DNA of 64,000 nt from Nitrospirota bacterium (GTDB lineage: Bacteria; Nitrospirota; Thermodesulfovibrionia; Thermodesulfovibrionales; Dissulfurispiraceae), in assembly GCA_040752355.1 (NCBI GenBank), contig JBFMHE010000001.1:62001-126000 (forward strand). Reading direction: 5' to 3'. The translations under genes were made by a program, and so were the position numbers. The number at the start of each line of letters is the position of its first letter. Position 1 is the first letter of the stretch. Below are positions 1-64,000 of this stretch, one piece after another. The notes under the pieces are model-generated. The model was given only the letters and a program-made list of their open reading frames with translations. It ran no database searches and had not been told where the DNA came from.

Positions 1-1393
1 CCGTACCGGGCTTCAGGTTGAGGAAGACCTCGGAGAAGCGCACCATCGGTACCCGCCGCGGGTCGGCGATGACGATCTTCGCCCCGTTCCGCCAGGCCTT
101 GATCATCCTGTTGGCGATGACGGGATGGGTCTCCTTTGTGTTGGAGCCGATGATGAAGATGACCTCCATATCCTCGATCTCGGGGATCGAGTTGGTCATG
201 GCGCCCGAACCGAATATGGCAGCCAGACCGGCTACCGTCGGCGCGTGTCAAAGACGGGCGCAGTGATCGACGTTGTTCGTCCCCACCGCGGCGCGGATCA
301 TCTTCTGGAAGGCGTAGTTCTCCTCATTGGTGCAGCGCGCCGAAGAGAGCCCGCCGATGGCGTCGGCGCCATGAGCGGCCTTTATCTCGCTCAACCTCTT
401 CCCGATATAGTCCAGGGCCTCATCCCAGGAAACTTCCTTAAAGACACCGTTCAAACCGTTTCTAAAAGTCTGGTTCAAACCGTTTAAGCCGTTCAAGTCG
501 TTTAAACCGTTTGAACGGCTTGAACTGTTTGAGCGGTTTGAACGGTCCTTTATTCTTATAAGCGGTTTCGTAAGGCGGTCGGGGCTGTTGACGAAGGTGT
601 AGCCGAAGCGCCCTTTGACGCAGAGCCATCCCTCGTTCCAGGTGTCCTCGCGCGAGCTTACCCTGACGATCTCGTTCTCTTTGACATGGAGGGTGATATT
701 GCAGCCGGTCCCGCAATAGGTGCAGACCGTGTCGACCTCCCGGACGTCCTTCTGCCTGCCCTTGCGCGACCACATCTTTCCGGTGAGGGCGCCGGTGGGG
801 CATACGGCAATGCACTGGCCGCAGAACTCGCAATCGAGGTCCTTTTCGTAGGGAGGGCAGACCTTCGACTTGAACCCGCGATAGGTAAAGTCGATCGCCT
901 CGACGCCCTGCACCTCTTCGCAGACCTTGACGCATCTGCCGCAGAGGACGCAGCGCTCCATATCGCGCTCGACGAAGGGGTTCCCGTCCTTCTGCGCGTA
1001 TACCCTCCGCTCGCCGTCGGCGAACCTGTTTTCCTTGAGGCCGTAGGTATACGCCAGCTCCTGCAGGGAACAGTCCCCGGCCCGCTCGCATACCATACAG
1101 TCATGCGGATGGTCCGAGAGGATGAGCTCGAGTATGGTCTTGCGCAGCCCCTCGATACGCGGGGTCGAAGTGGTCACTTCCATATTATCCACGACCGGCG
1201 TGGTGCAGGCGGTGACGAGCCGGGGGATCCCCTTGACCTCGACCGCGCAGAGCCTGCAGCCCCCGAACGCGCTCAGCTTCGGATGGTGGCAGAGCGTTGG
1301 GATATCGACGCCCAGCAGCCTGGCCGCATCCAATATCTTCGTCCCTTCAGGGACCTCGATCATCTTGCCGTCTATTGTCACCTTGTACATCAT
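1..1393 (-). CDS. fdhA: Selenocysteine formate dehydrogenase alpha subunit, NuoG-like N-terminus (3' part cut by window edge)
   Basis: Molybdenum/tungsten formate dehydrogenase catalytic subunit, oxidising formate to CO2 and passing electrons to NAD through the NuoE/NuoF-like partners encoded just upstream. From the ATG at 1393 (AGGAG 8 nt upstream) it shows a 2Fe-2S domain (Cys35, 46, 49), the HPHDCMVC region, two 4Fe-4S motifs (CVLCGRCVKVC, CEFCGQCIAVC) and the molybdopterin-domain cluster CTYCGTGC. An in-frame TGA at 248-250 falls where the family has Cys or Sec (VDHCARL-U-HAPTVAGLA). The frame then stays open and family-like to base 1 (IFIIGSNTKETHPVIANRM), so the gene is intact and leaves the window. 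A roughly 30-residue Asn/Gly/Leu repeat is inserted near residues 280-316. An alternative start at 1435 would overlap the nuoF stop as ATGA. Confidence 0.93.
218..236 (-). promoter_or_regulatory. SECIS element of fdhA
   Basis: On the minus strand, 11 nt after the UGA, GGUAGCC pairs with GGCUGCC (7 bp, one G-U) around the loop GGUCU. The stem position and the GGUCU loop match what I recall of the E. coli fdhF SECIS. It should bind SelB and recruit Sec-tRNA to the UGA. Confidence 0.88.
248..250 (-). other. UGA selenocysteine codon (Sec382 of FdhA)
   Basis: The reverse-strand TGA interrupts an otherwise continuous formate dehydrogenase frame exactly at the molybdenum-ligand position, with family residues on both sides. 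Known FdhA proteins carry Sec or Cys here. A bacterial SECIS-like hairpin follows directly. Confidence 0.9.
444..555 (-). repeat. In-frame 9-bp degenerate repeat inside fdhA
   Basis: The plus strand runs in 9-mers such as CCGTTTAAG, CCGTTCAAG, TCGTTTAAA, then mirrored units CGGCTTGAA, CTGTTTGAG, CGGTTTGAA. The segment is far more AT-rich than the flanking gene and encodes NGL/NDL/LNG tripeptides between the 4Fe-4S and main molybdopterin domains, where relatives have a short linker. The 9-bp period keeps the frame. Confidence 0.8.
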
Positions 1394-1431
1394 AGCTATC
1401 GCTCCTGACCGTCCTTTATCGTTTGTTTTCA

Positions 1432-3210
1432 TCATGTCCTGCCCACCGCCTTGAACTTGCAGACGTCGAAGCAGCTCCCGCATTTGATGCACTTTTCTGC
1501 AGCGAGGCGGTGGGGCTTCTTCTTTTCGCCCGTGATAGCGCCTGCAGGGCAGGCCCTCAGGCAGGCGCCGCAGCCCTTGCAGTACTCTTCCATGATGCTG
1601 TAGGTGACGAGATCGCGGCAGACCTTTGCCGGGCACTTCTTGTCGCGCACATGCGCCTCGTATTCATCCCTGAAGTATTTCAGGGTGCTGAGCACGGGAT
1701 TGGGAGCGGTCTGGCCGAGCCCGCAGAGGGATCCTGCTTTTATATCGTCGCTCAGCGACTCCATGAGCTCGAGATCGCCCTCTCTGCCCCGGCCCTTGGT
1801 GATCCGGTCGAGGATCTCGAGGAGCCGCTTCGTGCCGATCCTGCAGGGCACGCACTTGCCGCAGGATTCGTTCTGCGTAAAGTTGAGGAAGTAGCGGGCT
1901 ACATTCACCATGCAGTCGTCCTCGTCGAGAATGATCATGCCTCCCGAGCCGACGATGGAGCCGACTTTGCAGATGGACTCGTAATCGACGCTGATATCGA
2001 GGAACTCGGCGGGAATACAGCCGCCCGAGGGACCGCCGGTCTGGACGGCCTTTATCTTCTTGCCGTTCTCGATGCCGCCGCCGATATCGAAGATGATCTC
2101 CCTGAGCGTTATCCCCAGAGGGACCTCGATAAGGCCGGTGTTCTTCACCTTGCCGGTGAGGGCGAAGACCTTGGTGCCCTTCGAGGTCTCGGTGCCGTAG
2201 GACGCGAACCACTCGGCGCCCTTGTTGAGGATGCTCGGTACATTCGCGAAGGTCTCGACATTGTTGATGACCGTCGGTTTCCCCCACAGCCCCACGAAGA
2301 CCGGGAAGGGCGGCTTGGGACGCGGCATGCCGCGCTGCCCTTCGATCGAGGCGATGAGCGCGGTCTCTTCGCCGCAGACGAACGCGCCGGCGCCGAGCTT
2401 TATCTTTATATCGAAGTCGAAGCCGGCGCCGAAGATCTTTTTACCGAGGAACCCCCGCTCCCGCGCATCGCTCATCGCCCGTTTCAGGCGCTCGACCGCA
2501 AGAGGATATTCGGCGCGGATGTAGACATAGCCTTTTGTCGCGCCGATGGCATAGGCGCCGATGAGCATGCCTTCGATGACCGCATGAGGGGTTCCTTCGA
2601 GCACGGCCCTGTCCATGAAGGCGCCGGGGTCTCCTTCGTCGGCATTGCAGATGATGTATTTCTGGTCCGCAGGCACCTTGCGGCAGGTCTCCCACTTGAT
2701 CCCCGTCGGGAAGCCCCCGCCGCCGCGGCCCCGCAGGCCGGAGCGCTTCATCTCCTTGATGACCTCGTCCGGGCTCAGGGAGGTGAGGGCCTTCTTTGCC
2801 GCCGTATAGCCGCCGACGCCGATATAGGAGTCGATGCTCTCGGGGTCTATCCTTCCGCAGTCGTTGAGCACGACCTTGACCTGCTTTGTATAGAAGTTTT
2901 CGTAATCCTCTCCCGCGAGCCACTCGGCAACGGGTGCGCCGCCGACAATATGCTCATCGACGATCCGCTGGACCATATCGGGCTTGATATATTGATACGT
3001 TGTCCTCGCGCCGTCGATGATGACATCGACGAGGACATCCTTTGCGCAGAGGCCGCGGCACCCGACCTTGTGCAGGGCGCATTCCTTTTTGAATTCGGCG
3101 GGAATGTTCTGCGCCTGCATGAGCGAGGAAAAGGCATCGAGCACCTCGCCGCCGCCTGCCGCGATGCCGCCGGTGCCCATACAGACATGAATCGTAATGT
3201 TCCTATTCAT
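1432..3210 (-). CDS. nuoF: NuoF-like NAD-binding flavoprotein subunit of the formate dehydrogenase
   Basis: NuoF/HydB-type subunit carrying FMN, the NAD(H) site and Fe-S clusters. It opens with a thioredoxin-like 2Fe-2S domain (Cys10, 44, 51, 55), then the FMN/NAD core with GRGGGGFPTG and NADEGDPGAF, the 4Fe-4S motif ESCGKCVPCRIGTKR, and a C-terminal 2[4Fe-4S] ferredoxin (CKGCGACLRACP, CIKCGSCFDVC). At 592 residues with both extra domains it resembles formate dehydrogenase or bifurcating hydrogenase subunits more than complex I NuoF. Its start overlaps the nuoE end by 8 bp and fdhA follows within 40 bp, so this is one operon. Whether the enzyme bifurcates electrons cannot be told from sequence. 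Confidence 0.93.
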   Translation of the reverse strand: MNRNITIHVCMGTGGIAAGGGEVLDAFSSLMQAQNIPAEFKKECALHKVGCRGLCAKDVLVDVIIDGARTTYQYIKPDMVQRIVDEHIVGGAPVAEWLAGEDYENFYTKQVKVVLNDCGRIDPESIDSYIGVGGYTAAKKALTSLSPDEVIKEMKRSGLRGRGGGGFPTGIKWETCRKVPADQKYIICNADEGDPGAFMDRAVLEGTPHAVIEGMLIGAYAIGATKGYVYIRAEYPLAVERLKRAMSDARERGFLGKKIFGAGFDFDIKIKLGAGAFVCGEETALIASIEGQRGMPRPKPPFPVFVGLWGKPTVINNVETFANVPSILNKGAEWFASYGTETSKGTKVFALTGKVKNTGLIEVPLGITLREIIFDIGGGIENGKKIKAVQTGGPSGGCIPAEFLDISVDYESICKVGSIVGSGGMIILDEDDCMVNVARYFLNFTQNESCGKCVPCRIGTKRLLEILDRITKGRGREGDLELMESLSDDIKAGSLCGLGQTAPNPVLSTLKYFRDEYEAHVRDKKCPAKVCRDLVTYSIMEEYCKGCGACLRACPAGAITGEKKKPHRLAAEKCIKCGSCFDVCKFKAVGRT

Positions 3211-3670
3211 TGCCCGCCTCTTTCAGCGCCTTCAGCTCTTTCGCCATCTTGTCCGTGGTCATCTTGCCGTGCACTTTCCTGTTGATGATAACGACGGGGG
3301 CGATGCCGCAGGCGCCGACGCAGGCGACCTGCTCGAGCGTGAAGTTCCTGTCGTCCGAGGTGTTCCGCTCATCGGTGAGATGCAACTCTCTCTTCAGGTT
3401 GCTGATGATGCGGTCCGAGCCCTTGACATGGCAGGCGGTGCCGCAGCAGGCGGTGATGATATTTTTGCCCCGCGGCTGCAGGTAGAACTGGGCATAAAAG
3501 GTGGCGACGCCGAAGAATTTACTGACGGGGATACCGAGCTCGTCGGAAAAGCGGTATACGGCTTCTTCGGGGATATAGCCGAAGACTTCCTGCGTTTCCT
3601 GGAGGAGAGAGATTATATTCCCTTCACCCTCCCTGAACTCCTCGATGAGCTTCCTGACCGTTTCTTCCAT
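3203..3670 (-). CDS. nuoE: NuoE-like 2Fe-2S subunit
   Basis: Thioredoxin-fold 2Fe-2S protein of the NuoE family, 155 residues, the usual length. The cluster ligands are visible as CCGTACH and CVGACGIAP, and the helical N-terminal segment contains the typical LQETQEVFGYIPEEAV pattern. It should relay electrons between the NuoF-like flavoprotein and the rest of the formate dehydrogenase. It is the first gene of the nuoE-nuoF-fdhA operon; a purine-rich AGAGG sits about 9-10 nt before its ATG. Confidence 0.95.
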   Translation of the reverse strand: MEETVRKLIEEFREGEGNIISLLQETQEVFGYIPEEAVYRFSDELGIPVSKFFGVATFYAQFYLQPRGKNIITACCGTACHVKGSDRIISNLKRELHLTDERNTSDDRNFTLEQVACVGACGIAPVVIINRKVHGKMTTDKMAKELKALKEAGNE

Positions 3671-3720
3671 GGGGAGATACCTCTTTTATATTTATGGGTT
3701 TTGCAGGCATACTTTTTTAG

Positions 3721-3748
3721 AGTATCACGCTATAACGGATTTTTGCAA
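3721..3748 (-). promoter_or_regulatory. Possible sigma-70-type promoter of the formate dehydrogenase operon
   Basis: Minus-strand TTGCAA (3743-3748), 16-nt spacer, GATACT (3721-3726), about 50 bp before the nuoE ATG. Match is moderate. Confidence 0.35.
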
Positions 3749-3896
3749 TAAATTATGTATGCCGCCGGTGCTGCTTAACCGCAGTTTCGGAGAGTTGTCT
3801 AACGGGTTGAAAGGAAAGAGAATAACGGGCTGCAGCCCCGCCTGCCGGGAGGGCCGCTTGTGGAAAAAAGGCGGCTGTTTCGTTCACAATACGGGA

Positions 3897-5000
3897 ATGC
3901 ACAAACAGCGGTACGGCCATATCGAGATCCCGCTCCAGCGGGTGCATATCGAGCTCACCAATGTCTGCGACTTCAGCTGCGTCTTCTGCCCGAAGTCGGA
4001 GATGAAGCGGCCGTACGGCCATATGGAGACCGGCCTCGCCAAACGCATTCTTTCTGAGATCGGTAAGGAGGGCATCGCCGAAAAGGTCACCTTCCACGTC
4101 ATGGGAGAGCCGACGCTCCACCGCGATTTCTTCGCGATACTGGAGCATGCGCTGAAAGAGGGGGTCAAGGTGGGGCTCACGACCAACGGCGGAGGGCTCG
4201 GCGGCCCTATTGGCAGGCGGCTCCTGGACTATCCCCTGCACCAGCTCGACATCTCGCTCCAGACGCCGGATGCGCGCTCTTTTGCCCTGAGAAAGGCGGG
4301 TGCGCGATCATTCGAGGCGTACCTCGAGGGGATCCTCGGATTTTTTGCCGCCTATCATGCGAAGCATCCCGAGACGCTCTTCAAATTCCGCTTTCTCAAT
4401 ACCCGTTTCAGAAAGAAGGCCATGGAGCGGCGGATAGGGCCGGTTCGGGTCATCTCTTCCACCCGTGAGCTGCGCGATACGTTCCGTTACTGGGCCGGCC
4501 GCATGTATGAGCTGCTCGGCATCGGCGCCGAGGTGCGGGAGAAAGCCATAGCGAACATCGACCGCCTCGTCTCGTATAGATGGAATGTGGTCGAGGTCTG
4601 CCCCAATGTCTTTTTCGAGACCTATGTGCTCGATGACTGGGGGCATGCCTTCGGCGACGAGCGGATACGCGACGCCTGGGCCGGCTACTGCTTCGGCATG
4701 AGAGACCATTTCGCTATTCTCTATAACGGCGATGTGACGCTCTGCTGCATCGACTTCGACGGCAATACCAGGGTCGGCAATCTCCATGAATCCTCGCTGA
4801 AGGAGATACTCTCTTCCGCTGAGGTGGGGAGGATCGTCGAGGGATTCAAGCGGTTTCGGCTCGTCCATCCGTACTGCAGGCGCTGCATGGGAAGCAGGAG
4901 CTTCGCTTCCTGGCTGGTCAAGCCCGCGGCATCCGTCGCAGGCCTGAAGCTCCTGAAGCCGTTCTTCTACAAGCGCTCCCGGCTGATCAAGGAAAATTAA
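3897..5000 (+). CDS. Radical SAM / SPASM-like protein of unknown substrate
   Basis: Radical SAM enzyme with the cluster motif CDFSCVFC about 25 residues from the chosen start, followed by glycine-rich SAM-binding features (HVMGEPTLH). The C-terminus has SPASM-like cysteines (TLCCIDFDGNTRVGNL, then YCRRCMG), as in peptide- or enzyme-modifying radical SAM proteins. The frame is open upstream to 3645, but that part overlaps nuoE and has no family resemblance, so I take the ATG at 3897; a TTG near 3858 is possible. It diverges from the formate dehydrogenase operon across a 226-bp gap. The substrate is not recognisable. Confidence 0.82.
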   Translation: MHKQRYGHIEIPLQRVHIELTNVCDFSCVFCPKSEMKRPYGHMETGLAKRILSEIGKEGIAEKVTFHVMGEPTLHRDFFAILEHALKEGVKVGLTTNGGGLGGPIGRRLLDYPLHQLDISLQTPDARSFALRKAGARSFEAYLEGILGFFAAYHAKHPETLFKFRFLNTRFRKKAMERRIGPVRVISSTRELRDTFRYWAGRMYELLGIGAEVREKAIANIDRLVSYRWNVVEVCPNVFFETYVLDDWGHAFGDERIRDAWAGYCFGMRDHFAILYNGDVTLCCIDFDGNTRVGNLHESSLKEILSSAEVGRIVEGFKRFRLVHPYCRRCMGSRSFASWLVKPAASVAGLKLLKPFFYKRSRLIKEN

Positions 5001-5118
5001 AACGTAAGAGGTCGACTATAATCCGAGCCTTGGGGAATGAGTCGAGCATACTATGCCCCGCCCCATTCCCCGCTTTACTTTTCCTTTGAATTTTTGATCT
5101 GCTTGTTGTGGCGGTTCT

Positions 5119-5137
5119 TTGTACCTTTCAGGTACAA
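5119..5137 (+). promoter_or_regulatory. Perfect hairpin covering the start region of the AddB-like gene
   Basis: TTGTACCT, loop TTC, AGGTACAA: an 8-bp perfect inverted repeat whose right arm holds the only SD-like AGG and the first base of the ATG at 5137. It could mask the ribosome site or be a DNA operator. Confidence 0.45.
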
Positions 5138-7923
5138 TGGACGATATGGTCACGCTTTTTCATGTGCCGTTGGGATACCGGCATACGACGCAGTTCCTGT
5201 TCAAAAGGGCGATCAGGAGGGGCAGCCATCCCGACTACTCGAGCATCCTCTACCTGGCGCCTACGTCTTTCAAAGCCGACGACGCCCAGAAGATCTTTCA
5301 CGAGCTGCAGGACGGCAAATGCTACGTCCCTCCTGAATGCACCACTATTCCCCGCTTCGCCCGGAGGATGTTTGCGACCTATGGAAAGGAGCGGGTGCTT
5401 TCCCGGGCGCTGGTCCCCTTCGTTCTCTCGCGCCTGTCCGGACCTGAGCGCCTGGAGGGGCCGGCAGAGCAGGCGGGCGCGAAAGGCAAGGGGTTCGGTT
5501 TCTCGCGTCTCTCTGCCGGCTTCATCCGGGACCTGAAGCAGCGATTTCCGGACCACGACAGCGCGGCCCTGCAAGCGCTGTGCGCGGGCATGTTCGCTTC
5601 GCTCGATATACCCGAAGCGGTCACCCGGGTCGTTACCGAGATCATCGGGACCTATGGAGCGTACCGGGAATTCGTCGGGAGCAACGGACTGGTCGATGAA
5701 GACGACCTGCTGGTGCGATGCCCCGGCTACGTAGCGCAGAAGTATGCTGCGCCGGGTGACCGCTGCACGCTGATCCTCGACGGGTTTTATGACCCTTCAG
5801 GAGCGGAGAGGAGTATCATCAAGGCCCTTATTCTGCATGCCGGCGAGGTCCTCGTATCGCTTCCCTCGGAGCCCCCGTTTTCCGACCTGCTCAAGGAGTA
5901 CAGGGATTTCCTGCGCGATACCTCCACGCTCCGCGAGGAGCGTCTCGATAAGGAGGTCCCGGATCGCTCCCAACCGCTGCGCTACTACACTTATGCCGAT
6001 GTCGAGGAGGAGGTGGAGGGCATGGCGAGGAGCATAAAGTCGTCGTTCGTATCGGGAAAGATCAAGCGGCTCGAAGAGATAACAGTGGTCTTCCCCGACC
6101 TGCGGAGCTATGCCCCCATGGTCGACCGCATCTTCAGGCGCTACGGCGTGCCCGCTTCGATTTCGGTACGGAAGAGTCTCGGCGAGATGCGGCCCTTTCT
6201 CGACCTCTTCTGCCTGCTGCGGTCGGTCGCCGAAGGCTATCCGCGACTGCACTTCTCCCAGTTCCTCTCTTCGCCTTACTTTACAGCGCTTCCGGAGACC
6301 ATGAGGGCCTGGATCGCGCCGCTCTCGCTCCAGTCGGGCATCGTAGCAGGAAAAGAGGCGTGGCTCGAATTCATTGCCGAGGGCTCGGAGACGCTCGATA
6401 TGAATCGCGTGCCGGAGCGGGCAGAGATCGAGAAGGGGATGAAGCGGGTGTTCAGAAAACTATCGCCCCTCGAGGAGATCAGAGACGGCGCATCCCTCGC
6501 TCGTTATGCAGAAGTGCTCGGAACGCTCGCCGACGACCTCGGGTTCCCGGGACCGCGTACCGATGCGACGACCAAGGCGCTCTCCGAGGCGTTCAACGAG
6601 ATCCTCGACCAGATCGCGTTCATAGGCGCGCTCACTCCCGGCTCCGTGACCCTGCCCGAGTTCGAGGAGGCGCTGCGTCATCTCCTGAGAACGGCCTTTC
6701 TCGATAGCGAGGAGCAGGGCGTGAGGGTGATAGGCTTCCCCGATGCAGCGGGGCTCTCGCCGCGGTATCTCTATTTCGGCGGTCTTGCCGATGGCGCGCT
6801 GCCCCAACGGCAGGAGATGGACTACCTGCTGCCCGACAGCGCGAAGCGGAGACTGGGACTCATGCACCTCGAGAAGTTCAGCTCCCTCCAGAAGTACCTG
6901 TTTACCTGTCTCGTCAAGAATTGCGGGCGCCACCATCTCTCATACCCGCTCATGGACGGCGATACCCTCTTCCTCCCCTCTTCGTTTCTCTATGGAGGGG
7001 AGGAGCTCAGAGAACGGATCCCCGGGATATTCTCGCAGGAGGAGTACCTGGTCGCCAAGGGAAACGAACCGCTGCTGCGGCAGATGGACGAGATCGAGCT
7101 GCTCCCTGCATTGCTGCGGCTCCCTTCCTCCCTGCGGGTCACCGATGTCGACGCCTACCGTGCCTGCCCCCGGCGGTTCTTCATCGAGAAGATACTCCAG
7201 CTCACTCCTTCGGGCATAAAGGAGTACGAGATCGAGGCAGCCACCCTCGGCACTGTCATCCACAAGATAATGGAACGGCTCATGAAGGAGTCTTTCGGCG
7301 GTCTCGATGAGCTGCATCGGCGGGCAGAGGGTGTTGTGGGGGAGGTGCTGCACGAAAAGAAGATGGGCCTCTACTGGAAAGGCCTCATCAAGGACACGTT
7401 CATCGAGATGCTCCCCGAGCTCTACGATCGTGAGCTCGATATCCGGGGGGAGGGGTATATCTCCTCGGAAGTCGAGAAGAATATCTCGGGCGAACCGGTG
7501 AAGGGCATCAAGCTCCGGGGCAAGATAGACCGCATCGACAGGCTCGGCGACGAGGTGCAGCTCATCGATTACAAGACCGGCACAGCAGGGCTGAACTGTA
7601 CCCAGGCGCTGAGCGGCAACGAGGACCTCCAGCTCTTCCTCTACGCGGCGATCCTGAAGAGCCACGGGTATCATGTGAGCCGCGTCGGCATTTATTCTCT
7701 CAAGGACATAACCGTCAAATGGTGCCCCCCGAAGCGGCGGGGGAGAGGCAAGGGAAAAGAGGAGCCGGGCCGGCATCTTGACGATTATATCAGCGCATCA
7801 TTACAATTTCTCGAGAGCGCGGTGGCCCGGATCAGGAAAGGAGACTTCAGGGCAAAACCCATGAACGATTACGTCTGCTGGAACTGCCACGAATACGCTT
7901 TCTGTCCTTATATACAACAATAA
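5137..7923 (+). CDS. AddB-like PD-(D/E)XK nuclease
   Basis: Large protein (928 residues from ATG 5137; the ATG at 5146 is also possible) resembling AddB, the second subunit of the AddAB double-strand-break resection nuclease. The C-terminal RecB-type nuclease is clear: GTVIHKIMERL, GKIDRID and IDYKTG. It is framed by the four cysteines of the AddB-type 4Fe-4S staple, one in YRACPRRFF (near residue 677) and CWNCHEYAFC near the end. I see no normal Walker A at the N-terminus (GYRHTTQFLF occupies that place), so helicase activity is doubtful. No addA lies nearby. It would act on broken or foreign DNA in the cytoplasm. Confidence 0.8.
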   Translation: MDDMVTLFHVPLGYRHTTQFLFKRAIRRGSHPDYSSILYLAPTSFKADDAQKIFHELQDGKCYVPPECTTIPRFARRMFATYGKERVLSRALVPFVLSRLSGPERLEGPAEQAGAKGKGFGFSRLSAGFIRDLKQRFPDHDSAALQALCAGMFASLDIPEAVTRVVTEIIGTYGAYREFVGSNGLVDEDDLLVRCPGYVAQKYAAPGDRCTLILDGFYDPSGAERSIIKALILHAGEVLVSLPSEPPFSDLLKEYRDFLRDTSTLREERLDKEVPDRSQPLRYYTYADVEEEVEGMARSIKSSFVSGKIKRLEEITVVFPDLRSYAPMVDRIFRRYGVPASISVRKSLGEMRPFLDLFCLLRSVAEGYPRLHFSQFLSSPYFTALPETMRAWIAPLSLQSGIVAGKEAWLEFIAEGSETLDMNRVPERAEIEKGMKRVFRKLSPLEEIRDGASLARYAEVLGTLADDLGFPGPRTDATTKALSEAFNEILDQIAFIGALTPGSVTLPEFEEALRHLLRTAFLDSEEQGVRVIGFPDAAGLSPRYLYFGGLADGALPQRQEMDYLLPDSAKRRLGLMHLEKFSSLQKYLFTCLVKNCGRHHLSYPLMDGDTLFLPSSFLYGGEELRERIPGIFSQEEYLVAKGNEPLLRQMDEIELLPALLRLPSSLRVTDVDAYRACPRRFFIEKILQLTPSGIKEYEIEAATLGTVIHKIMERLMKESFGGLDELHRRAEGVVGEVLHEKKMGLYWKGLIKDTFIEMLPELYDRELDIRGEGYISSEVEKNISGEPVKGIKLRGKIDRIDRLGDEVQLIDYKTGTAGLNCTQALSGNEDLQLFLYAAILKSHGYHVSRVGIYSLKDITVKWCPPKRRGRGKGKEEPGRHLDDYISASLQFLESAVARIRKGDFRAKPMNDYVCWNCHEYAFCPYIQQ

Positions 7924-7929
7924 AGGCAT

Positions 7930-8031
7930 GTAAGAAGTAAGAAGAAGGGGGAGCTTACGGGAGTTTTTTATTCTGGCTCCTGTCTTCACTTCCTACTTCT
8001 CAGTTCTCACTTCTTACTTGTTATTTACGAG
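7930..8031 (+). repeat. Mirrored heptamer-repeat element
   Basis: Left side GTAAGAA GTAAGAA; right side reads in 7-mers TTCCTAC TTCTCAG TTCTCAC TTCTTAC TTGTTAT. AAGTAAGAAG on the left is exactly complementary to CTTCTTACTT on the right. It fills the gap before the patatin gene. Confidence 0.6.
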
Positions 8032-8041
8032 GAGGCATACG

Positions 8042-8926
8042 ATGTACCTGAAGCGTGCGTTTATCCTGTTCGTCCTGGTGGTGACGGGCATCGTCTCCTG
8101 TGCTCCCACGCAGGAGGTGGTGCAGCCGCCGGTAACCAGGCCGGCGCGTATCGCGGTGGTGCTCGGCGCCGGTGCATCGAGAGGCTTTGCGCATATCGGC
8201 GTGCTCAAGGTGCTCGAAGCGAACAATATCCCCGTTCATATGATCGTGGGCACGAGCGCGGGAAGCTTTGTCGGGAGCCTCTATGCCTACGGCTACAACG
8301 CTTATCAGCTCCAGAAAATGGCGATGACGATAGAGAAGGGCGACATCATCGATGTCGCGATCCCCGACAACGGGTTCATCAAAGGCGAGCTGCTCGAGGG
8401 CTATGTCAACAGGATGGTGAAGAACACGCCCCTCGAGAAGATGCGCACTCCCTTCTACGCTGTGGCGACCAACATACTGAACGGGCAGGAGGTCGTCTTC
8501 GGCAGGGGCAATGCCGGCGCCGCGGTGCGGGCGAGCTGCACGATACCCGGCGTCTTCAGGCCGGTGAGGATCGGCAGCCAGCTCTTCGTGGACGGCGGGG
8601 TGGTGAGCCCCATCGCCATCGATGCGGCGAGGGGCCAGGGAGCCGACATCATCATCGCCGTCGATATCTCGTCCGACCTCGAGAGCACCCCTCCCGAAAG
8701 CACGATCGATACCATTCTCCAGTCGGTGAACATCATGTATGCGAAGATTTCGAGCCTCCAGCTGCCGCGCGCCGATGTAGTCATAAGACCACGGGTGGGA
8801 CATATCGGCTCGAGTGATTTCCTGAAGAGGCATGAGGCGATCCTCGAGGGCGAGCGCGCCGCCCAGGAGATGATACCCAGGATCGCTGCGCTCCTCGACC
8901 GGCTCCGGCGGGAAGGCCGGCTCTAA
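8042..8926 (+). CDS. Patatin-like phospholipase lipoprotein
   Basis: Serine acyl hydrolase of the patatin/RssA type. The oxyanion motif GAGASRGFAHIGVLKVL, the nucleophile motif GTSAGS and the catalytic Asp motif DGGVV are all present. A lipoprotein signal peptide ends VSC, so it is probably anchored in the outer or inner membrane facing the periplasm. The start at 8042 is supported by GAGGAGG 6 nt upstream. 294 residues is normal. It lies 10 bp before the rRNA methyltransferase gene, possibly co-transcribed. Likely substrates are phospholipids or other acyl esters. Confidence 0.9.
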   Translation: MYLKRAFILFVLVVTGIVSCAPTQEVVQPPVTRPARIAVVLGAGASRGFAHIGVLKVLEANNIPVHMIVGTSAGSFVGSLYAYGYNAYQLQKMAMTIEKGDIIDVAIPDNGFIKGELLEGYVNRMVKNTPLEKMRTPFYAVATNILNGQEVVFGRGNAGAAVRASCTIPGVFRPVRIGSQLFVDGGVVSPIAIDAARGQGADIIIAVDISSDLESTPPESTIDTILQSVNIMYAKISSLQLPRADVVIRPRVGHIGSSDFLKRHEAILEGERAAQEMIPRIAALLDRLRREGRL

Positions 8927-8936
8927 CAGGGCGCCG

Positions 8937-10097
8937 ATGGAAAAAGTAATCCTCCGCCGGACGAGCAGGATCCTTGCCGGACACCTCTGGATATTCTCGA
9001 ATGAGCTCGCGACGAGCCCGAAGCAGTACGAGCCGGGCGCGCTCGCCGAGGTCTACGACGGGAAGGGAGCCTTTTTCGGCATCGGGTACATCAATCCTCA
9101 CTCCCTCATCGCCGTCCGTCTCCTCACGAGGGAGAGAGAGCGGATCGACGCCGGCTTTTTCAGGAGAAAGATCAGGGCAGCCCTGTCCTACCGGGAGCGC
9201 TTCCTGGAGGGGGTGACCTCGTTCCGCGCCCTTTACAGCGAGGGCGATTTTCTTCCGGGGCTGATCGTCGATAAGTTCGGCGACTGTCTCGTCGTGCAGA
9301 TACTCACCCTCGGCATGGAGCAGCTGCGCGAGACCATAGTATCGGTGCTCGACGAGCTCTTTTCTCCCCAGGTGATCGTGCTCAGGAACGACAGCCAGAG
9401 CAGGGCGCTCGAAGGGCTTCCGCTCGAAAAGAGCGTCATCAAAGGGACGCTGGAGGAGCTTCCCCGCATCAGGGAGGGAGAGGTCGTCCTGGAAGTAGAC
9501 CCCCTCGGAGGACAGAAGACCGGCTTTTTCCTCGATCAGCGGGAGAACAGGCTCGGCCTCGCCGTGCTGGCGAAGGAGGGCAGGGCGATCGATCTCTTCT
9601 GTTATTCCGGCGGCTGGGGGCTGCAGTTGGCCCGCAAAGGGCTGGCGGTAACGTTTGTTGATGACTCTGAAGCGGCACTGCAACAGGCCCGGAAGAATGC
9701 GCGACTTACTAATGTCGATCATCAATGCACTTTCATCAAGGCCGACGTCTTCACCCTCCTCAAACAGGAAGCGGCGGCGGGGAATACCTATGAGGTGGTC
9801 GTCCTCGACCCGCCCGCCTTCGTCAAGAGCAGGGCGAAGATAAAGGAGGCGGCGCGGGGGTACCGGGAGATCAATGCCCTTGCCATGGGGATTGTCAGCG
9901 AAGGGGGTGTGCTGGCTACCTCATCGTGCTCGTATCATATTGATAAAGAGATGTTTCTGGAGATACTCCGCGATGCCGCCCGTGACGCGCACCGCTCGCC
10001 GCGCCTTCTCGAATACTGTTCCCAGGCCAAGGACCACCCCGTACTTCTGTCGGTGCCCGAGACCGAATACCTCAAATGCGCCTTCCTCGAACTGTGA
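8937..10097 (+). CDS. Class I SAM-dependent rRNA cytosine methyltransferase, RlmI-like
   Basis: PUA domain at the N-terminus (RTSRILAGHLWIFSNEL and following), then a Rossmann methyltransferase domain with motif I LFCYSGGWGLQLA and the catalytic motif DPPAFVKS, plus SSCSYH near the end. 386 residues fits the RlmI/YccW family, which methylates 23S rRNA at C5 of a cytosine. The exact target nucleotide cannot be assigned. It follows the patatin gene closely; the next downstream element is the terminator at 10204. Confidence 0.9.
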   Translation: MEKVILRRTSRILAGHLWIFSNELATSPKQYEPGALAEVYDGKGAFFGIGYINPHSLIAVRLLTRERERIDAGFFRRKIRAALSYRERFLEGVTSFRALYSEGDFLPGLIVDKFGDCLVVQILTLGMEQLRETIVSVLDELFSPQVIVLRNDSQSRALEGLPLEKSVIKGTLEELPRIREGEVVLEVDPLGGQKTGFFLDQRENRLGLAVLAKEGRAIDLFCYSGGWGLQLARKGLAVTFVDDSEAALQQARKNARLTNVDHQCTFIKADVFTLLKQEAAAGNTYEVVVLDPPAFVKSRAKIKEAARGYREINALAMGIVSEGGVLATSSCSYHIDKEMFLEILRDAARDAHRSPRLLEYCSQAKDHPVLLSVPETEYLKCAFLEL

Positions 10098-10141
10098 CTT
10101 TAACCTAAATTTACAATCATAAAAAAACTTAAAAATTTCTC

Positions 10142-10170
10142 TTGACATGCATCCCTGGTTCTGATATTCT
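10142..10170 (+). promoter_or_regulatory. Near-consensus sigma-70 promoter of an orphan transcript
   Basis: TTGACA (10142-10147), 17-nt spacer, TATTCT (10165-10170). The only thing downstream on this strand is a terminator 34 bp further on; the next gene is convergent. Confidence 0.75.
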
Positions 10171-10176
10171 GAGAGC

Positions 10177-10245
10177 TAAGAAGCGCCTCGTTACCTCCCC
10201 TAAGCTGCTGCCCCCATCCCACGGGCAGCAGCACTTTTATTTTTG
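10177..10245 (+). ncRNA. Candidate small RNA with C-rich single-stranded segment
   Basis: A predicted start near 10177 and the terminator ending near 10245 define a transcript of about 69 nt with no ORF. Its 5' half is mostly unpaired and carries GUUACCUCCCCUAAG, which is complementary to Shine-Dalgarno sequences. The terminator loop CCAUCCCAC is also C-rich. This layout (strong promoter, short C-rich seed region, terminator hairpin) is that of C-rich trans-acting sRNAs that block ribosome binding. No family is recognised and the targets are unknown. Confidence 0.55.
10204..10245 (+). terminator. Intrinsic terminator
   Basis: GCTGCTGCCC (10204-10213) pairs perfectly with GGGCAGCAGC (10223-10232), followed by ACTTTTATTTTT. 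It ends the candidate sRNA and probably also rlmI-like read-through. Confidence 0.85.
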
Positions 10246-10251
10246 GCCCAT

Positions 10252-10368
10252 TAGCAAACAGCTATCAGCAAAATAATACAGCAATCAGCTTTCAGCACAC
10301 AACAACAGCTAAAGGCATTCCCTTCAAATATCATGTCCTTACTGACGGCTGATTGCTGATGGCTTATT
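10252..10368 (+). repeat. Mirrored heptamer-repeat element
   Basis: Left part: CAGCTAT CAGCAAA ... CAGCAAT CAGCTTT CAGCACA. Right part: TGACGGC TGATTGC TGATGGC TTATTTC, complementary in kind to the left (CAGCAATCAGC against GCTGATTGCTG). It runs to the end of the DUF362 gene. Confidence 0.6.
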
Positions 10369-11485
10369 TCAACTCGATCATCTCATAGGTTCTGCTGCCC
10401 ATGCCGAGCCGCTCCGCCTCTTCGACCTGCAGGAGGTATTTCTTTTTGTGCAACCCTAAAAGGATATCGTCCCCCTCCGCGATACCCTGGTCCTCGGCGA
10501 GCGACGAGGGGAGGGGCTTTTCCCTGAGCAGCAGGTCGATGGATGCCTGTTCGACCGCGACGATATCGTCCGAGAGGAGGATGCCGATATCCTGGATGAC
10601 CGGCACTTCGGCAGCGGGCATGCAGTCGCATTCGGGCTGGATCTCGGTAAGGAAATTGAGATAGATGACCTTCTTTGGGGTAAAGGTGCTCAGGACCGCT
10701 TTTGCCGCCTCCGCGAGCGATCTCATGAAGAGCTCGTCGTCGCCGGGGAGAACGAGAGCGCCTTCGGGACAGACCCGCGTGCAGCGTCCGCACCGCCAGC
10801 ACCGCTCGTTGTTATAGGTGAACTTCTCCCCGGCCAGGTCGATGCAGTCGAGCGGGCAGACCTCCGCGCATTGGTAGCAGAGGGCGCACTTCTCTTCGTC
10901 CCATACGAAGCCGCCTTCGCCGATGGCGTGCATCGCCCCGCGGCCGCACTTCCAGCCGCACTGCCGGTGGCTGCCGCTGACGCCGCCCATGGCGAGGTTC
11001 TTTATGGCGCCCGCATATCCTGCGTTGATGTGCCCCTTGACGTGGGAGCAGACGACCATGGCGGATGCGTCATGGACTGCCGACGCCACCGCGACTTCGC
11101 CGAGGATCTCGCCTGCTCTGACGATGATATTGTCGTTCCCGTACAGGCCGTCGGCGAGTATCACCGGCGCGCCGACCGAGAGGTGGTTGATGCCGTTGAT
11201 GTTTGCGACCTCGAGGTAATCGAGGCCGCGGATGCGCACGGTGTCGGTCACGAAGGGCTTGGCGCCTGCCGCTTTCACGGCATCGACGACCTTGCGAAGG
11301 AATACGGGCCTCACGATCCGGTGTGCGCCCTCGGAGCCGAAGTGCGTCTTTACCGCGACCCACTCCTTCTCTCCGAAATAGGACGTGAGGGCTATCTCGC
11401 CCAGGAGCCGTTCGAGCTTCCCCGGCATGCTGTCATCGTACTTCCACTTCTTCACCCGCGCCGACGCAAAATAGACCCTTGCCAT
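10364..11485 (-). CDS. DUF362 protein with 2[4Fe-4S] ferredoxin domain
   Basis: DUF362-family protein, 373 residues. The N-terminal DUF362 domain includes KGHINAGYAGAIKNLAMGG; two ferredoxin motifs follow (CALCYQCAEVCPLDC and CWRCGRCTRVCPEGA). No signal peptide is visible, so it should be a cytoplasmic iron-sulfur protein. The reaction is unknown; family members are widespread in anaerobes and are thought to take part in electron transfer or maturation. It stands alone between two oppositely oriented genes. Confidence 0.88.
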   Translation of the reverse strand: MARVYFASARVKKWKYDDSMPGKLERLLGEIALTSYFGEKEWVAVKTHFGSEGAHRIVRPVFLRKVVDAVKAAGAKPFVTDTVRIRGLDYLEVANINGINHLSVGAPVILADGLYGNDNIIVRAGEILGEVAVASAVHDASAMVVCSHVKGHINAGYAGAIKNLAMGGVSGSHRQCGWKCGRGAMHAIGEGGFVWDEEKCALCYQCAEVCPLDCIDLAGEKFTYNNERCWRCGRCTRVCPEGALVLPGDDELFMRSLAEAAKAVLSTFTPKKVIYLNFLTEIQPECDCMPAAEVPVIQDIGILLSDDIVAVEQASIDLLLREKPLPSSLAEDQGIAEGDDILLGLHKKKYLLQVEEAERLGMGSRTYEMIELK

Positions 11486-11658
11486 GGTGCACCTCGCTAT
11501 GAAAGTTGCCGACCCCGGGGTTCGGCTTTATACTTAAATGAGGGAAGAGCTCTTCTCATGCTTATGAATGCCTCTCTGCTCGCCGCTCCATAAATACTAT
11601 ATAATATATTGTATCGGAAGTTTAAATGCTCGTCGTATCGGGAGAAATGGAGTGCTGC

Positions 11659-14600
11659 ATGGTGAACAAGCTGCTGCTGTTTTCGCATATCGTTGCGGTC
11701 GTCCTGCTCTTCGCGTCCGGCGCTGCCGGCGCAGCGCAGGGGACCGTGCCCCGGGCGCCTGAATCGCATCCGGAGTATACCTTGCGGGTCTCGTTCGATA
11801 TCCCGGAGTCGAAGCTCAGGGGCGCCGCCGAGCTGGCGGTGGGGGCCGGGCAGCAGGTCATCCTGCATACCGGCGCGCTCACGATAACCGGGCTCTCTCT
11901 CGATCAGGAGAAGATGGACGGCGCGGCGAAGGAGGGAGTCCTCACGCTTACCGCTCCCCGCAGCGGCGTGCTGCGCATCATGTACGAGGGGACGTTCAAA
12001 GAGAGACCTGTCGAGACCGCCAGCTACGGGGTGGTGCAGAGCACGATCAGCGGGGAGGGGATTTCGCTCACCGGCGCATGGTATCCGCAGCCGGAGGGTC
12101 TGTACGTCTACCGGCTCACGGCTATCCTGCCGCACGGGTATACGGCCCTGTCCGAGGCAGAGCGCATAACGACCGCTGCACGGGACGGCGCTGTCGAGAC
12201 CGCTTTCGACTTTCCCTATCCGGTCGACGGCATAAGCCTTGTCGCCTCGAAGCGGTACGAGGTGACCGAAGATCGCTATAAAGGGGTAAGGCTTTACGCC
12301 TATTTTTTCCCCGAGGAGCGCGAGCTCGCGAAGCGCTATATCGAGTTCACGAAGAACTACCTCGCGCGGTACGAGGAGCTGCTCGGACCGTTTCCCTACA
12401 AGCGTTTCGCTGTTGTCGAGAACTTCCTTCCGACGGGGTACTCGATGCCGACCTTTACGCTCCTCGGCCGCGATGTCGTCAAGCTGCCCTTCATCGTCGA
12501 GACCTCGCTGGGGCACGAGATCCTGCACCAGTGGTTCGGCAATTATGTCTACATCGCTTTTGATAAAGGCAATTGGGCGGAAGGGCTGACCACCTACCTT
12601 GCCGATCACGCCTTCGAGGAAGGGAAGGGAAAGGGCGCGGACTACCGCAAGCAGCTCCTCATCGACTATGCGAGCTACGTCGATGAGGAGAATGAAGTTC
12701 CTCTCAAGGAGTTCAGGGGGCGGTCCGATTTCGCTTCAAAGGCGATCGGGTACGGCAAGGCCGCACTGGTATTCCATATGCTGAAACGCGAGCTCGGGGA
12801 GGAGGTCTTTTACCGGTCGCTCAGGGAGCTCATCGCCGAAAAGGCCTTTGCGCGCGCATCGTGGGACGATATTCGACGCGTCTTCGAGAGGGGCTATGAG
12901 GGAGAGCTCGACCGGTTTTTCGAAGAGTGGGTCGAGACGCCCGGCCTGCCGAGGCTCGAGGCGCGGACGTCCGGGGTAAAGCAGCGCGGTGACAAGTACG
13001 AGGTCACGGTCACGGTCGGACAGGAGAACGGGCGGAAGGGCGCGCCCTACACGCTCGATGTCCCCGTCTTCTTTCATTACCCCGACGGATCGGTAGAGGA
13101 AGAGCTGATCGGCATCGACAGCCAGAAAGAGACTGCTGCCTTTACGCTCGACCGCATGCCGGAACGGATCGTCATGGACGAGCGGTACGATCTCGCGCGT
13201 GCGCTTACCCCGGAAGAGACGCCTCCCGTGATCGCCCGTCTCATCGGCGCCGGGAAGCCGCTGATCGTCCTTCCCGAAGACGGGGCGGAGCGGTATGCCC
13301 CTGTCATCGAGCACTTCAGGGCGGAGGGAGGGATCGAGAAGAAGGCGGCGGAACTGAAAGATGCGGAGGTCAAGAGGTCGACGCTCGTGGTGCTCGGCAG
13401 CGAGAGTCCCCTGGTACAGCGGCTCTTCGGCAAAATGGAGCCTGCGGGAGGCTTTACGGTTTCGGTCAGGGAGAACCCGTGGAATGAACAGCAGGTGATC
13501 GGCATTTTCGATGCAACCTCCCGGGACGAAGTCGAGGCCGGCTTCAGGAAGGTGTTTCATTACGGCAAGTACAGTATGCTCGCGTTCGATAAGGGGAAGA
13601 ATATCGCCAAACGTATCGAGGAGTCGGCGCAGGGCATCGCGGTGTGGGAGAGAGAACAGACGACCGCTGTTGCCGTGGATGCGATCAGAACGCTTCCCGC
13701 GGTCATCGACGCGGTCGCAGGGAAAAAGATCGTCTATGTCGGTGAATACCATGACCGTTTCGCCCACCACCAGGTCCAGCTCGAGATCATCAAAGGGCTC
13801 TATGAGAGGAATAAGAAGCTCGCTATCGGGATGGAGATGTTCCAGCGGCCCTACCAGAAGGCGCTCGACGAATTCATCGCCGGTACGATCGATGAGCGGG
13901 AGTTCCTCAAAAAATCCGAGTACTTCAAGCGGTGGAGCTTCGACTACAACCTGTACCGGCCGATCCTCTCCTTTGCCCGGGAGAAGGGGATACCGGTCGT
14001 CGCCCTGAATATCCAGCGCGAGCTTACCGAAAAAGTATCGAAGGGAGGACTGGATGCGCTGAGCGACGAAGAGAGGAAAGCGGTCCCCGAGCGGTTCGAC
14101 TTTTCCGATGAGGAATATCGCGAGCGCCTGGAGGCGGCCTTCAGAATGCACGGGCACGGCGGCAATGAAAGGAGCTTCGACTATTTTTACCAGTCCCAGG
14201 TCCTCTGGGACGAGACCATGGCCGCGTCCATCGACGAGTTCTTCAGGAGCAACCGCGATTTCGAGCAGGAGGGCCGGATGGTGGTTATCGCCGGCAGCGG
14301 GCATCTCGCCCACGGGTCGGGCATCCCGAAGCGGACCTTCAGGAGAAACGGGTATCCCTATGCAATCGTTCTCAACGACACGGAGGTCGAGAAAGGCATT
14401 GCCGATTACCTCGTCTTCCCTGCACGTCTCGAAGCAGTGCCGGCGCCGAAGATCATGGCTACCCTCGAGGAAGAGCAGGGGAGAGTAAGTATAAAGGCTT
14501 TCCCGGAGCAGAGCGTCTCCCAAGAGGCGGGGCTCAGGGTCGGCGACCGGATCGCCGCCCTCGACGGCATTCCGGTGAGCTCGGTGGACGACATCAGGAT

Positions 14601-14703
14601 ACACCTTCTCTACAAGAAGAAGGGAGAGCCGCTGAAGGTTACGGTGGTGCGGAAGCGGTTCCTCAGGGGAGACAGGCTCATGGAGTTTACGGTAATGCTC
14701 TGA
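11659..14703 (+). CDS. Exported M1-type metallopeptidase / ChaN-like / PDZ fusion
   Basis: Three-domain exported protein of 1014 residues. I choose ATG 11659 (GGAG 6 nt upstream) because it starts a clean signal peptide. The first half is a gluzincin peptidase: GHEILHQWFG with the third zinc ligand in NWAEGL, but the GAMEN-type exopeptidase motif is replaced (YSMPTFTLLG), so it may not be a classical aminopeptidase. The middle is a ChaN/DUF399 domain (YVGEYHDRFAHH, GMEMFQRPYQ, AGSGHLAHGSG), known for heme or iron binding. The C-terminus is a PDZ domain (AGLRVGDRIAALDG). It sits next to degP, which suggests envelope protein turnover, possibly of heme proteins. Confidence 0.87.
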   Translation: MVNKLLLFSHIVAVVLLFASGAAGAAQGTVPRAPESHPEYTLRVSFDIPESKLRGAAELAVGAGQQVILHTGALTITGLSLDQEKMDGAAKEGVLTLTAPRSGVLRIMYEGTFKERPVETASYGVVQSTISGEGISLTGAWYPQPEGLYVYRLTAILPHGYTALSEAERITTAARDGAVETAFDFPYPVDGISLVASKRYEVTEDRYKGVRLYAYFFPEERELAKRYIEFTKNYLARYEELLGPFPYKRFAVVENFLPTGYSMPTFTLLGRDVVKLPFIVETSLGHEILHQWFGNYVYIAFDKGNWAEGLTTYLADHAFEEGKGKGADYRKQLLIDYASYVDEENEVPLKEFRGRSDFASKAIGYGKAALVFHMLKRELGEEVFYRSLRELIAEKAFARASWDDIRRVFERGYEGELDRFFEEWVETPGLPRLEARTSGVKQRGDKYEVTVTVGQENGRKGAPYTLDVPVFFHYPDGSVEEELIGIDSQKETAAFTLDRMPERIVMDERYDLARALTPEETPPVIARLIGAGKPLIVLPEDGAERYAPVIEHFRAEGGIEKKAAELKDAEVKRSTLVVLGSESPLVQRLFGKMEPAGGFTVSVRENPWNEQQVIGIFDATSRDEVEAGFRKVFHYGKYSMLAFDKGKNIAKRIEESAQGIAVWEREQTTAVAVDAIRTLPAVIDAVAGKKIVYVGEYHDRFAHHQVQLEIIKGLYERNKKLAIGMEMFQRPYQKALDEFIAGTIDEREFLKKSEYFKRWSFDYNLYRPILSFAREKGIPVVALNIQRELTEKVSKGGLDALSDEERKAVPERFDFSDEEYRERLEAAFRMHGHGGNERSFDYFYQSQVLWDETMAASIDEFFRSNRDFEQEGRMVVIAGSGHLAHGSGIPKRTFRRNGYPYAIVLNDTEVEKGIADYLVFPARLEAVPAPKIMATLEEEQGRVSIKAFPEQSVSQEAGLRVGDRIAALDGIPVSSVDDIRIHLLYKKKGEPLKVTVVRKRFLRGDRLMEFTVML

Positions 14704-14869
14704 ATATGGTTGCAACACGCCTCTTCTTGTGTTATTCATTAGGATATGAGACCGTCTCGCGGTATGTGCCTTCGGAACAGGTCCTTTCCGAGCTGAAATC
14801 CCACTGAACGGCAGCCGCTGCATAGCGACGCGACAGGCGGCGGGAACTTATGAGTGCAAGGAGGGACGC

Positions 14870-16330
14870 ATGAGAGCATGCTATTGGTTGAGGGCTTTTG
14901 TTGTGATGGCGGCAGGACTCCTGATCGCCGCCGCTCCTGTTCGGGTCGACAGCGTCTCTGCTGCGGAGGGCGCGGTCTCCCCGGCTGCAAAAGAGTTTCT
15001 CCGCACCCTGGGGAATTCGATCTCCGAGGCCGCGGAGGTGGCAAAACCGTCGGTGGTGAATATATCCACCACCACGACGGTCAGTATGGAGCAGCACCCC
15101 TTCGGCGAGTTCTTCGACAACCCCCTCTTCAAGAAATTTTTCGGTGACGAGTTCGGCCAGCCTGGCCAGCAGAAGAAGTTCAAATCCGCGGCGCTCGGCT
15201 CGGGCGTCATCATATCGAGCGACGGCTACATCCTCACGAACAATCATGTGGTCGAGAACGCGGACGAGATCATCGTCACCCTCGGCAACAAGAAGGAGTT
15301 CAAGGGCAAGGTGATCGGCACCGATCCGCCGTCCGAGATCGCGGTGATCAAGATCGACGCGAAAGACCTCCCGGCCATAAAGGTCGGCAGGTCGCGCGAC
15401 CTCAGGGCGGGCGATGTGGTCATCGCGATCGGCAATCCCTTCGGCCTGAACCAGACCATCACCATGGGTATCGTGAGCGCGGTCGGAAGAGCGGATATCG
15501 GCATATCCGACTATGAGGACTACATCCAGACGGACGCGGCCATAAACCCCGGGAATTCCGGAGGCGCGCTCGTCAACTACAACGGCGAGCTCGTCGGGAT
15601 CAATACCGCCATATTCTCGACCCTTGGCGGCAATATCGGCATCGGCTTCGCCATTTCGTCCGAAATGGCCAACAGGGTGGCGCAGAGCATCCTCAAGCAC
15701 GGGAGGGTCATCCGCGGCTGGCTCGGCGTCTCGATACAGGACCTGACCCCCGAGCTCGCCCAGTCCTTCGGTATCAAAGAGGAGAAGGGCGCGCTGGTGA
15801 CCGAGGTGCTCGAGAACAGCCCTGCCGAGCGGGCGGGCTTCAGGCGGGGAGATCTCATCGTGTCGTACGGCGGCAAGGCCGTGGAGAACGGAACGGCGCT
15901 CAAGAATATGGTGGCGAATACGGCGCCGGGAACGACCGTGCCGCTGACGGTCCGGAGAGAGGGAAAGACCGAGACGATTACGGCGACGATCGGTGAGCTC
16001 CCGGCTGCGACCGCGAAGAAGGGGCCCGAACGCCCCAAGGCCGAAGAGCAGGCGCTGCGGGGAGTAGAGGTGCAGGAGCTCACTCCTGCGGTGAGAGAGC
16101 GCCTCGATATTGCGAAGGGCATCAAGGGAGTGGTCGTAGCCAAGGTCGATCCCGGGAGCCCGGCGCGGGGCGTCCTTGCCCCGGGCGATGTCATCGTCGA
16201 GGTGAACCGCACTCCCGTAGCGAGCGTGAAGGAGTACCGGCAGATCGTCTCGAAGGCGGGCGCCGGCGAGAATATACTCCTGCTCGTCAACCGTAAGGGC
16301 AGATATCTCTACGTGACGGTCACGAAGTAG
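14870..16330 (+). CDS. degP: Do-family serine endopeptidase (DegP/HtrA-like)
   Basis: Periplasmic protease-chaperone for misfolded envelope proteins. The signal peptide is at residues 1-33. The trypsin-like domain shows all three catalytic motifs (TNNHVV, SEIAVIKI, GNSGGAL), followed by two PDZ domains (AERAGFRRGDLI, SPARGVLAPGDVIVEV). 486 residues is typical. AAGGAGGGACGC precedes the ATG. A strong terminator follows. The upstream gap of 166 bp contains no obvious sigma-E box. Confidence 0.95.
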   Translation: MRACYWLRAFVVMAAGLLIAAAPVRVDSVSAAEGAVSPAAKEFLRTLGNSISEAAEVAKPSVVNISTTTTVSMEQHPFGEFFDNPLFKKFFGDEFGQPGQQKKFKSAALGSGVIISSDGYILTNNHVVENADEIIVTLGNKKEFKGKVIGTDPPSEIAVIKIDAKDLPAIKVGRSRDLRAGDVVIAIGNPFGLNQTITMGIVSAVGRADIGISDYEDYIQTDAAINPGNSGGALVNYNGELVGINTAIFSTLGGNIGIGFAISSEMANRVAQSILKHGRVIRGWLGVSIQDLTPELAQSFGIKEEKGALVTEVLENSPAERAGFRRGDLIVSYGGKAVENGTALKNMVANTAPGTTVPLTVRREGKTETITATIGELPAATAKKGPERPKAEEQALRGVEVQELTPAVRERLDIAKGIKGVVVAKVDPGSPARGVLAPGDVIVEVNRTPVASVKEYRQIVSKAGAGENILLLVNRKGRYLYVTVTK

Positions 16331-16345
16331 CGGCTGCCGTACAGA

Positions 16346-16381
16346 AGAGGGAGGGAGGCAGGCCTCTCTCCCTTGTTTTTT
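16346..16381 (+). terminator. Intrinsic terminator of degP
   Basis: GGGAGGGAGGC faces GCCTCTCTCCC in a long G/C stem with a short loop, followed by TTGTTTTTT. Confidence 0.85.
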
Positions 16382-16388
16382 GAGGCTG

Positions 16389-16649
16389 CTACGCCGTCTT
16401 CCGCCCCTCGAAATTCCTGATGAACTGCTCCACCTGTACGCCGAGATAGACGCACTTGATATTGTTCATGCAGTCGTCGGCATCCTTTTTTTCGAGATGG
16501 GTCGTCAGCGTATCAGGCCCCTTTTTGAACGTGATGATCCATGCGTTCTTGCCCTCGTCAAAGCCGAGCCCCATAGAGATGCCGTGCTTCTCGATCTCCG
16601 GGTACATCTCGAGAATCTTGTTTTCGAGCGCCACCTGCGTGTATCCCAT
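16389..16649 (-). CDS. Small conserved-looking cytoplasmic protein, unknown
   Basis: 86-residue protein from ATG 16649, preceded by GGAGAGGAGGCGGCG, a strong ribosome site. The frame is open further upstream but without a better start. Composition is mixed alpha/beta with no signal peptide; three features stand out: GLGFDEGKNAWIITFKKG, the acidic KKDADDCMNNIKC and C-terminal VEQFIRNFEG. I do not recognise the family. It is convergent with degP and divergent from hflX. Confidence 0.7.
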   Translation of the reverse strand: MGYTQVALENKILEMYPEIEKHGISMGLGFDEGKNAWIITFKKGPDTLTTHLEKKDADDCMNNIKCVYLGVQVEQFIRNFEGRKTA

Positions 16650-16757
16650 CGCCGCCTCCTCTCCTGTCCATGTATTGTATAACCGTACCCTATCGCACGA
16701 GGGGGCTATTGTCAAGGCGCCGCCGGTCTGCTAGAATAAGGCAGGAGGTTTCGAACA

Positions 16758-18413
16758 ATCGCCGCTCTATACGGAGACATAGCAGGCCTCAAGAAGCACT
16801 TTCTCCATGCCCTCGAGAGGATTTACCGCAGGAAGGTTCCCGCAGATACCCTCGTCACCCACGAGCTCGGCCGCTATCTCGCCCAGCTTTCTTCAGAGCT
16901 CGGTAGGCAGCTAGGCGTTCTCGCGGCCCGGAACGGAACGATCACCCATGTGATCGTCGGCGATGCCCACCGCGTCTTCATTCCCAATCTCGATGATTTC
17001 CCCCTCGGACGGAAGGCGCTGCGGGGGCTCCGGTTCATTCATACCCATCTGAAAGACGAGCCGCTCAACAACGAGGACATCACCGACCTCTCGCTGCTGC
17101 GGTTCGATATGATCGCCGCAATCAGTATACGGGAGGGGCTGCCCCACACGCTCTATGCCGCCTATCTCATGCCCTACGGCTCGGAACGGAAGTACGAGCT
17201 CATCACCGCCGACTTCTACCGGTTCGAACTCGATTTCGGCGATTTTGTCCGTTCCCTCGAAGACGAGATGGACCGGTCGCGGGTCTTCGACCGCAGGGAC
17301 CAGCGGGAGCGGGCTATCCTCATCAGCGCCTCCACCCGGACGAAGTACGATATGGAAGATTCCATGGACGAGCTGCGGGAGCTCGCCAAATCGAGCGACG
17401 TCCTCGTCCTCGATACGGTCATCCAGCGGTTGAAGGAAGTGAATCCGAAGTACCTCCTCGGCGAGGGGAAGCTGCAGGAGATCATCGTGCATGCCATGGA
17501 CAAGGGGGCGACCCTGCTCATCTTCGACCAGGACCTGAACCCCTCCCAGATGAGGGCGATCGCCGAGGCGACGGAGCTCAAGGTCATCGACCGTTCGCAG
17601 CTCATCCTCGACCTCTTCGCCCGCCGGGCCCACAGCCGCGAAGGCAAGGTGCAGGTGGAGCTGGCGCAGCTGAAGTACGCGCTGCCCCGCCTCACCGGCA
17701 AGGGGACCGCCATGTCCCGCCTCATGGGCGGCATCGGCGGAAGGGGACCGGGAGAGATGAAGCTCGAGATCGACCGCCGGCGTATCCGCGACCGCATTAC
17801 CCGGCTCGAGCAGGAGATGAAGACCATAGAAGAGGCGCGGCGGCAGCGGAAGCGGCGGAGGGCGGGGAGCAGTATCCCGATCGTCTCGATCGTCGGCTAT
17901 ACCAACGCCGGCAAGTCCACCCTGCTCAACACCCTGACGCGCAGCACGACGATCGTCGAGGACAAGATGTTCGCTACGCTCGACACCGCGAGCAGGCGCC
18001 TGCGGTTCCCGAAAGAGCGGGAGATCATCATTACCGATACCGTGGGCTTCATTCGCGACCTCCCCAAAGACCTCCTCGCCGCGTTCAAGGCGACGCTCGA
18101 GGAGCTGGAAGATGCCGATCTCCTGCTCCATGTCGTCGACATCTCGAACGAGCGCTTCGAGCAGCATATCGCCTCGGTAGAAGCTATCCTGAAAGAGCTC
18201 AATCTCCTGAGCAAGCCGCGGCTCATGGTCTTCAACAAGACCGACAAGATCCCTCGCGAACAGGTCGGGTTCGTGCTCTCCCGCTACGGCCGCGATGCCG
18301 TTGCCGTCTCCGCCGTCAATCCCGATACGCTCGGTCCGCTCCTCAATGCCATCGAATACCGCCTCTGGGAATCCCAGAAAGTTGAGGACTTTTCAGAGCC
18401 GTTAAAGGTATAA
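16758..18413 (+). CDS. hflX: HflX GTPase, apparent AUC start codon
   Basis: Ribosome-rescue and splitting GTPase. G motifs are visible as [15 protein letters not shown] and NKTD, with the HflX N-terminal domain and coiled linker before them. The first conventional start (GTG 16950) would remove about 64 residues that look like genuine HflX N-terminus ([20 protein letters not shown], then [20 protein letters not shown]). Upstream of it the frame is open only to the TAA at 16737 and has no ATG, GTG or TTG. AGGAGG at 16743-16748 lies 9 nt before ATC 16758, where Met would be expected. I therefore infer an AUC start; a base error is the alternative. First gene of the hflX-ahbD-hemE-purN-rsmD-coaD run. 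Confidence 0.9.
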
Positions 18414-18421
18414 TACGTCCT

Positions 18422-19507
18422 ATGGAATTTTCGCCGAAGTGGATAGCCTGGGAAATAACCCGGCGCTGCAACCTCCGCTGCGTTCACTGCCGCTCCTCTT
18501 CGACCATGGAGGTCGAGGGGCATCCCGACTTCCCGACCGAAGAGGCCTTCAGGCTCCTCGACGATATCGCGAGCTATGCCAAGCCCGTGATGGTCCTGTC
18601 GGGCGGCGAGCCGCTCCTCAGGAAGGATGTCTTCGATATCGCCCGGTACGGCACCGACAAAGGCCTCAGGATGTGCCTCGCCACGAACGGCACGCTGGTG
18701 ACCGACGAGGTGTGCGAGAAGATAAAGGCGGCGGGCATCAGGATCGTCTCGATGAGCCTCGACGGCTCCACGGCCGCGGTGCACGACGATTTCAGGAACG
18801 AGAAGGGCGCCTTCGACGGCACGGTCAATGCGGCGAAGCTCTTCAAGAAGCACGGCATAGAGTTCATCATAAACTCCTCTTTCACCAGGCGGAACCAGGA
18901 AGAGATCCCCCGGGTCTATACGCTCGCGAAGGAGCTCGGGGCGACGGCGTGGTACATGTTCATGATCGTCCCCACCGGCAGGGGCGAGGACATCATGAGC
19001 GAGCTGATCTCGAAGGAGGATTACGAAGAGATCCTCGACTGGCACTACCGGATGGAGAAAGACGAGCACGACCTGCTGGTGCGCCCCACCTGTGCGCCCC
19101 ACTATTACCGGGTGGTGCTCCAGAAGGCGAAAGAGGAGGGCGAGAAGTTCGAGCGCCGGACCCTGAAGTTCTCGACCGGCGGCGCCAAGGGCTGTCTTGC
19201 CGGACAGCTCATCTGCCTCATCGACGTGGACGGCAATGTCCTGCCCTGCAGCTATTTCCCGAAGTCCGCGGGCAACATCAGGCAGCAGTCCTTCAAAGAT
19301 ATCTGGGAGAATTCCGAGCTCTTCAAGGATATGCGCGACTTCAAGAAATACAAGGGCCGCTGCGGTTCCTGCGAATACATCACTGTCTGCGGCGGATGCA
19401 GGGCCCGCGCCTATTCGGTGTACGGCGATTACCTGGCCGAAGAGCCTTTCTGCAGTTTCGTTCCCTTTAAGGTCAAGAGAAAAGAACAATCCCAGGCTGC
19501 ATCATAG
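18422..19507 (+). CDS. ahbD: Radical SAM/SPASM protein, AhbD-type heme synthase
   Basis: Radical SAM motif CNLRCVHC near the N-terminus, then [23 protein letters not shown] and the C-terminal SPASM motif [18 protein letters not shown] with DYLAEEPFC. The order and spacing match AhbD, which decarboxylates two propionates of Fe-coproporphyrin III to vinyls to give heme b under anaerobic conditions. hemE follows after 25 bp, consistent with heme synthesis. NirJ or AhbC relatives share the architecture and are the main alternative. Confidence 0.78.
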
Positions 19508-19532
19508 ATTCCTTTTACTCTCTGGAGGCTGA

Positions 19533-20552
19533 ATGAACGATACCTTTCTCAAGGCGTGCCGTGGCGAAAAAACATCCTACACTCCTGTATGGCTCATGCG
19601 ACAGGCCGGGAGGTACCTCCCCGAATACCAGAAGGTGCGGGCAAAGGTCGACTTCCTCACCCTCTGCAAGACACCGGAGCTCGCGGCCGAAGTAACGATC
19701 CAGCCCATAGAGATACTGAACGCCGATGTGGCGATCCTCTTCTCCGATATCCTCATACCCATCGAGCCGATGGGTATGAAGCTCGAATTCTCAGAGTCCA
19801 AAGGCCCGATCCTGTATGATCCCATACGGAATGACGTGGGGGTGTCGAAGCTGCGGACGATCAAGGCGCAGGAGGATGTCCCCTTTGTGATGGAAGCGGT
19901 AAAGATACTCGTCAACGCGCTGAAGGTGCCGCTGATCGGTTTTTCCGGAGCCCCTTTCACCCTTGCCACCTATATGGTCGAGGGCGGCAGCTCCAAGAAC
20001 TTCGTCAATACGAAGAAGATGATGTACCAGGCCCCCGAGCTCTACGGGAAGCTGATGGACAAGATCACCGATACGGTTATCAACTACCTGCAGGCGCAGG
20101 TCGATGCGGGGGTCCACGCGATTCAGGTCTTCGACTCCTGGGCGGGTATCCTCTCTCCTTATGACTTCGAGCAGTTTGCTCTGCCCTATGTTCAGAAGAT
20201 CATCGCAACCTTTAAAGGCAAACTGCCGGTCATCTATTTTGCCTTCAACGGAAGCGCCATGCTGAAGAGCGTGAAGAGATCGGGCGCTGATGTGCTCGGC
20301 CTCGACTGGCGCATCACGATGCAGGACGCCCTCGGCGATCTGGGAACCGATGTGGCGGTCCAGGGCAACCTCGACCCCGTGACCCTCTTCGGGACCAAGG
20401 AGCTCATCAAGGACCGGGTCGCGAAGATCCTCGAAGGCGCCCGGGGAGCGAAAGGGCATGTCTTCAACCTGGGCCACGGCATCCTTCCGGAAACACCGGT
20501 GGATAACGCCGTCGCCATGGTCCGTATGGTCCACGAGCTGAGCGCACGCTAG
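19533..20552 (+). CDS. hemE: Uroporphyrinogen III decarboxylase
   Basis: Converts uroporphyrinogen III to coproporphyrinogen III. The signature WLMRQAGRYLPEY near residue 21 is intact, as are the active-site Asp segment (LFSDILIP) and FSGAPFTLATYMVEGG. 339 residues is normal and the start has TGGAGG upstream. Its presence beside ahbD shows the cell makes coproporphyrinogen by the classical branch rather than only the siroheme branch. Confidence 0.96.
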   Translation: MNDTFLKACRGEKTSYTPVWLMRQAGRYLPEYQKVRAKVDFLTLCKTPELAAEVTIQPIEILNADVAILFSDILIPIEPMGMKLEFSESKGPILYDPIRNDVGVSKLRTIKAQEDVPFVMEAVKILVNALKVPLIGFSGAPFTLATYMVEGGSSKNFVNTKKMMYQAPELYGKLMDKITDTVINYLQAQVDAGVHAIQVFDSWAGILSPYDFEQFALPYVQKIIATFKGKLPVIYFAFNGSAMLKSVKRSGADVLGLDWRITMQDALGDLGTDVAVQGNLDPVTLFGTKELIKDRVAKILEGARGAKGHVFNLGHGILPETPVDNAVAMVRMVHELSAR

Positions 20553-20561
20553 GGGGCCGGC

Positions 20562-21212
20562 ATGGTCAACCTCGGGGTGCTCGCCTCAGGCAGGGGATCG
20601 AATTTTCAATCGATCATCGATGAGATCGAAGCGGGAAGGCTCCCCGCCTCGATCAAGCTCCTGGCAGTCGATAGCCGTGATGCCTATGCGGTCGAGCGGG
20701 CGAGGAAGCACGGCATCGAGCATCTCTTCATCGATCCGAAAGAGTTCCCTTCGAAGGATGCCTTTTTCGCGCATGTCGCGGAAGAGCTGAAGAAGCGTCA
20801 GGTCGAGCTGGTCATCCTGGCAGGGTTCATGCGCATTGTCCGTAAGCCGCTGATCGAGGCCTTTCGCAACCGCATCATGAACATACACCCCGCGCTCCTC
20901 CCCTCGTTCCCCGGCCTCCACGGACAGAAGCAGGCTGCAGAGTACGGGGTCAGGATCAGCGGCTGCACCGTGCACTTCGTCGACGAGGGTATGGATACGG
21001 GCCCGATCATCATACAGGCAGCCGTACCGGCAGCGCCGGACGATACCGAAGAGGCCCTCGCCGCCCGCATCCTGAAGCTCGAGCACCGGATATTTCCCGA
21101 AGCCATCCGGCTTTATGCGGAGGGGCGGCTGCGTGTCGAGGGCAGGATCGTGAAGATCGCCGGCTACGAGCTCAGAGACGAGTATATCATCAATCCGCCG
21201 CTTTCTTCTTAA
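20562..21212 (+). CDS. purN: Phosphoribosylglycinamide formyltransferase
   Basis: Third step of purine synthesis, transferring a formyl group from 10-formyl-THF to GAR. Motifs are LASGRGSNFQ (substrate phosphate loop), NIHPALLPSFPGLHG with the catalytic Asn and His, and VDEGMDTGPII with the catalytic Asp. 216 residues. It begins 9 bp after hemE and is probably co-transcribed, although the pathways are unrelated. Confidence 0.95.
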   Translation: MVNLGVLASGRGSNFQSIIDEIEAGRLPASIKLLAVDSRDAYAVERARKHGIEHLFIDPKEFPSKDAFFAHVAEELKKRQVELVILAGFMRIVRKPLIEAFRNRIMNIHPALLPSFPGLHGQKQAAEYGVRISGCTVHFVDEGMDTGPIIIQAAVPAAPDDTEEALAARILKLEHRIFPEAIRLYAEGRLRVEGRIVKIAGYELRDEYIINPPLSS

Positions 21213-21230
21213 ACCGAACAGGAGCGATTC

Positions 21231-21815
21231 GTGCGAATCTCCGGCGGGAGCGCAAAGGGCAGAAAGATAGGGTTCAAGCGGGCCTTTCTCAGGAAAGGCG
21301 AAGCGGAGGAGCTGCGGCCCACCTCGGCAAAGGTGCGGGAGGCGATCTTCAATATCCTCGGAAGCAGAACTCCCGATGCCGCCTTCCTCGACCTTTATGC
21401 AGGGACCGGGGCGATCGGTATCGAAGCCCTGAGCAGGGGCGCCCGCCAGGCGGTCTTTGTCGAAGAGAGCGCGGCACGGGTCAAGATCATCAGGGAGCTG
21501 GTCGAGCGGTTCGGCTTCGGCGATCGGGCGGTAGTGGTAAAGGAGCGGGCCGACCTCTTCGTGAAGAGGACCGATATGGTTTTCGATGTCGTATTCATCG
21601 ATCCTCCCTATGCTTCCGGCGAGCTCGAGACTATTCTCCCGCTTATCGACCGGAGGGATGTGGTGAGTCCGGGCGGCGTCGTTGTCGCGGAGCATGCCAC
21701 CCGGAGGGCCATGCCTTCGTGTTTCGGCTCCCTGGAGCTGAGAAAGCGGTATAAATACGGAGACACCTCGCTGAGCGTTTATGATAAGGAAGAGGGCGGC
21801 GGTGAGACCGCGTAA
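21231..21815 (+). CDS. rsmD: 16S rRNA (guanine966-N2)-methyltransferase
   Basis: RsmD family: begins with the basic MRISGGSAKGRKI segment, has a SAM motif DLYAGTGAIGIEALSRGA and the catalytic motif FIDPPY. 194 residues. The start is GTG at 21231 with CAGGAG upstream. The next gene is coaD, a pairing common in bacteria. Confidence 0.94.
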   Translation: MRISGGSAKGRKIGFKRAFLRKGEAEELRPTSAKVREAIFNILGSRTPDAAFLDLYAGTGAIGIEALSRGARQAVFVEESAARVKIIRELVERFGFGDRAVVVKERADLFVKRTDMVFDVVFIDPPYASGELETILPLIDRRDVVSPGGVVVAEHATRRAMPSCFGSLELRKRYKYGDTSLSVYDKEEGGGETA

Positions 21816-21854
21816 GGTCATGGAGGGGAGAGTGCACAACCGAAAGGAGCGCCT

Positions 21855-22346
21855 ATGAAGCTGGCAATTTATCCCGGTACGTTCGATCCCGTGACCAACG
21901 GGCATCTCGACCTCGTCGAGAGGGGCTTGCGTATCTTCGACGAGCTCGTCATCGCCGTTGCTCCCAACCCTAAGAAGCAGCCGCTGTTCTCTCTCGAAGA
22001 GCGGCTGGCGCTGATACGGGAATCGGTGCTCGCCCGCGGCTATAACAATCTGAAAGTAGAGCCTTTCGGAGGCCTTCTCGTCGATTATGTCCGCGAAAAA
22101 GGCGGCGTCGCCATCATCAGGGGATTGCGTGCGATATCGGACTTCGAGTACGAGATGCAGATGGCCTTGATGAACAGGCGCATGGCGATGAAGATCGAGA
22201 CGGTCTTCATGATGCCGTCGGAAGAGTTCTCCTATCTCACTTCGACGATCGTGAAAGAGGTTGTCTCGCTCGGCGGCTCGGTCAAGGGGCTCGTTCCCGA
22301 CATCGCCGAGGAGGCGATGAGAAGGAAGCTCGGAATCGGCACGTAA
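21855..22346 (+). CDS. coaD: Phosphopantetheine adenylyltransferase
   Basis: Fourth step of coenzyme A synthesis. N-terminal YPGTFDPVTNGHLDLVER contains the T/HxGH nucleotidyltransferase motif, and SEEFSYLTSTIVKEV is the conserved C-terminal motif. 163 residues, with GAAAGGAG before the ATG. It closes the operon begun by hflX. Confidence 0.97.
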   Translation: MKLAIYPGTFDPVTNGHLDLVERGLRIFDELVIAVAPNPKKQPLFSLEERLALIRESVLARGYNNLKVEPFGGLLVDYVREKGGVAIIRGLRAISDFEYEMQMALMNRRMAMKIETVFMMPSEEFSYLTSTIVKEVVSLGGSVKGLVPDIAEEAMRRKLGIGT

Positions 22347-22484
22347 TCGGCTCGTTGCCTTCCTTCGAGAGATATTCTGAACACTCCGTGCTGAGTTGCC
22401 TATAGCGGCACGCTGCCCCTGAAGCTCCCTCCGTTTTCTGATAGAATTTAAAAAGGTGACATATCTGCTTGCAGGGAGGCGTTT

Positions 22485-23039
22485 ATGGGAAAGGAAGCAC
22501 TCTTGGTCATCGACATGCTCAATGATTTTGTCCGTGAAGGCGCTCCTCTCGAAGTGCCCGAGACGCGCCGCATCATCCCTGCGGTTCAGAGAGAGATCGC
22601 AGCGGCGAGAAGAGAGGGCAGTCCGGTCATGTATGTCTGCGATACCCATGCGCCCGACGACCGGGAGTTTTCGAAGTTCGGATGGCCGCCGCATGCTGTC
22701 AAAGGGACCGGGGGAGCCCGTGTCATCGAGGAGGTGAGCCCGCGGGAGGGTGATTTCATAATCGAAAAGACGACCTACTCGGGATTCTACCGGACAAAAC
22801 TGGAAGAGACGCTCCAGGGGCTCGGCGTCGATGCCCTGAGACTCACGGGCTGTGTCACCCACATCTGTATCCTGTTCACTGCTTCCGATGCAGTGCTGCG
22901 GGACTACCGGGTGGCGGTGCCTGCCGATGCGGTGGCAGGACTCGCCAGGGAGGACCACGAGGCTGCCCTGAGGATTATGCGAACTGTATTGGGGGTCTCG
23001 GTTATTGCGGCTGAGCCTGCCGAAGCCGCTCGGCCGTAA
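22485..23039 (+). CDS. Isochorismatase-family cysteine hydrolase
   Basis: Hydrolase of the nicotinamidase/isochorismatase fold. The catalytic Asp is in LVIDMLNDF, the Lys in IEKTTYSGF and the nucleophile Cys in LTGCVTHICI. 184 residues. The metal-ligand Asp/His pair typical of nicotinamidases appears in DTHAPDDREF, so nicotinamide or a similar amide is a plausible substrate, but assignment as PncA is not secure. It is convergent with the M3 peptidase, 9 bp apart. Confidence 0.88.
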   Translation: MGKEALLVIDMLNDFVREGAPLEVPETRRIIPAVQREIAAARREGSPVMYVCDTHAPDDREFSKFGWPPHAVKGTGGARVIEEVSPREGDFIIEKTTYSGFYRTKLEETLQGLGVDALRLTGCVTHICILFTASDAVLRDYRVAVPADAVAGLAREDHEAALRIMRTVLGVSVIAAEPAEAARP

Positions 23040-23048
23040 CGGGCCGGG

Positions 23049-24896
23049 CTAACGAGCGCGCAAGCTCTCGAGATCCTTCTTCTTGATCTTCCCGATGCGC
23101 AGGGCGAGCTCTGCCGTCTCATCGAGCAGCGTTCCGATCTCATCGAGCCCGTTGGTCCAGAACTGCCGGTCCGCGATATCGATGCCGAGCCGCCCGAAGA
23201 TGTTCCTCGGAGAATCGGAGAGCCCTGACGACAGGAACTCCTTCACCTTGCCGATGAACGCCGGGTCCTCCTTGACGGCGTGCTGGAGCGCCTTCGAGAT
23301 CAGCAGCCCGCCCGCATAGGAATAGACGTAGAAGAAGTAGCGGATATGGTTCCAGTAGACCCACCAGTTCTCCGAGCCCGGAGACTGCTCGACATGGGGA
23401 CCCATGTATGCAGCCATATGCTTCCGGAACAGCGCCCCGATCTCCTCCTTTGCGAGATATCCCTTCTTCCTGAACTCCCGGTGGAGCTCCCCTTCGAAAC
23501 GGTAGCAGGCTGCCTGGCGGAAGATGGTCGAGACATCGTCGTTCAGCTTTTTCATCATGATCGCGAGACGCAGCTCATCGCCGGCCTTCCTGAGGATCTC
23601 CTGGAGCACGAAGTCTTCCATGAAGGTGCTCGCGACCTCGGCAGTCGAGGTCGGGGTCCCGAAATTGAGCGCATTCTGCCTTTTCTTGATGAGCTCGTTG
23701 TTGATACCGTGCCCGAGCTCATGGGCGAGCGTCAGCACATCGTCCAGCTTGTCGGTGTGGTTCAGGAGGATATACGTCGGCTGGGTGATGAGGTGGTGTG
23801 CACAGAAGGCGCCGCTCCCTTTCCCCTTTCGGGGGTAGGCGTCGAAGCGGCCTTTGGTTACGAAGCTGTCGAGAATTTCGTAGAACTCGCTGTCGAGCGC
23901 TCTGAAGACCCTGCCGACGAGCTGCAGGGACTCTTTAAACGGATACTTTTTCGTAATGGCGCCGTACTCGACATTCCGCTCGTGGTACTTCAGCTGTTTG
24001 ACTCCCCTGAGGCGCGCCTTCAACCCGTAGTACCGCGTCGCGATATCGAACCTGCCCGCCACCGACTCGATCAGCGTATCGACCACCTCGCTCTCGATGT
24101 CATCGCTGATATGGCGGGAGAGGTCGGGGCGGGGAATACCCCGCAGCTCGTCATCCGTCTTCTTGCTGGCGAGCACGGAATTGATCTCGGCCTCGGCAAC
24201 GTCGGCGTAGGCGGCAACGATGCCGTTCAGCGCCCTTGCCGCCGCTGTGCGTACCCGCCGGTCTTTGCTGCTCGAGAGGCTCAGTATCTCCGAAAAATTC
24301 TGCGGCCTTTTTGAGCCGTCCTCCAGGGGCAGCACCCGCTCCTCCTTCGCCAGGAACCCCGCGGTCATCCTCACCCAGTTGGAGTAGGAGGTGGGGGCCT
24401 TGAGCCTCAGCACCTTTTCCTCCGCCTCGCTCAGCAGATACTTCGCTTCCGCAAAGAGACGGGCGAGAAAGTGGCGGTAAGCGCCCAAGCCGGGATAGTC
24501 GAGAAATTTCTTCTGGTCCCGCTCGGGGACCTTGCTGACCCGCAGGGTGAAGAACTGGATATCGTTGAGTATCGTATGGCTGAAGTCTTCGATCTTGTTG
24601 TACTTGGCCTTCAGTTCGGGGCTGTTCATATCCTGCTGCGTCCTGAGCCAGAAGTAGTACCCCTCGTCGCCGTCGGTACCGCAGGCGCGGGACCACGCTT
24701 CGTAGTCATCCAGCGCCTCTTTGAGCACGGCAGGGTCTTTCAGATAGTCCGTGCGGTCTTTCCATTTATCGATGAAGGCATGGCTCCGGCGCTCGACCTC
24801 TCGGCGTTTCTCGTCAATGCGGGGGTCGCTATCGTTTGAAAAGAGATCGGTGAGGTCCCATAGTATCTGCTGCTGCTTCTTCGTCGGTGATGGCAT
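23049..24896 (-). CDS. pepF: M3-family oligoendopeptidase
   Basis: Cytoplasmic zinc oligopeptidase, 615 residues, cutting short peptides. The zinc site is AHELGHG with the third ligand about 25 residues later in STAEVASTFMED. The long helical N-terminal domain is typical of PepF/M3B. No signal peptide. A weak TATAAT-like box lies upstream (minus strand, about 24940). Confidence 0.92.
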   Translation of the reverse strand: MPSPTKKQQQILWDLTDLFSNDSDPRIDEKRREVERRSHAFIDKWKDRTDYLKDPAVLKEALDDYEAWSRACGTDGDEGYYFWLRTQQDMNSPELKAKYNKIEDFSHTILNDIQFFTLRVSKVPERDQKKFLDYPGLGAYRHFLARLFAEAKYLLSEAEEKVLRLKAPTSYSNWVRMTAGFLAKEERVLPLEDGSKRPQNFSEILSLSSSKDRRVRTAAARALNGIVAAYADVAEAEINSVLASKKTDDELRGIPRPDLSRHISDDIESEVVDTLIESVAGRFDIATRYYGLKARLRGVKQLKYHERNVEYGAITKKYPFKESLQLVGRVFRALDSEFYEILDSFVTKGRFDAYPRKGKGSGAFCAHHLITQPTYILLNHTDKLDDVLTLAHELGHGINNELIKKRQNALNFGTPTSTAEVASTFMEDFVLQEILRKAGDELRLAIMMKKLNDDVSTIFRQAACYRFEGELHREFRKKGYLAKEEIGALFRKHMAAYMGPHVEQSPGSENWWVYWNHIRYFFYVYSYAGGLLISKALQHAVKEDPAFIGKVKEFLSSGLSDSPRNIFGRLGIDIADRQFWTNGLDEIGTLLDETAELALRIGKIKKKDLESLRAR

Positions 24897-24983
24897 CGTA
24901 ATCGGCTCCCTGAACGATCGGTATCGGTTTATAAATTATAGCTGAACCGGGAGAAAAATGAAGCGGCGGGCCGCTGCGCGCCG

Positions 24984-25014
24984 GTTGCCCAGTTGCCCGG
25001 CTGCCCGGCTGAAA
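24984..25014 (+). repeat. Short 8-bp degenerate repeat
   Basis: Four units CGGTTGCC CAGTTGCC CGGCTGCC CGGCTGAA in the gap between the peptidase gene and the FliA-type promoter. Similar in style to the heptamer elements at 7930, 10252 and 45288 but with no mirrored half that I can see. Confidence 0.5.
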
Positions 25015-25041
25015 GAGACGGCGAAGTCTGAATTGTTTCAT

Positions 25042-25069
25042 TAAAGTTTCCCCTCGGAACGGCCGATAA
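25042..25069 (+). promoter_or_regulatory. Sigma-28 (FliA)-type promoter
   Basis: TAAAGTTT (25042-25049) and GCCGATAA (25062-25069) both match the FliA consensus at every base; the spacer is 12 nt instead of 11. It lies 27 bp before the first gene of the FlgO-like operon. Confidence 0.72.
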
Positions 25070-25095
25070 GAAAACCACTTATTCCAGGAGGAACG

Positions 25096-25692
25096 ATGAG
25101 GAAGACCATCTGCACGCTGCTGCTGCTCTCCAGCGCCTGTCTTGCCGGGTGCGGAACGACTATCCATGGCACGACCCGGAATATCCCGGCTTCTGCAGCT
25201 CCTGCCTCTCCTGCTCCTGAGGTATCGACGGCAGCCGCTGCGAAGGGAGAGCCGGGCAAGGCTCCCTGTGAAGCAGCCGTGATCACGGCTGCCCCCGGGC
25301 CCGAGGCCCCTGCCGGTAAGGCGGCCGAAGCAGCGGGATCGAAGGACGACAAAAAGGCGGCGCCGGTTGCTGCTGCATCGGCAGCGCCGGCGCCGGCTAA
25401 GGAGCCCGCAAAGGACCCTGCGGTGGTACGCCCTTTCCGGAGCTATGGTATCACCATGGACAGCCGGAGCGACTTCCCGGTCTCCTACCGTGCCCCAAGG
25501 ACGGGAAGGAGCGCAGCGGGCCCTGCGGATGCACTGTCGAATCCGGGCACTGCCGGGAGCTCCGCTCCCCAGAGGTCCTATGAAGTCACCGTCGAGCATA
25601 CCGCCACCTTCCCGGTCTCCTATAAGGCGAAAGAGAAAGAGCCCGATCCGCCGGCGGCAGCCGCTGCACCCGAGAGCACCCAGAAAAGGTGA
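25096..25692 (+). CDS. Ala/Pro-rich lipoprotein with a duplicated FPVSY motif
   Basis: Lipoprotein: signal peptide with lipobox LAGC at residues 18-21, then a low-complexity Ala/Pro/Lys linker of about 80 residues. The C-terminal half holds two related segments, RSYGITMDSRSDFPVSYRA and RSYEVTVEHTATFPVSYKA, separated by about 30 residues. No family is recognised. AGGAGG precedes the ATG and the FliA-type promoter is just upstream, so I infer a flagellum-associated outer-membrane role. First of four linked exported-protein genes. Confidence 0.75.
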   Translation: MRKTICTLLLLSSACLAGCGTTIHGTTRNIPASAAPASPAPEVSTAAAAKGEPGKAPCEAAVITAAPGPEAPAGKAAEAAGSKDDKKAAPVAAASAAPAPAKEPAKDPAVVRPFRSYGITMDSRSDFPVSYRAPRTGRSAAGPADALSNPGTAGSSAPQRSYEVTVEHTATFPVSYKAKEKEPDPPAAAAAPESTQKR

Positions 25693-25708
25693 GGAGGACT
25701 ATTCGATC

Positions 25709-26527
25709 ATGAGAAGCACCGCACTTTCTGTCATCTCTGCTGTTTCACTCGTTCTGCTTCCGGCGATGGCGTCCGGCGAGCAGACGGCCGGCCAGCCCAA
25801 GGCTGCTCCTATCGAGGTGGTAACCACCCAGTCATCGGTAGGGCACCTGAACGCATCGCTGATATTCCTCGCGGACCAGCTCGAAAGAAACGTGGACAAA
25901 AAATATTATGCCAATCCCGTCATCGTCACCTCCTTCGTGAACCTCGATAATGTGAAGAAGACCTCCGGGCTCGGGCGGCTGATTTCCGAGAACCTCATGC
26001 ACGAGCTCCAGGTCAGGAAGTGGAACGTCATCGACATCAGGCTGGTGAAGGAGGTCGTCATCGACGAGTCGGGTGAATTCTCCCTGAGCCGGGATATCAA
26101 GAAGATCAAGGATTCCTATAATATCCGCGGCATTGTGACCGGGACCTACAGCACCGTCGATGACCACATGATCGTCAACGCCCGGGTGATGGACATCGAT
26201 TCGGGCATCGTCATCTCGACAGGGCAGATGGCGCTCCCCCTCGACGGCATAGAACAGCTGGCGTTCAGCGATATCGGCGCCAAGGCAATAAGGATCAGGA
26301 ATGAGGCGAAAGAGGTCCCGCAGGCCGAAGAGAAGAAGGCCCAGGACAGGACCGAAGACATAAAGAGAGTCGTCGATGAGGAGTTCAGAAAACGGGACAC
26401 GAGCGAGCTCAATAAAAAGATCGAGGCCATGATCAAGGCGAACGAGGAGCTCGCCAGGAAGATCGAAGAAGAGAGCGCCAGGATCAGGGAAGAGCAGCAG
26501 CAGGCCAAAAAGAAGAAGACCAAGTAA
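25709..26527 (+). CDS. FlgO-family flagellar outer-membrane protein
   Basis: Exported protein of 272 residues from ATG 25709 (GAGGAGG upstream, then a clear signal peptide; the open frame before it overlaps the previous gene). The FlgO domain is visible: ANPVIVTSFVNLDNVKKTS, GRLISENLMHEL, SGEFSLSRDIKKI, GIVTGTYSTVDD and NARVMDIDSG. FlgO in Vibrio is needed for outer-membrane flagellar rings and motility. The last 70 residues are a highly charged predicted coiled coil ending in KKKK, unlike short FlgO proteins. It sits downstream of the FliA-type promoter. Confidence 0.85.
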   Translation: MRSTALSVISAVSLVLLPAMASGEQTAGQPKAAPIEVVTTQSSVGHLNASLIFLADQLERNVDKKYYANPVIVTSFVNLDNVKKTSGLGRLISENLMHELQVRKWNVIDIRLVKEVVIDESGEFSLSRDIKKIKDSYNIRGIVTGTYSTVDDHMIVNARVMDIDSGIVISTGQMALPLDGIEQLAFSDIGAKAIRIRNEAKEVPQAEEKKAQDRTEDIKRVVDEEFRKRDTSELNKKIEAMIKANEELARKIEEESARIREEQQQAKKKKTK

Positions 26528-26602
26528 CCCATGAACGAGAGCGCCGGTGTGGAGTCAGACCGTGAAGCATAGGCAGGACATCCTCTGGTATGAGGAACGG
26601 CA

Positions 26603-27208
26603 ATGATCAGCAGGCTTTTCCTTCTCCTCGCAGGGACCTTTCTCGTCATGAGCGTATCCGGCTGTGTCCGCATAGTAGATAAGGCGAGCTGCTCCGACGA
26701 AATCGGCAATATCGCCGCCAGTGCCGCTATCAAGGATGTCTTCAACGAGCTCGCACGGGAGCTCTGCGACGACTCCTGCACCACCGGCGATCCCACCACC
26801 GGCGATCCGGCCACCGGAAAAAGGACCTGCAGGGGCGCGACGGTCCTCGTCACCGATTTCGTCGACGTACAATCGTACAAGGCGAAGCGTCCCGGCATCT
26901 TCTTCGGTGAGCTCATGAAGAGCAGTCTCAATGAGATGTGCAATTATAAGATCGTTCAGGCCGAGCTCTCCGAATACTTCCACCTTTCGGACCAGGGCCT
27001 GACCGCGCTCACCAGGAATCCGCGCGAGGTAAAGAACAGCGAGTACGCGAACGCGGAAACCGTCATCGGCACCTACCACTTCAGCGGCGCCAGGGCCTTC
27101 CTCTTCGCCCGCCGCATCAACACCTACACGGGCAAGATCGTAAAGATCGCGAGCAGGGAGATACCCCTGGTCTGCGGCGGAACGGACGCGGTCTACCATG
27201 CCCGATAG
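26603..27208 (+). CDS. Second FlgO-like lipoprotein
   Basis: Lipoprotein (lipobox VSGC) of 201 residues with a shorter FlgO-like domain: GATVLVTDFVDVQSYKAK, GELMKSSLNEM, ETVIGTYHFSG and RINTYTGKIV. Four cysteines beyond the lipid anchor could form disulfides. A small internal repeat TTGDP-TTGDP-ATG follows a CDDSC motif. It probably partners the FlgO protein encoded 75 bp upstream. Confidence 0.78.
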   Translation: MISRLFLLLAGTFLVMSVSGCVRIVDKASCSDEIGNIAASAAIKDVFNELARELCDDSCTTGDPTTGDPATGKRTCRGATVLVTDFVDVQSYKAKRPGIFFGELMKSSLNEMCNYKIVQAELSEYFHLSDQGLTALTRNPREVKNSEYANAETVIGTYHFSGARAFLFARRINTYTGKIVKIASREIPLVCGGTDAVYHAR

Positions 27209-27716
27209 CAGCGCTGTTCACTATGCCCAGACGGTGAGAAAGACCCTCACCGCGCTCATCCTCCTGGCGCTGCTCGGCTGCAGCGCGAGGGACATCAAGG
27301 AGCTGAGCCTCAGGATCTCGGGCGAGGAGTGGACGTCCTATGCCGAGAGCGATCTCTACCGCTATTACTTCAATACAGCTACCGTGGACTACCATACCCC
27401 CCGGCACGCAAAGGTCTGGGTCAAATACCTCCCCAAGGATGACGAAGCGAAGATCGCTGTCGTAAGGGAGCTCCAGAAGAGCAGACCGCAGATCGGCATG
27501 GCTGACGGATACCAGTTTACCATGGTCCGCCACGATATCGATTGCGTCCACCGCATGATCCGCACCATCACCGTCTTCGACTACACTGCCGATGGCATGA
27601 CCCGCATGCAGGCGCCGTACGCTTCAGACTGGACCGGCATCCCCGCCGGCTCCGACAAGGACCGCCTCCACCGCGCAGTATGCCCGCCGTCGCTTCCCGT
27701 GAAAGGTATCCTGTGA
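27198..27716 (+). CDS. Small lipoprotein, surface-adhesin E-like
   Basis: 172-residue lipoprotein (lipobox LLGC near residue 28) overlapping the previous gene by 11 bp, so translationally coupled. The segment HAKVWVKYLPKDDEAK and the later DCVHRMIRTITVFDY resemble the protein E domain of small surface-adhesin-like lipoproteins. Function unknown; operon position suggests an envelope component linked to the flagellar H-ring-like proteins. Confidence 0.72.
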   Translation: MPDSSAVHYAQTVRKTLTALILLALLGCSARDIKELSLRISGEEWTSYAESDLYRYYFNTATVDYHTPRHAKVWVKYLPKDDEAKIAVVRELQKSRPQIGMADGYQFTMVRHDIDCVHRMIRTITVFDYTADGMTRMQAPYASDWTGIPAGSDKDRLHRAVCPPSLPVKGIL

Positions 27717-27773
27717 TCGACCAACCCGCCCTCCGGGCTTCGGTGCACTGCGGGAACTATTCTCGTCATGATG

Positions 27774-27800
27774 TTAACTTCAGCTGACAACATCCGATAA
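27774..27800 (+). promoter_or_regulatory. Sigma-28 (FliA)-type promoter of the chemoreceptor
   Basis: TTAACTTC, 11-nt spacer, TCCGATAA. The -10 matches the FliA consensus at 7 of 8 bases and the -35 at 5 of 8, with ideal spacing, 50 bp before the chemoreceptor ATG. Confidence 0.68.
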
Positions 27801-27849
27801 GTATCATGGGGGGCTAGAGCACAGTATCTAACAATTAGGAGCTCCACCT

Positions 27850-29736
27850 ATGAAAATTAGCACCAGCCTCACGATTGCGCTTGTCGCTCTCTTTAGCTTC
27901 TCAGTGATCAGTATCGCATCAGTATACCTCCAGCTTAACAAAATGACCGATGACGGCCGGGTGGTCAACTATACCGGCATAGTGAGAGGAGGAACCCAAA
28001 GACTGGTGAAACTGGAGATGGGAGGCCACCCATCCGACGAGCTTATAGCCAAATTGGATAAGATCATCAGCGGTCTTGTCAACGGCGATCCCGATCTGCA
28101 ACTCCCGAAGAGTGCGGATGGTGAATTTATCGAGAGCATGCAGAAGGTTAAGAAATCTTGGGAGGGACTGAAACGGACAATCGCAAAAGCACGGCAGGAT
28201 AAGGCGCTACAGAGCGAGCTTCTGAAAGAGAGCGAGGAATACTTCGCCATAACCAATGAGGCGGTATCGGCCGCGGAAAAGTTTTCGAAAGGGAAGGTCG
28301 GCGCACAGAAGACCATACAGGTAGCGCTCTTTATTCTCAATATCATAATCCTTGGGTATATCTGGATCAGCAGCCAGAAGAAGGTTGTGAAGCCGCTGTC
28401 CCGATTCAAGGAAAAAGTCGAGCAGATTGCCGATGGCGATCTGAAAGTTGTCATGGATCATGCGAAAAGAGATGAAATCGGCGATCTCTCCCTGAGTATG
28501 AATAAGATGATCCAGTCCTTTAATGCCATAATAAACAGCATACTCGCATCGGCTAACAATGTGGTGCAGACAGTGGACGCACTGAGGGGGCAGGCTGAAA
28601 AGACTTCGGATGGAGCAAGAGACCAATCAGAACAGGCGGCCCAGATCGCTACCGCAGCTGAAGAAATGAGCCAGACCATAACGGATATTGCAAAAAATGC
28701 ATCGGTTGCGTCAGAGTCATCCTCTCAGGCGAAGGATGTCGCCGAGAGGGGGCAGGACGTCGCAAACAATGCAGTTGAAACCGTGAATAAGGTCTACACC
28801 GCTACCGTGGAGCTCGCGTCGATGGTGGATAAGCTGAACAGCCGCGCCGGCGAGATCGGCGATATCGTCACGGTTATTACCGACATTGCCGACCAGACAA
28901 ACCTGCTGGCCCTGAACGCGGCAATTGAAGCGGCACGTGCAGGAGAACAAGGGAGAGGGTTTGCTGTCGTTGCCGACGAGGTCAGAAAGCTTGCCGAACG
29001 GACGATTACGGCGACCGCGGAAATATCGGACAAGATAAGGGCGGTCCAGGCTGAGTCCGAGCAGACAAAGGCATCCATGGATGATGCATCGGGCGAGGTG
29101 ACCAGGGCGACTGAGTACATACGGAATGTAGAGAGTTCTCTTCGCAACATTGTCGATGCCGTACTGAGAGTCGGTGATCAGATAACCCAAATAGCGACGG
29201 CGGTCGACGAGCAGTCTGCAGCGTCGGAGGAAGTGGCAAGAAACATCGAGAAGACGTCCGCTATTGCACGGGATATGGAAAGGATGTCGGGAGAGGTGAC
29301 GCACGAGGTCAATACGTTGACCGGCATAGCCGAAGAGCTGAGGAACTCTACCGCCGGATTTAGGACGAAGGGCAATGAGCTTATGATAATCGATTTGGCA
29401 AAGACCGACCACCGGGTATTTGTGGGGAAGATCGCGGCGTGCCTTAAAGGTGACGTCAGTCTTGATCCCGCAACGTTGGCTGACCATTGCAGCTGTCGCT
29501 TTGGAAAGTGGTACGATGGCGATGGGAAACAGCTCTGCGGTAATCTAACCAGCTACAGGACGGTTGCCGGTCCTCACGAGAGGATTCATCGCTTGGCAAG
29601 AGAGGCCATAACAGCGCATAATGCCGGGGATGCAAAAAAGGCTGAACAGATCTATAAGGAAATGGATACGCTGTCTGAGCAGATCGGCAGATTGCTCGAC
29701 GACATTAAAAGAGAATATCACGCGCACGTCCGGTGA
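27850..29736 (+). CDS. Methyl-accepting chemotaxis protein with PilJ-type sensor and CZB domain
   Basis: Inner-membrane chemoreceptor, 628 residues. TM1 is near residues 7-28; a PilJ-like four-helix periplasmic domain ([18 protein letters not shown]) follows; TM2 is near 154-173, then HAMP, the long cytoplasmic signalling coiled coil with the conserved tip ([20 protein letters not shown]) and a C-terminal chemoreceptor zinc-binding domain ([22 protein letters not shown]). CZB domains bind zinc and are linked to oxidant sensing. GC is lower than in the flanking genes, suggesting a different history. The FliA-type promoter upstream fits a motility regulon. Confidence 0.95.
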
Positions 29737-29771
29737 TCTCCGTTGCCTTGACCCGGGGGGAAATACTGCAA

Positions 29772-29801
29772 TTGACCCGGGATTTGGCGATTTGTTATCA
29801 T
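29772..29801 (+). promoter_or_regulatory. Promoter of the manganese riboswitch transcript
   Basis: TTGACC, 18-nt spacer, TATCAT, about 5-10 bp before the riboswitch. The sequence TTGACCCGGG occurs twice here (about 29744 and 29772). Confidence 0.55.
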
Positions 29802-29805
29802 GGGG

Positions 29806-29939
29806 TACTAAAGCGGAGTAGCTATGAAGGACAGGGTCAACATGCTGGCGTAACGCCTGGTCCTGTCGTTGGTTGATCAGACCAATAAGCGAGAGCTTTG
29901 GCATGGCAGATTGTCGTGCCGGGGCTCTCGCTTTTTATT
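29806..29939 (+). promoter_or_regulatory. yybP-ykoY manganese riboswitch with terminator platform
   Basis: The leader has the class hallmarks as I recall them: AAAGCGGAGUAGCUAUGAAGG, then GGGUCAACAUGCUGGCG with CGCCUGGUCCUGUC, and GACCAAUAAGCGAGAGC before the expression platform. The 3' end is a terminator stem. This class senses Mn2+ and typically precedes manganese exporters, which is the kind of gene that follows. Recognition is by eye from motifs and context. Confidence 0.85.
29887..29939 (+). terminator. Riboswitch terminator hairpin
   Basis: AAGCGAGAGC (29887-29896) pairs with GCTCTCGCTT (29924-29933), with an inner GGCA/TGCC stem, followed by a U-rich run. Mn2+ binding should favour antitermination. 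Confidence 0.85.
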
Positions 29940-29958
29940 TTGAGCGAGGGAGGAAGCA

Positions 29959-30666
29959 ATGACGGCATTCATAGCATCACTTGTTTTTGTAGTCCTGGCT
30001 GAAATGGGCGATAAGACCCAGCTGCTTGCCATGGCGTTTGCGTGCCGCTTCCGGTGGCAGACCGTCATGTGGGGTGTGTTCGTCGCTACCGCTGCAAACC
30101 ACCTGATGGCAGCGGCCCTCGGGAGCTATCTTGCCACGGTCGTACCGATGGAATATATCAAGATCGCGGCGGCAGTATCATTCATAGGTTTCGGGCTCTG
30201 GACCATCAGAGGCGATACGCTCGAGGGCGAAGACAGGAAATACAGCTTCAGCCCGTTCTGGACGGTGACGGTCGCGTTTTTTATCGCCGAGATGGGCGAC
30301 AAGACGCAGCTCGCGACCATAGCCCTTGCGGTCCAGTATAACGCTATCATTACCGTCTGGATGGGAACCACTATCGGGATGCTCATCTCCAATGCCATCG
30401 GCATCGTTTTCGGCATGGTGATGGGAAAGCATATCCCCGAGCGGCTCATCAAATGGGTCGCTGCCCTCATCTTCATAGCATTCGGCTGGGCCGGGCTTTA
30501 TGAAAGTCTTCCGAAAAGCTTCTGGAGCCCCGCAGTGACAGCAGGCAGCGCGGCTCTTACCCTTACGGTGATATACCTGGTTGCGCGGTTCACCGAGAGG
30601 AAGGGGAGCTATGTGCCCGTATGTGAGCCGGGCGATAAGCCGTCTTCGTCCCCGGAAACGAAGTAA
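29959..30666 (+). CDS. TMEM165/GDT1-family manganese exporter
   Basis: UPF0016/GDT1 membrane protein of 235 residues with about six membrane segments and the two family signatures AEMGDKTQLLAMAFA and AEMGDKTQLATIALA, whose acidic residues line the cation path. Bacterial members such as MneA export Mn2+. GAGGGAGGAAGCA precedes the ATG. Regulation by the upstream manganese riboswitch fits this role well. Confidence 0.93.
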   Translation: MTAFIASLVFVVLAEMGDKTQLLAMAFACRFRWQTVMWGVFVATAANHLMAAALGSYLATVVPMEYIKIAAAVSFIGFGLWTIRGDTLEGEDRKYSFSPFWTVTVAFFIAEMGDKTQLATIALAVQYNAIITVWMGTTIGMLISNAIGIVFGMVMGKHIPERLIKWVAALIFIAFGWAGLYESLPKSFWSPAVTAGSAALTLTVIYLVARFTERKGSYVPVCEPGDKPSSSPETK

Positions 30667-30688
30667 CGGGGATACTCCCCCGTTTTGA
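30665..30688 (+). terminator. Intrinsic terminator of the Mn exporter gene
   Basis: AACGGGG and CCCCGTT around a 6-nt loop, followed by TT; it overlaps the stop codon. Confidence 0.65.
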
Positions 30689-30757
30689 TGAAGTTTCTCA
30701 TGGAGAGCGTGGTACGCGCTCTTCACGTCTTGCATGGTGAACGTGTAGTATAGGAGT

Positions 30758-32311
30758 ATGCTTCTTATCTACCCTCCCGTCACAAAGCCCTGTGAGCCGC
30801 CGGCCGGTATTGCGCGGCTTTCCGGCGCCCTGCAGCAGCACGGAGTCCCGCATACCATCGTGGATGCGAACGTGGAAGGCCTCGGGTTCCTGATGAAAAA
30901 ATCCGGTGCCGCCGGGGATTCTCCGCCGGATACCTGGACGCGCCGGGCGGTGCGGCGTCTTGCCCGGGACCGCGCCGTATTGAATGATTTCGGGACCTAT
31001 CGCGCTCTCGACCGCTACAAGAGTGCGGTCATGAACATCAATCGCGTCATCGAGCGCGCGGCAGGCGAGCAGGGGGTGGTCGTGAGCCTCTCCGACTACG
31101 CGGATGCAGCGCTTTCACCCCTGAAGAGCAGCGATCTGCTCAGGTCTGCTGAAGAGCCCGGGAGAAATCCCTTTTTCCCCTATTTCTCCGCGCGGCTGAC
31201 GCAGCTGATCGAAGGCGAGGCTCCTTCAGCGGTCGGTCTCTCGTTGACGTTCCTCAGCCAGGCCCTTACCACCTTCGCCATGATAGGGTTCTTGCGGGAC
31301 CGCTTTCCGGAGCTGCGCATCATTATCGGCGGAGGGCTCGTCACCTCGTGGATGCGGCGTCCCGGCTGGAGCGATCCTTTCAGGGGGCTGGTCGACGCCT
31401 GCATCGCCGGACCGGGAGAAGAACGGCTGCTCTCACTGCTCGGCGTGCATGTTCAGGGGGAAGCGGCGGGTTGCAGGACGTATACTCCGGACTACGCTCT
31501 GCTGCGGAACAATGGCTATAGCGCCCCCGGTTTCATTCTTCCTTACAGCGGGTCCGAAGGATGCTCATGGAGCAAGTGCTCCTTCTGCCCCGAGCGTGCG
31601 GAAGGGAGCCGTTTCTCTCCGGTGTCCTCGGAGAAGGTCATTGACGACCTGGCCCTGCTCGCAAGGCGGGTGAGCCCCTCTCTCATCCATTTCCTCGATA
31701 GCGCGATGAGCCCGTCTCTCCTCCGAAAGCTCGCGGCCTCGCCTCAGCCGGCTCCCTGGTACGGGTTTGCCCGCGTCGGCAGAGAGCTGGCGGATTACGA
31801 TTTTTGCATGGCGCTGAAGGCATCGGGCTGTGTGATGCTGAAGCTCGGCATCGAATCAGGTGACCAGGATGTGCTCGATCGGCTCCGCAAGGGAATCGAA
31901 GTCGAGACGGCTTCGCAGGCCCTGCGGATGCTCCACAAAGCGGGGATCGCTACCTATGTCTACCTGCTCTTCGGCACCCCGGCGGAGACCGAAGCAGCCG
32001 CTGCGCGGACGCTCGACTTTACGGTGCGGCACCACGCTGTTATCGACTTCCTCAATCTCGCTGTCTTCAACATGCCGGTCAATGACCCCGATGCCGCGCA
32101 CTACGGCGCCGGTATATTCTACGAGGGAGATCTCTCGCTCTATACCGGCTTCGACCATCCGTCGGGATGGAGCCGGAGGCGGGTGCGGCGGTTCCTCGAC
32201 GGCGAGTTCAAGCGGCATCCTTCCATTGCGGCGATATTGAGAAGAGAGCCCCCGTTCTTTACCTCGAACCACGCCCCGTTCTTCAGCCCCTTCCACCCCG
32301 CGTGGCGCTAG
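30758..32311 (+). CDS. B12-binding-type radical SAM protein
   Basis: 517-residue radical SAM protein with an N-terminal cobalamin-binding-like Rossmann domain (LLIYPPVTKPCEPPAGIARL) and cluster cysteines near residue 268 spaced CX4CX2C (GCSWSKCSFC), a known variant in this class. LGIESGDQDVLDRLRKG is the usual beta-strand motif after the cluster. The substrate is unknown; relatives act in lipid, cofactor or natural-product methylation. It stands alone and is convergent with the next gene. Confidence 0.85.
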   Translation: MLLIYPPVTKPCEPPAGIARLSGALQQHGVPHTIVDANVEGLGFLMKKSGAAGDSPPDTWTRRAVRRLARDRAVLNDFGTYRALDRYKSAVMNINRVIERAAGEQGVVVSLSDYADAALSPLKSSDLLRSAEEPGRNPFFPYFSARLTQLIEGEAPSAVGLSLTFLSQALTTFAMIGFLRDRFPELRIIIGGGLVTSWMRRPGWSDPFRGLVDACIAGPGEERLLSLLGVHVQGEAAGCRTYTPDYALLRNNGYSAPGFILPYSGSEGCSWSKCSFCPERAEGSRFSPVSSEKVIDDLALLARRVSPSLIHFLDSAMSPSLLRKLAASPQPAPWYGFARVGRELADYDFCMALKASGCVMLKLGIESGDQDVLDRLRKGIEVETASQALRMLHKAGIATYVYLLFGTPAETEAAAARTLDFTVRHHAVIDFLNLAVFNMPVNDPDAAHYGAGIFYEGDLSLYTGFDHPSGWSRRRVRRFLDGEFKRHPSIAAILRREPPFFTSNHAPFFSPFHPAWR

Positions 32312-32317
32312 ACGCTC

Positions 32318-33388
32318 TTACCGCGCCTTCTCGATTTTCTTGCGCGCCTGTTTGATGCTCTCTCCCGTCGGAGGGGGCGCCTTCTGCTCCGGGCTGCCTT
32401 CGGGCTCGTAGCTCAGGGCGATAAAGATCGGGAAGTGATCGGACCCGAAGAAGCCGAGCCGCCGCAGGCCGATGAGCCTGAAGTGGGAGGAGTGAAAGAC
32501 ATGATCGAGCGGGTAGCGGAACACGGGGTATTTGGCGTTGTAGGTGTTATAGAACCCCCTGCCGATGCGCGGGTCGAGGAGACTGCTCACCCTCTGGAAG
32601 AGCGTCGTCGTAGAGGACCAGGCCACATCGTTCAGGTCTCCGGCGACGATGACCGGCCTGGCGGACTTCCGCACTTCCCGCGCCATGAGGAGCAGCTCGG
32701 CGTCCCGCTTTACCGTATCTTTCGATCTGACCGGGTGGGGCGGTTTCGGGTGGAGGAAGTGCAGCTCGACGAGGGCGCCCGAGGGCAGCTTCACGAGGGT
32801 GTGGATCGAGGGGATGTCCGGCTCGACGAGAAAGCGCACCGCAGGATTCCGGAGCTCGAGCCGCGAATACAGGAGCATGCCGTAGGTGTTGTCGAGCGGG
32901 TATTTGACGGTGTAGGGATAATCTCCTTCGAGCGGGCGGAGCTCTTCCTCCCAGCGGCGGTCGGGCTCCGCTGCCAGAACGAGATCGGGATCTGCAGCGC
33001 GGATGAGTGCGATATAGTCGGCCGCCCTCCGGTTCGTCATCAGCACATTCGATACGACGAGGCTGAGCGCTTCTTCGGGGTCGCTCCTGCTGCTCTGCAC
33101 CACCTGCGCTCCGGCGAAAGGGGTATAAGGGTACATCCGGTACGACTGGTAGAGCACCGCAATGCCGAGGAGCAGGAGCAGCGCGGTCTCGGCCGTACCT
33201 CTCCCGGGGAAGAGCATGAGCCAGAGAATGATGACCATACCGCCGGCGACGGCTATCTGCACCCGCGGGAAGTCGAAGATGCGTATCCACCACGCCTCTT
33301 TCCTGATCAAGGGGAGGAGCGTGGCGGCGATGAGAAGAGCGGCAAGAAAAGGGAAGGCGACCGTGAGTGTTACCCCGGATGGCTCCAT
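32318..33388 (-). CDS. Membrane-anchored endonuclease/exonuclease/phosphatase-family protein
   Basis: Three N-terminal membrane helices within the first 85 residues, then an EEP-fold domain of about 230 residues. Catalytic motifs are SNVLMTNR, AAEPDRRWEEEL, AGDLND and the terminal GSDHFPI. The soluble domain should lie outside the cytoplasm, so a phospholipid headgroup, nucleotide or DNA phosphodiester is possible. 356 residues, with a short Pro-rich tail. Confidence 0.87.
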   Translation of the reverse strand: MEPSGVTLTVAFPFLAALLIAATLLPLIRKEAWWIRIFDFPRVQIAVAGGMVIILWLMLFPGRGTAETALLLLLGIAVLYQSYRMYPYTPFAGAQVVQSSRSDPEEALSLVVSNVLMTNRRAADYIALIRAADPDLVLAAEPDRRWEEELRPLEGDYPYTVKYPLDNTYGMLLYSRLELRNPAVRFLVEPDIPSIHTLVKLPSGALVELHFLHPKPPHPVRSKDTVKRDAELLLMAREVRKSARPVIVAGDLNDVAWSSTTTLFQRVSSLLDPRIGRGFYNTYNAKYPVFRYPLDHVFHSSHFRLIGLRRLGFFGSDHFPIFIALSYEPEGSPEQKAPPPTGESIKQARKKIEKAR

Positions 33389-33432
33389 GGTATCCTGTCC
33401 GGCAGCATAGGTTCTACTAAAAATATATCACT

Positions 33433-33460
33433 TTGTCCGTTCCAAAAATAGGAGTATAAT
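33433..33460 (+). promoter_or_regulatory. Sigma-70-type promoter
   Basis: TTGTCC, 16-nt spacer, perfect TATAAT. It would transcribe the DUF3243 gene with a leader of about 135 nt. Confidence 0.6.
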
Positions 33461-33600
33461 TTAATTAATAAAGCACGTCAGCCGCAGACATCCGGCCCTT
33501 GCTTATCGTGGTGATCTCAGGAGCAGCCCCGAGCGTTTCCGGGCAGATAGGAAAGGGGAGCGCCCACCCTCACTCCACCATACCATTCAAAGGAGGCCTT

Positions 33601-33888
33601 ATGGACAAGTCAGCCCTTTTTGAAAAGTCGAAATGCGTCGATGTCCTCGATGTGACGAAGGATTGGTCGACCTTCAGGAACACGCTTCACGAAGGTATCC
33701 AGGAGGCGCGGAAGTTCGGACTGAGCGACGAAGAGATACAGAATCTCGCCATGACCGTGGGCGATTTCCTCAATGAGAAGATCTGCCCTGCCACCAGGGA
33801 AGAGGAGCTGCTCAAAGAGATGTGGGATGTCAGCTCTCCCGATGAGCGGAAGTCGCTCGCGACGGTGCTCTTCAAGATGATGAAGTAG
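33601..33888 (+). CDS. DUF3243 small protein
   Basis: 95 residues from ATG 33601 (AAAGGAGG 6 nt upstream). The pattern of a helical segment DWSTFRNTLHEGIQEARKFG, then GDFLNEKICPATREEELLKE and MWDVSSPDERKSLATVLFKM, matches DUF3243, known from Bacillus YmfJ, a small soluble protein of unknown role. It is monocistronic as far as can be seen. Confidence 0.82.
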   Translation: MDKSALFEKSKCVDVLDVTKDWSTFRNTLHEGIQEARKFGLSDEEIQNLAMTVGDFLNEKICPATREEELLKEMWDVSSPDERKSLATVLFKMMK

Positions 33889-33935
33889 TCGGGCCTCTCC
33901 CCCTTTCTTTTCTCGTTTAAGCGCGCAGATCTGAA

Positions 33936-33990
33936 TGAGCCGGGTGCGGGGCGGCGTATGGCGTGCCCCGCAGGCCGCGCTCACCGGCTC
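33936..33990 (+). repeat. Nested GC-rich inverted repeat
   Basis: GAGCCGG(G)TG pairs with CACCGGCTC and encloses TGCGGGGC/GCCCCGCA. No T-run follows on either strand, so it is not a plain intrinsic terminator. Confidence 0.5.
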
Positions 33991-34062
33991 CCTGCGCCTG
34001 TCCTGGTGACACCGGCAGCATTCGCTGAAAAGGATCGCGCGGTTCTGGTATCATAAAGTCCT

Positions 34063-34668
34063 ATGGGAGAACGGGAGCTCTATCAGCCGCTCACACAGCA
34101 TGATAAGGTTACGGTAGTCCTCTACCGTGTCGGTATCGCGCTGGCGACCCTTATCATTGCCGCCGCAGCCTATATGTCCGTTACGGGGCCGCTTCTGCAG
34201 GGCCTTGTTTCCGCGAACAGCCTCGCGACCGTGCTGATCCTCGCGCTGTACGGCGCTGTAGGGCTCAGCGTCTTCTTCATCCATCTTTACGTGAATAAAT
34301 TCCACCGGACCCTCAAGAATCTCTACTACCTGAGCATAGCGGCGCTGGCCCTCCTCTTCATTCTGGGAAAAGGAGACATTTTCGGCGTGCTGATCAGCAG
34401 GGCCTACGGGCCGCTCCTGCTCCTGCCCCTTGCTGGCTGCCTCGGCTTCATCACCGCGAAAGAGGCATTCTGCTTTCGGCTGACCGAGGGATACCTCATA
34501 GCGCTGCTGCTGCCGCTCTATCTTCTCGTCATCGCGCTCGGGACGATGACGGCGCGCAGCGCCTCGTACGGCCTCGTCTTCATTGCCGCGCTCCTCGTCA
34601 TCTTTTCGCTCCGCAAGGTGTTCATGCCCCTGCACTACGACATCGGCGATAAATCAGCCTACACGTAG
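34063..34668 (+). CDS. DUF2301-like integral membrane protein
   Basis: 201 residues with six or seven predicted membrane helices. The conserved-looking segment LGFITAKEAFCFRLTEGY is what I associate with DUF2301 membrane proteins. Function unknown. It has its own upstream TATCAT-like box and no close neighbour on the same strand. Confidence 0.72.
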   Translation: MGERELYQPLTQHDKVTVVLYRVGIALATLIIAAAAYMSVTGPLLQGLVSANSLATVLILALYGAVGLSVFFIHLYVNKFHRTLKNLYYLSIAALALLFILGKGDIFGVLISRAYGPLLLLPLAGCLGFITAKEAFCFRLTEGYLIALLLPLYLLVIALGTMTARSASYGLVFIAALLVIFSLRKVFMPLHYDIGDKSAYT

Positions 34669-34704
34669 CAGTGACGCGCAGAAGCCGCACTGCCGGGCAC
34701 ACTC

Positions 34705-35577
34705 TCAATAATACGCATTCTTCTGCGTCCGTGCCGTCCAGTAAGGGAGCTGCGTGAGGTATTCGAACGATTTCCTCGCCGCCTCATCGGCCTGGTAGGG
34801 ATAGGTGTAGAGCTCTACCGTGACGAAGCCGGTGTAGGCATGCCGGTCGAGGAGCTCGAAGAGCATCTCAAAATCCATGTCTCCCTTTCCCGGGATCAGG
34901 TGATAGTGCTTGAGCGCCCGGATGTCTTCGAGGTGGAGGTGAAAGATCTTGTCCCCGAAGGTCCGCAGGACGGTCTCGGGGTCTTCGCGGAGTATATGGC
35001 TGTGGCCGAGGTCGAGATTGACCCCGAAGAAGGGCGAATTGATCTCGCTGATGAGCGCCGCGAGCTCCATGAAGTACTCGATCAGCAGTCCCGGCTCGTA
35101 TTCCATGCCTATCCGCACCCCCCTTTCCGCCGCATGCTCGATGAGCTCCCTCAACGACTCCCGGAGAAAATCCATCGACTGTTCGGGGGTCGTCCCCGGT
35201 ATCATGCGTCCCGGGGTGATGCTGACCGCCGGGGAGCCTATGGCGCGGGCGAGGTCGATGCACTTCTTCGTATAGTCGATCCTCCATTTGCGGAGCGAGG
35301 GATTCGGGTTGGCGATCGAGGGCTCGAAGAGGGGGTCCCAGAAATTCCTCCCGTAGTAGCCTTTGGCGGTATTGGCGTTGATATTCGCCACCTCTATCCC
35401 TGAACGGTCGAGCGCCTCCCTGAGGCGGTCCATGTCCCGGTTCGTTACCGAGTGTACGTAGAGATGGGGGATGTCGGCGAGCAGCTCCACTCCTTCATAC
35501 CCGATATCGGCGATCTTCTCGACCGCCTGCGAGACGGAGTACCGCACGAACGCGTTGGTGCTGAAGGAGAGCTTCAT
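34705..35577 (-). CDS. Sugar phosphate isomerase/epimerase (xylose-isomerase-like TIM barrel)
   Basis: 290-residue TIM-barrel protein from ATG 35577. Metal-site motifs are visible: EGVELLADIPH, IGMEYEPGLL, VNLDLGHSHI, LHLEDI and VTVELYTYPY. Its ATG overlaps the stop of the inositol-phosphate synthase-like gene as ATGA, so translation is coupled. That partner suggests an inositol- or inosose-related substrate; EboE-like roles are an alternative. Confidence 0.87.
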   Translation of the reverse strand: MKLSFSTNAFVRYSVSQAVEKIADIGYEGVELLADIPHLYVHSVTNRDMDRLREALDRSGIEVANINANTAKGYYGRNFWDPLFEPSIANPNPSLRKWRIDYTKKCIDLARAIGSPAVSITPGRMIPGTTPEQSMDFLRESLRELIEHAAERGVRIGMEYEPGLLIEYFMELAALISEINSPFFGVNLDLGHSHILREDPETVLRTFGDKIFHLHLEDIRALKHYHLIPGKGDMDFEMLFELLDRHAYTGFVTVELYTYPYQADEAARKSFEYLTQLPYWTARTQKNAYY

Positions 35578-36824
35578 ACGATCTCCCCCCGTACGAGGTG
35601 CCGGTTGGCCAATGCCTTCTTGCTCCTCTTGATCCTGTTCACGTAATCGATGAGCATCTGGAACTGATCGCAGAGCTGGTGCCTGCTCGCGCCGAGAGGT
35701 GCCTTGAAGAAGGAGGCGAGCTGCGGCATCAGGCCCGGCTCCCCGTGCCGCCTGGCGAGCTCCGCGAGCCGCACGAGATCGAGGACCAGGGGCGCAGCGA
35801 GGATCGAGTCGTACCCCTGCCAGATGAACTGGAGGCTCATCTTCACATCGAGGAATCCCTTGAAGTGGATGAAGTTCCATGCCGTCTTCTGGTCGTCCAG
35901 CGAGGGAACATAGTTGATGTGCACGCTCGAATGGGGGGTATACCCGAGGATCTTTCCAAGGAGCCGGTCCTTGGTCCGTATTTTCGATTCTTTGTTCTCC
36001 GGATCGTCCAGCACCTTGCCGTCCATGTTACCGAGTATGTTGAAGCCCTCCCAGCTCAGGATCTCGAGATTCCTGCAGAGGAACAGCGGCGCCAGGGCGG
36101 ACTTCACGAGCGTCTCCCCCGTCTTTCCGTCGTTCCCCATGACCGGAACGCCCTCCCGTTCGGCCATGCGTATAATCGCGGGGATCAATGCTCCGTTCGA
36201 AGGAGTGAAGTTGAGATAGGGGCAGTCCTCGGCAACCGCGGCGTATGCGTAGAGCGTGCTGGCCCTCACCAGATCGGCCCGGTTCTCGTCGAGGGAGCAC
36301 TCGAGCTCATCGAGGTCATGGTGGGCGTCGTGGAGGACGAGCGGCGGCTCTGTCGAGGCGAGGTTGATCACGATGACCGTATCGAGCCGGTTGTTCTCCC
36401 TGAACCTCTGGATATCGCTCCTGAGCTTGTCTACCTGTTCTCTCAGGCCGGCGCACTCATTGTCCACCGCTCCAGGGTGGGAGAGTCCGGCAATGGCCCT
36501 TCCGCAGTTCCTGGCCGTCCCCCGGAAGAGATTCGGCAGGACGCTGTCCAGCTCGTCGTCGATGGCATCGATGATCTCCCGGGCTACCAGCTGGTTGTTC
36601 TTCAGGAAAGCGGCGGCGCTAGCGCGGGGAGAGCCCTCGCGTATATCCCATCCGCCGAAAACGATCTCTCCGGGCTCGACCAGATCGAGCCCGGCAAAAT
36701 GATTCAGATCGGTCACCATGCCTGCACGCGAGCCGGCCCCCCGCTTGAGGGCAAGGGCGCCCGCCATGACGGTAGTCGCTATGTATCCCAGCGCCCCGAT
36801 GAAGAGTACGCCGACCTTTTCCAT
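35574..36824 (-). CDS. Inositol-3-phosphate synthase family protein
   Basis: 416 residues from ATG 36824 (AAGGAGACTACTT upstream). The N-terminus has an NAD-binding fold (VGVLFIGALGYIATTVMAGA) and the middle shows the INO1 pattern (NFTPSNGALIPAI, GNDGKTGETLVKS, SWEGFNILGNMDG), with Lys residues of the active site in the GKTGET loop. The reaction would be glucose-6-phosphate to inositol-1-phosphate (Ins3P). It is coupled to a TIM-barrel isomerase and follows the cytochrome gene by 70 bp, so may share its transcript. Confidence 0.9.
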   Translation of the reverse strand: MEKVGVLFIGALGYIATTVMAGALALKRGAGSRAGMVTDLNHFAGLDLVEPGEIVFGGWDIREGSPRASAAAFLKNNQLVAREIIDAIDDELDSVLPNLFRGTARNCGRAIAGLSHPGAVDNECAGLREQVDKLRSDIQRFRENNRLDTVIVINLASTEPPLVLHDAHHDLDELECSLDENRADLVRASTLYAYAAVAEDCPYLNFTPSNGALIPAIIRMAEREGVPVMGNDGKTGETLVKSALAPLFLCRNLEILSWEGFNILGNMDGKVLDDPENKESKIRTKDRLLGKILGYTPHSSVHINYVPSLDDQKTAWNFIHFKGFLDVKMSLQFIWQGYDSILAAPLVLDLVRLAELARRHGEPGLMPQLASFFKAPLGASRHQLCDQFQMLIDYVNRIKRSKKALANRHLVRGEIV

Positions 36825-36890
36825 AAGTAGTCTCCTTGTCGTAAGGTGGTATGCCGCTGCCGCAGACTGCGGCAACGATCGCCCCTGTGC

Positions 36891-37241
36891 TTAATCGGAG
36901 CGCCGGAGCGCCTTCAGGTAGGCGACCAGGGCATCCAGCTCCTCGCTGCTGATGTGTTCTTCGGAAAATGCCGGCATGGCGCCGAGACCGTGGCGCACCT
37001 GGAACTTTATGAGAAAACCCGGGAGCGGCTTGTTGTTCAGTGCAGGACCTACTCCCGCGGTTCCGCCGGGATGGCACTGGTGGCAGTGGCGCATGAACAC
37101 CTGTTGCCCCTTTCTCACCTGGGGCGATTCGATCTCGAGGGGGCCGCTGTACAGGGCGCCCCTCCGCGCAGTGCCGCATCCTGCCGTAAGGAGCATCGTT
37201 ACGGCGATCAACCCTGTGAGTACGAACGGGAGTTTTTGCAC
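36891..37241 (-). CDS. Cytochrome c lipoprotein
   Basis: Class I c-type cytochrome, 116 residues from GTG 37241, chosen because GAGGAGG lies 5 nt before it and a signal peptide with lipobox TAGC follows. The heme site is RHCHQCHPGG and the distal Met is in GLGAMPAFS. It lies 19 bp downstream of the PQQ-type dehydrogenase gene and is probably its electron acceptor, both tethered in the periplasm. Confidence 0.9.
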   Translation of the reverse strand: MQKLPFVLTGLIAVTMLLTAGCGTARRGALYSGPLEIESPQVRKGQQVFMRHCHQCHPGGTAGVGPALNNKPLPGFLIKFQVRHGLGAMPAFSEEHISSEELDALVAYLKALRRSD

Positions 37242-37260
37242 GTGCGCCTCCTCGAACGAG

Positions 37261-38739
37261 CTATCTGATTGCTGAAGGCGTTCTCGTAACTTTCCAGAGC
37301 ACTCCGGTCTCCTGCTTCGGCACCGCGCCTTCGCCATGGTGCAGCATCACACCGAAATCGACGATATAGAGCGCCGTGCCGTCGAGGTTGAAGCGGGCCG
37401 CGACAGGCCGCTCCAGTCCGCCCGAACCGAGCCAGGAGGCGGGGCCCCTCGATTTTCCTTTATTGGCGGCAAAGTCGTATATGACACCGGTCTTCGTATC
37501 GACGCGCACCACCGAGTAGCCGACCGGGGCGAGCACCTTGCCGGTTGTGGGCGCCTCATCACCGAACTCCGCGACAAAGGCCTGGCCGGCGTAGCCGAAG
37601 GCGGGATTCCGCGAGAAGTCGAAACCGTCCGCCGAGGCGTGAACGCCGAAGAGGGCTACCGGATCGGGCGGAGCAGCGGGGTGCTTCGAGAGCAGCTGTT
37701 CGGGATTGTGGCCCCACGGGACCTTGTAGCGCTCGCCCTCGCCGAGCGCATGGTGGCCGTGGTAGTCGGGCCACCCGTACCACACGCCGGGCTTTACTTC
37801 CCAGAGCAGATCCCCGGCCCCGAATACCGGGCGGCTCCCCCGGACATCGTACTGGTTCTCAGTGAGATAGAGCCTGCCGTCGGGAGAGAAGGCGAGGCCG
37901 AAGGGGTTCCTGAAGCCCCAGGCAACGAGCTCGGCGCTGCCGCCCTCGGGCCGTATGCGCATCACCGCCCCGCTGCACGGGATACGTCCTTTAACGATCT
38001 GCCCCTTTTCGGTCTTTACCCCGAACGGGACGAACGCGCCGGTCAGTACCGTTTCCTGCGCTCCCGGTTTCAGGAAGTTTTCGGTCTCGAAATTGCGGCC
38101 GGCGAGCTCGATGTCCCGGCATGCCACGTCATGAAAGTCCGGGTATCGTTTGAGCCAGCCGAACGTGTAGTTGTCTTCGCCGACCACCCCGGAGTTGGTC
38201 GCGGTGCCCACGGCGAAGTAGAGCCACCCGTCGGGGCCGATTACCGGCCCGTTGGTGTGGTGGTCGCCGCGGCTCGGTATGTTCTCGATCAGCCGCGCCA
38301 TCGTCCCGTCAGGAGCAATGCGCAGGATGCGGCCGCCCTCGAGCTCCCCGCCTTCGGCCACATAGAACGCGCCATTATGGAACGCCACTCCTGTCCACGG
38401 CCCGTTCTTTCCGCCCTCGGCAACGGTCTCTTTTTTCCCTCCCGCGCCTATACGGAGCAGCCGGGGCGTGGTCCATACTTCACCGTATGCGTACCCTGCC
38501 TCGACGACATAAACGTTTCCCGCGTCATCGAAGGCAACGCCGGTGGGGAAGGTGAGACCGGTGGCGACCGGCTCGATGCGGTACCCTTCGGGAAGGGCGA
38601 TATCGCCGGGATTGACGGCTCTCGGGGGCTCGAATGATGTCTGTCCGCCTCCGGACGACGATCGCATGACATAGCATCCCGTGAGGCCGAACAGCAGTAC
38701 TATGGTCGCAGTGAAGAGGCGGACGGTAGCGAAGGCCAT
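37261..38739 (-). CDS. PQQ-dependent sugar dehydrogenase-like lipoprotein
   Basis: Six-bladed beta-propeller dehydrogenase of the soluble glucose / L-sorbosone dehydrogenase type, 492 residues from ATG 38739 (AGGAGG upstream). The lipobox is LTGC. Family segments include GLTFPTGVAFDDAGNVYVVE, GDHHTNGPVIGPDGWLYFA and WGFRNPFGLAFSPDGRLYLT. It should oxidise a sugar or alcohol in the periplasm and pass electrons to the adjacent cytochrome. Cofactor use is inferred from the family. Confidence 0.88.
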   Translation of the reverse strand: MAFATVRLFTATIVLLFGLTGCYVMRSSSGGGQTSFEPPRAVNPGDIALPEGYRIEPVATGLTFPTGVAFDDAGNVYVVEAGYAYGEVWTTPRLLRIGAGGKKETVAEGGKNGPWTGVAFHNGAFYVAEGGELEGGRILRIAPDGTMARLIENIPSRGDHHTNGPVIGPDGWLYFAVGTATNSGVVGEDNYTFGWLKRYPDFHDVACRDIELAGRNFETENFLKPGAQETVLTGAFVPFGVKTEKGQIVKGRIPCSGAVMRIRPEGGSAELVAWGFRNPFGLAFSPDGRLYLTENQYDVRGSRPVFGAGDLLWEVKPGVWYGWPDYHGHHALGEGERYKVPWGHNPEQLLSKHPAAPPDPVALFGVHASADGFDFSRNPAFGYAGQAFVAEFGDEAPTTGKVLAPVGYSVVRVDTKTGVIYDFAANKGKSRGPASWLGSGGLERPVAARFNLDGTALYIVDFGVMLHHGEGAVPKQETGVLWKVTRTPSAIR

Positions 38740-38880
38740 TTTTCCTCCTGTCGCGCCGGGAGTCATCCGGTGACGAACGTGACTCTTTCAGACTCTGATT
38801 GCCGTACGGTGAACTATCGCCTGATTAATGAAACGGGCGCTGGCCCGGCCATGGGAGGTACATACGTCCTTATACTTTAA

Positions 38881-38909
38881 ATTGTAAGACCGCGGTCATT
38901 ACCTGTCAA
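38881..38909 (-). promoter_or_regulatory. Near-perfect sigma-70 promoter with palindromic spacer
   Basis: Minus strand TTGACA (38904-38909), 17-nt spacer, TACAAT (38881-38886), about 140 bp before the PQQ-type dehydrogenase gene. The spacer contains the perfect palindrome GACCGCGGTC (38888-38897), a likely operator. Confidence 0.75.
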
Positions 38910-38947
38910 TCACTATTGAAGCCTCGAACAGGCGATCCCTTTGTCCC

Positions 38948-39874
38948 TCATCGGGCAGGGCTCTTCTGTGCCCTCTCTCTCCCGGTAACTATGTAGCCGA
39001 TCAGCTTATAGATGAGCTTCGCTATGATGAATTGCGAATGGATGTAGGGAGGCGCGGGCGAGAGCTCGTTGATGTCGAACCCGACGATCCTCCTCTCGAG
39101 AGAGAGCTTCCGGAGCAGGGCGAGGGTCTCGTCCCAGCCGAAGCCTCCCGGCTCGGGGGTGCCGAGGGCCGGGATCAGCGAGGGATCGAAGAAGTCGCAG
39201 TCGAAGGTGATATAGACCTCGTCGTGCAGCCGTTCGATCACCGCTTCGTGCCATGATGTCCCGGGACCGTAGCGGCCCTGCTTGATAGCCACGTCGTAAA
39301 AGGTCGCAATGCGATGCTCCTTGATGAAATCGGCCTCCTCTTTCCCCTGGCTCCGGATGCCGACCTGGACGATATTCCGGTTGAAGTCGTAGATGCGCGC
39401 CATGGAGCATCCGTGGCTGTAGGGGCTCCCTTCGTAGACCTGGCGCAGGTCCGAATGGGCATCGAAATGGAGGATCGAGATATCACCGAAACGCTCGGTA
39501 TACGCCTGTGCAGGCCCGATCGCGATCGTGTGCTCGCCGCCGATGCAGACGACCATCTTGTTACGGTCGAGCTCCCGCTGGACCGACTGCCGGATCGCCT
39601 CTACCGCGTCGGCGTCCCTGCAGCCCTCGTCGAAGCGGAGCGCGGGAAGCGCAGCGATGCCGCCGCAGAGCCTGAATATCTCCGCGTCCAGCTCCTCGTC
39701 GTAGAGCTCGAGATACTGTGAGGCGTCGAGAATCGCGCCGGGCGCCTCAGCAGCGCCTTTAATGTAGCTGGTGGTCTGTTCGTAGGGGACGGGAAGGATG
39801 ATAACCCCTGCCCGGTCGGGTGACGACCATTCAGGGTCGAGGCGGAGGAAGCGTGGATGACGAACCGCCTGCAT
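38948..39874 (-). CDS. speB: Agmatinase
   Basis: Hydrolyses agmatine to putrescine and urea. Binuclear Mn ligands are visible in GGEHT, HFDAHSDLR and FDCDFFDPS, and the substrate loop in SHGCSM. 308 residues is normal. It begins 9 bp after pdaD, giving a complete two-step arginine-to-putrescine pathway. Confidence 0.94.
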   Translation of the reverse strand: MQAVRHPRFLRLDPEWSSPDRAGVIILPVPYEQTTSYIKGAAEAPGAILDASQYLELYDEELDAEIFRLCGGIAALPALRFDEGCRDADAVEAIRQSVQRELDRNKMVVCIGGEHTIAIGPAQAYTERFGDISILHFDAHSDLRQVYEGSPYSHGCSMARIYDFNRNIVQVGIRSQGKEEADFIKEHRIATFYDVAIKQGRYGPGTSWHEAVIERLHDEVYITFDCDFFDPSLIPALGTPEPGGFGWDETLALLRKLSLERRIVGFDINELSPAPPYIHSQFIIAKLIYKLIGYIVTGRERAQKSPAR

Positions 39875-39883
39875 GCGCGCGCT

Positions 39884-40441
39884 CTATTTGTGCCGCTTGG
39901 GCGGGATCAGCACGGCTGCTGCCACGACCGTCGTCCAGACCTTCCGTTTGCCGATCGCGGTCTGGGTGATGTTGCGGGTCTTTACGATCTGGCCGCTCAG
40001 CTTCCATTGGTCGAGCCGCACGTTGTAGCTCTCGTTCACATCGAAGTCCACGCCGAGGATGGTGGCGAGCATCTGGGCAGCGAGGTCTTCGGCGTAGTCG
40101 CCGATCGTCTTTTCGTTGCCGCCGAAGCTGTGGTGCTCCGAGAGATAGCCTATTTTGTTCCGGTCCTTGGGTATGGCAATGCCTATGGATGCCGCGACCA
40201 GGCGATGGTACTCGTTGGTCGCGGTATCCGCGATGACGGCATGGACCACCTGGCCGGGCGATAACTCTTCGAGGCCTCTCTCGACAGAGATGATCTTGCA
40301 GTGCGGGGGAAGGATGCTCGAGACCCGGACGATATTAAAGGAGGCGATCTTGGCATCCCGCAGGGCGAGCTCGAAGCTCACCAGCTTCTCGCGGTGCTGT
40401 CCAACGCCTTTGGTAAGAAAGAGTTTGGTGGCGACGTACAT
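39884..40441 (-). CDS. pdaD: Pyruvoyl-dependent arginine decarboxylase
   Basis: Converts arginine to agmatine. The proenzyme is expected to cleave itself between Ser41 and Ser42 (RVSSILPP), making the pyruvoyl group from Ser42. 185 residues, with the family's C-terminal half (EHHSFGGNEKTIGDYAEDLA) intact. First gene of the pdaD-speB operon. The SD sequence is weak. Confidence 0.93.
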   Translation of the reverse strand: MYVATKLFLTKGVGQHREKLVSFELALRDAKIASFNIVRVSSILPPHCKIISVERGLEELSPGQVVHAVIADTATNEYHRLVAASIGIAIPKDRNKIGYLSEHHSFGGNEKTIGDYAEDLAAQMLATILGVDFDVNESYNVRLDQWKLSGQIVKTRNITQTAIGKRKVWTTVVAAAVLIPPKRHK

Positions 40442-40476
40442 GATCGTTATCGTCGGGTCGTTGCGGTCTCATCTAA

Positions 40477-40505
40477 ATTTTAGGGGAAAAACGGGAGAGA
40501 TGCAA
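40477..40505 (-). promoter_or_regulatory. Probable promoter of pdaD-speB
   Basis: Minus strand TTGCAT, 17-nt spacer, TAAAAT, 36 bp before the pdaD ATG. It overlaps the tail region of the upstream gene's flank. Confidence 0.5.
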
Positions 40506-40512
40506 ATGAGCG

Positions 40513-40884
40513 TCAGCGGGAGTTGCGGGGAGTGCTCCTCTTCCTTTTCCGTGCCGGAGCATCGGGTACAGGCGATGGGGCGGGAATTTTCCTTATCGAG
40601 GCCTTCTGCGGCGCAGCCTTCTTGTTCATCGTCTTCTTCGATGCCGTCCTCTTTGCCGCTGCCTTCCTTTGCCGTGTGAGCGTCCGGTACGGCATGAAGA
40701 GGTAGAGGGGGCAGTCGGGAGATTTGCAGTCGGCAACGCCGTCCGCATAGTAGGACATGCAGTCATAGCAGCGCGCGACGACCGATTCGCTGAGGCTGAG
40801 GGACTTCCCCTTGAGATACCGCATGAGCTCTTTTCTCCCCTGTGCGGACTCCCCGTGCTTTTTTATCGACTCGATCTTCGTCAT
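40513..40884 (-). CDS. Small four-cysteine protein with basic tail
   Basis: 123 residues. The N-terminal half has a compact metal-binding-like motif: RCYDCMSYYADGVADC followed by SPDCPLYLFMPYR (four Cys). The C-terminal half is a Lys/Arg/Ala/Pro-rich tail likely to bind nucleic acid or acidic partners. I do not recognise a named family. GAAGGTG precedes the ATG and a good promoter with a palindrome lies upstream. Confidence 0.75.
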   Translation of the reverse strand: MTKIESIKKHGESAQGRKELMRYLKGKSLSLSESVVARCYDCMSYYADGVADCKSPDCPLYLFMPYRTLTRQRKAAAKRTASKKTMNKKAAPQKASIRKIPAPSPVPDAPARKRKRSTPRNSR

Positions 40885-40913
40885 ACAACACCTTCTTTAT
40901 GTAAAATAAATTT

Positions 40914-40943
40914 AGTATACAAATGTATATCAGTAGCTGTCAA
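40914..40943 (-). promoter_or_regulatory. Promoter overlapped by a palindrome
   Basis: Minus strand TTGACA (40938-40943), 18-nt spacer, TATACT (40914-40919). TATACA-AA-TGTATA (40916-40929) overlaps the -10, so a repressor site is likely. Confidence 0.65.
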
Positions 40944-41023
40944 TCAGGGCAGCGTTCCCCGTCATTATCCGCTAAGCCGGCGAAAAATAACAAGAGCGCT
41001 CTCTCCTTTGTTCTCCCCCGGAA

Positions 41024-41053
41024 TTGAAAAAAAAGACGGTGAAGACGTATAAT
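41024..41053 (+). promoter_or_regulatory. Promoter upstream of the GEMM riboswitch
   Basis: TTGAAA, 18-nt spacer, perfect TATAAT. Transcription would start near 41060 and run through the TonB-like remnant into the riboswitch. Confidence 0.55.
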
Positions 41054-41060
41054 AATTCCG

Positions 41061-41216
41061 CTGTTGGGAAGTGCTAAGGGTTTGTTCCTTCTGCTGTTTC
41101 TTGCGCTGTATACCTGCACCGCCGCTCCGTCGCAGCCCCGCAGTACCGATGTGTTCCAGGAACTGGTCGTGACAGCAAAACGACAGAATGTTTCCGAAAA
41201 GGTAAACTCTGGGTAA
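41061..41216 (+). pseudogene. Remnant of a TonB-dependent receptor N-terminus
   Basis: In one frame the region reads like a signal sequence (KGLFLLLFLALYTCTAAP) followed by FQELVVTAKRQNVSEKV, the typical plug start of TonB receptors, and then stops at TAA within the riboswitch 5' part. No ATG or ribosome site is seen and nothing receptor-like follows. I read it as a decayed fragment; chance similarity is possible. Confidence 0.4.
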
Positions 41217-41284
41217 CCAGAGGGCACAAAGCTACGGGTCCTGTTCTTGAAAAGAAGGGGACAGCCGGGTTGCCGAAGAACAGG
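41188..41284 (+). promoter_or_regulatory. GEMM-I (cyclic-di-GMP-I class) riboswitch
   Basis: AGGUAAAC, then a P2 hairpin CUCUGG-GUAA-CCAGAG with a GNRA loop, the hallmark GGCACAAAGCUACGGGUCC, a P3 hairpin (GUCC..UUCUU/AAGAA..GGAC) and GACAGCCGGGUUGCCGAAG. These conserved blocks and their order match GEMM-I aptamers. The ligand could be c-di-GMP or 3',3'-cGAMP; the deciding base cannot be placed safely by eye. Downstream on this strand are a weak terminator and an exporter gene. Confidence 0.85.
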
Positions 41285-41309
41285 CCTGCTTACCGGCAGC
41301 GGAACGAGA

Positions 41310-41340
41310 CTCCGGAAAGAGCCTGCTTCCCTTGAGGAGA
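41310..41340 (+). terminator. Possible riboswitch-controlled terminator
   Basis: About 30-45 nt after the aptamer, CCTGCTTCC and GGAGACAGG form an 8-of-9-bp stem followed by TTTT. Position fits an expression platform. Confidence 0.45.
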
Positions 41341-41415
41341 CAGGTTTTGATGTCAGCGTAACAATCGTCATGCTGAACGACGGGCAGCAATGCCCTGGCA
41401 TCACCGGAGGTGCTG

Positions 41416-41553
41416 ATGAAGCCGTGCAGTAAACCGAAATCTTCCCTTCCCGATCCTTTCTCCTCATCTCTCTATCACCTGTCTCCCTTTCCCTCGCCGT
41501 ATGGACTGTTGCTGCTCCCTGCAATGCCGGAGCAGCCGGAGAGAAAAGCGTGA
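41416..41553 (+). CDS. Possible 45-residue leader peptide coupled to the exporter
   Basis: ATG 41416 has a good ribosome site (CCGGAGGTGCTG). The 45-codon frame ends in TGATG, its stop sharing one base with the ATG of the exporter, a classic coupling arrangement. The peptide is Ser/Pro-rich with a short hydrophobic run (YGLLLLPAMP) and resembles nothing known. It lies between the riboswitch and the exporter. Confidence 0.4.
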   Translation: MKPCSKPKSSLPDPFSSSLYHLSPFPSPYGLLLLPAMPEQPERKA

Positions 41554-43313
41554 TGTGGCAGGGCAGCAGCTGGGTCGCCAAGACAAAACGAGCGCTCTCT
41601 TTCGTAAGGCCCTATAAAGGTTCGATTCCCATTGTGCTTACCCTGACGCTTTCCCTGTCGGCCCTGGAGGCGCTCGAGCCGCTGGCCCTCAAGTATCTCT
41701 TCGACAGGCTGGAAGGAGAGGCTTCCGGGAAGCTGGCCATGGGCGTCGCCGGTCTCCTGCTCATCGGAGTATCGCGGGAAATCATCGGCGGCCTCTCGAA
41801 CTGGCTCTCCTGGCGGGTGCGGCTGGGGCTCAATTACCAGCTCCTCGAGGCGACGGTGAGCAGGCTGCACGCGCTTCCGCTCACCTACCATCGGAAGGAG
41901 AGCGTCGGCGGCATCATGACCAAGCTCGACCGCGGCATCAACGGCTTCGTCAATGCCCTTGCCGAGCTCGCCTTCACCGTGCTGCCCGGCGTGGTCTACC
42001 TGCTCCTGTCGCTCGTCGTCATGTTCCGCCTCGACTGGCGGCTCTCGCTGGTGGTCTTCTTCTTCGCTCCGCTCCCGGCGCTCATCGGCATGTGGGCGGC
42101 GAGCGAGCAGACGCACCGGGAGAAGGTGCTCCTCGACCGGTGGGCAAAGATATTCTCCCGGTTCAACGAGGTGCTCTCGGGCATCCTGACGGTGAAGAGC
42201 TTTGCCATGGAGGACGAGGAGAAGCGCCGGTTCCTCACCGAGGTGCACACCACCAACAGCCTCGTCATCCGGGGTGTCGGAACGGACTCGAAGGTCGGCG
42301 CTGCCAAGAACCTGGTGGCAATGATCGCGCGGATCTCGGCGATCTCGCTCGGGTGCCTCTTCGTCATCAAGGGGCAGATAACCGTAGGGACGCTGATCGC
42401 TTTCCTCGGGTATATTACGGGGCTCTTCGGCCCGGTGCAGGGATTGACCACCGTGTATCAGACCCTGCGCAAGGCAACGGTCTCGCTCGATACGATCTTT
42501 TCGATTCTCGACGAGCATGATCATATGGTGGATGCGCCCGATGCCCAGCCGGTAAAGGCGCTGAAAGGCGAGGTGGCGTTCGAGAGCGTGAGCTTCGGCT
42601 ACCGCGCCGATGATATGATCCTCAAGGACATCTCCTTCCGGGCGCGGCCCGGCGAAGTGGTCGCCCTCGTCGGTCCGAGCGGCGCAGGGAAGACCACCTT
42701 AATGGCGCTGCTGCAGCGGCTGTACGATACCGCCGGCGGATCGGTGCGCATCGATGGCGTCGATGTGCGCAATCTCAAGCAGCGCTCGCTCCGCCGCCGG
42801 ATCGGCATCGTCTTCCAGGACGCGCTCCTTTTCAACGATACCGTACGCAACAACATCGCCTACGGCAGGCCCGGCGCTTCAATGCGCGAGATCGAGGAGG
42901 CGGCGCGCGCGGCCAATGCACACTCGTTTATTACGCAGATGCCGGAAGGGTACGAGACGGTCGTGGGAGAGCGGGGCAGCCGTCTCTCTGCCGGCGAGCG
43001 GCAGCGCATCAATATTGCACGGGCACTTCTCAAGGACCCGCCGCTCCTGATCCTCGACGAGGCGACGTCGGCGCTGGATGCAGAGTCGGAGGCGCTGGTA
43101 CAGGAGGCGCTCAACCGCCTGGTGAAGAACAGGACGACCTTCATCATCGCCCATCGCCTCTCGACGGTAGTCGGCGCGGACCGTATCCTCGTGCTCAAGG
43201 ACGGCCATATTGCGGAGATGGGCTCCCATGAGGAGCTCATGCGCCGGGGTGGCTACTATGCGTCGCTCGTGCAGAACCAGACCAGGGGGCTGCTCCTCGA
43301 CAAAGCAGCCTGA
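41550..43313 (+). CDS. ABC exporter, MsbA-like fused permease-ATPase
   Basis: 587-residue half-transporter with about six membrane helices, then the ATPase: Walker A VGPSGAGKTT, signature LSAGERQRINIARAL, Walker B LLILDEATSAL and H-loop IIAHRLS. MsbA-type proteins flip lipid A or other lipids, but substrate cannot be told. Start is GTG 41550 or ATG 41553. The upstream GEMM-I riboswitch suggests second-messenger control, which would fit an envelope or polysaccharide-related cargo. Confidence 0.92.
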   Translation: MMWQGSSWVAKTKRALSFVRPYKGSIPIVLTLTLSLSALEALEPLALKYLFDRLEGEASGKLAMGVAGLLLIGVSREIIGGLSNWLSWRVRLGLNYQLLEATVSRLHALPLTYHRKESVGGIMTKLDRGINGFVNALAELAFTVLPGVVYLLLSLVVMFRLDWRLSLVVFFFAPLPALIGMWAASEQTHREKVLLDRWAKIFSRFNEVLSGILTVKSFAMEDEEKRRFLTEVHTTNSLVIRGVGTDSKVGAAKNLVAMIARISAISLGCLFVIKGQITVGTLIAFLGYITGLFGPVQGLTTVYQTLRKATVSLDTIFSILDEHDHMVDAPDAQPVKALKGEVAFESVSFGYRADDMILKDISFRARPGEVVALVGPSGAGKTTLMALLQRLYDTAGGSVRIDGVDVRNLKQRSLRRRIGIVFQDALLFNDTVRNNIAYGRPGASMREIEEAARAANAHSFITQMPEGYETVVGERGSRLSAGERQRINIARALLKDPPLLILDEATSALDAESEALVQEALNRLVKNRTTFIIAHRLSTVVGADRILVLKDGHIAEMGSHEELMRRGGYYASLVQNQTRGLLLDKAA

Positions 43314-43343
43314 ACAGAGCTTCACTGCAGCGGTAAATAACGA

Positions 43344-43377
43344 AAGGCCCTGCGGGAGCATACCGCAGGGCCTTTTC
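43344..43377 (+). terminator. Intrinsic terminator of the ABC exporter
   Basis: AAGGCCCTGCGG (43344-43355) pairs with CCGCAGGGCCTT (43363-43374) followed by TTC; very stable 12-bp stem. Confidence 0.88.
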
Positions 43378-43466
43378 ATCACGCACCGCCGGCAGCCGTC
43401 GGGTCAAGGGGCGGAGAGCCCTGCTCATTCCGGCTGATGCCATGAGGTACAATACGATGAGGTGGG

Positions 43467-44636
43467 ATGATGAGAGCCGATGTCATAATCATAGGCGCCG
43501 GAGCTGCAGGGCTCATGGCCGCCATGACTGCCGGGAAACGGGGGAGATCGGTGCTCGTCCTGGACCATGCGGGAAAGGCGGGCAGGAAGATCCGCATTGC
43601 CGGAGGAGGGCGCTGCAACTTCACCAATATCAATGCCGGGGCCGGGCACTACATTTCGGCGAACCCGCACTTCTGCAAGTCCGCCCTCGCCCAGTTCAGT
43701 CCTTCCGATTTCATCGCGGTGATCGAGCAGCACCGCATCCCCTACGAGGAGAGGAAGGAGGGGCAGCTCTTCTGCGTGCGGAGCTCCGCCGATATCATAC
43801 GAATGCTCGAACAGGAGTGCCGCGATGCAGGAGCAGTTATCCATCTCGGCTGCACGCTGCACGGGGTCGAACGACGGGATGCCTTTGCCGTCACCACGAG
43901 CAAGGGGATTTTTCGATCCTCCTCAGTGATTGTCGCCACGGGCGGCCTCTCCTATCCGAATATCGGCGCTTCGGGGCTGGGGCATGCGATTGCGCGGCGT
44001 TTCGGACTTGCCGTGACGGAGCTGCACCCCGCGCTCGTGCCCCTCGTCTTCAGCCGGAAGGACCAGAGGATATTCGGCGAGCTGGCCGGCATTTCGTTTC
44101 CTGCAGCGGTGAGCTGCAAGGAACGGACATTCCGCGAGAATATACTCTTCACCCATAAGGGGCTGAGCGGCCCCGCCATACTCCAGATATCGTCGTACTG
44201 GAACAGAGGAGACCTGCTCTCGATCGATCTGCTCCCCGATGTGGACACCCGCGCGGTGCTCACGGCGCGCCGGCAGAGCAGGGCGATTCTCGCTACGCTG
44301 CTTTCGAGCTCTCTTCCCCGGCGCTTTGCCCATACCTGGTGCAGCCTCCACGGCTGGGAGAGACCGATGGCTGCGTACTCCGCCAAGGAGCTCGATGCCA
44401 TCGCGCAGCGGCTCCATGCCTGGGAGCTGTATCCGGCAGGGACCGAAGGCTACGCTACGGCTGAAGTGACGCGCGGCGGTGTCGATACCGATGAGCTCTC
44501 TTCGAAGACGATGGAGGCGCGGAAGGTACCGGGGCTCTACTTTGCCGGGGAAGTGGTCGATGTTACGGGGCAGCTCGGAGGATACAACCTCCAATGGGCG
44601 TGGTCGTCGGGATACGCTGCGGGCCGTTCTGCGTAG
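43467..44636 (+). CDS. HI0933-family (YhiN-like) FAD-dependent oxidoreductase
   Basis: 389-residue flavoprotein. The dinucleotide site is VIIIGAGAAGLMAAMTAGKRG, and the family hallmark KAGRKIRIAGGGRCNFTN follows. TKGIFRSSSVIVATGGLSYPNIG and the C-terminal GLYFAGEVVDVTG complete the FAD-binding pattern. The substrate of this family is unknown. It follows a strong terminator and precedes the Maf gene. Confidence 0.9.
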   Translation: MMRADVIIIGAGAAGLMAAMTAGKRGRSVLVLDHAGKAGRKIRIAGGGRCNFTNINAGAGHYISANPHFCKSALAQFSPSDFIAVIEQHRIPYEERKEGQLFCVRSSADIIRMLEQECRDAGAVIHLGCTLHGVERRDAFAVTTSKGIFRSSSVIVATGGLSYPNIGASGLGHAIARRFGLAVTELHPALVPLVFSRKDQRIFGELAGISFPAAVSCKERTFRENILFTHKGLSGPAILQISSYWNRGDLLSIDLLPDVDTRAVLTARRQSRAILATLLSSSLPRRFAHTWCSLHGWERPMAAYSAKELDAIAQRLHAWELYPAGTEGYATAEVTRGGVDTDELSSKTMEARKVPGLYFAGEVVDVTGQLGGYNLQWAWSSGYAAGRSA

Positions 44637-44701
44637 TCCGTGAGGGGAACGGCACCTCTTTTTGTTATAATTACCCGGTTATTTACCGCTACGGGAGAAC
44701 A

Positions 44702-45283
44702 ATGCAGAAGAGAAAGATAGTCCTTGCATCGGCATCGCCGAGGAGACGGGAGCTCCTGAGGCTCATCGGCCTCTCTTTTACCGTGGACCCGAGCGACTAT
44801 GAGGAGGATATGAGCATCGGGAAGGCTCCTCATGCCCTTGCGCGCTACCTCTCGGCGGAGAAGGCGAGGGCGATAGCTGGAAAGTACGATGATTCGCTTG
44901 TTATCGCAGCCGACACCTTCATTGTCTTCAGGGGGAAGCTGCTCGGCAAACCCCATACTCCCGGGGAGGCCCGGAAGATGCTCGCTCTGCTCAGCGGCAA
45001 GAGGCATTCGGTCATCACCGGGTTCACCATTCTGGATACCGGAGCGGAGCGCCGGCTCTCCCGCTCTGTCGAGACGAAGGTCTGGTTCAGGAGGCTTGCC
45101 GCAGCAGAGATCGATGCCTACGTCGATACAAAGGAGCCCCTGGACAAAGCAGGGGCTTATGCGATTCAAGGCCTGGGATCGGTGCTCGTCAGGAAGATCG
45201 AAGGGGACTACTTCAATGTAATCGGCCTGCCCGTGAGCGCCCTCGCCGAAGGACTGAAGAAATTCGGCATTACCATCCTCTAA
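44702..45283 (+). CDS. maf: Maf-family nucleoside triphosphate pyrophosphatase
   Basis: 193 residues from ATG 44702 (GGGAG upstream). LASASPRRRELL is the phosphate-binding start, followed by AADTFIVFRGKLLGKP and the LSGKRHSVITGF segment. Maf proteins hydrolyse dTTP, UTP or modified nucleotides to monophosphates. The usual acidic YVDT-EPLDKAGAYAIQG motif is present. Confidence 0.93.
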   Translation: MQKRKIVLASASPRRRELLRLIGLSFTVDPSDYEEDMSIGKAPHALARYLSAEKARAIAGKYDDSLVIAADTFIVFRGKLLGKPHTPGEARKMLALLSGKRHSVITGFTILDTGAERRLSRSVETKVWFRRLAAAEIDAYVDTKEPLDKAGAYAIQGLGSVLVRKIEGDYFNVIGLPVSALAEGLKKFGITIL

Positions 45284-45287
45284 AAGC

Positions 45288-45391
45288 AAATCCGAAATCC
45301 TAAGCACGAAATCCTAAGCACGGATTGGGTTTCGAGGTTAGCGTTTCGAGTTCAGCGTTTCGGATTTCGAGTTTCACATTTCGAGTTTGCC
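45288..45391 (+). repeat. Mirrored heptamer-repeat element
   Basis: Clean 7-mers: CGAAATC CTAAGCA CGAAATC CTAAGCA CGGATTG, then the complement in kind: GGTTTCG AGGTTAG CGTTTCG AGTTCAG CGTTTCG GATTTCG AGTTTCA CATTTCG. About 100 bp between convergent genes. Confidence 0.75.
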
Positions 45392-45775
45392 TTAATAGAT
45401 CGATCGTATTCTTCCGGTCCTCTTGTCGACGATGACTTTATCGATAAGCTCGTTGCTGCCGTCCCTGATCTCTGCTTCGTAGTAGACCTCGCGCTCCCTG
45501 ACCTCGCCGATCTTAACCTTTCTCTTCGAAAAGTATTCCCTGATGATCTGTTCAGCCTCCCGGGCCGAGGTGACGGCGCGCTTCTCTCCGTAGGTGCTGG
45601 TCCTGGAGCCGCCATAGGGGGAGCGCTCGGCCCTGCTGTCGGCGGCATGGACGGCCGGGGGAAGCAGTACGGGGAAGGAAGGGCCGGCTGCGTCGGCAGC
45701 GCCCGGAAGGACGATTCCCGCCCCATGCAGCAGCATGATGACAAGGCCGCATTGTCTCCACGCTATCCCTTTCAT
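45392..45775 (-). CDS. Small exported protein, PepSY-like C-terminus
   Basis: 127 residues: signal peptide (cleavage near DAA-GPS), a Pro/Ala linker, then about 65 residues with the alternating pattern AREAEQIIREYFSKRKVKIG, EREVYYEAEIRDGSNE and VDKRTGRIRSIY, which resembles a PepSY-type domain. Function unknown; such domains often inhibit or regulate periplasmic proteases. It has its own strong promoter. Confidence 0.7.
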   Translation of the reverse strand: MKGIAWRQCGLVIMLLHGAGIVLPGAADAAGPSFPVLLPPAVHAADSRAERSPYGGSRTSTYGEKRAVTSAREAEQIIREYFSKRKVKIGEVREREVYYEAEIRDGSNELIDKVIVDKRTGRIRSIY

Positions 45776-45831
45776 GAAGGCGTCTCTCTCCTTTCGACGG
45801 CGGAATCGGTCGCTTCGGCTGCGTTTCGTAC

Positions 45832-45860
45832 ATTATAGAAGGTGCTTGCGTCCAGGTCAA
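45832..45860 (-). promoter_or_regulatory. Sigma-70 promoter of the PepSY-like gene
   Basis: Minus strand TTGACC, 17-nt spacer, perfect TATAAT, about 57 bp before the ATG at 45775. Confidence 0.75.
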
Positions 45861-45911
45861 TGCATACCGGGTTTGGTATGCGGGAAGGGGGCGCCCCGCC
45901 CCCTTCCTCTA
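45861..45911 (+). repeat. Two adjacent hairpins after the triheme cytochrome gene
   Basis: GCATACC-GGGTTT-GGTATGC and GGAAGGGGGCG-CCCC-GCCCCCTTCC lie in tandem between two minus-strand genes. Possibly a structured 3' end of the cytochrome mRNA; no U-run follows. Confidence 0.5.
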
Positions 45912-45917
45912 GTGCTC

Positions 45918-46232
45918 TTACTTCTTATGGCATTTGGCGCAGGAGGCCGGATCGTTCGTTCCGAACGCCTTTGTCCCATTATGGCAGGCGCCGCAGAACG
46001 TGCCTTTGTTGAGGGATTCCATGGTCATCGTCGTCCCTCCCTTTTTCATCGGGAAGACGCCGGTGTGGCATTCTGCGCATTTGATCCCTTTCTCGGCATG
46101 CGACTTCCCGTCGAAGACTACTTTGCCCGCCGTGCTGTTCCATTCGAGGGTCTTCCCTGCAGGGACCGCGAAGGCGCTCCCGGTCACGAGCATCAATGCC
46201 ATACCCAGAGCCACTGCTGCTGCCAGTTTCAT
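45918..46232 (-). CDS. Periplasmic triheme c7-type cytochrome
   Basis: 104 residues with a signal peptide (SAFA-VPA) and three heme motifs, CAECH, CGACH and CAKCH, plus additional His residues for bis-His ligation. The layout KVVFDGKSHAEKGIKCAECH, then TFCGACHNGTKAFG, fits the c(7)-type triheme domain used for periplasmic electron transfer in metal reducers and related anaerobes. GGAGAATGAG precedes the ATG. It follows the His/Arg-rich exported protein gene by 32 bp. Confidence 0.92.
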   Translation of the reverse strand: MKLAAAVALGMALMLVTGSAFAVPAGKTLEWNSTAGKVVFDGKSHAEKGIKCAECHTGVFPMKKGGTTMTMESLNKGTFCGACHNGTKAFGTNDPASCAKCHKK

Positions 46233-46264
46233 CTCATTCTCCTTTCGGTTTTATTGCTCTTTTC

Positions 46265-46645
46265 CTAATCATCGCAATCGTGGTGGCGATATCTCTTCCG
46301 GGCGTCCGCCCGCCCCCGCTCATACGCGCGCTCCCGCCACTCGTCACGCCATCCGCGCTCATAGGCCTTATTCCGATGGCGGTAGTGCTTGTGGTGCGGA
46401 CGATCATCCGTTACATAGATGATCTCCCTCGTCTCCGTATACGACGGGTAGGACGCGGCATAGGCCGGCTGCGCCGGCGAGATCTCCCTTACCACCGCCT
46501 GGAGCATGGGTTTCCCGAAGATAGCGATGGCGCCGGCGAGCATCGCCGCCGATTCATTGTTCATCGCCTCTGCTTCCGCGCTTCCCATAAAGAGAAACCC
46601 GCATGCCAGGACCGCCACCAGGATGAATGATACGATCGTCTTCAT
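46265..46645 (-). CDS. Small exported His/Arg/Tyr-rich protein
   Basis: 126 residues from ATG 46645 (AAGGAGGAATATC upstream). A signal peptide (about 25 residues) and a short hydrophobic segment are followed by a strongly basic tail rich in His, Arg and Tyr (RPHHKHYRHRNKAYERG, ending RHHDCDD). Metal or heme binding is possible. It lies 32 bp upstream of the triheme cytochrome gene, likely the same operon. Confidence 0.68.
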   Translation of the reverse strand: MKTIVSFILVAVLACGFLFMGSAEAEAMNNESAAMLAGAIAIFGKPMLQAVVREISPAQPAYAASYPSYTETREIIYVTDDRPHHKHYRHRNKAYERGWRDEWRERAYERGRADARKRYRHHDCDD

Positions 46646-46886
46646 GATATTCCTCCTTCTTGATGTCCACCTCTCGGTTATTCTCTGCCCCCGGCTGTTC
46701 CGGGGGACAGGTGCTGCAGCATTATCGAGCGGTACCGTTTCACTGCCACCTCCTTTCATGCTCACCTCCGCTCACCATGCCTGCTGCGTTTTCTTGATTC
46801 CAGAATACCAGAGCGGTATGAAAGGAGCGCGAAGAGAGTATGAAGAATTGTGAAGAGGGAGAAAAGAGGTCACCCGGCTTGGGCCA

Positions 46887-46915
46887 TTGAAAATAGTGCA
46901 AATGGTTTGTAAACT
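46887..46915 (+). promoter_or_regulatory. Promoter of the STAND/BTAD regulator
   Basis: TTGAAA, 17-nt spacer, TAAACT, 24 bp before the regulator ATG. Confidence 0.5.
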
Positions 46916-46938
46916 AGACGGACTACATACTTGGGGAT

Positions 46939-49900
46939 ATGTCTGTGCAGCAGTCTTCTGTAGCAAAAATAACACGTCCTAAAGCTTCCGGAGCCCTCTC
47001 AAGAGAGCGACTGTTCCGTCTGCTTGATGGACGCCGTAATGAACCGATTACCTGGATTGAGGGGCCTGCCGGCTCCGGCAAAACCACCCTTGTCGCGAGC
47101 TATCTCGATACGCGCAGGCTACCCTGCCTCTGGTATCAAGTGGATGAAGGGGATACGGACTTCGCTACGTTCTTTTATTATATGGGAGTGGCGGCAAGAG
47201 CAGTGGCGCCGAAAAAGAACAAGCCGCTGCCGCTGCTGACCCCGGAATACCTTGGAGGGCTCCCGGTCTTCACGAGACGCTATTTTGAAGAGCTGTACGG
47301 CCGTCTTAAAACCCCCTTTGTAGTCGTCCTCGACAACTATCAGGAGGTGCAGGACAAGTCCACGTTTCACGATATCGTCAGCTGCGGCCTAAGCGCTCTC
47401 CCTGATGGAATAAACGTGATGATCCTGAGCAGAAGTGAACCGCCGCCTGCATTTGCCCGTCTCCGTGCTGCTCATAAGGTCAGTTTCCTTTCGTACGGTG
47501 ATATTCGCTTTACATTTGATGAGTCGTTGCAGTTTGCTCTCAGGCATAGCGTGCTGGATCGAGAATCCATTAAAGCGCTGCACGAAAAGACGGAGGGATG
47601 GGCAGCCGGTATGGTACTGATGCTCGAAAGCGCGAAGATAGAGGGTATAGATTACCGTGAGACAGGCACACAGTCGTATTCCGTAATTTTCGACTATTTT
47701 GCCGGAGAGATATTTAGTAAAGCGGCGAAAGAGGTGCAGGAGTTTCTCCTCAAAACCTCGGTGTTGCCAAAGATGATTCCCCGTACGGCAGAACGGCTAA
47801 CCGGGATGCATAACGCAGGTCGCCTTTTATCCGATTTGAACAAGAATAACTATTTTACCGATCGGCATTCTCATCACCATCCCGTTTATCAATATCACCC
47901 GTTATTCCGGGAATTTCTTTTGGCCAAAGCGGGCGATGTCTTCAGCCGCGATGAGTTGTCCGCCTTGCGAAGCACTGCAGCCGGATTATTGGGGGAATCA
48001 GGAGATGTGGAGGACGCTGCCGTGCTGCTCGGAGATGCGGAAGATTGGGCCGGGCTTGAACAATTAATCCTCGGCAGCGCCGTGCTCCTTGCGGTGCAGG
48101 GGAGGAGCGGGACCCTTCAGGAGTGGATTGAAAGGATTCCCGGAGAGCGGCTGAACGCTTCACCCTGGCTCCTCTATTGGCTCGGCATCTGCCGGATGCC
48201 TTTCACCCCTGGGGAAAGCGGCAGGCTTTTTGAGCAAGCATTTCACCTTTTCAAAGAGCAGAAGGATTCGACAGGAATCTTTCTGTCATGGTCAGGCGCC
48301 GTGGATACCTTACTTTTTGATTGGAACGATTCCATGCCTCTCGATTACTGGATCGAACAATTCTCCAGCTATATGCAGAGCGGGCCGTCCTTTTCATCTC
48401 CTGAAGTCGAGCTGAGGGTGTCATTGAGCATGACTATCGCGCTGATGATACGGCAGCCCTGGAGGTCCGACCTTCCGCAATGGCTGGAGCGGGCGTTATC
48501 GCTTGCGCGGCAGGCACCGGACATCAATCTCCGTATCCGGACCCTTTCCTCTGCAGTCAATTATTACGCATGGGTAGGCGATTTCAGCAAGGCGACAAGT
48601 GCACTTGAAGAAATCCGCGGTTCTGCCAGTTTACCGGACGTGTCTCCTCTAACGACAATCACCTGGCTTTGGCTTGAAACAGCGTTCTCCATCACCTCCG
48701 GAGCATCCGTTGATTCGGCGCTCAGCCAAATTTCACGGGTCCTTGAGCTTGCCGAGACGACAGGGATACATGTATGGGACCACATGCTTTTTGCCATGGG
48801 GGTCTATGTTTCCCTTATTCAAAATGATCTTGCAACAGCATCCCATTTTCTCAGGAAGAAAGAGAGTGTCCTTCGTGACCGGCAGGGGAACGGCTATTCC
48901 CACTACCTCTACCTCTCCAGCTGGTATTACTACCTGAAAGGAGATATGTCACGGGCCGCAGCAGATGCAGTCGAGGCCCTGCGGCTAGCCGAGGAGACCG
49001 GATACATTTTCCCCATCATACAGGCCCGTCTGGCTGCAGCCCAACTGTTTCATGAGCAGGGTCGGGATCAGGAGGCGAATGCCTTAACTGCCAAGGCATA
49101 TGAATTAGCGAACCGGGCAAAAAGTGTTCAGCTCCGCTATGCATGCCTCCTGGTTAAGACCCAGTTTGCCTTTGACGGGAGCAGGGACGCGGAGGGTCTG
49201 GGGTTTCTGGAAGCTGCGCTGCGCCTGGGAAGGGAAAACAGATATTTCTATATGACGTGGTGGTTCCCGACGAAGGTTTTGTCACGCTTGTGCGTGCATG
49301 CGCTTGAGGCCGGCATAGAGACCGGGCATGTGCGGAATCTCATCAGAACATGCAAACTTGAACCTCCCGAGGAGGAAGCAGTGCACCGACTCGAATACTG
49401 GCCGTGGCCTTTGAAAATATACACTCTCGGGCAGTTCGAGATCGTGAAAGATGATAAGCCGCTCTTCTTTTCAGGAAAGGTGCAGAAAAAACCCCTTGCC
49501 ATGCTCAAGGCGATCATAGCGTTCGGAGGCAAGGAGATATCGGAGGAGAAGCTGACCGACCTCTTATGGCCGGATGCCGACGGCGATACCGCCCATGTGG
49601 CATTCACCACAACGCTCCATCGCCTGCGAAAGCTGATCGGAAATGAAAGGGTGATTCAGCTTCAGGGGCATGCAGTCAGTCTTGACCGGAAATACTGCTG
49701 GGTGGATGCGTGGGCATTCGAGCACCTCCTCGAAAAGAGCACTCGACAACCATCAGACGCCGGAGCGCCGACAGATACGGCAAGGGACCTCATCGATAAA
49801 GCGATCTCCCTGTACAAGGGGCATTTCCTGCCCGGCGACCTGAACAAGAATTGGACGCTCTCCCTTCGCGAACGACTCAGGGGCTCCTTTCTCGCCGGCA

Positions 49901-50154
49901 TCAGAGCGGCAGCTCATTCGTATAGTAAGGAAGGGGAATGGGAGAAGGCAGCGGAATATTATCGGAAAGGGATCGATATCGTCGATGTTGCCGAAGACCT
50001 TTATCAGGGTCTTATGCTGTGCTATCACCGACTGGGATGGAGGTCGGATGCCCTGTCGGTATATGAGCGATGCAAAGCCGTGCTCGAGGCGGTGCTGGGA
50101 GTAATGCCGCTGCCCCAGACCGATGCGCTTCGAGACGACATCCTGAAGAGCTGA
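46939..50154 (+). CDS. MalT/SARP-like STAND transcriptional regulator with BTAD domain
   Basis: 1071-residue regulator. The N-terminus is a STAND ATPase (P-loop EGPAGSGKTTLVASYL, Walker B-like PFVVVLDNYQEV). The middle is a long alpha-helical TPR-type array typical of MalT relatives. Near residues 822-920 a winged-helix DNA-binding domain (LGQFEIVKDDKPL, EEKLTDLLWPDADGD) is followed by a bacterial transcriptional activation domain (YRKGIDIVDVAEDLYQGLML). Such proteins oligomerise on a signal and activate nearby genes; the neighbouring surface-protein genes are the likely targets. Codon use and GC are visibly different from the flanking housekeeping genes. Confidence 0.88.
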   Translation: MSVQQSSVAKITRPKASGALSRERLFRLLDGRRNEPITWIEGPAGSGKTTLVASYLDTRRLPCLWYQVDEGDTDFATFFYYMGVAARAVAPKKNKPLPLLTPEYLGGLPVFTRRYFEELYGRLKTPFVVVLDNYQEVQDKSTFHDIVSCGLSALPDGINVMILSRSEPPPAFARLRAAHKVSFLSYGDIRFTFDESLQFALRHSVLDRESIKALHEKTEGWAAGMVLMLESAKIEGIDYRETGTQSYSVIFDYFAGEIFSKAAKEVQEFLLKTSVLPKMIPRTAERLTGMHNAGRLLSDLNKNNYFTDRHSHHHPVYQYHPLFREFLLAKAGDVFSRDELSALRSTAAGLLGESGDVEDAAVLLGDAEDWAGLEQLILGSAVLLAVQGRSGTLQEWIERIPGERLNASPWLLYWLGICRMPFTPGESGRLFEQAFHLFKEQKDSTGIFLSWSGAVDTLLFDWNDSMPLDYWIEQFSSYMQSGPSFSSPEVELRVSLSMTIALMIRQPWRSDLPQWLERALSLARQAPDINLRIRTLSSAVNYYAWVGDFSKATSALEEIRGSASLPDVSPLTTITWLWLETAFSITSGASVDSALSQISRVLELAETTGIHVWDHMLFAMGVYVSLIQNDLATASHFLRKKESVLRDRQGNGYSHYLYLSSWYYYLKGDMSRAAADAVEALRLAEETGYIFPIIQARLAAAQLFHEQGRDQEANALTAKAYELANRAKSVQLRYACLLVKTQFAFDGSRDAEGLGFLEAALRLGRENRYFYMTWWFPTKVLSRLCVHALEAGIETGHVRNLIRTCKLEPPEEEAVHRLEYWPWPLKIYTLGQFEIVKDDKPLFFSGKVQKKPLAMLKAIIAFGGKEISEEKLTDLLWPDADGDTAHVAFTTTLHRLRKLIGNERVIQLQGHAVSLDRKYCWVDAWAFEHLLEKSTRQPSDAGAPTDTARDLIDKAISLYKGHFLPGDLNKNWTLSLRERLRGSFLAGIRAAAHSYSKEGEWEKAAEYYRKGIDIVDVAEDLYQGLMLCYHRLGWRSDALSVYERCKAVLEAVLGVMPLPQTDALRDDILKS

Positions 50155-50223
50155 CCATCTCATAAGTACTCTCCTTTTAACGCAATTCCATAATTCCTCG
50201 CACCATACCTCTCTCCGCGACTC

Positions 50224-50399
50224 AGAGCGTGTCTTAAAAGTCCTTCGTGACGAGGTCGAGCGAAGATGTGCCGGGCAAGGCGGCAGGGGAGAAGAGCCCG
50301 GAGGCGTAGCAGAGCTACGTTGAGGACTCTTTCTCCCCGACAACGCAGCACGGGAAATCTGTAGCCGACCGCAGTAGATGGACTTTTAAGACACGCTCT
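50224..50399 (+). mobile_element. 176-bp MITE-like palindromic element
   Basis: Perfect 20-bp terminal inverted repeats (AGAGCGTGTCTTAAAAGTCC at 50224-50243 and its complement at 50380-50399) flank a non-coding core that is itself an imperfect palindrome (GTGCCGGG..GGGGAGAAG against CTTTCTCCCC..CAGCAC, centre GCGTAGC-AGA-GCTACG). No transposase is encoded. CTCAGAG-like bases occur on both sides, but a target duplication cannot be fixed. It sits between the regulator and the PEP-CTERM gene. Confidence 0.75.
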
Positions 50400-50563
50400 C
50401 AGAGATATGTAACCAATCCGTAAGCAGCCGTGTGATACCGTATAAAGGCCGTTTCAGGCTCATTTTTTGGATACGGGCAAAGAGGTGAAGAAGTGCAGCG
50501 AGGGAGAGATGCAGAGCCGGATAGAGAGCGGAGCAAAGAAAAAAACCAGGAGGAATTATTACG

Positions 50564-51163
50564 ATGTGGAAGAAGATTTTATTCATCCTTGCTGTAGCTA
50601 TCCTGATGCAGGGAACAGCAGCCCATGCCCTTGAGCTGATGACAAACGGCGGGTTCGAGACAGGGGACGTGAGCGGATGGTCCCACTACGGCGATATGAG
50701 TTATTCAGGTGTGGATAGCTTCATGCCGCACACCGGGAGTTATGGCTTTTACGCCGGCCCGACGTCCGATGCAACTTACATAAAGCAGAGCCTTCCGACC
50801 GTTGCAGGGCAGCAGTATACACTGAGCTTCTGGATGAGCAGGGACACGCAGGGCAATCCTTTTGAAGAGCCGTTCAACTGGTTCACGGCCCTGTGGGACG
50901 ACGCTCCTGTTCTGAACATGGAGAATTTCTTTGAGCAGGAGTATATGTTGTATTCCTTCACCGTGCAGGCAGCATCAACCGGATCACTGCTCACCTTCGG
51001 CCTCTTCGATTCACAGTCGTTCATCAACCTTGATGACGTCTCGGTGACGGGTCCCGATGTTCCAACTGCCGTTCCCGAGCCGGGCACCGTGGTGCTTCTG
51101 GGGGTAGGGTTGATCGGCATTATAGGAGCAAGAAAAATGGTCAGGGCAAAGCGGCAGGGTTAA
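50564..51163 (+). CDS. PEP-CTERM sorting-domain protein with carbohydrate-binding-like fold
   Basis: 199 residues: signal peptide (AHA-LEL), then a jelly-roll-like domain beginning NGGFETGDVSGWSHYG, and the PEP-CTERM tail VPEPGTVVLLGVGLIG followed by a basic end (RKMVRAKRQG). PEP-CTERM proteins are processed by exosortase and tied to exopolysaccharide. AGGAGG precedes the ATG. It is the first of the surface genes after the regulator; no exosortase is in the window. Confidence 0.92.
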   Translation: MWKKILFILAVAILMQGTAAHALELMTNGGFETGDVSGWSHYGDMSYSGVDSFMPHTGSYGFYAGPTSDATYIKQSLPTVAGQQYTLSFWMSRDTQGNPFEEPFNWFTALWDDAPVLNMENFFEQEYMLYSFTVQAASTGSLLTFGLFDSQSFINLDDVSVTGPDVPTAVPEPGTVVLLGVGLIGIIGARKMVRAKRQG

Positions 51164-51221
51164 AGCGGTTCAGAATTATTACTGTAGATACTGAAAAATT
51201 ACATAAAAGGAGAAAAGAGCG

Positions 51222-52634
51222 ATGAGGCAGAAGACAGCGGTACTACTCAGTCTAGTTTTAGTTTGTGCAGTCTTCATATCGGGAGCAGTAGAGAGTGCAG
51301 GGGCAGCGGAAGTGGGGAAGCAGCTGTACTATCAGAAGAAGCTCAGCAGCGCTCCCACCACGAGCGCAACGGCGACCCCGGTCGTCTTCACCTTCAGCCT
51401 CTGGGATGCGGAGAGCGGAGGGACGGTAAAGTGGTACGAGAGCAAGCCTATTTCGGTCGTGAGCACGACACGTCTGGTCAGCACGTATCTGGGAGACTCG
51501 ACAGCGTTCGACAACTACCAGGTGGACTTCTCGGAGCAGTTATGGGTGCAGGTGGAAGTCAACGGAGCAGCGGTAGGGACGAGAGAGAAGCTGGGCGTAG
51601 TCCCTTATGCACTGTGGAGCGCACAGAGCGATGTGCCCGGAGTACCGGGGCCTGCAGGACCGCAGGGACCACAAGGCGTACAGGGCGAAACAGGGCCGAT
51701 GGGGCATCAGGGGCTCAAAGGTGATAAAGGAGACAAAGGAGACAAAGGAGATACGGGACCGCAAGGCCCTCAGGGTCCACAAGGGCCGGCTCCAGACATG
51801 TCGCAATACTATTCAAAAGCAGAGATAGATGCCATGCTTCGTGCACGACTGCTCAGTTTCACCCAGGTGGATGCAGGGGATGACAATACGTGCGGCCTGA
51901 AGACCGACGGTACCGTCGCCTGCTGGGGAAGTAATTACTCTGGTAAAAGCACACCGCCTGCGGGCACTTTCCTACAGGTGTCTGCTGGGGTGTTCCATAC
52001 GTGCGGCGTGAGGGCCGACCACACCGTCGCCTGCTGGGGATGGACTAACTATGGACAAAACACACCGCCTGCAGGGACTTTCAAACAGGTGTCTGCTGGT
52101 ATTGGCAATACATGCGGCGTGAGGACCAACGGCACCGTCGATTGCTGGGGAAATGATAACTATGGTCAAAGCACACCGCCTACGGGTACATTCACACAAG
52201 TGTCTACTGGTGATTTTCACGCATGCGGCGTGAGGATCAACGGCACCGTCGCCTGCTGGGGAGCTAATTTAGCTGGCGAGAGCACACCGCCTGCGGGGAC
52301 TTTCACACAGGTGGCTGCCGGGAGCAGCCATACATGCGGCGTGAGGACCAACGGCACCGTCGATTGCTGGGGTAATAATGCCTATGGGGTAAGCACACCG
52401 CCTGCGGGCGCTTTCACACAGGTGGCTACTTACAGTACCCATTCTTGTGGAGTAAAGACCGATCGTACCGTCGATTGCTGGGGAAATGATAACTATGGTC
52501 AAAGCACACCGCGTGCAGGCACTTTCTTACAGGTGACTGCTGGTACCAGCCATACATGCGGAGTGAAGACCGACGGCACCGTCGCCTGCTGGGGCTATAA
52601 TAGCGATGGACAAAGCACACCGCCCATGCCATAG
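51222..52634 (+). CDS. Exported collagen-stalk protein with seven RCC1-like repeats
   Basis: 470 residues. After a signal peptide (AGA-AEV) comes a beta-rich module of about 105 residues ([20 protein letters not shown] to [12 protein letters not shown]), found at the base of many bacterial stalked surface proteins. Then a collagen-like stalk of 17 Gly-X-Y triplets (residues about 137-189), a short helical segment, and seven 37-residue repeats from residue 213 to the end, each of the form FTQVSAGxxHTCGV..GTVxCWG....GQSTPPAGT with two Cys. Seven repeats suit a seven-bladed propeller. The next gene is a paralogue with another head. Confidence 0.88.
51858..52631 (+). repeat. Seven tandem 111-bp coding repeats
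   Basis: Repeat starts are near 51858, 51969, 52080, 52191, 52302, 52413 and 52524. Units share blocks such as ACACCGCCTGCGGG and CATGCGGCGTGAGGACC but are diverged, so they are not recent copies. They encode the propeller blades. Confidence 0.9.
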
Positions 52635-52764
52635 TGGTGTTTTCTCTAAAGGGTAGCATGCAGTAAACGTCTGGGGCAGTCACCGCAGAAATGGGGTGGT
52701 TGCCCCAATGACTGAGAGATATAGTGATACAGATACAACGAGAAGGAAAAAGGAGAAACGAACG

Positions 52765-54627
52765 ATGCGACAGAAGGTAATTGCACTACTCAGTCTATTC
52801 ATTCTTTGTGCAGTCATGATGACAGGGTCGGTGGAACAGGCGGATGCGGCGGCAGTGACGAAGCAGCTGTACTATCAGAAGAAGCTCAGCAGCGCTCCCA
52901 CCACGAGCGCGACGGCGACACCGGTCGTCTTCACCTTCAGCCTCTGGGATGCGGAGACAGGGGGCATGAGGGTATGGGTGGAGAGCAAGAACATAGCGGT
53001 AGTGAACACGACACGGCTCATCAGTACCTATTTGGGAGATGCTGCTTCATTTGATTCACAGATGGTGGACTTCTCAGAGCAGTTATGGGTACAGGTGGAG
53101 AGCAATGGAGCGGTGATCGGGACCAGGGAGAAGCTGGGCGTAGTGCCCTATGCCCTGTTCAGTGCAGCCGGAGTGGCCGGTCCTCAGGGAGAGCAAGGAA
53201 TCCAGGGTCTAACAGGTCCTGCTGGACCGACCGGACCTCAGGGAGTGCAAGGACCGAAGGGAGATACCGGATTGACAGGCCCGCAGGGTCCTATGGGGCC
53301 TGAAGGACCGCAAGGACCGGCAGGAACTATGACGTTTCCTTATGCAGCAAACATAGCAAGTGGTCAGGATGCCCTCTATCTCCATAATAGCGGCGGCGAC
53401 GCCATACGGGGAACATCTCCCGTTGGCAATGGCGTTACCGGCTTTACCACAGAAGGCATCGGTGTCTTTGGTTATGCTGCTAAAACGACCGGCTATGCAG
53501 GATACTTTCTCGGCAATACGTATATTGATGGCGACCAGACGACAAGTGGGAATGTTAACGTTACGGGCACCGTTGCCGTGACGGGGAATGCTACCATTAC
53601 AGGGAGTGCTACCATTACCGGCACCGTTACAGGGAATGCATTCAGCGGTGATGGAAAGAATGTCACGAATGTGAATGCAGTTACCCTGGAAGGGAAGCGT
53701 GCAGCGGACATCATTACCGCTGCTTCTGATGAGGTGAGGACCCCGATCTCTTCCCTGCCCTACAATATCAGCGCTCCCGGCTCATACTATCTCACAGCTA
53801 ATCTCTCCTCTGCTGTGGAGGGCATCACTGTATATGTCCACAATGTGACCATCGATTTCAACGGATTCACTATGAGCGGCCCCGGGAAAACAGGCAACAG
53901 CTTCAATGGAATCCGTATTTTGAATGTATCGCGCAATGTCGAGATCAAAAACGGGACGGTTGTAAGATTTGGAAATAATGGAATATCTGGGCTATATACT
54001 GACGGATATGGACACCGGATCATACGTATGAGGGTGCAGGACAACGGAGCTTATGGTATTTTCTTAGAGGGGCGGGCTAATTTTATCCATGAGTGCTTAG
54101 CTATCGGTAATGGGACTACCGGCATATATGCAGGAGATGGCTCAACAGTAAGCGGCAATACGGTATATAGTAATGGGACTTACGGCATATTAGTAGGAAG
54201 GAGCTCAATTGTAAGCAACAACACTGCAAATGACAATGGGGCAAATGGCATATATGCAGCTTATGGAGCAGCAGTGGTAAGCGGCAATACGGTATATAGT
54301 AATACGGGCATAGGCATAGCTACAGGAGATGGCTCATCAGTAAGCGGCAATACAGCATATGGTAATGGGAATGACGGCATATATGTAACTGAGGGCTCAA
54401 CAGTAAGCGGCAATACGGCGAGATCCAACTCCGGCGACGGCATATCGGCAGGCAGCACCTCAATTGTAAGGAATAACGCAGCGAACGGTAACGGTGAGTA
54501 CGGTATTCGTCTAATAGGCCATAGTCTTGTCGAGGGCAATACGGCGTACGGCAATAATGATTCGAACGGCGGCTACACAAATATAAGCACCTGCACTACG
54601 TGCGTATTCGGCTTGAACGTAAAATAG
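52765..54627 (+). CDS. Exported collagen-stalk protein with right-handed beta-helix head
   Basis: 620 residues from ATG 52765 (AAAGGAG upstream). The signal peptide and basal module are nearly identical to the preceding gene, even at DNA level over [21 protein letters not shown] collagen-like stalk of 17 Gly-X-Y triplets begins near residue 135, as in the paralogue. Then comes a Thr/Gly-rich segment (TGTVAVTGNATITGSATITG) and, from about residue 360, a parallel beta-helix of roughly 23-residue NosD-like repeats (GNTVYSNGTYGI, SGNTAYGNGNDGIYV). It ends with CTTC. Likely a surface fibre binding or cutting a carbohydrate. Confidence 0.88.
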   Translation: MRQKVIALLSLFILCAVMMTGSVEQADAAAVTKQLYYQKKLSSAPTTSATATPVVFTFSLWDAETGGMRVWVESKNIAVVNTTRLISTYLGDAASFDSQMVDFSEQLWVQVESNGAVIGTREKLGVVPYALFSAAGVAGPQGEQGIQGLTGPAGPTGPQGVQGPKGDTGLTGPQGPMGPEGPQGPAGTMTFPYAANIASGQDALYLHNSGGDAIRGTSPVGNGVTGFTTEGIGVFGYAAKTTGYAGYFLGNTYIDGDQTTSGNVNVTGTVAVTGNATITGSATITGTVTGNAFSGDGKNVTNVNAVTLEGKRAADIITAASDEVRTPISSLPYNISAPGSYYLTANLSSAVEGITVYVHNVTIDFNGFTMSGPGKTGNSFNGIRILNVSRNVEIKNGTVVRFGNNGISGLYTDGYGHRIIRMRVQDNGAYGIFLEGRANFIHECLAIGNGTTGIYAGDGSTVSGNTVYSNGTYGILVGRSSIVSNNTANDNGANGIYAAYGAAVVSGNTVYSNTGIGIATGDGSSVSGNTAYGNGNDGIYVTEGSTVSGNTARSNSGDGISAGSTSIVRNNAANGNGEYGIRLIGHSLVEGNTAYGNNDSNGGYTNISTCTTCVFGLNVK

Positions 54628-54630
54628 CTG

Positions 54631-55173
54631 TTGAGCGTGCAAGGTGAAAACAGAAGCAGACGACAGTCAACGGTTCGAGCAGTCATGAAATGCTTTTTGT
54701 GGATCACGCTGATGCTTCACCTTCCGCTGGCCTCATGGGCGGAAGTGAAAGAGTACACGGTGGCAGGGGACTCGATGTCCCCTGCCCTTGTGTCCGGTGA
54801 TAAAGTCATCGTCGACACCGACGCAAAAGACCCTGTGCAGCGCGGCGATCTTGTAGCGATCAGCTTCACCGCCTCACCGGTTCCGATGGTGAAGCGGGCA
54901 GCTGCGATTCCGGGTGACCGGGTGGAGTTCAGGGACAATGCCGCGTGGGTAAACGGGCAGAAGGTCCGGGAAATCGATCGACAGCGGTGGCAATCGACTA
55001 TCAAACAGATCGAGCATTTCGGCAATCGCATACCCGAAGGGTACTATCTCATCCTCGGCGACAATCCCCGCAACAGCAGAGACAGCGGCAGGCTCGGGCT
55101 CATCTCCTCGGACCACATCAAAGGGAGGGTTGTCTCAGTAGTGAAGAGCTTTTCCAATAATGAGGCGCCATAA
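54631..55173 (+). CDS. Signal peptidase I-like (S26) protease
   Basis: Serine/lysine protease of the S26 family. The nucleophile is in VAGDSMSPAL and the general-base Lys in PMVKRAAAIPGDRVEF; LILGDNPRNSRDSGRLG is the conserved C-terminal box. One N-terminal hydrophobic segment gives a periplasmic catalytic domain. 180 residues from TTG 54631; ATG 54685 is an equally plausible start because it begins directly at the membrane segment. It sits 3 bp after the beta-helix gene, so it may mature the exported proteins of this locus. Confidence 0.87.
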   Translation: MSVQGENRSRRQSTVRAVMKCFLWITLMLHLPLASWAEVKEYTVAGDSMSPALVSGDKVIVDTDAKDPVQRGDLVAISFTASPVPMVKRAAAIPGDRVEFRDNAAWVNGQKVREIDRQRWQSTIKQIEHFGNRIPEGYYLILGDNPRNSRDSGRLGLISSDHIKGRVVSVVKSFSNNEAP

Positions 55174-55352
55174 GCAGTGGAGAGTTCTCAAGGCAGTCCG
55201 CACCTCAGTAAGCAATCCTAGTACGCGATAGTGAGGAGAGGTCACCTCGGCTGCTGCGTGCCTGCGATTATATGCCTCCGCTTCGACCTGGTAACATAAA
55301 GAACTAATAAAACAGTACCCCAACAGCGGCCTGAATAGGATATACTACGGGT

Positions 55353-55508
55353 ATGAAGATGGAGCAGCACGAAACCTTCGGGATGGTAGGGAACCCCTCG
55401 AAGCTCAAAAAGAGGCCGGGCAGGTGGCAGTCCGTCTTCTTTATCCTTGCAGCAGTGGTCCTCGCCTGCTTGTTCGGGCTCGGGGCGTTACTGTGGCTTT
55501 ATCTCTAA
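55353..55508 (+). CDS. 51-residue single-pass membrane protein
   Basis: Short ORF with a basic stretch (SKLKKRPGRWQ) followed by one membrane helix (VFFILAAVVLACLFGLGALL). The topology signal is clear. A TATACT box lies just upstream, but the ribosome site is weak (TACGGGT). It is convergent with the histidine kinase gene, 14 bp apart. Function unknown. Confidence 0.5.
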   Translation: MKMEQHETFGMVGNPSKLKKRPGRWQSVFFILAAVVLACLFGLGALLWLYL

Positions 55509-55522
55509 TCCCCCAATAATGA

Positions 55523-56869
55523 TTATAGCGGCAGTGTTACGGTGAAGGTCGATCCTTTTCCGGCCTCGCTCCGGGCGGCGATGGTTCCGTCGTGGGCCTC
55601 GACGAGCTCTTTGGCGATGGTGAGTCCGAGTCCGAGGCCGCCTCTCGACGCACGGTAAAAGCGCTCGAAGATATACGGCAGGTCTTCTCCGGCAATCCCG
55701 CATCCGGTATCGGCGATCTCGATGACGGCAGCCGCATTGCTAACGAAAGCAGAAACAGCGACCGTACCGCCTCGCTCCGTAGCTTTGAGCGCGTTGCCCA
55801 GGAGGTTGATCACGATCTGGCTCAGCTTCTCGGGGTCGGCGTTAAGCGTTATCGCATCAGGGCAGCGGCATTCGAGGGTTATCCCCTTGTCGCTGAAGAT
55901 CTTCCTGTACCGTTCCGCGATATTCGCGAGGAACGGGCAGAGCTCGATGGATTGGCGGTGGAGCGTGAGGCTGCTCGCTTCGGCACGGGAAAGCTCCTCG
56001 ATGCCTTCGATGATGTTTCTGAGCCTGCCGATCTCTGCATAGAGCGACTGGAGGTGCTCCCGGTCCGCCGGAATGAGGCCGTCGACCATGCCCTCCAATT
56101 CTCCCCTCATGGCGCTCAGGGGTGTGCGCAGCTCATGGGCGATATTCGCGGTCAGTTTTTTCCTGAGCGACTCCTGCATCTCGAGGCGGTGCGCCATCCG
56201 GTTGAAGGCGTCGGAGAGGCGGGCGATCTCGTCGCTTCCCGAGGCGACGACCCTGCTCTTGAGATTGCCCTCGCTGATCGAGGTGACCGCATCGGTGAGC
56301 CCTTTGACAGGATTGGTAAGCCGCTTCGAGAACACGATGCTGAGGAGTATGGCGCTGCCGCCGAGCGCGGCGAGCGAGGCGAGGAGAAACCAGTTGGACC
56401 TCCTCACGAAGAGCGCCTCCTTGCGGGGAGGAAGGAACTGCACTTCGAGCCTGCCTATCTCCCTGCCGCCGAGGAAGAGCGGATAGGGCACGAAGCGGCC
56501 GCTCCTGCCAAGGCCGTCCGGGGCCGAGAGGAAGGCGATTCTCTTTTTGACGAGCGGCGAGAGCGAGGCGACGGCCCGGTCGGTGTCGGTGATGAGCGCG
56601 CCGTCGGCATCGTACAGCCGCATGGTGACGCCGAGCATGAGCGCCCACAGGGTATGGTCGACGACACGCTCGCGATCCCAGCCGGCCCGCTGTTCGTAGG
56701 CGCCTTCGAGGGCCGCGGTGACCCAGGATACCCGGTCCTCACGCTCTCCTTCGAGGTATTCGCGGAAGTCCCTGAGCATGAGCTCGCGCAGGAGGAGCGA
56801 GGCGGACATCGCGATGAGCGAGACGGCGACGAGGAGCAGGAAGAACTTTATCCAGAGGCTTCTAATCAT
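55523..56869 (-). CDS. Sensor histidine kinase
   Basis: 448 residues: TM helix at 8-28, a periplasmic sensor of about 130 residues, second TM near 158-178, HAMP, then HisKA ([14 protein letters not shown], phospho-His) and HATPase domains ([30 protein letters not shown]). It pairs with the response regulator whose gene overlaps its start by 8 bp. The signal is unknown; the architecture is BaeS/CpxA-like, so envelope stress is possible. Confidence 0.94.
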
Positions 56870-57563
56870 CCCGCTTTCCGCTGAAGCGATAACCGACGCC
56901 GTAGATGGTGAGTATCAGCGAGGGGTTTCGCGGGTCTGCTTCGATCTTGTGCCTGATATTCTTGATATGAGCATCGATGCTCCGTTCGTATCCTTCGAAC
57001 TGATAGCCGAGCGCCTTATCGACGAGCTCTTCCCGGGTAAAGACTTTTCCCGGGTGCGCGGCGATGGTGTGGAGGATCTTGAACTCGGTTGGCGTCAGGT
57101 CGACCGTGACGCCGTTCCGGGTGACCGCATAGGTCTGGCCGTCGATGACGAGCGCCCCCCGGTTGAAGCTCAGGGGCGCAGCGGCATCGAAGTCGGCCTT
57201 CTGGACTCTCTTCAGCAAAGCCTTCACCCGGTAGACCAGCTCGCGGGGACTGAAGGGCTTCACCACATAGTCGTCGGCGCCGAGGGCGAAGCCCGCCACG
57301 CGCTCCTCTTCGGAAGCCTTGGAGGTGAGCATGATGACGGGGATATCCCCCCTCTCTTTAATGCTCTGGCAGAGCTCCTCTCCGGTAGTATCGGGGAGCA
57401 TCAGGTCGAGGATAACGAGCAGCGGCGTCTGCCGTTCTGCTGCAGCGAGCCCCTCTCTGCCGGTTCCGGCGTGGATGACGCGGTATCCCGCGCCTTCGAG
57501 GTAGACCTTCACGACGCGGGCGATCTTATGATCGTCTTCGATGATAAGGACCGGCTGCAGCAC
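56862..57563 (-). CDS. OmpR/PhoB-family response regulator
   Basis: 233 residues. The receiver has the acidic pocket (IIEDDH), the phospho-acceptor Asp in VILDLMLPD and the switch Lys in [10 protein letters not shown]. The C-terminal winged helix reads [20 protein letters not shown] and [14 protein letters not shown]. First gene of the two-component operon. The upstream 230-bp gap has a TATAAT-like -10 near 57665 but no good -35. Confidence 0.95.
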
Positions 57564-57797
57564 CCTAGCGCGCTCCTCTCCGGGAGCTCTTCAGGGCACA
57601 AAGGCCACCGGTCCGGTGAGCAGGCGGTGTGCTCCTCTGCGCAGGCAATAGCATACGTTCTCATTATACTGCATCGGCGCAGAAGAATGCCTGAGATGCT
57701 GTTTGCAACGGCAGCGTGGAGACGGGTACGCGGTAAGCCTTGCAGAGCTGTGTCCCGTGATGCCGGATGCCTGCCGGGTGCCTGATGGAGAGAACCG

Positions 57798-58169
57798 CTA
57801 GCGTATCCTTTCCATCATCTCCCGGTTTTCCTGGCAATCGATACAGAGGAGCGCGAAGGGCATGACATTCAACCGCTTCTCGTCGATATCCTCGCCGCAC
57901 TCCTCGCAGATGCCGTACCTGTCTTCTTTCAATCGCTGCAGCGAGTTATCGATCTGCCGCAGCATCCGGTTCCGTACCTTCATGGTGCTGATGCTGACAT
58001 CCTCGATCTGGAGCGACGCCGAAACATCACCGTCCTCGGTCCCGGAGCCGTACGACTGCCGGCAGTCCACATTGATGAACTTGGTCATCTCCCTCTTCGA
58101 ATTGCTCAGGAGCTCGTCCTTTTTATGGTGCAGAATAGCCATCAGGTTTGATTTCCGTTTGGGGTCCAT
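57798..58169 (-). CDS. DksA/TraR-family zinc finger protein
   Basis: 123 residues from ATG 58169 (AAGGAGACGACC upstream; the longer open frame has no ribosome site). A coiled-coil N-terminal half is followed by the C4 zinc finger GICEECGEDI and LLCIDCQE. DksA-type proteins bind the RNA polymerase secondary channel, adjusting stringent-response transcription. The acidic tip motif of true DksA (DxxDxA) appears only loosely as EDGDVSA. Confidence 0.9.
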   Translation of the reverse strand: MDPKRKSNLMAILHHKKDELLSNSKREMTKFINVDCRQSYGSGTEDGDVSASLQIEDVSISTMKVRNRMLRQIDNSLQRLKEDRYGICEECGEDIDEKRLNVMPFALLCIDCQENREMMERIR

Positions 58170-58254
58170 GGTCGTCTCCTTGTTTGGTGAGGCGGAAGTG
58201 ATGTTTGGGTGAATTCTGAAGATGCACGAGCTTCTGCAGAGGCTATATTTACAA

Positions 58255-58283
58255 ACTATACAGACAAAAATAGTGACTGTCAA
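58255..58283 (-). promoter_or_regulatory. Strong promoter of the dksA-like gene with direct repeat
   Basis: Minus strand TTGACA, 17-nt spacer, TATAGT, about 85 bp before the ATG. On the plus strand ATAGTGAC occurs twice, 16 bp apart, around the -35, a possible regulator site. Confidence 0.75.
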
Positions 58284-58344
58284 TATAGTGACGCAGAGGT
58301 TTGAAAAAAATATGATGTCAAGGAATTAGTGCCTTAAAGGAGGC

Positions 58345-59055
58345 TTAAAACAGCTTTGCTATGAAAAAGGGGAGCGCTGTCTCGACGCGGAGGATGCGTG
58401 CGCCGAGCGAGACGCTGGTAAACCCGCATGCGCGCAAGAGGTCGATCTCGTAGGGGATGAAGCCCCCCTCGGGACCGATCGCAGCGACGACGGGCCGCTG
58501 CACGGACCGGGGGCAGGGATCGGATGCAGCGGGATGGGCCACAAGGGCGATGCTGCCCCGCGCGATCTCCGGCAACTCGTCCTCTACGAACGGTTTGAAG
58601 CGCGGACGCAGCGAAACATCGGGCATGACCGTATCGCGCGCCTGCTCCAGCCCGAGCATCAGATACTCGCGCACGTTCTCGCGGCTCATGACGGGGCTTT
58701 TCCAGAAGCTCTTTTCGACGCGATAGGCATTGATCAAGAAGATGCGCTTTATGCCGAGCGTTGCTGCGGCGACGAGCGCCCGCTTCAGCACCTTGGGCCG
58801 CGGCAGGGCGAGGACGAGCGTCACCGGCAGGGGAGGAGGCGGCGTGCGGTCGAGATGCAGCTCCATGTCGATGGAATCGCGAGCAACCGAAACAATGCGG
58901 CCCGTACCGGCCGGACCGTTCAGGAGCCCGACTGCGAGCTCGTCGCCGGCAGCGGCGCGATGCACCTCGGCGATATGGGTGAAGCGCCGGCCCCGGAGCC
59001 GCACGCGGTGCGGCGGCTCGATAAAATCGTCTTCGGAGAGGAGGATGAGGTTCAC
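58345..59055 (-). CDS. rsmE: 16S rRNA (uracil1498-N3)-methyltransferase
   Basis: SPOUT-class methyltransferase with an N-terminal PUA-like domain (HIAEVHRAAAGDEL). The trefoil-knot SAM site shows IGPEGGF and LGARILRVETA. 236 residues is normal. It lies 7 bp downstream of the HD-GYP gene and is probably co-transcribed. Confidence 0.94.
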   Translation of the reverse strand: MNLILLSEDDFIEPPHRVRLRGRRFTHIAEVHRAAAGDELAVGLLNGPAGTGRIVSVARDSIDMELHLDRTPPPPLPVTLVLALPRPKVLKRALVAAATLGIKRIFLINAYRVEKSFWKSPVMSRENVREYLMLGLEQARDTVMPDVSLRPRFKPFVEDELPEIARGSIALVAHPAASDPCPRSVQRPVVAAIGPEGGFIPYEIDLLRACGFTSVSLGARILRVETALPFFIAKLF

Positions 59056-59062
59056 GGCGCGC

Positions 59063-60295
59063 TCAGAGCTTGCCGAGCATCAGCACGAACCGCTCCAGGA
59101 GCGCCGGGTCGTAATCCTCTATCTCGTTGACCAGGACCGAGAGGGCGTAGAAGGGAGTAAAGGCGGTCCGGTAGGGGCGCTGCGTGGTGAGGGCGTCATA
59201 GCAGTCGGCTATGGCGGTGATCCTGCCGAAGAGCGATATCCGGTCGGCCGACAGTCCCCTCGGGTAGCCCTTGCCGGAGAGGCGCTCGTGGTGCTCGAGC
59301 ACGGCAGAGAAGGACTCGAGCGGGAAGGCCCTCTGCCCGGACAGTATCCTCCGCGCCTCTTCCACATGGGTCCGTATGAGCTGGTACTCGATATCGCTCA
59401 GTTTTCCCTCCTTGTTCAGAATCTCGGGAGGGATCGTATTCTTTCCGACATCGTGCAGGAGCGCGCCGAGCCCGAGGAAATGCGCCTCTTTCTTGTCCAT
59501 GCCGGTCTCTATGCCGAGGCCGATCGAGAGCACGCCGACGTTCACCGAATGCGTATAGGTGTAGTAATCGTACTGCTCGATCGAGAGGAGGTTGTAGAGG
59601 GCGCTTCTCCTGTTCAGGATGCAATCGACGATGCTCGTCACGAGGACATGCGCCTCTTTGATGCGTTCGCCGCTCCGGGGATCGTCGATGACATTCCGTA
59701 TGACGATCTTCGACTTCTCCCTGAGGGCGATCTCCTTAACGCTCCACTCCCCCCGTTCCGATACCAGCGCTGAGGACAGAACAGTATCGATGAATTTATT
59801 GTAGAGGGGGATATCCGATTTTTTGATGATGAGGTCTCCCTGCGCGCTGACGGTCCTTTTGTCGATCTTCGCGGGATTCGCGACGGTCGCCTCGACGAGG
59901 GGAATGACCGAGAGCCCGCTCAGGAGGAAGAGGCTGAAGGTGATCTGCGTTCCGGGAGAGAGCAGCGCCCGTTCGATCTGGTGGTGCTCCTCCTTGAGCG
60001 ACGAATAGCGGAGGAACTCGCGGAGATCGAAATCGGGAAGGTTTCCTCTGAGCTTGTTCCTGAGATAGAGGAGCAGGGCCGCGCTCTGGGAATTGTCGAC
60101 ATAGATTTCGGCGATGCCCTTCTGTTTCAGGATCGTCCGGGTGGTCGGCGCGAGGCGCATCCCCTTCTTGAAGAGCGGCTTGATGACGTCGTCCACCCGT
60201 ACATAGACGTCGAACGGAAGGGATGAGCCGATGATGAGCAGCTCGGGATGTATGGCGAGGTATGCTCTGCCGTCTTTCTTGAGCTTCGTAATCAT
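59063..60295 (-). CDS. HD-GYP domain protein, probable cyclic-di-GMP phosphodiesterase
   Basis: 410 residues. The N-terminal 180 residues are a divergent regulatory domain without a clear family. The C-terminal HD-GYP domain has LLHDVGKNTIPPEIL and HHERLSGKGYPRGL. The GYP triad and metal-binding His/Asp are present, but the usual Asp of HHExxDGxGYP is Ser here, which may lower activity. It could act on the same messenger as the GEMM-I riboswitch at 41188. Confidence 0.9.
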   Translation of the reverse strand: MITKLKKDGRAYLAIHPELLIIGSSLPFDVYVRVDDVIKPLFKKGMRLAPTTRTILKQKGIAEIYVDNSQSAALLLYLRNKLRGNLPDFDLREFLRYSSLKEEHHQIERALLSPGTQITFSLFLLSGLSVIPLVEATVANPAKIDKRTVSAQGDLIIKKSDIPLYNKFIDTVLSSALVSERGEWSVKEIALREKSKIVIRNVIDDPRSGERIKEAHVLVTSIVDCILNRRSALYNLLSIEQYDYYTYTHSVNVGVLSIGLGIETGMDKKEAHFLGLGALLHDVGKNTIPPEILNKEGKLSDIEYQLIRTHVEEARRILSGQRAFPLESFSAVLEHHERLSGKGYPRGLSADRISLFGRITAIADCYDALTTQRPYRTAFTPFYALSVLVNEIEDYDPALLERFVLMLGKL

Positions 60296-60370
60296 CGACG
60301 CGACCCTGCACCTGCCCTGAGCATGACTTATTGTAAAAGGTCCGGTCTAAAAAGGGAAGGGCGGGAGCGC

Positions 60371-60414
60371 CTGAAGACAGCAGGAGGCCGCTCTCCGGCT
60401 CCTGCTGTCTTCAG
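60371..60414 (-). terminator. 16-bp perfect hairpin downstream of the FKBP gene
   Basis: CTGAAGACAGCAGGAG and CTCCTGCTGTCTTCAG enclose a 12-nt loop. On the minus strand a T5 run comes only about 18 nt later, so termination may be imperfect; mRNA 3'-end protection is the alternative. Confidence 0.6.
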
Positions 60415-60428
60415 CGGGTGTACTGCGG

Positions 60429-61133
60429 TTACGGGTGCTTGTCCTCTTTGACCGAAAGGAGCTCTACATCGAATACGAGCACCGCGTTGGGACCGATCTG
60501 CTGACCGGCGCCGCGTTCGCCGTAGGCGAGGTCTGCGGGGATGACGAGCTGCCACTTCGCGCCGGACTTCATGAGCTGCAGCGCTTCGGTCCATCCGGGG
60601 ATGACGCCGTTGACCGGGAACGACGCGGGCTGCCCGCGCTTGTAGGAGCTGTCGAACTCGGTGCCGTCGATCAGGGTGCCGGTATAGTGCACGGTGACCG
60701 TATCGGTCGGTTTCGGCGTCGGGCCGTCACCCTCCTTGACGACCTTGTACTGGAGGCCGCTCGGCGTCGTTTTGATGCCCTCCTTCTTCCTGTTCGCTTC
60801 CAGGAAGGCCTCGCCCTCCTTCTTGTTCTTCTCTGCGAGCTTCGTCTGCATTTCGGTGTGCTTCGCCATGAGCTCCTGCTGGAAGGCCATCATGGCGGCG
60901 CGCATCTCCTCGTCGGTCATGAGCGGCTTCGCTTCGGCGAGGCCGTCCTTGATGCCCCTGAACAGGAGATCGGAATTCACCTCGATCGACTGTTTCTTGA
61001 AGCTCTTGCCGATGTCGAGGCCGATGCTGTAGCTGACCTTGTCCTTCTGGTCCTTCAGCACCGTCTTTTCTTCTGCACAGGCCTGCGATGCCATGAGGCC
61101 GACGGCGACGACTGCGGTGATGAGACGTTTCAT
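60429..61133 (-). CDS. FKBP-type peptidyl-prolyl isomerase, FkpA/Mip-like
   Basis: Periplasmic proline isomerase-chaperone, 234 residues from ATG 61133 (AAAGGAG upstream). A signal peptide (ACA-EEK) precedes the helical dimerisation domain (SYSIGLDIGKSFKKQ and a long charged helix); the FKBP domain follows (VTVHYTGTLIDGTEFDSSY, PGWTEALQLM, PADLAYGERGAG). Length and order match FkpA/Mip. Confidence 0.95.
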   Translation of the reverse strand: MKRLITAVVAVGLMASQACAEEKTVLKDQKDKVSYSIGLDIGKSFKKQSIEVNSDLLFRGIKDGLAEAKPLMTDEEMRAAMMAFQQELMAKHTEMQTKLAEKNKKEGEAFLEANRKKEGIKTTPSGLQYKVVKEGDGPTPKPTDTVTVHYTGTLIDGTEFDSSYKRGQPASFPVNGVIPGWTEALQLMKSGAKWQLVIPADLAYGERGAGQQIGPNAVLVFDVELLSVKEDKHP

Positions 61134-61296
61134 AGTTTCTCCTTTCGTTTGGTGGTGGATCGTGTATACAAAGTCCTTCTTTCTGATCGGCTGCTGCTGC
61201 GCTGCGGACGCCGGTATCGCGGCCGTTCTCCCCATAGTAAAGAGTGCGGGAACAAATTTGCAAGCCTGCCCGCCGCATGCCGCGGGCAGGCGCTGC

Positions 61297-61464
61297 TCAC
61301 GAGGAGCGAAAGAGCGGCCGGTGCACCTTCGGCCTCTGCTCCCGCTTCTTCTTTTTATCTCCCGGAGGACGGCACAGGGCGCAGCGCGACTCGCTGCAGC
61401 ACTGGCAGAAGGTGCAGTCGGGACAGGGGTTTTTCTTCCGGGGCTCCTGCTCTTTTTTGTCCAT
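61297..61464 (-). CDS. 55-residue cysteine-rich microprotein
   Basis: Small ORF with seven Cys in about 20 residues (PCPDCTFCQCCSESRCALC), flanked by Lys/Arg-rich ends. A promoter sits immediately upstream, leaving a very short leader. The Cys pattern suggests metal binding and resembles small uncharacterised proteins of anaerobes, but I cannot name a family. It is divergent from the S1-domain protein gene. Confidence 0.65.
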   Translation of the reverse strand: MDKKEQEPRKKNPCPDCTFCQCCSESRCALCRPPGDKKKKREQRPKVHRPLFRSS

Positions 61465-61473
61465 GCTCTCTCA

Positions 61474-61501
61474 ATTATACACTACTTTTTCCCGTACTCA
61501 A
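61474..61501 (-). promoter_or_regulatory. Promoter of the cysteine-rich microprotein
   Basis: Minus strand TTGAGT, 16-nt spacer, perfect TATAAT, 9 bp before the ATG, so the mRNA is nearly leaderless. Confidence 0.65.
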
Positions 61502-61533
61502 GAGGAGCGCGGGGCAGCGGGTCGCGCGCGCAT

Positions 61534-61563
61534 TTGACTCGATATGCTCAAATACATTAAACT
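61534..61563 (+). promoter_or_regulatory. Possible promoter of the S1-domain gene
   Basis: TTGACT, 18-nt spacer, TAAACT, about 105 bp before the ATG. Confidence 0.45.
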
Positions 61564-61667
61564 TTAGATTACCGTTTCGATCAGCGAAACTCCCCTGTGC
61601 GGGCAGTATCGCCGCTGCAGTGGCGGGATCAAGCCATACATGCTAAAACTAACTGAGAGGTAACACC

Positions 61668-63221
61668 ATGTCAGAAGAAACCATTACCAATGAGGCGCTG
61701 CCTGCGGGCCCGTCAGCCGAGGCTCCGCAGCAGGCCGGTCCGATCACCATGAACGATGCTCCCCCGGCGGAGAGCTCCGAACCCCGACAGGAGGAGAGCT
61801 TCGCAGCGCTGTTCGAGCAGAGCACCAAGCCTGCCGTGCGGCTCGAGCCGGGTGCAAAGATAAAGGCAAAGGTCATCAGCGTCGCCGGCGATTCGGTTTA
61901 CATCGACCTCGGCGGCAAGAGCGAGGGAGTCATCGCGCTGAGCGAGCTCCTCGACGAGCAGGGCGCTCCCAAAGTGAAGGAAGGCGACGAGATCGAGGCC
62001 TTCTTCCTTTCCGTCCAGGACGGCGTCAAGCACCTGACGACGCTCGTGAACGGCTATTCCTCGGTGAAGCTCACCGCGGTACGCGAGGCTTACGAGTCCG
62101 GAATGCCGATCATGGGAGAGGTCAAGGCCGAGGTCAAGGGCGGCTTCGAGGTCTCGATCGGGGGTGTCCGGTGCTTCTGCCCCGCATCCCAGATCGACGG
62201 CAGGGGACGGCAGGAGAGCGGCTCCTACCTGAAGCAGACGTTTCCCTTCAAGGTGATCGAGTACAAGAATGACGGCCGCAACGTGGTCGTATCGCGGCGC
62301 GCCGTGCTGGAGCAGGAGCGGGCGGCCCGCGTCGCTGCGTTGAAAGAGACGCTCGCCGTGGGAATGGAAGTGCCCGGCAGGGTGCGGTCGCTCCAGAAGT
62401 TCGGCGCCTTCGTAGACCTCGGCGGCATCGACGGCCTGATCCCGATGAGCGAGCTCTCCTGGGGCAGGGTGGACAAGGCGGGAGATATGCTCGCTGCGGG
62501 ACAGGAAGTGACGGCGAAGGTGATCGCCATCGATTGGGAGGCCAACCGCCTTACCCTGAGTCTCAAAGCGCTCCAGGCAGACCCCTGGGCTGCTGCGGCA
62601 GAGCGGTATCCCGTAGGGAGCAAGGTGAACGGCACTATCGTGAGGCTTGCGCCGTTCGGCGCGTTTGTCGCGCTCGAGCCCGGGCTCGACGGGCTCGTTC
62701 ATGTCTCGAACCTCGGCGCCGGCAGGAGAATCAACCATCCCAAAGAGGTGGTCCAGACCGGTCAGCAGGTCGAAGCATACGTGATCGCCGTCGATCCCCA
62801 GAGCAGGAAGCTCTCGCTCTCGCTCCAGCCGAAGCAGGAGCCGAAGAAGGTCGTCCTGCCCGCTGCAGGGGAGCGCTTCGAAGGGACCGTCGAGAAGGTG
62901 ATGCCGTTCGGTATCTTCGTGAAGAACAGCGATGGCCTGAGCGGGCTCGTGCCGAATTCCGAGATGGGCACTGCGCGGGGAGCGGACCACGGCTCGATGT
63001 TCCCTGCAGGGTCGGCCATGCAGGCGGTAGTCCTCGAAGTGGATACCGACAAGGGCAAAGTGCTGTTGAGCCGCAAGAAGATCATGGACAGGGTCGAAGA
63101 GGATGAATACAAGCAGTACCGCGAGTCGGTCAAGAAAGAGGAGAAGTCCTCGGGCGGCATGGGGACCCTCGGCGAGATGCTCCAGGCGAAGATGAAGGAA
63201 AAGAATATAACCTTCAAATAA
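61668..63221 (+). CDS. S1-domain RNA-binding protein (ribosomal protein S1-like)
   Basis: 517 residues: a Pro/Glu-rich N-terminal tail of about 58 residues, then about five S1 domains (for example SVAGDSVYIDLGGKSEGVI, LQKFGAFVDLGGIDGLIP, APFGAFVALEPGLDGLVHVS, MPFGIFVKNSDGLSGLVP). S1 proteins bring mRNA to the 30S subunit. Canonical S1 has six domains, so this is either the S1 of this lineage or a second S1-like protein. GAGAGGTAACACC precedes the ATG. Confidence 0.9.
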   Translation: MSEETITNEALPAGPSAEAPQQAGPITMNDAPPAESSEPRQEESFAALFEQSTKPAVRLEPGAKIKAKVISVAGDSVYIDLGGKSEGVIALSELLDEQGAPKVKEGDEIEAFFLSVQDGVKHLTTLVNGYSSVKLTAVREAYESGMPIMGEVKAEVKGGFEVSIGGVRCFCPASQIDGRGRQESGSYLKQTFPFKVIEYKNDGRNVVVSRRAVLEQERAARVAALKETLAVGMEVPGRVRSLQKFGAFVDLGGIDGLIPMSELSWGRVDKAGDMLAAGQEVTAKVIAIDWEANRLTLSLKALQADPWAAAAERYPVGSKVNGTIVRLAPFGAFVALEPGLDGLVHVSNLGAGRRINHPKEVVQTGQQVEAYVIAVDPQSRKLSLSLQPKQEPKKVVLPAAGERFEGTVEKVMPFGIFVKNSDGLSGLVPNSEMGTARGADHGSMFPAGSAMQAVVLEVDTDKGKVLLSRKKIMDRVEEDEYKQYRESVKKEEKSSGGMGTLGEMLQAKMKEKNITFK

Positions 63222-63233
63222 AGAAGAGTTCAG

Positions 63234-63282
63234 AAGCCGGGAGCCGGAATTCATTCCGAATTCCGGCTCCCGGCTTTTTTAT
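63234..63282 (+). terminator. Strong intrinsic terminator of the S1-like gene
   Basis: AAGCCGGGAGCCGGAATTC (63234-63252) pairs over 19 bp with 63258-63276 around the loop ATTCC, followed by TTTTTATT. Confidence 0.92.
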
Positions 63283-64000
63283 TAGAACTTCTTGTCCAAT
63301 AATCCCGCGAGTCTGCTCAGGTGGCCCTTCTCTTCGGTGTACAGGGCGGTGAAGACCTTTTTCGACTCCTCGTCGGCAGCCTCACGCCCCATTTTCAGGT
63401 AAAGATCGTAGGAATTCGTCTCGAGGGAAATGGCGAGCTCGAGGATCCCTCCGGCGTCGCTCCCCTTTGCCCATGACAGGGCGTCGCTTATCCTCATGCC
63501 CCCTTCCATGAGATCATTTATCGATGTCTCCGGCGTCGATGCCCCGGCCGGCAGGAGCTCCCCGGGGAAGCCGGGGCCGGGAGCTCTGCCCGAGCGCTCC
63601 CGGTACAGGCGCGAAAGCGCTTCCTTGTGGTGCTCTTCCGCAGCGGCGAGATCGGTAAAGAGTTGACGCGCTTCGTGATCGCCAAGGAGAACGGAGACCT
63701 CTGAATAGAATTTCCGCGAGCCCTCCTCGAGCACCCAGGCGAGGGCGATGAGCTCGTCGGGACGGGTCGCTCCGCCGAAATAGGCCATGCCCGAATCGGG
63801 CGCTCCCGCAGCAGTCAACCCCTCCCATGCCCTGATGCCTCCTTCCATGCTGTAGACTTCCGTAAAACCGGCGTTCGCCAGGACCGACGCAGCGGCACGG
63901 CTGCGTACGCCCGATCCTCAATAGGCGATTGTGGGTTTGCTGCGGTCGATCTCGCCGAGGCGTTCCGGCAGCTCCCCGACAGGTATCAGCTGCGCTCCGG
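63282..64000 (-). CDS. Selenocysteine rhodanese-like / ferritin-like fusion protein (5' part outside window)
   Basis: Reading from the right edge, the frame gives a rhodanese domain (AQLIPVGELPERLGE, then KPTIAY-U-GSGVRSRAAA and VYSMEGGIRAWEG) in which the catalytic Cys codon of the YCxxGxRS loop is TGA (63918-63920). A rubrerythrin/ferritin-like four-helix domain follows, with diiron-type motifs (EEGSRKFYSEV, AAEEHHKEALSRL, ETNSYDLYLKMG, EEKGHLSRL). It would join sulfur or selenium transfer or peroxide chemistry to a diiron centre. Without readthrough, the next ATG (63848) would leave a headless ferritin-like domain. The hairpin after the UGA supports Sec insertion. Confidence 0.85.
63887..63906 (-). 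promoter_or_regulatory. SECIS-like hairpin of the rhodanese gene
   Basis: Starting 11 nt after the UGA on the minus strand, ACGCAGC pairs with GCUGCGU (7 bp) around the loop CGUGCC, whose second base is G as bacterial SECIS elements require. Spacing and stem length equal those in fdhA. Confidence 0.75.
63918..63920 (-). other. UGA selenocysteine codon in the rhodanese active site
   Basis: TGA replaces the catalytic Cys codon of the rhodanese loop (AY-U-GSGVRS). The frame is open and family-like on both sides, and a SECIS-type hairpin follows. Confidence 0.82.

Follow-up and report, generated by a model that had tools for sequence, protein, structure and literature searches.

What is encoded where a promoter and a terminator lie close together on the plus strand of a Nitrospirota contig and enclose no reading frame? 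The question is raised by positions 10142–10245 of the window, by which we mean the whole 64,000-nucleotide stretch of DNA that was analysed. The original prediction for this locus was a C-rich small RNA acting in trans as a translational repressor. The locus is almost certainly a real and new sRNA gene with a predicted transcript, and belongs to a family spread over the order Thermodesulfovibrionales. The sRNA family is new; its functional kind is already known.

Promoter, predicted transcript and terminator at the locus

The near-consensus promoter of the original prediction was found as described (TTGACA-17-TATTCT with a TG extension), as was the perfect 10-bp terminator, which has a C-rich 9-nt loop and is followed by a T-rich tract reaching 10244. 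The stretch said to be free of ORFs, about 67 nt long, indeed has none, and no same-strand gene lies downstream, since the next gene (DUF362/4Fe-4S) is convergent on the minus strand. The features of the locus and its two neighbours are as follows.

8937–10097 (+): RlmI-like gene (PUA and SAM methyltransferase), upstream neighbour, outside the sRNA unit
10097–10141 (+): AT-rich stretch upstream of the −35 box, putatively UP-element-like, from column statistics of 98 copies
10142–10147 (+): −35 box TTGACA, read directly, exact in 95/98 aligned copies
10165–10170 (+): −10 box TATTCT preceded by TG, 17-nt spacer to the −35 box, 10/12 promoter match
10178–10244 (+): predicted sRNA of about 67 nt, start placed at about 10177/10178, edges equal to those of the conserved block
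10187–10200 (+): unpaired conserved seed CUCGUUACCUCCCC, CUCCC essentially invariant in 98 copies
10193–10200 (+): anti-Shine-Dalgarno-like ACCUCCCC inside the seed, unpaired in the fold
10204–10232 (+): intrinsic terminator hairpin, perfect 10-bp stem, all 10 pairs with compensatory changes
10204–10213 and 10223–10232 (+): terminator stem arms GCTGCTGCCC and GGGCAGCAGC, read directly
10214–10222 (+): terminator loop CCATCCCAC, C-rich, 9 nt
10235–10244 (+): T-rich tract UUUUAUUUUU, read directly and seen in relatives, possible Hfq-binding tail
10364–11485 (−): DUF362/4Fe-4S protein gene, convergent neighbour, outside the sRNA unit

The window copy folds with a minimum free energy of −22 kcal/mol (z −3.5), and ACCTCCCC at 10193–10200 is left unpaired. 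In a 5-kb consensus scan, promoter-like sites of equal quality numbered 3 against 1.2 expected by chance; the limit that the scan sets on terminator loops excludes the 9-nt loop of the locus terminator. Promoter-like sites are thus not rare by chance, and the significance of the unit rests on its conservation in relatives rather than on the consensus scan. A minus-strand reading, in which GGGGAGGTAACGAG resembles a ribosome-binding site (RBS), was rejected: it is on the plus strand that the promoter and the T tract show conservation, and on the other strand GGGGAGGTAACGAG is not followed by a start codon.

The RNA had been said to have no recognised family, and this still holds: a search with the Rfam 15 covariance models at gathering score gave no match at 10142–10245, only chance-level similarities (E 2–8.5). 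The sole Rfam match in the window is a c-di-GMP-I-GGC riboswitch (RF03167, 67.4 bits) at 41192–41278 on the plus strand. Literature searches with the core sequence returned unrelated work only, and those on small RNAs of this Nitrospirota order nothing relevant.

Distribution and conservation among relatives

Of 31 same-family genomes searched with BLAST, most contain a strong match, the best outside the window's own genome having an E value of 2e-26. Several of these matches span only query positions 44/45 to 108/109, which correspond to 10178/10179–10242/10243 of the window. These are the ends of the predicted transcript; therefore, the conserved block starts at the predicted start and stops at the T tract. 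Across 84,980 species, a 23-base pattern matched 37 contigs, of which 35 are labelled Nitrospirota, and the other two ('uncultured bacterium') are identical in sequence to copies from the window's own family. With BLAST and a covariance model (R1) built from 21 copies, the sRNA was found in 124 of the 230 genomes of the class, 123 of them within the one order, and almost always as a single copy per genome. Among 395 sampled Nitrospirota genomes the covariance model gave no match outside the order, except for the class genome already known (G192). Plasmid and phage searches returned no sRNA matches, and a mobile element was rejected on this ground.

A lax search of 40 model-negative genomes with a second, broader covariance model (R2) found weak matches alone, with E values of 0.03 or above; the best of them covers the terminator part only. 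Absence from these genomes therefore looks real rather than the outcome of gradual divergence. Extra weak matches also occur in several genomes of one genus (G170 C37 and C52; G171 C171 and C5; G168 C39, C25 and C23), some of them near contig ends, as expected of repeats. The one such match that was read, at L197:2001-2068 (−), is a copy of the core (CTTGTTACCTCCCCTAAGGAG) that has no promoter and is followed by a different terminator; L197 has no Rfam match.

Loss of the promoter and the C-rich core in close relatives had been named at the outset as evidence against the gene; both are conserved across the order. The commonest promoter spacer is 17 nt (61/98 copies). Upstream of the −35 box the 98 copies share two loosely conserved AT-rich blocks, one with the consensus CTAAA-TTA-AATT and one, AAAATTTTTTC, adjoining the −35 box, both absent where coding sequence abuts. 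A near-palindromic AT-rich motif (CTAAAATTATAATTTATAG-like) was also observed in these copies about 20–37 nt before the −35 box (about 10097–10141 in the window), and may represent phased A-tracts, a UP element or the site of an activator. The RNA would begin a few nucleotides past the −10 box. When 97 copies are compared in pairs, identity is 0.81–0.93 in the core vs 0.30–0.38 upstream. The most conserved part of the RNA is its 5′ half, with the consensus AAGCGCCUCGUUACCUCCCCUAA, inside which CUCCC hardly ever varies; family-specific variants include GUU-CCUCCCC in f3 and GUUAUCUCCCC in f11.

The terminator stem shows double compensatory changes in 10/10 pairs, with 99.7% of cells paired. Its covariation score is 0.336 vs 0.187 in shuffles, none of 500 of which reach that value; the alignment was fitted to the model, which favours structure, but the score of the slid control is nonetheless far lower (at most 0.174). 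The anchor proposed for a covariation search in relatives, downstream of the RlmI-like gene, proved too narrow, rlmI being one of several upstream neighbours.

Neighbouring genes and co-occurrence with Hfq

In relatives, the genes upstream of the sRNA include an apparent argJ, rlmI, a Crp-sized regulator and others, on either strand (identities other than rlmI and DUF362 were read from sequence). DUF362 is the most frequent downstream neighbour and is convergent, though not universal; unrelated genes, some on the same strand, are found there too. As the unit persists while the flanking genes vary, it is an autonomous transcription unit, neither a leader nor a 3′ UTR. Promoter and intrinsic terminator are conserved with the RNA irrespective of its neighbours, as expected of an autonomous intergenic sRNA gene. 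The variation among downstream genes rules out a leader of the downstream gene. Further downstream, at 11626–14703 (+), the window encodes a 1025-aa protein with M1 peptidase, ChaN/Tiki haem-binding and PDZ domains.

Three other explanations were weighed. That the locus is no more than the end of the upstream gene, its 3′ UTR and terminator, would agree with its position in the window, 45–80 nt past rlmI on the same strand. However, the unit has a conserved promoter of its own, the gene upstream varies among the copies and frequently has the opposite orientation, and conservation of the core exceeds what termination needs, making this explanation highly improbable. Antisense action or interference in cis, directed against the convergent DUF362 gene, is hardly better placed. 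Convergent neighbours are most commonly DUF362 genes, often at most 5 nt away, and for the window species the RNA can pair with the DUF362 RBS at −19.4 kcal/mol; against this, many copies are followed by a different gene, which in some cases lies on the same strand, the pairing is not conserved in relatives (mean −12.2 kcal/mol), and plain antisense overlap would not preserve this particular sequence. We consider such a cis role very unlikely, and DUF362 was also rejected as a target, since relatives lack the good pairing seen in the window species. The chance that the transcript is the mRNA of a very small protein is negligible. Short ORFs exist in a few copies, but one of at least 8 aa is present in only 7/98, no start codon or ORF is conserved, and the window copy has no AUG; the paucity of ORFs among the copies indicates that the sRNA is non-coding.

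Hfq is encoded in the window's own genome. Across the order it was found in 107 of the 123 genomes bearing the sRNA vs 21 of the 53 without it, leaving 16 with the RNA only and 32 with neither (Fisher p 4e-10). The association weakens to p 0.007 when two double-negative clades are collapsed, and to p 0.018 when incomplete genomes are left out. Co-occurrence is therefore suggestive of an Hfq-linked RNA, not of a strict link. Strict Hfq dependence is not supported; three near-complete genomes (G059, G083, G099) have the sRNA and no detected Hfq. Both Hfq and sRNA are missing from the small, near-complete genomes of family f10 (G039, G051, G127 and others). Two close Hfq genes of equal score were seen in one genome (G002:C12:5909-6094 and 6746-6931), nearly all relatives having one.

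Predicted pairing at ribosome-binding sites and its alternatives

The original prediction held that the C-rich unpaired ACCUCCCC is complementary to RBSs. Pairing was compared between −30..+8 windows and coding windows in 458 kb of the window's own genome (13%), with 317 crude gene predictions. The 5′ 27 nt favour RBS windows over CDS windows by −2.84 kcal/mol vs −1.15 (sd 0.69) for shuffled seeds, only 1 of 200 of which is as low. In the 13% of one genome sampled, the complementarity of the seed to RBSs thus goes beyond chance, which fits an anti-Shine-Dalgarno seed. GGGGAGG-type sites occur in 6/317 RBSs of the same 458 kb vs 96/317 for GGAGG. With GGGGAGG-type RBSs a minority, a seed of CCUCCCC would act selectively and not on RBSs in general.

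Target prediction against 5′ UTRs, also proposed at the outset, yielded this preference but no recurring target. A pattern search for long-complementarity sites showed no clear excess over a reversed-pattern control, and two other pattern counts gave a modest excess of complementary sites that a general Shine-Dalgarno signal could explain. No orthologous target recurring between genera was found in the pattern searches; the candidate genes differ by genus. The striking RBS matches in the window's genome lie before genes for an MtrB/PioB porin, a multihaem cytochrome, CheW and a Fur-family protein, and those elsewhere before AprB (APS reductase) in G023 and, with 13–14 nt matching perfectly, before the gene of a secreted protein in G022. 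The genes that follow the most striking sites serve respiration and the envelope. All are to be taken as leads only, because the complement of the core looks like a strong RBS, whichever gene that RBS serves.

The layout of the RNA has precedents. Hfq-dependent enterobacterial sRNAs such as RybB and MicA have a conserved single-stranded 5′ seed, a terminal hairpin and a U tail. The present RNA is alike in these respects; its sequence is unrelated, and its targets and Hfq dependence are only predicted. RsaE uses single-stranded C-rich motifs to bind G-rich RBSs and inhibit translation (PMC6435200), and the same C-rich single strand facing G-rich RBSs is the likeness we infer to RsaE/RoxS of Firmicutes. 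However, RsaE has two stem-loops, several C-rich motifs and 5′ processing, whereas the present RNA is shorter, differs in sequence, has one strong hairpin and does not match the RsaE Rfam model, which places it outside that family. NfeR1 (cuckoo/alpha-r14) of alphaproteobacteria carries an ultraconserved unpaired anti-Shine-Dalgarno motif, CCUCCUCCC, which silences mRNAs by pairing at their translation initiation regions, and is present in the unpaired region of each of its three hairpins (PMC10746234). An unpaired anti-Shine-Dalgarno motif is common to both and the present RNA would act likewise, but in place of three motif hairpins it has a single strong hairpin, and CCUCGUUACCUCCCC is its one main motif, in the 5′ part; it therefore does not belong with cuckoo/alpha-r14. 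Moreover, cuckoo/alpha-r14 is alphaproteobacterial, and the present RNA, which has no Rfam match, was found only in Nitrospirota.

Gene architecture, conservation, selection at the RNA level on the hairpin, autonomy and RBS-preferring complementarity are all supported computationally. The RNA probably acts in trans and represses mRNAs, its anti-Shine-Dalgarno seed pairing at their RBSs. An RNA of about 67 nt would be transcribed from the stand-alone gene's own sigma-70 promoter and end at the terminator that belongs to the gene. The 5′ half of the RNA, GAAGCGCCUCGUUACCUCCCCUAA, is exposed and would present the seed ACCUCCCC, which would pair with the G-rich RBSs of several mRNAs and block ribosome loading, probably assisted by Hfq at the U-rich 3′ end. 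The translational repressor originally proposed thus gains from the RBS-preferring core and the encoded Hfq, while a conserved target did not emerge and the repressor step is one that we infer.

Counting against an anti-Shine-Dalgarno repressor is the length of the conserved stretch, about 20 nt, which is more than such a seed alone requires. Two other readings build on this 5′ end. A real RNA might act mainly as a binder of protein or ribosome, a decoy or sponge working through the invariant C-rich single strand instead of mRNA pairing. About 20 nt are near-invariant over the whole order, yet a conserved mRNA target was not found, and ACCUCC resembles the 16S 3′ end; however, the seed favours RBS regions, the RNA co-occurs partially with Hfq, and a single copy with one binding motif is unlike multi-site sponges such as CsrB. 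We regard such a binder as rather unlikely. More doubtful still is an order-wide core regulator, whose near-invariant 20-nt 5′ end would mimic the anti-Shine-Dalgarno tail of 16S rRNA and tune a broad class of mRNAs, or have a single partner, ribosomal or protein, instead of repressing a few targets.

A base-pairing sRNA from this mostly uncultured Nitrospirota order had not been described in the databases and literature searched. The RNA family defined here is new; it comes with a covariance model, its start and end are predicted, and its seed can be tested. Moreover, the genera that have lost the RNA, set beside sister genera that retain it, constitute a natural experiment.
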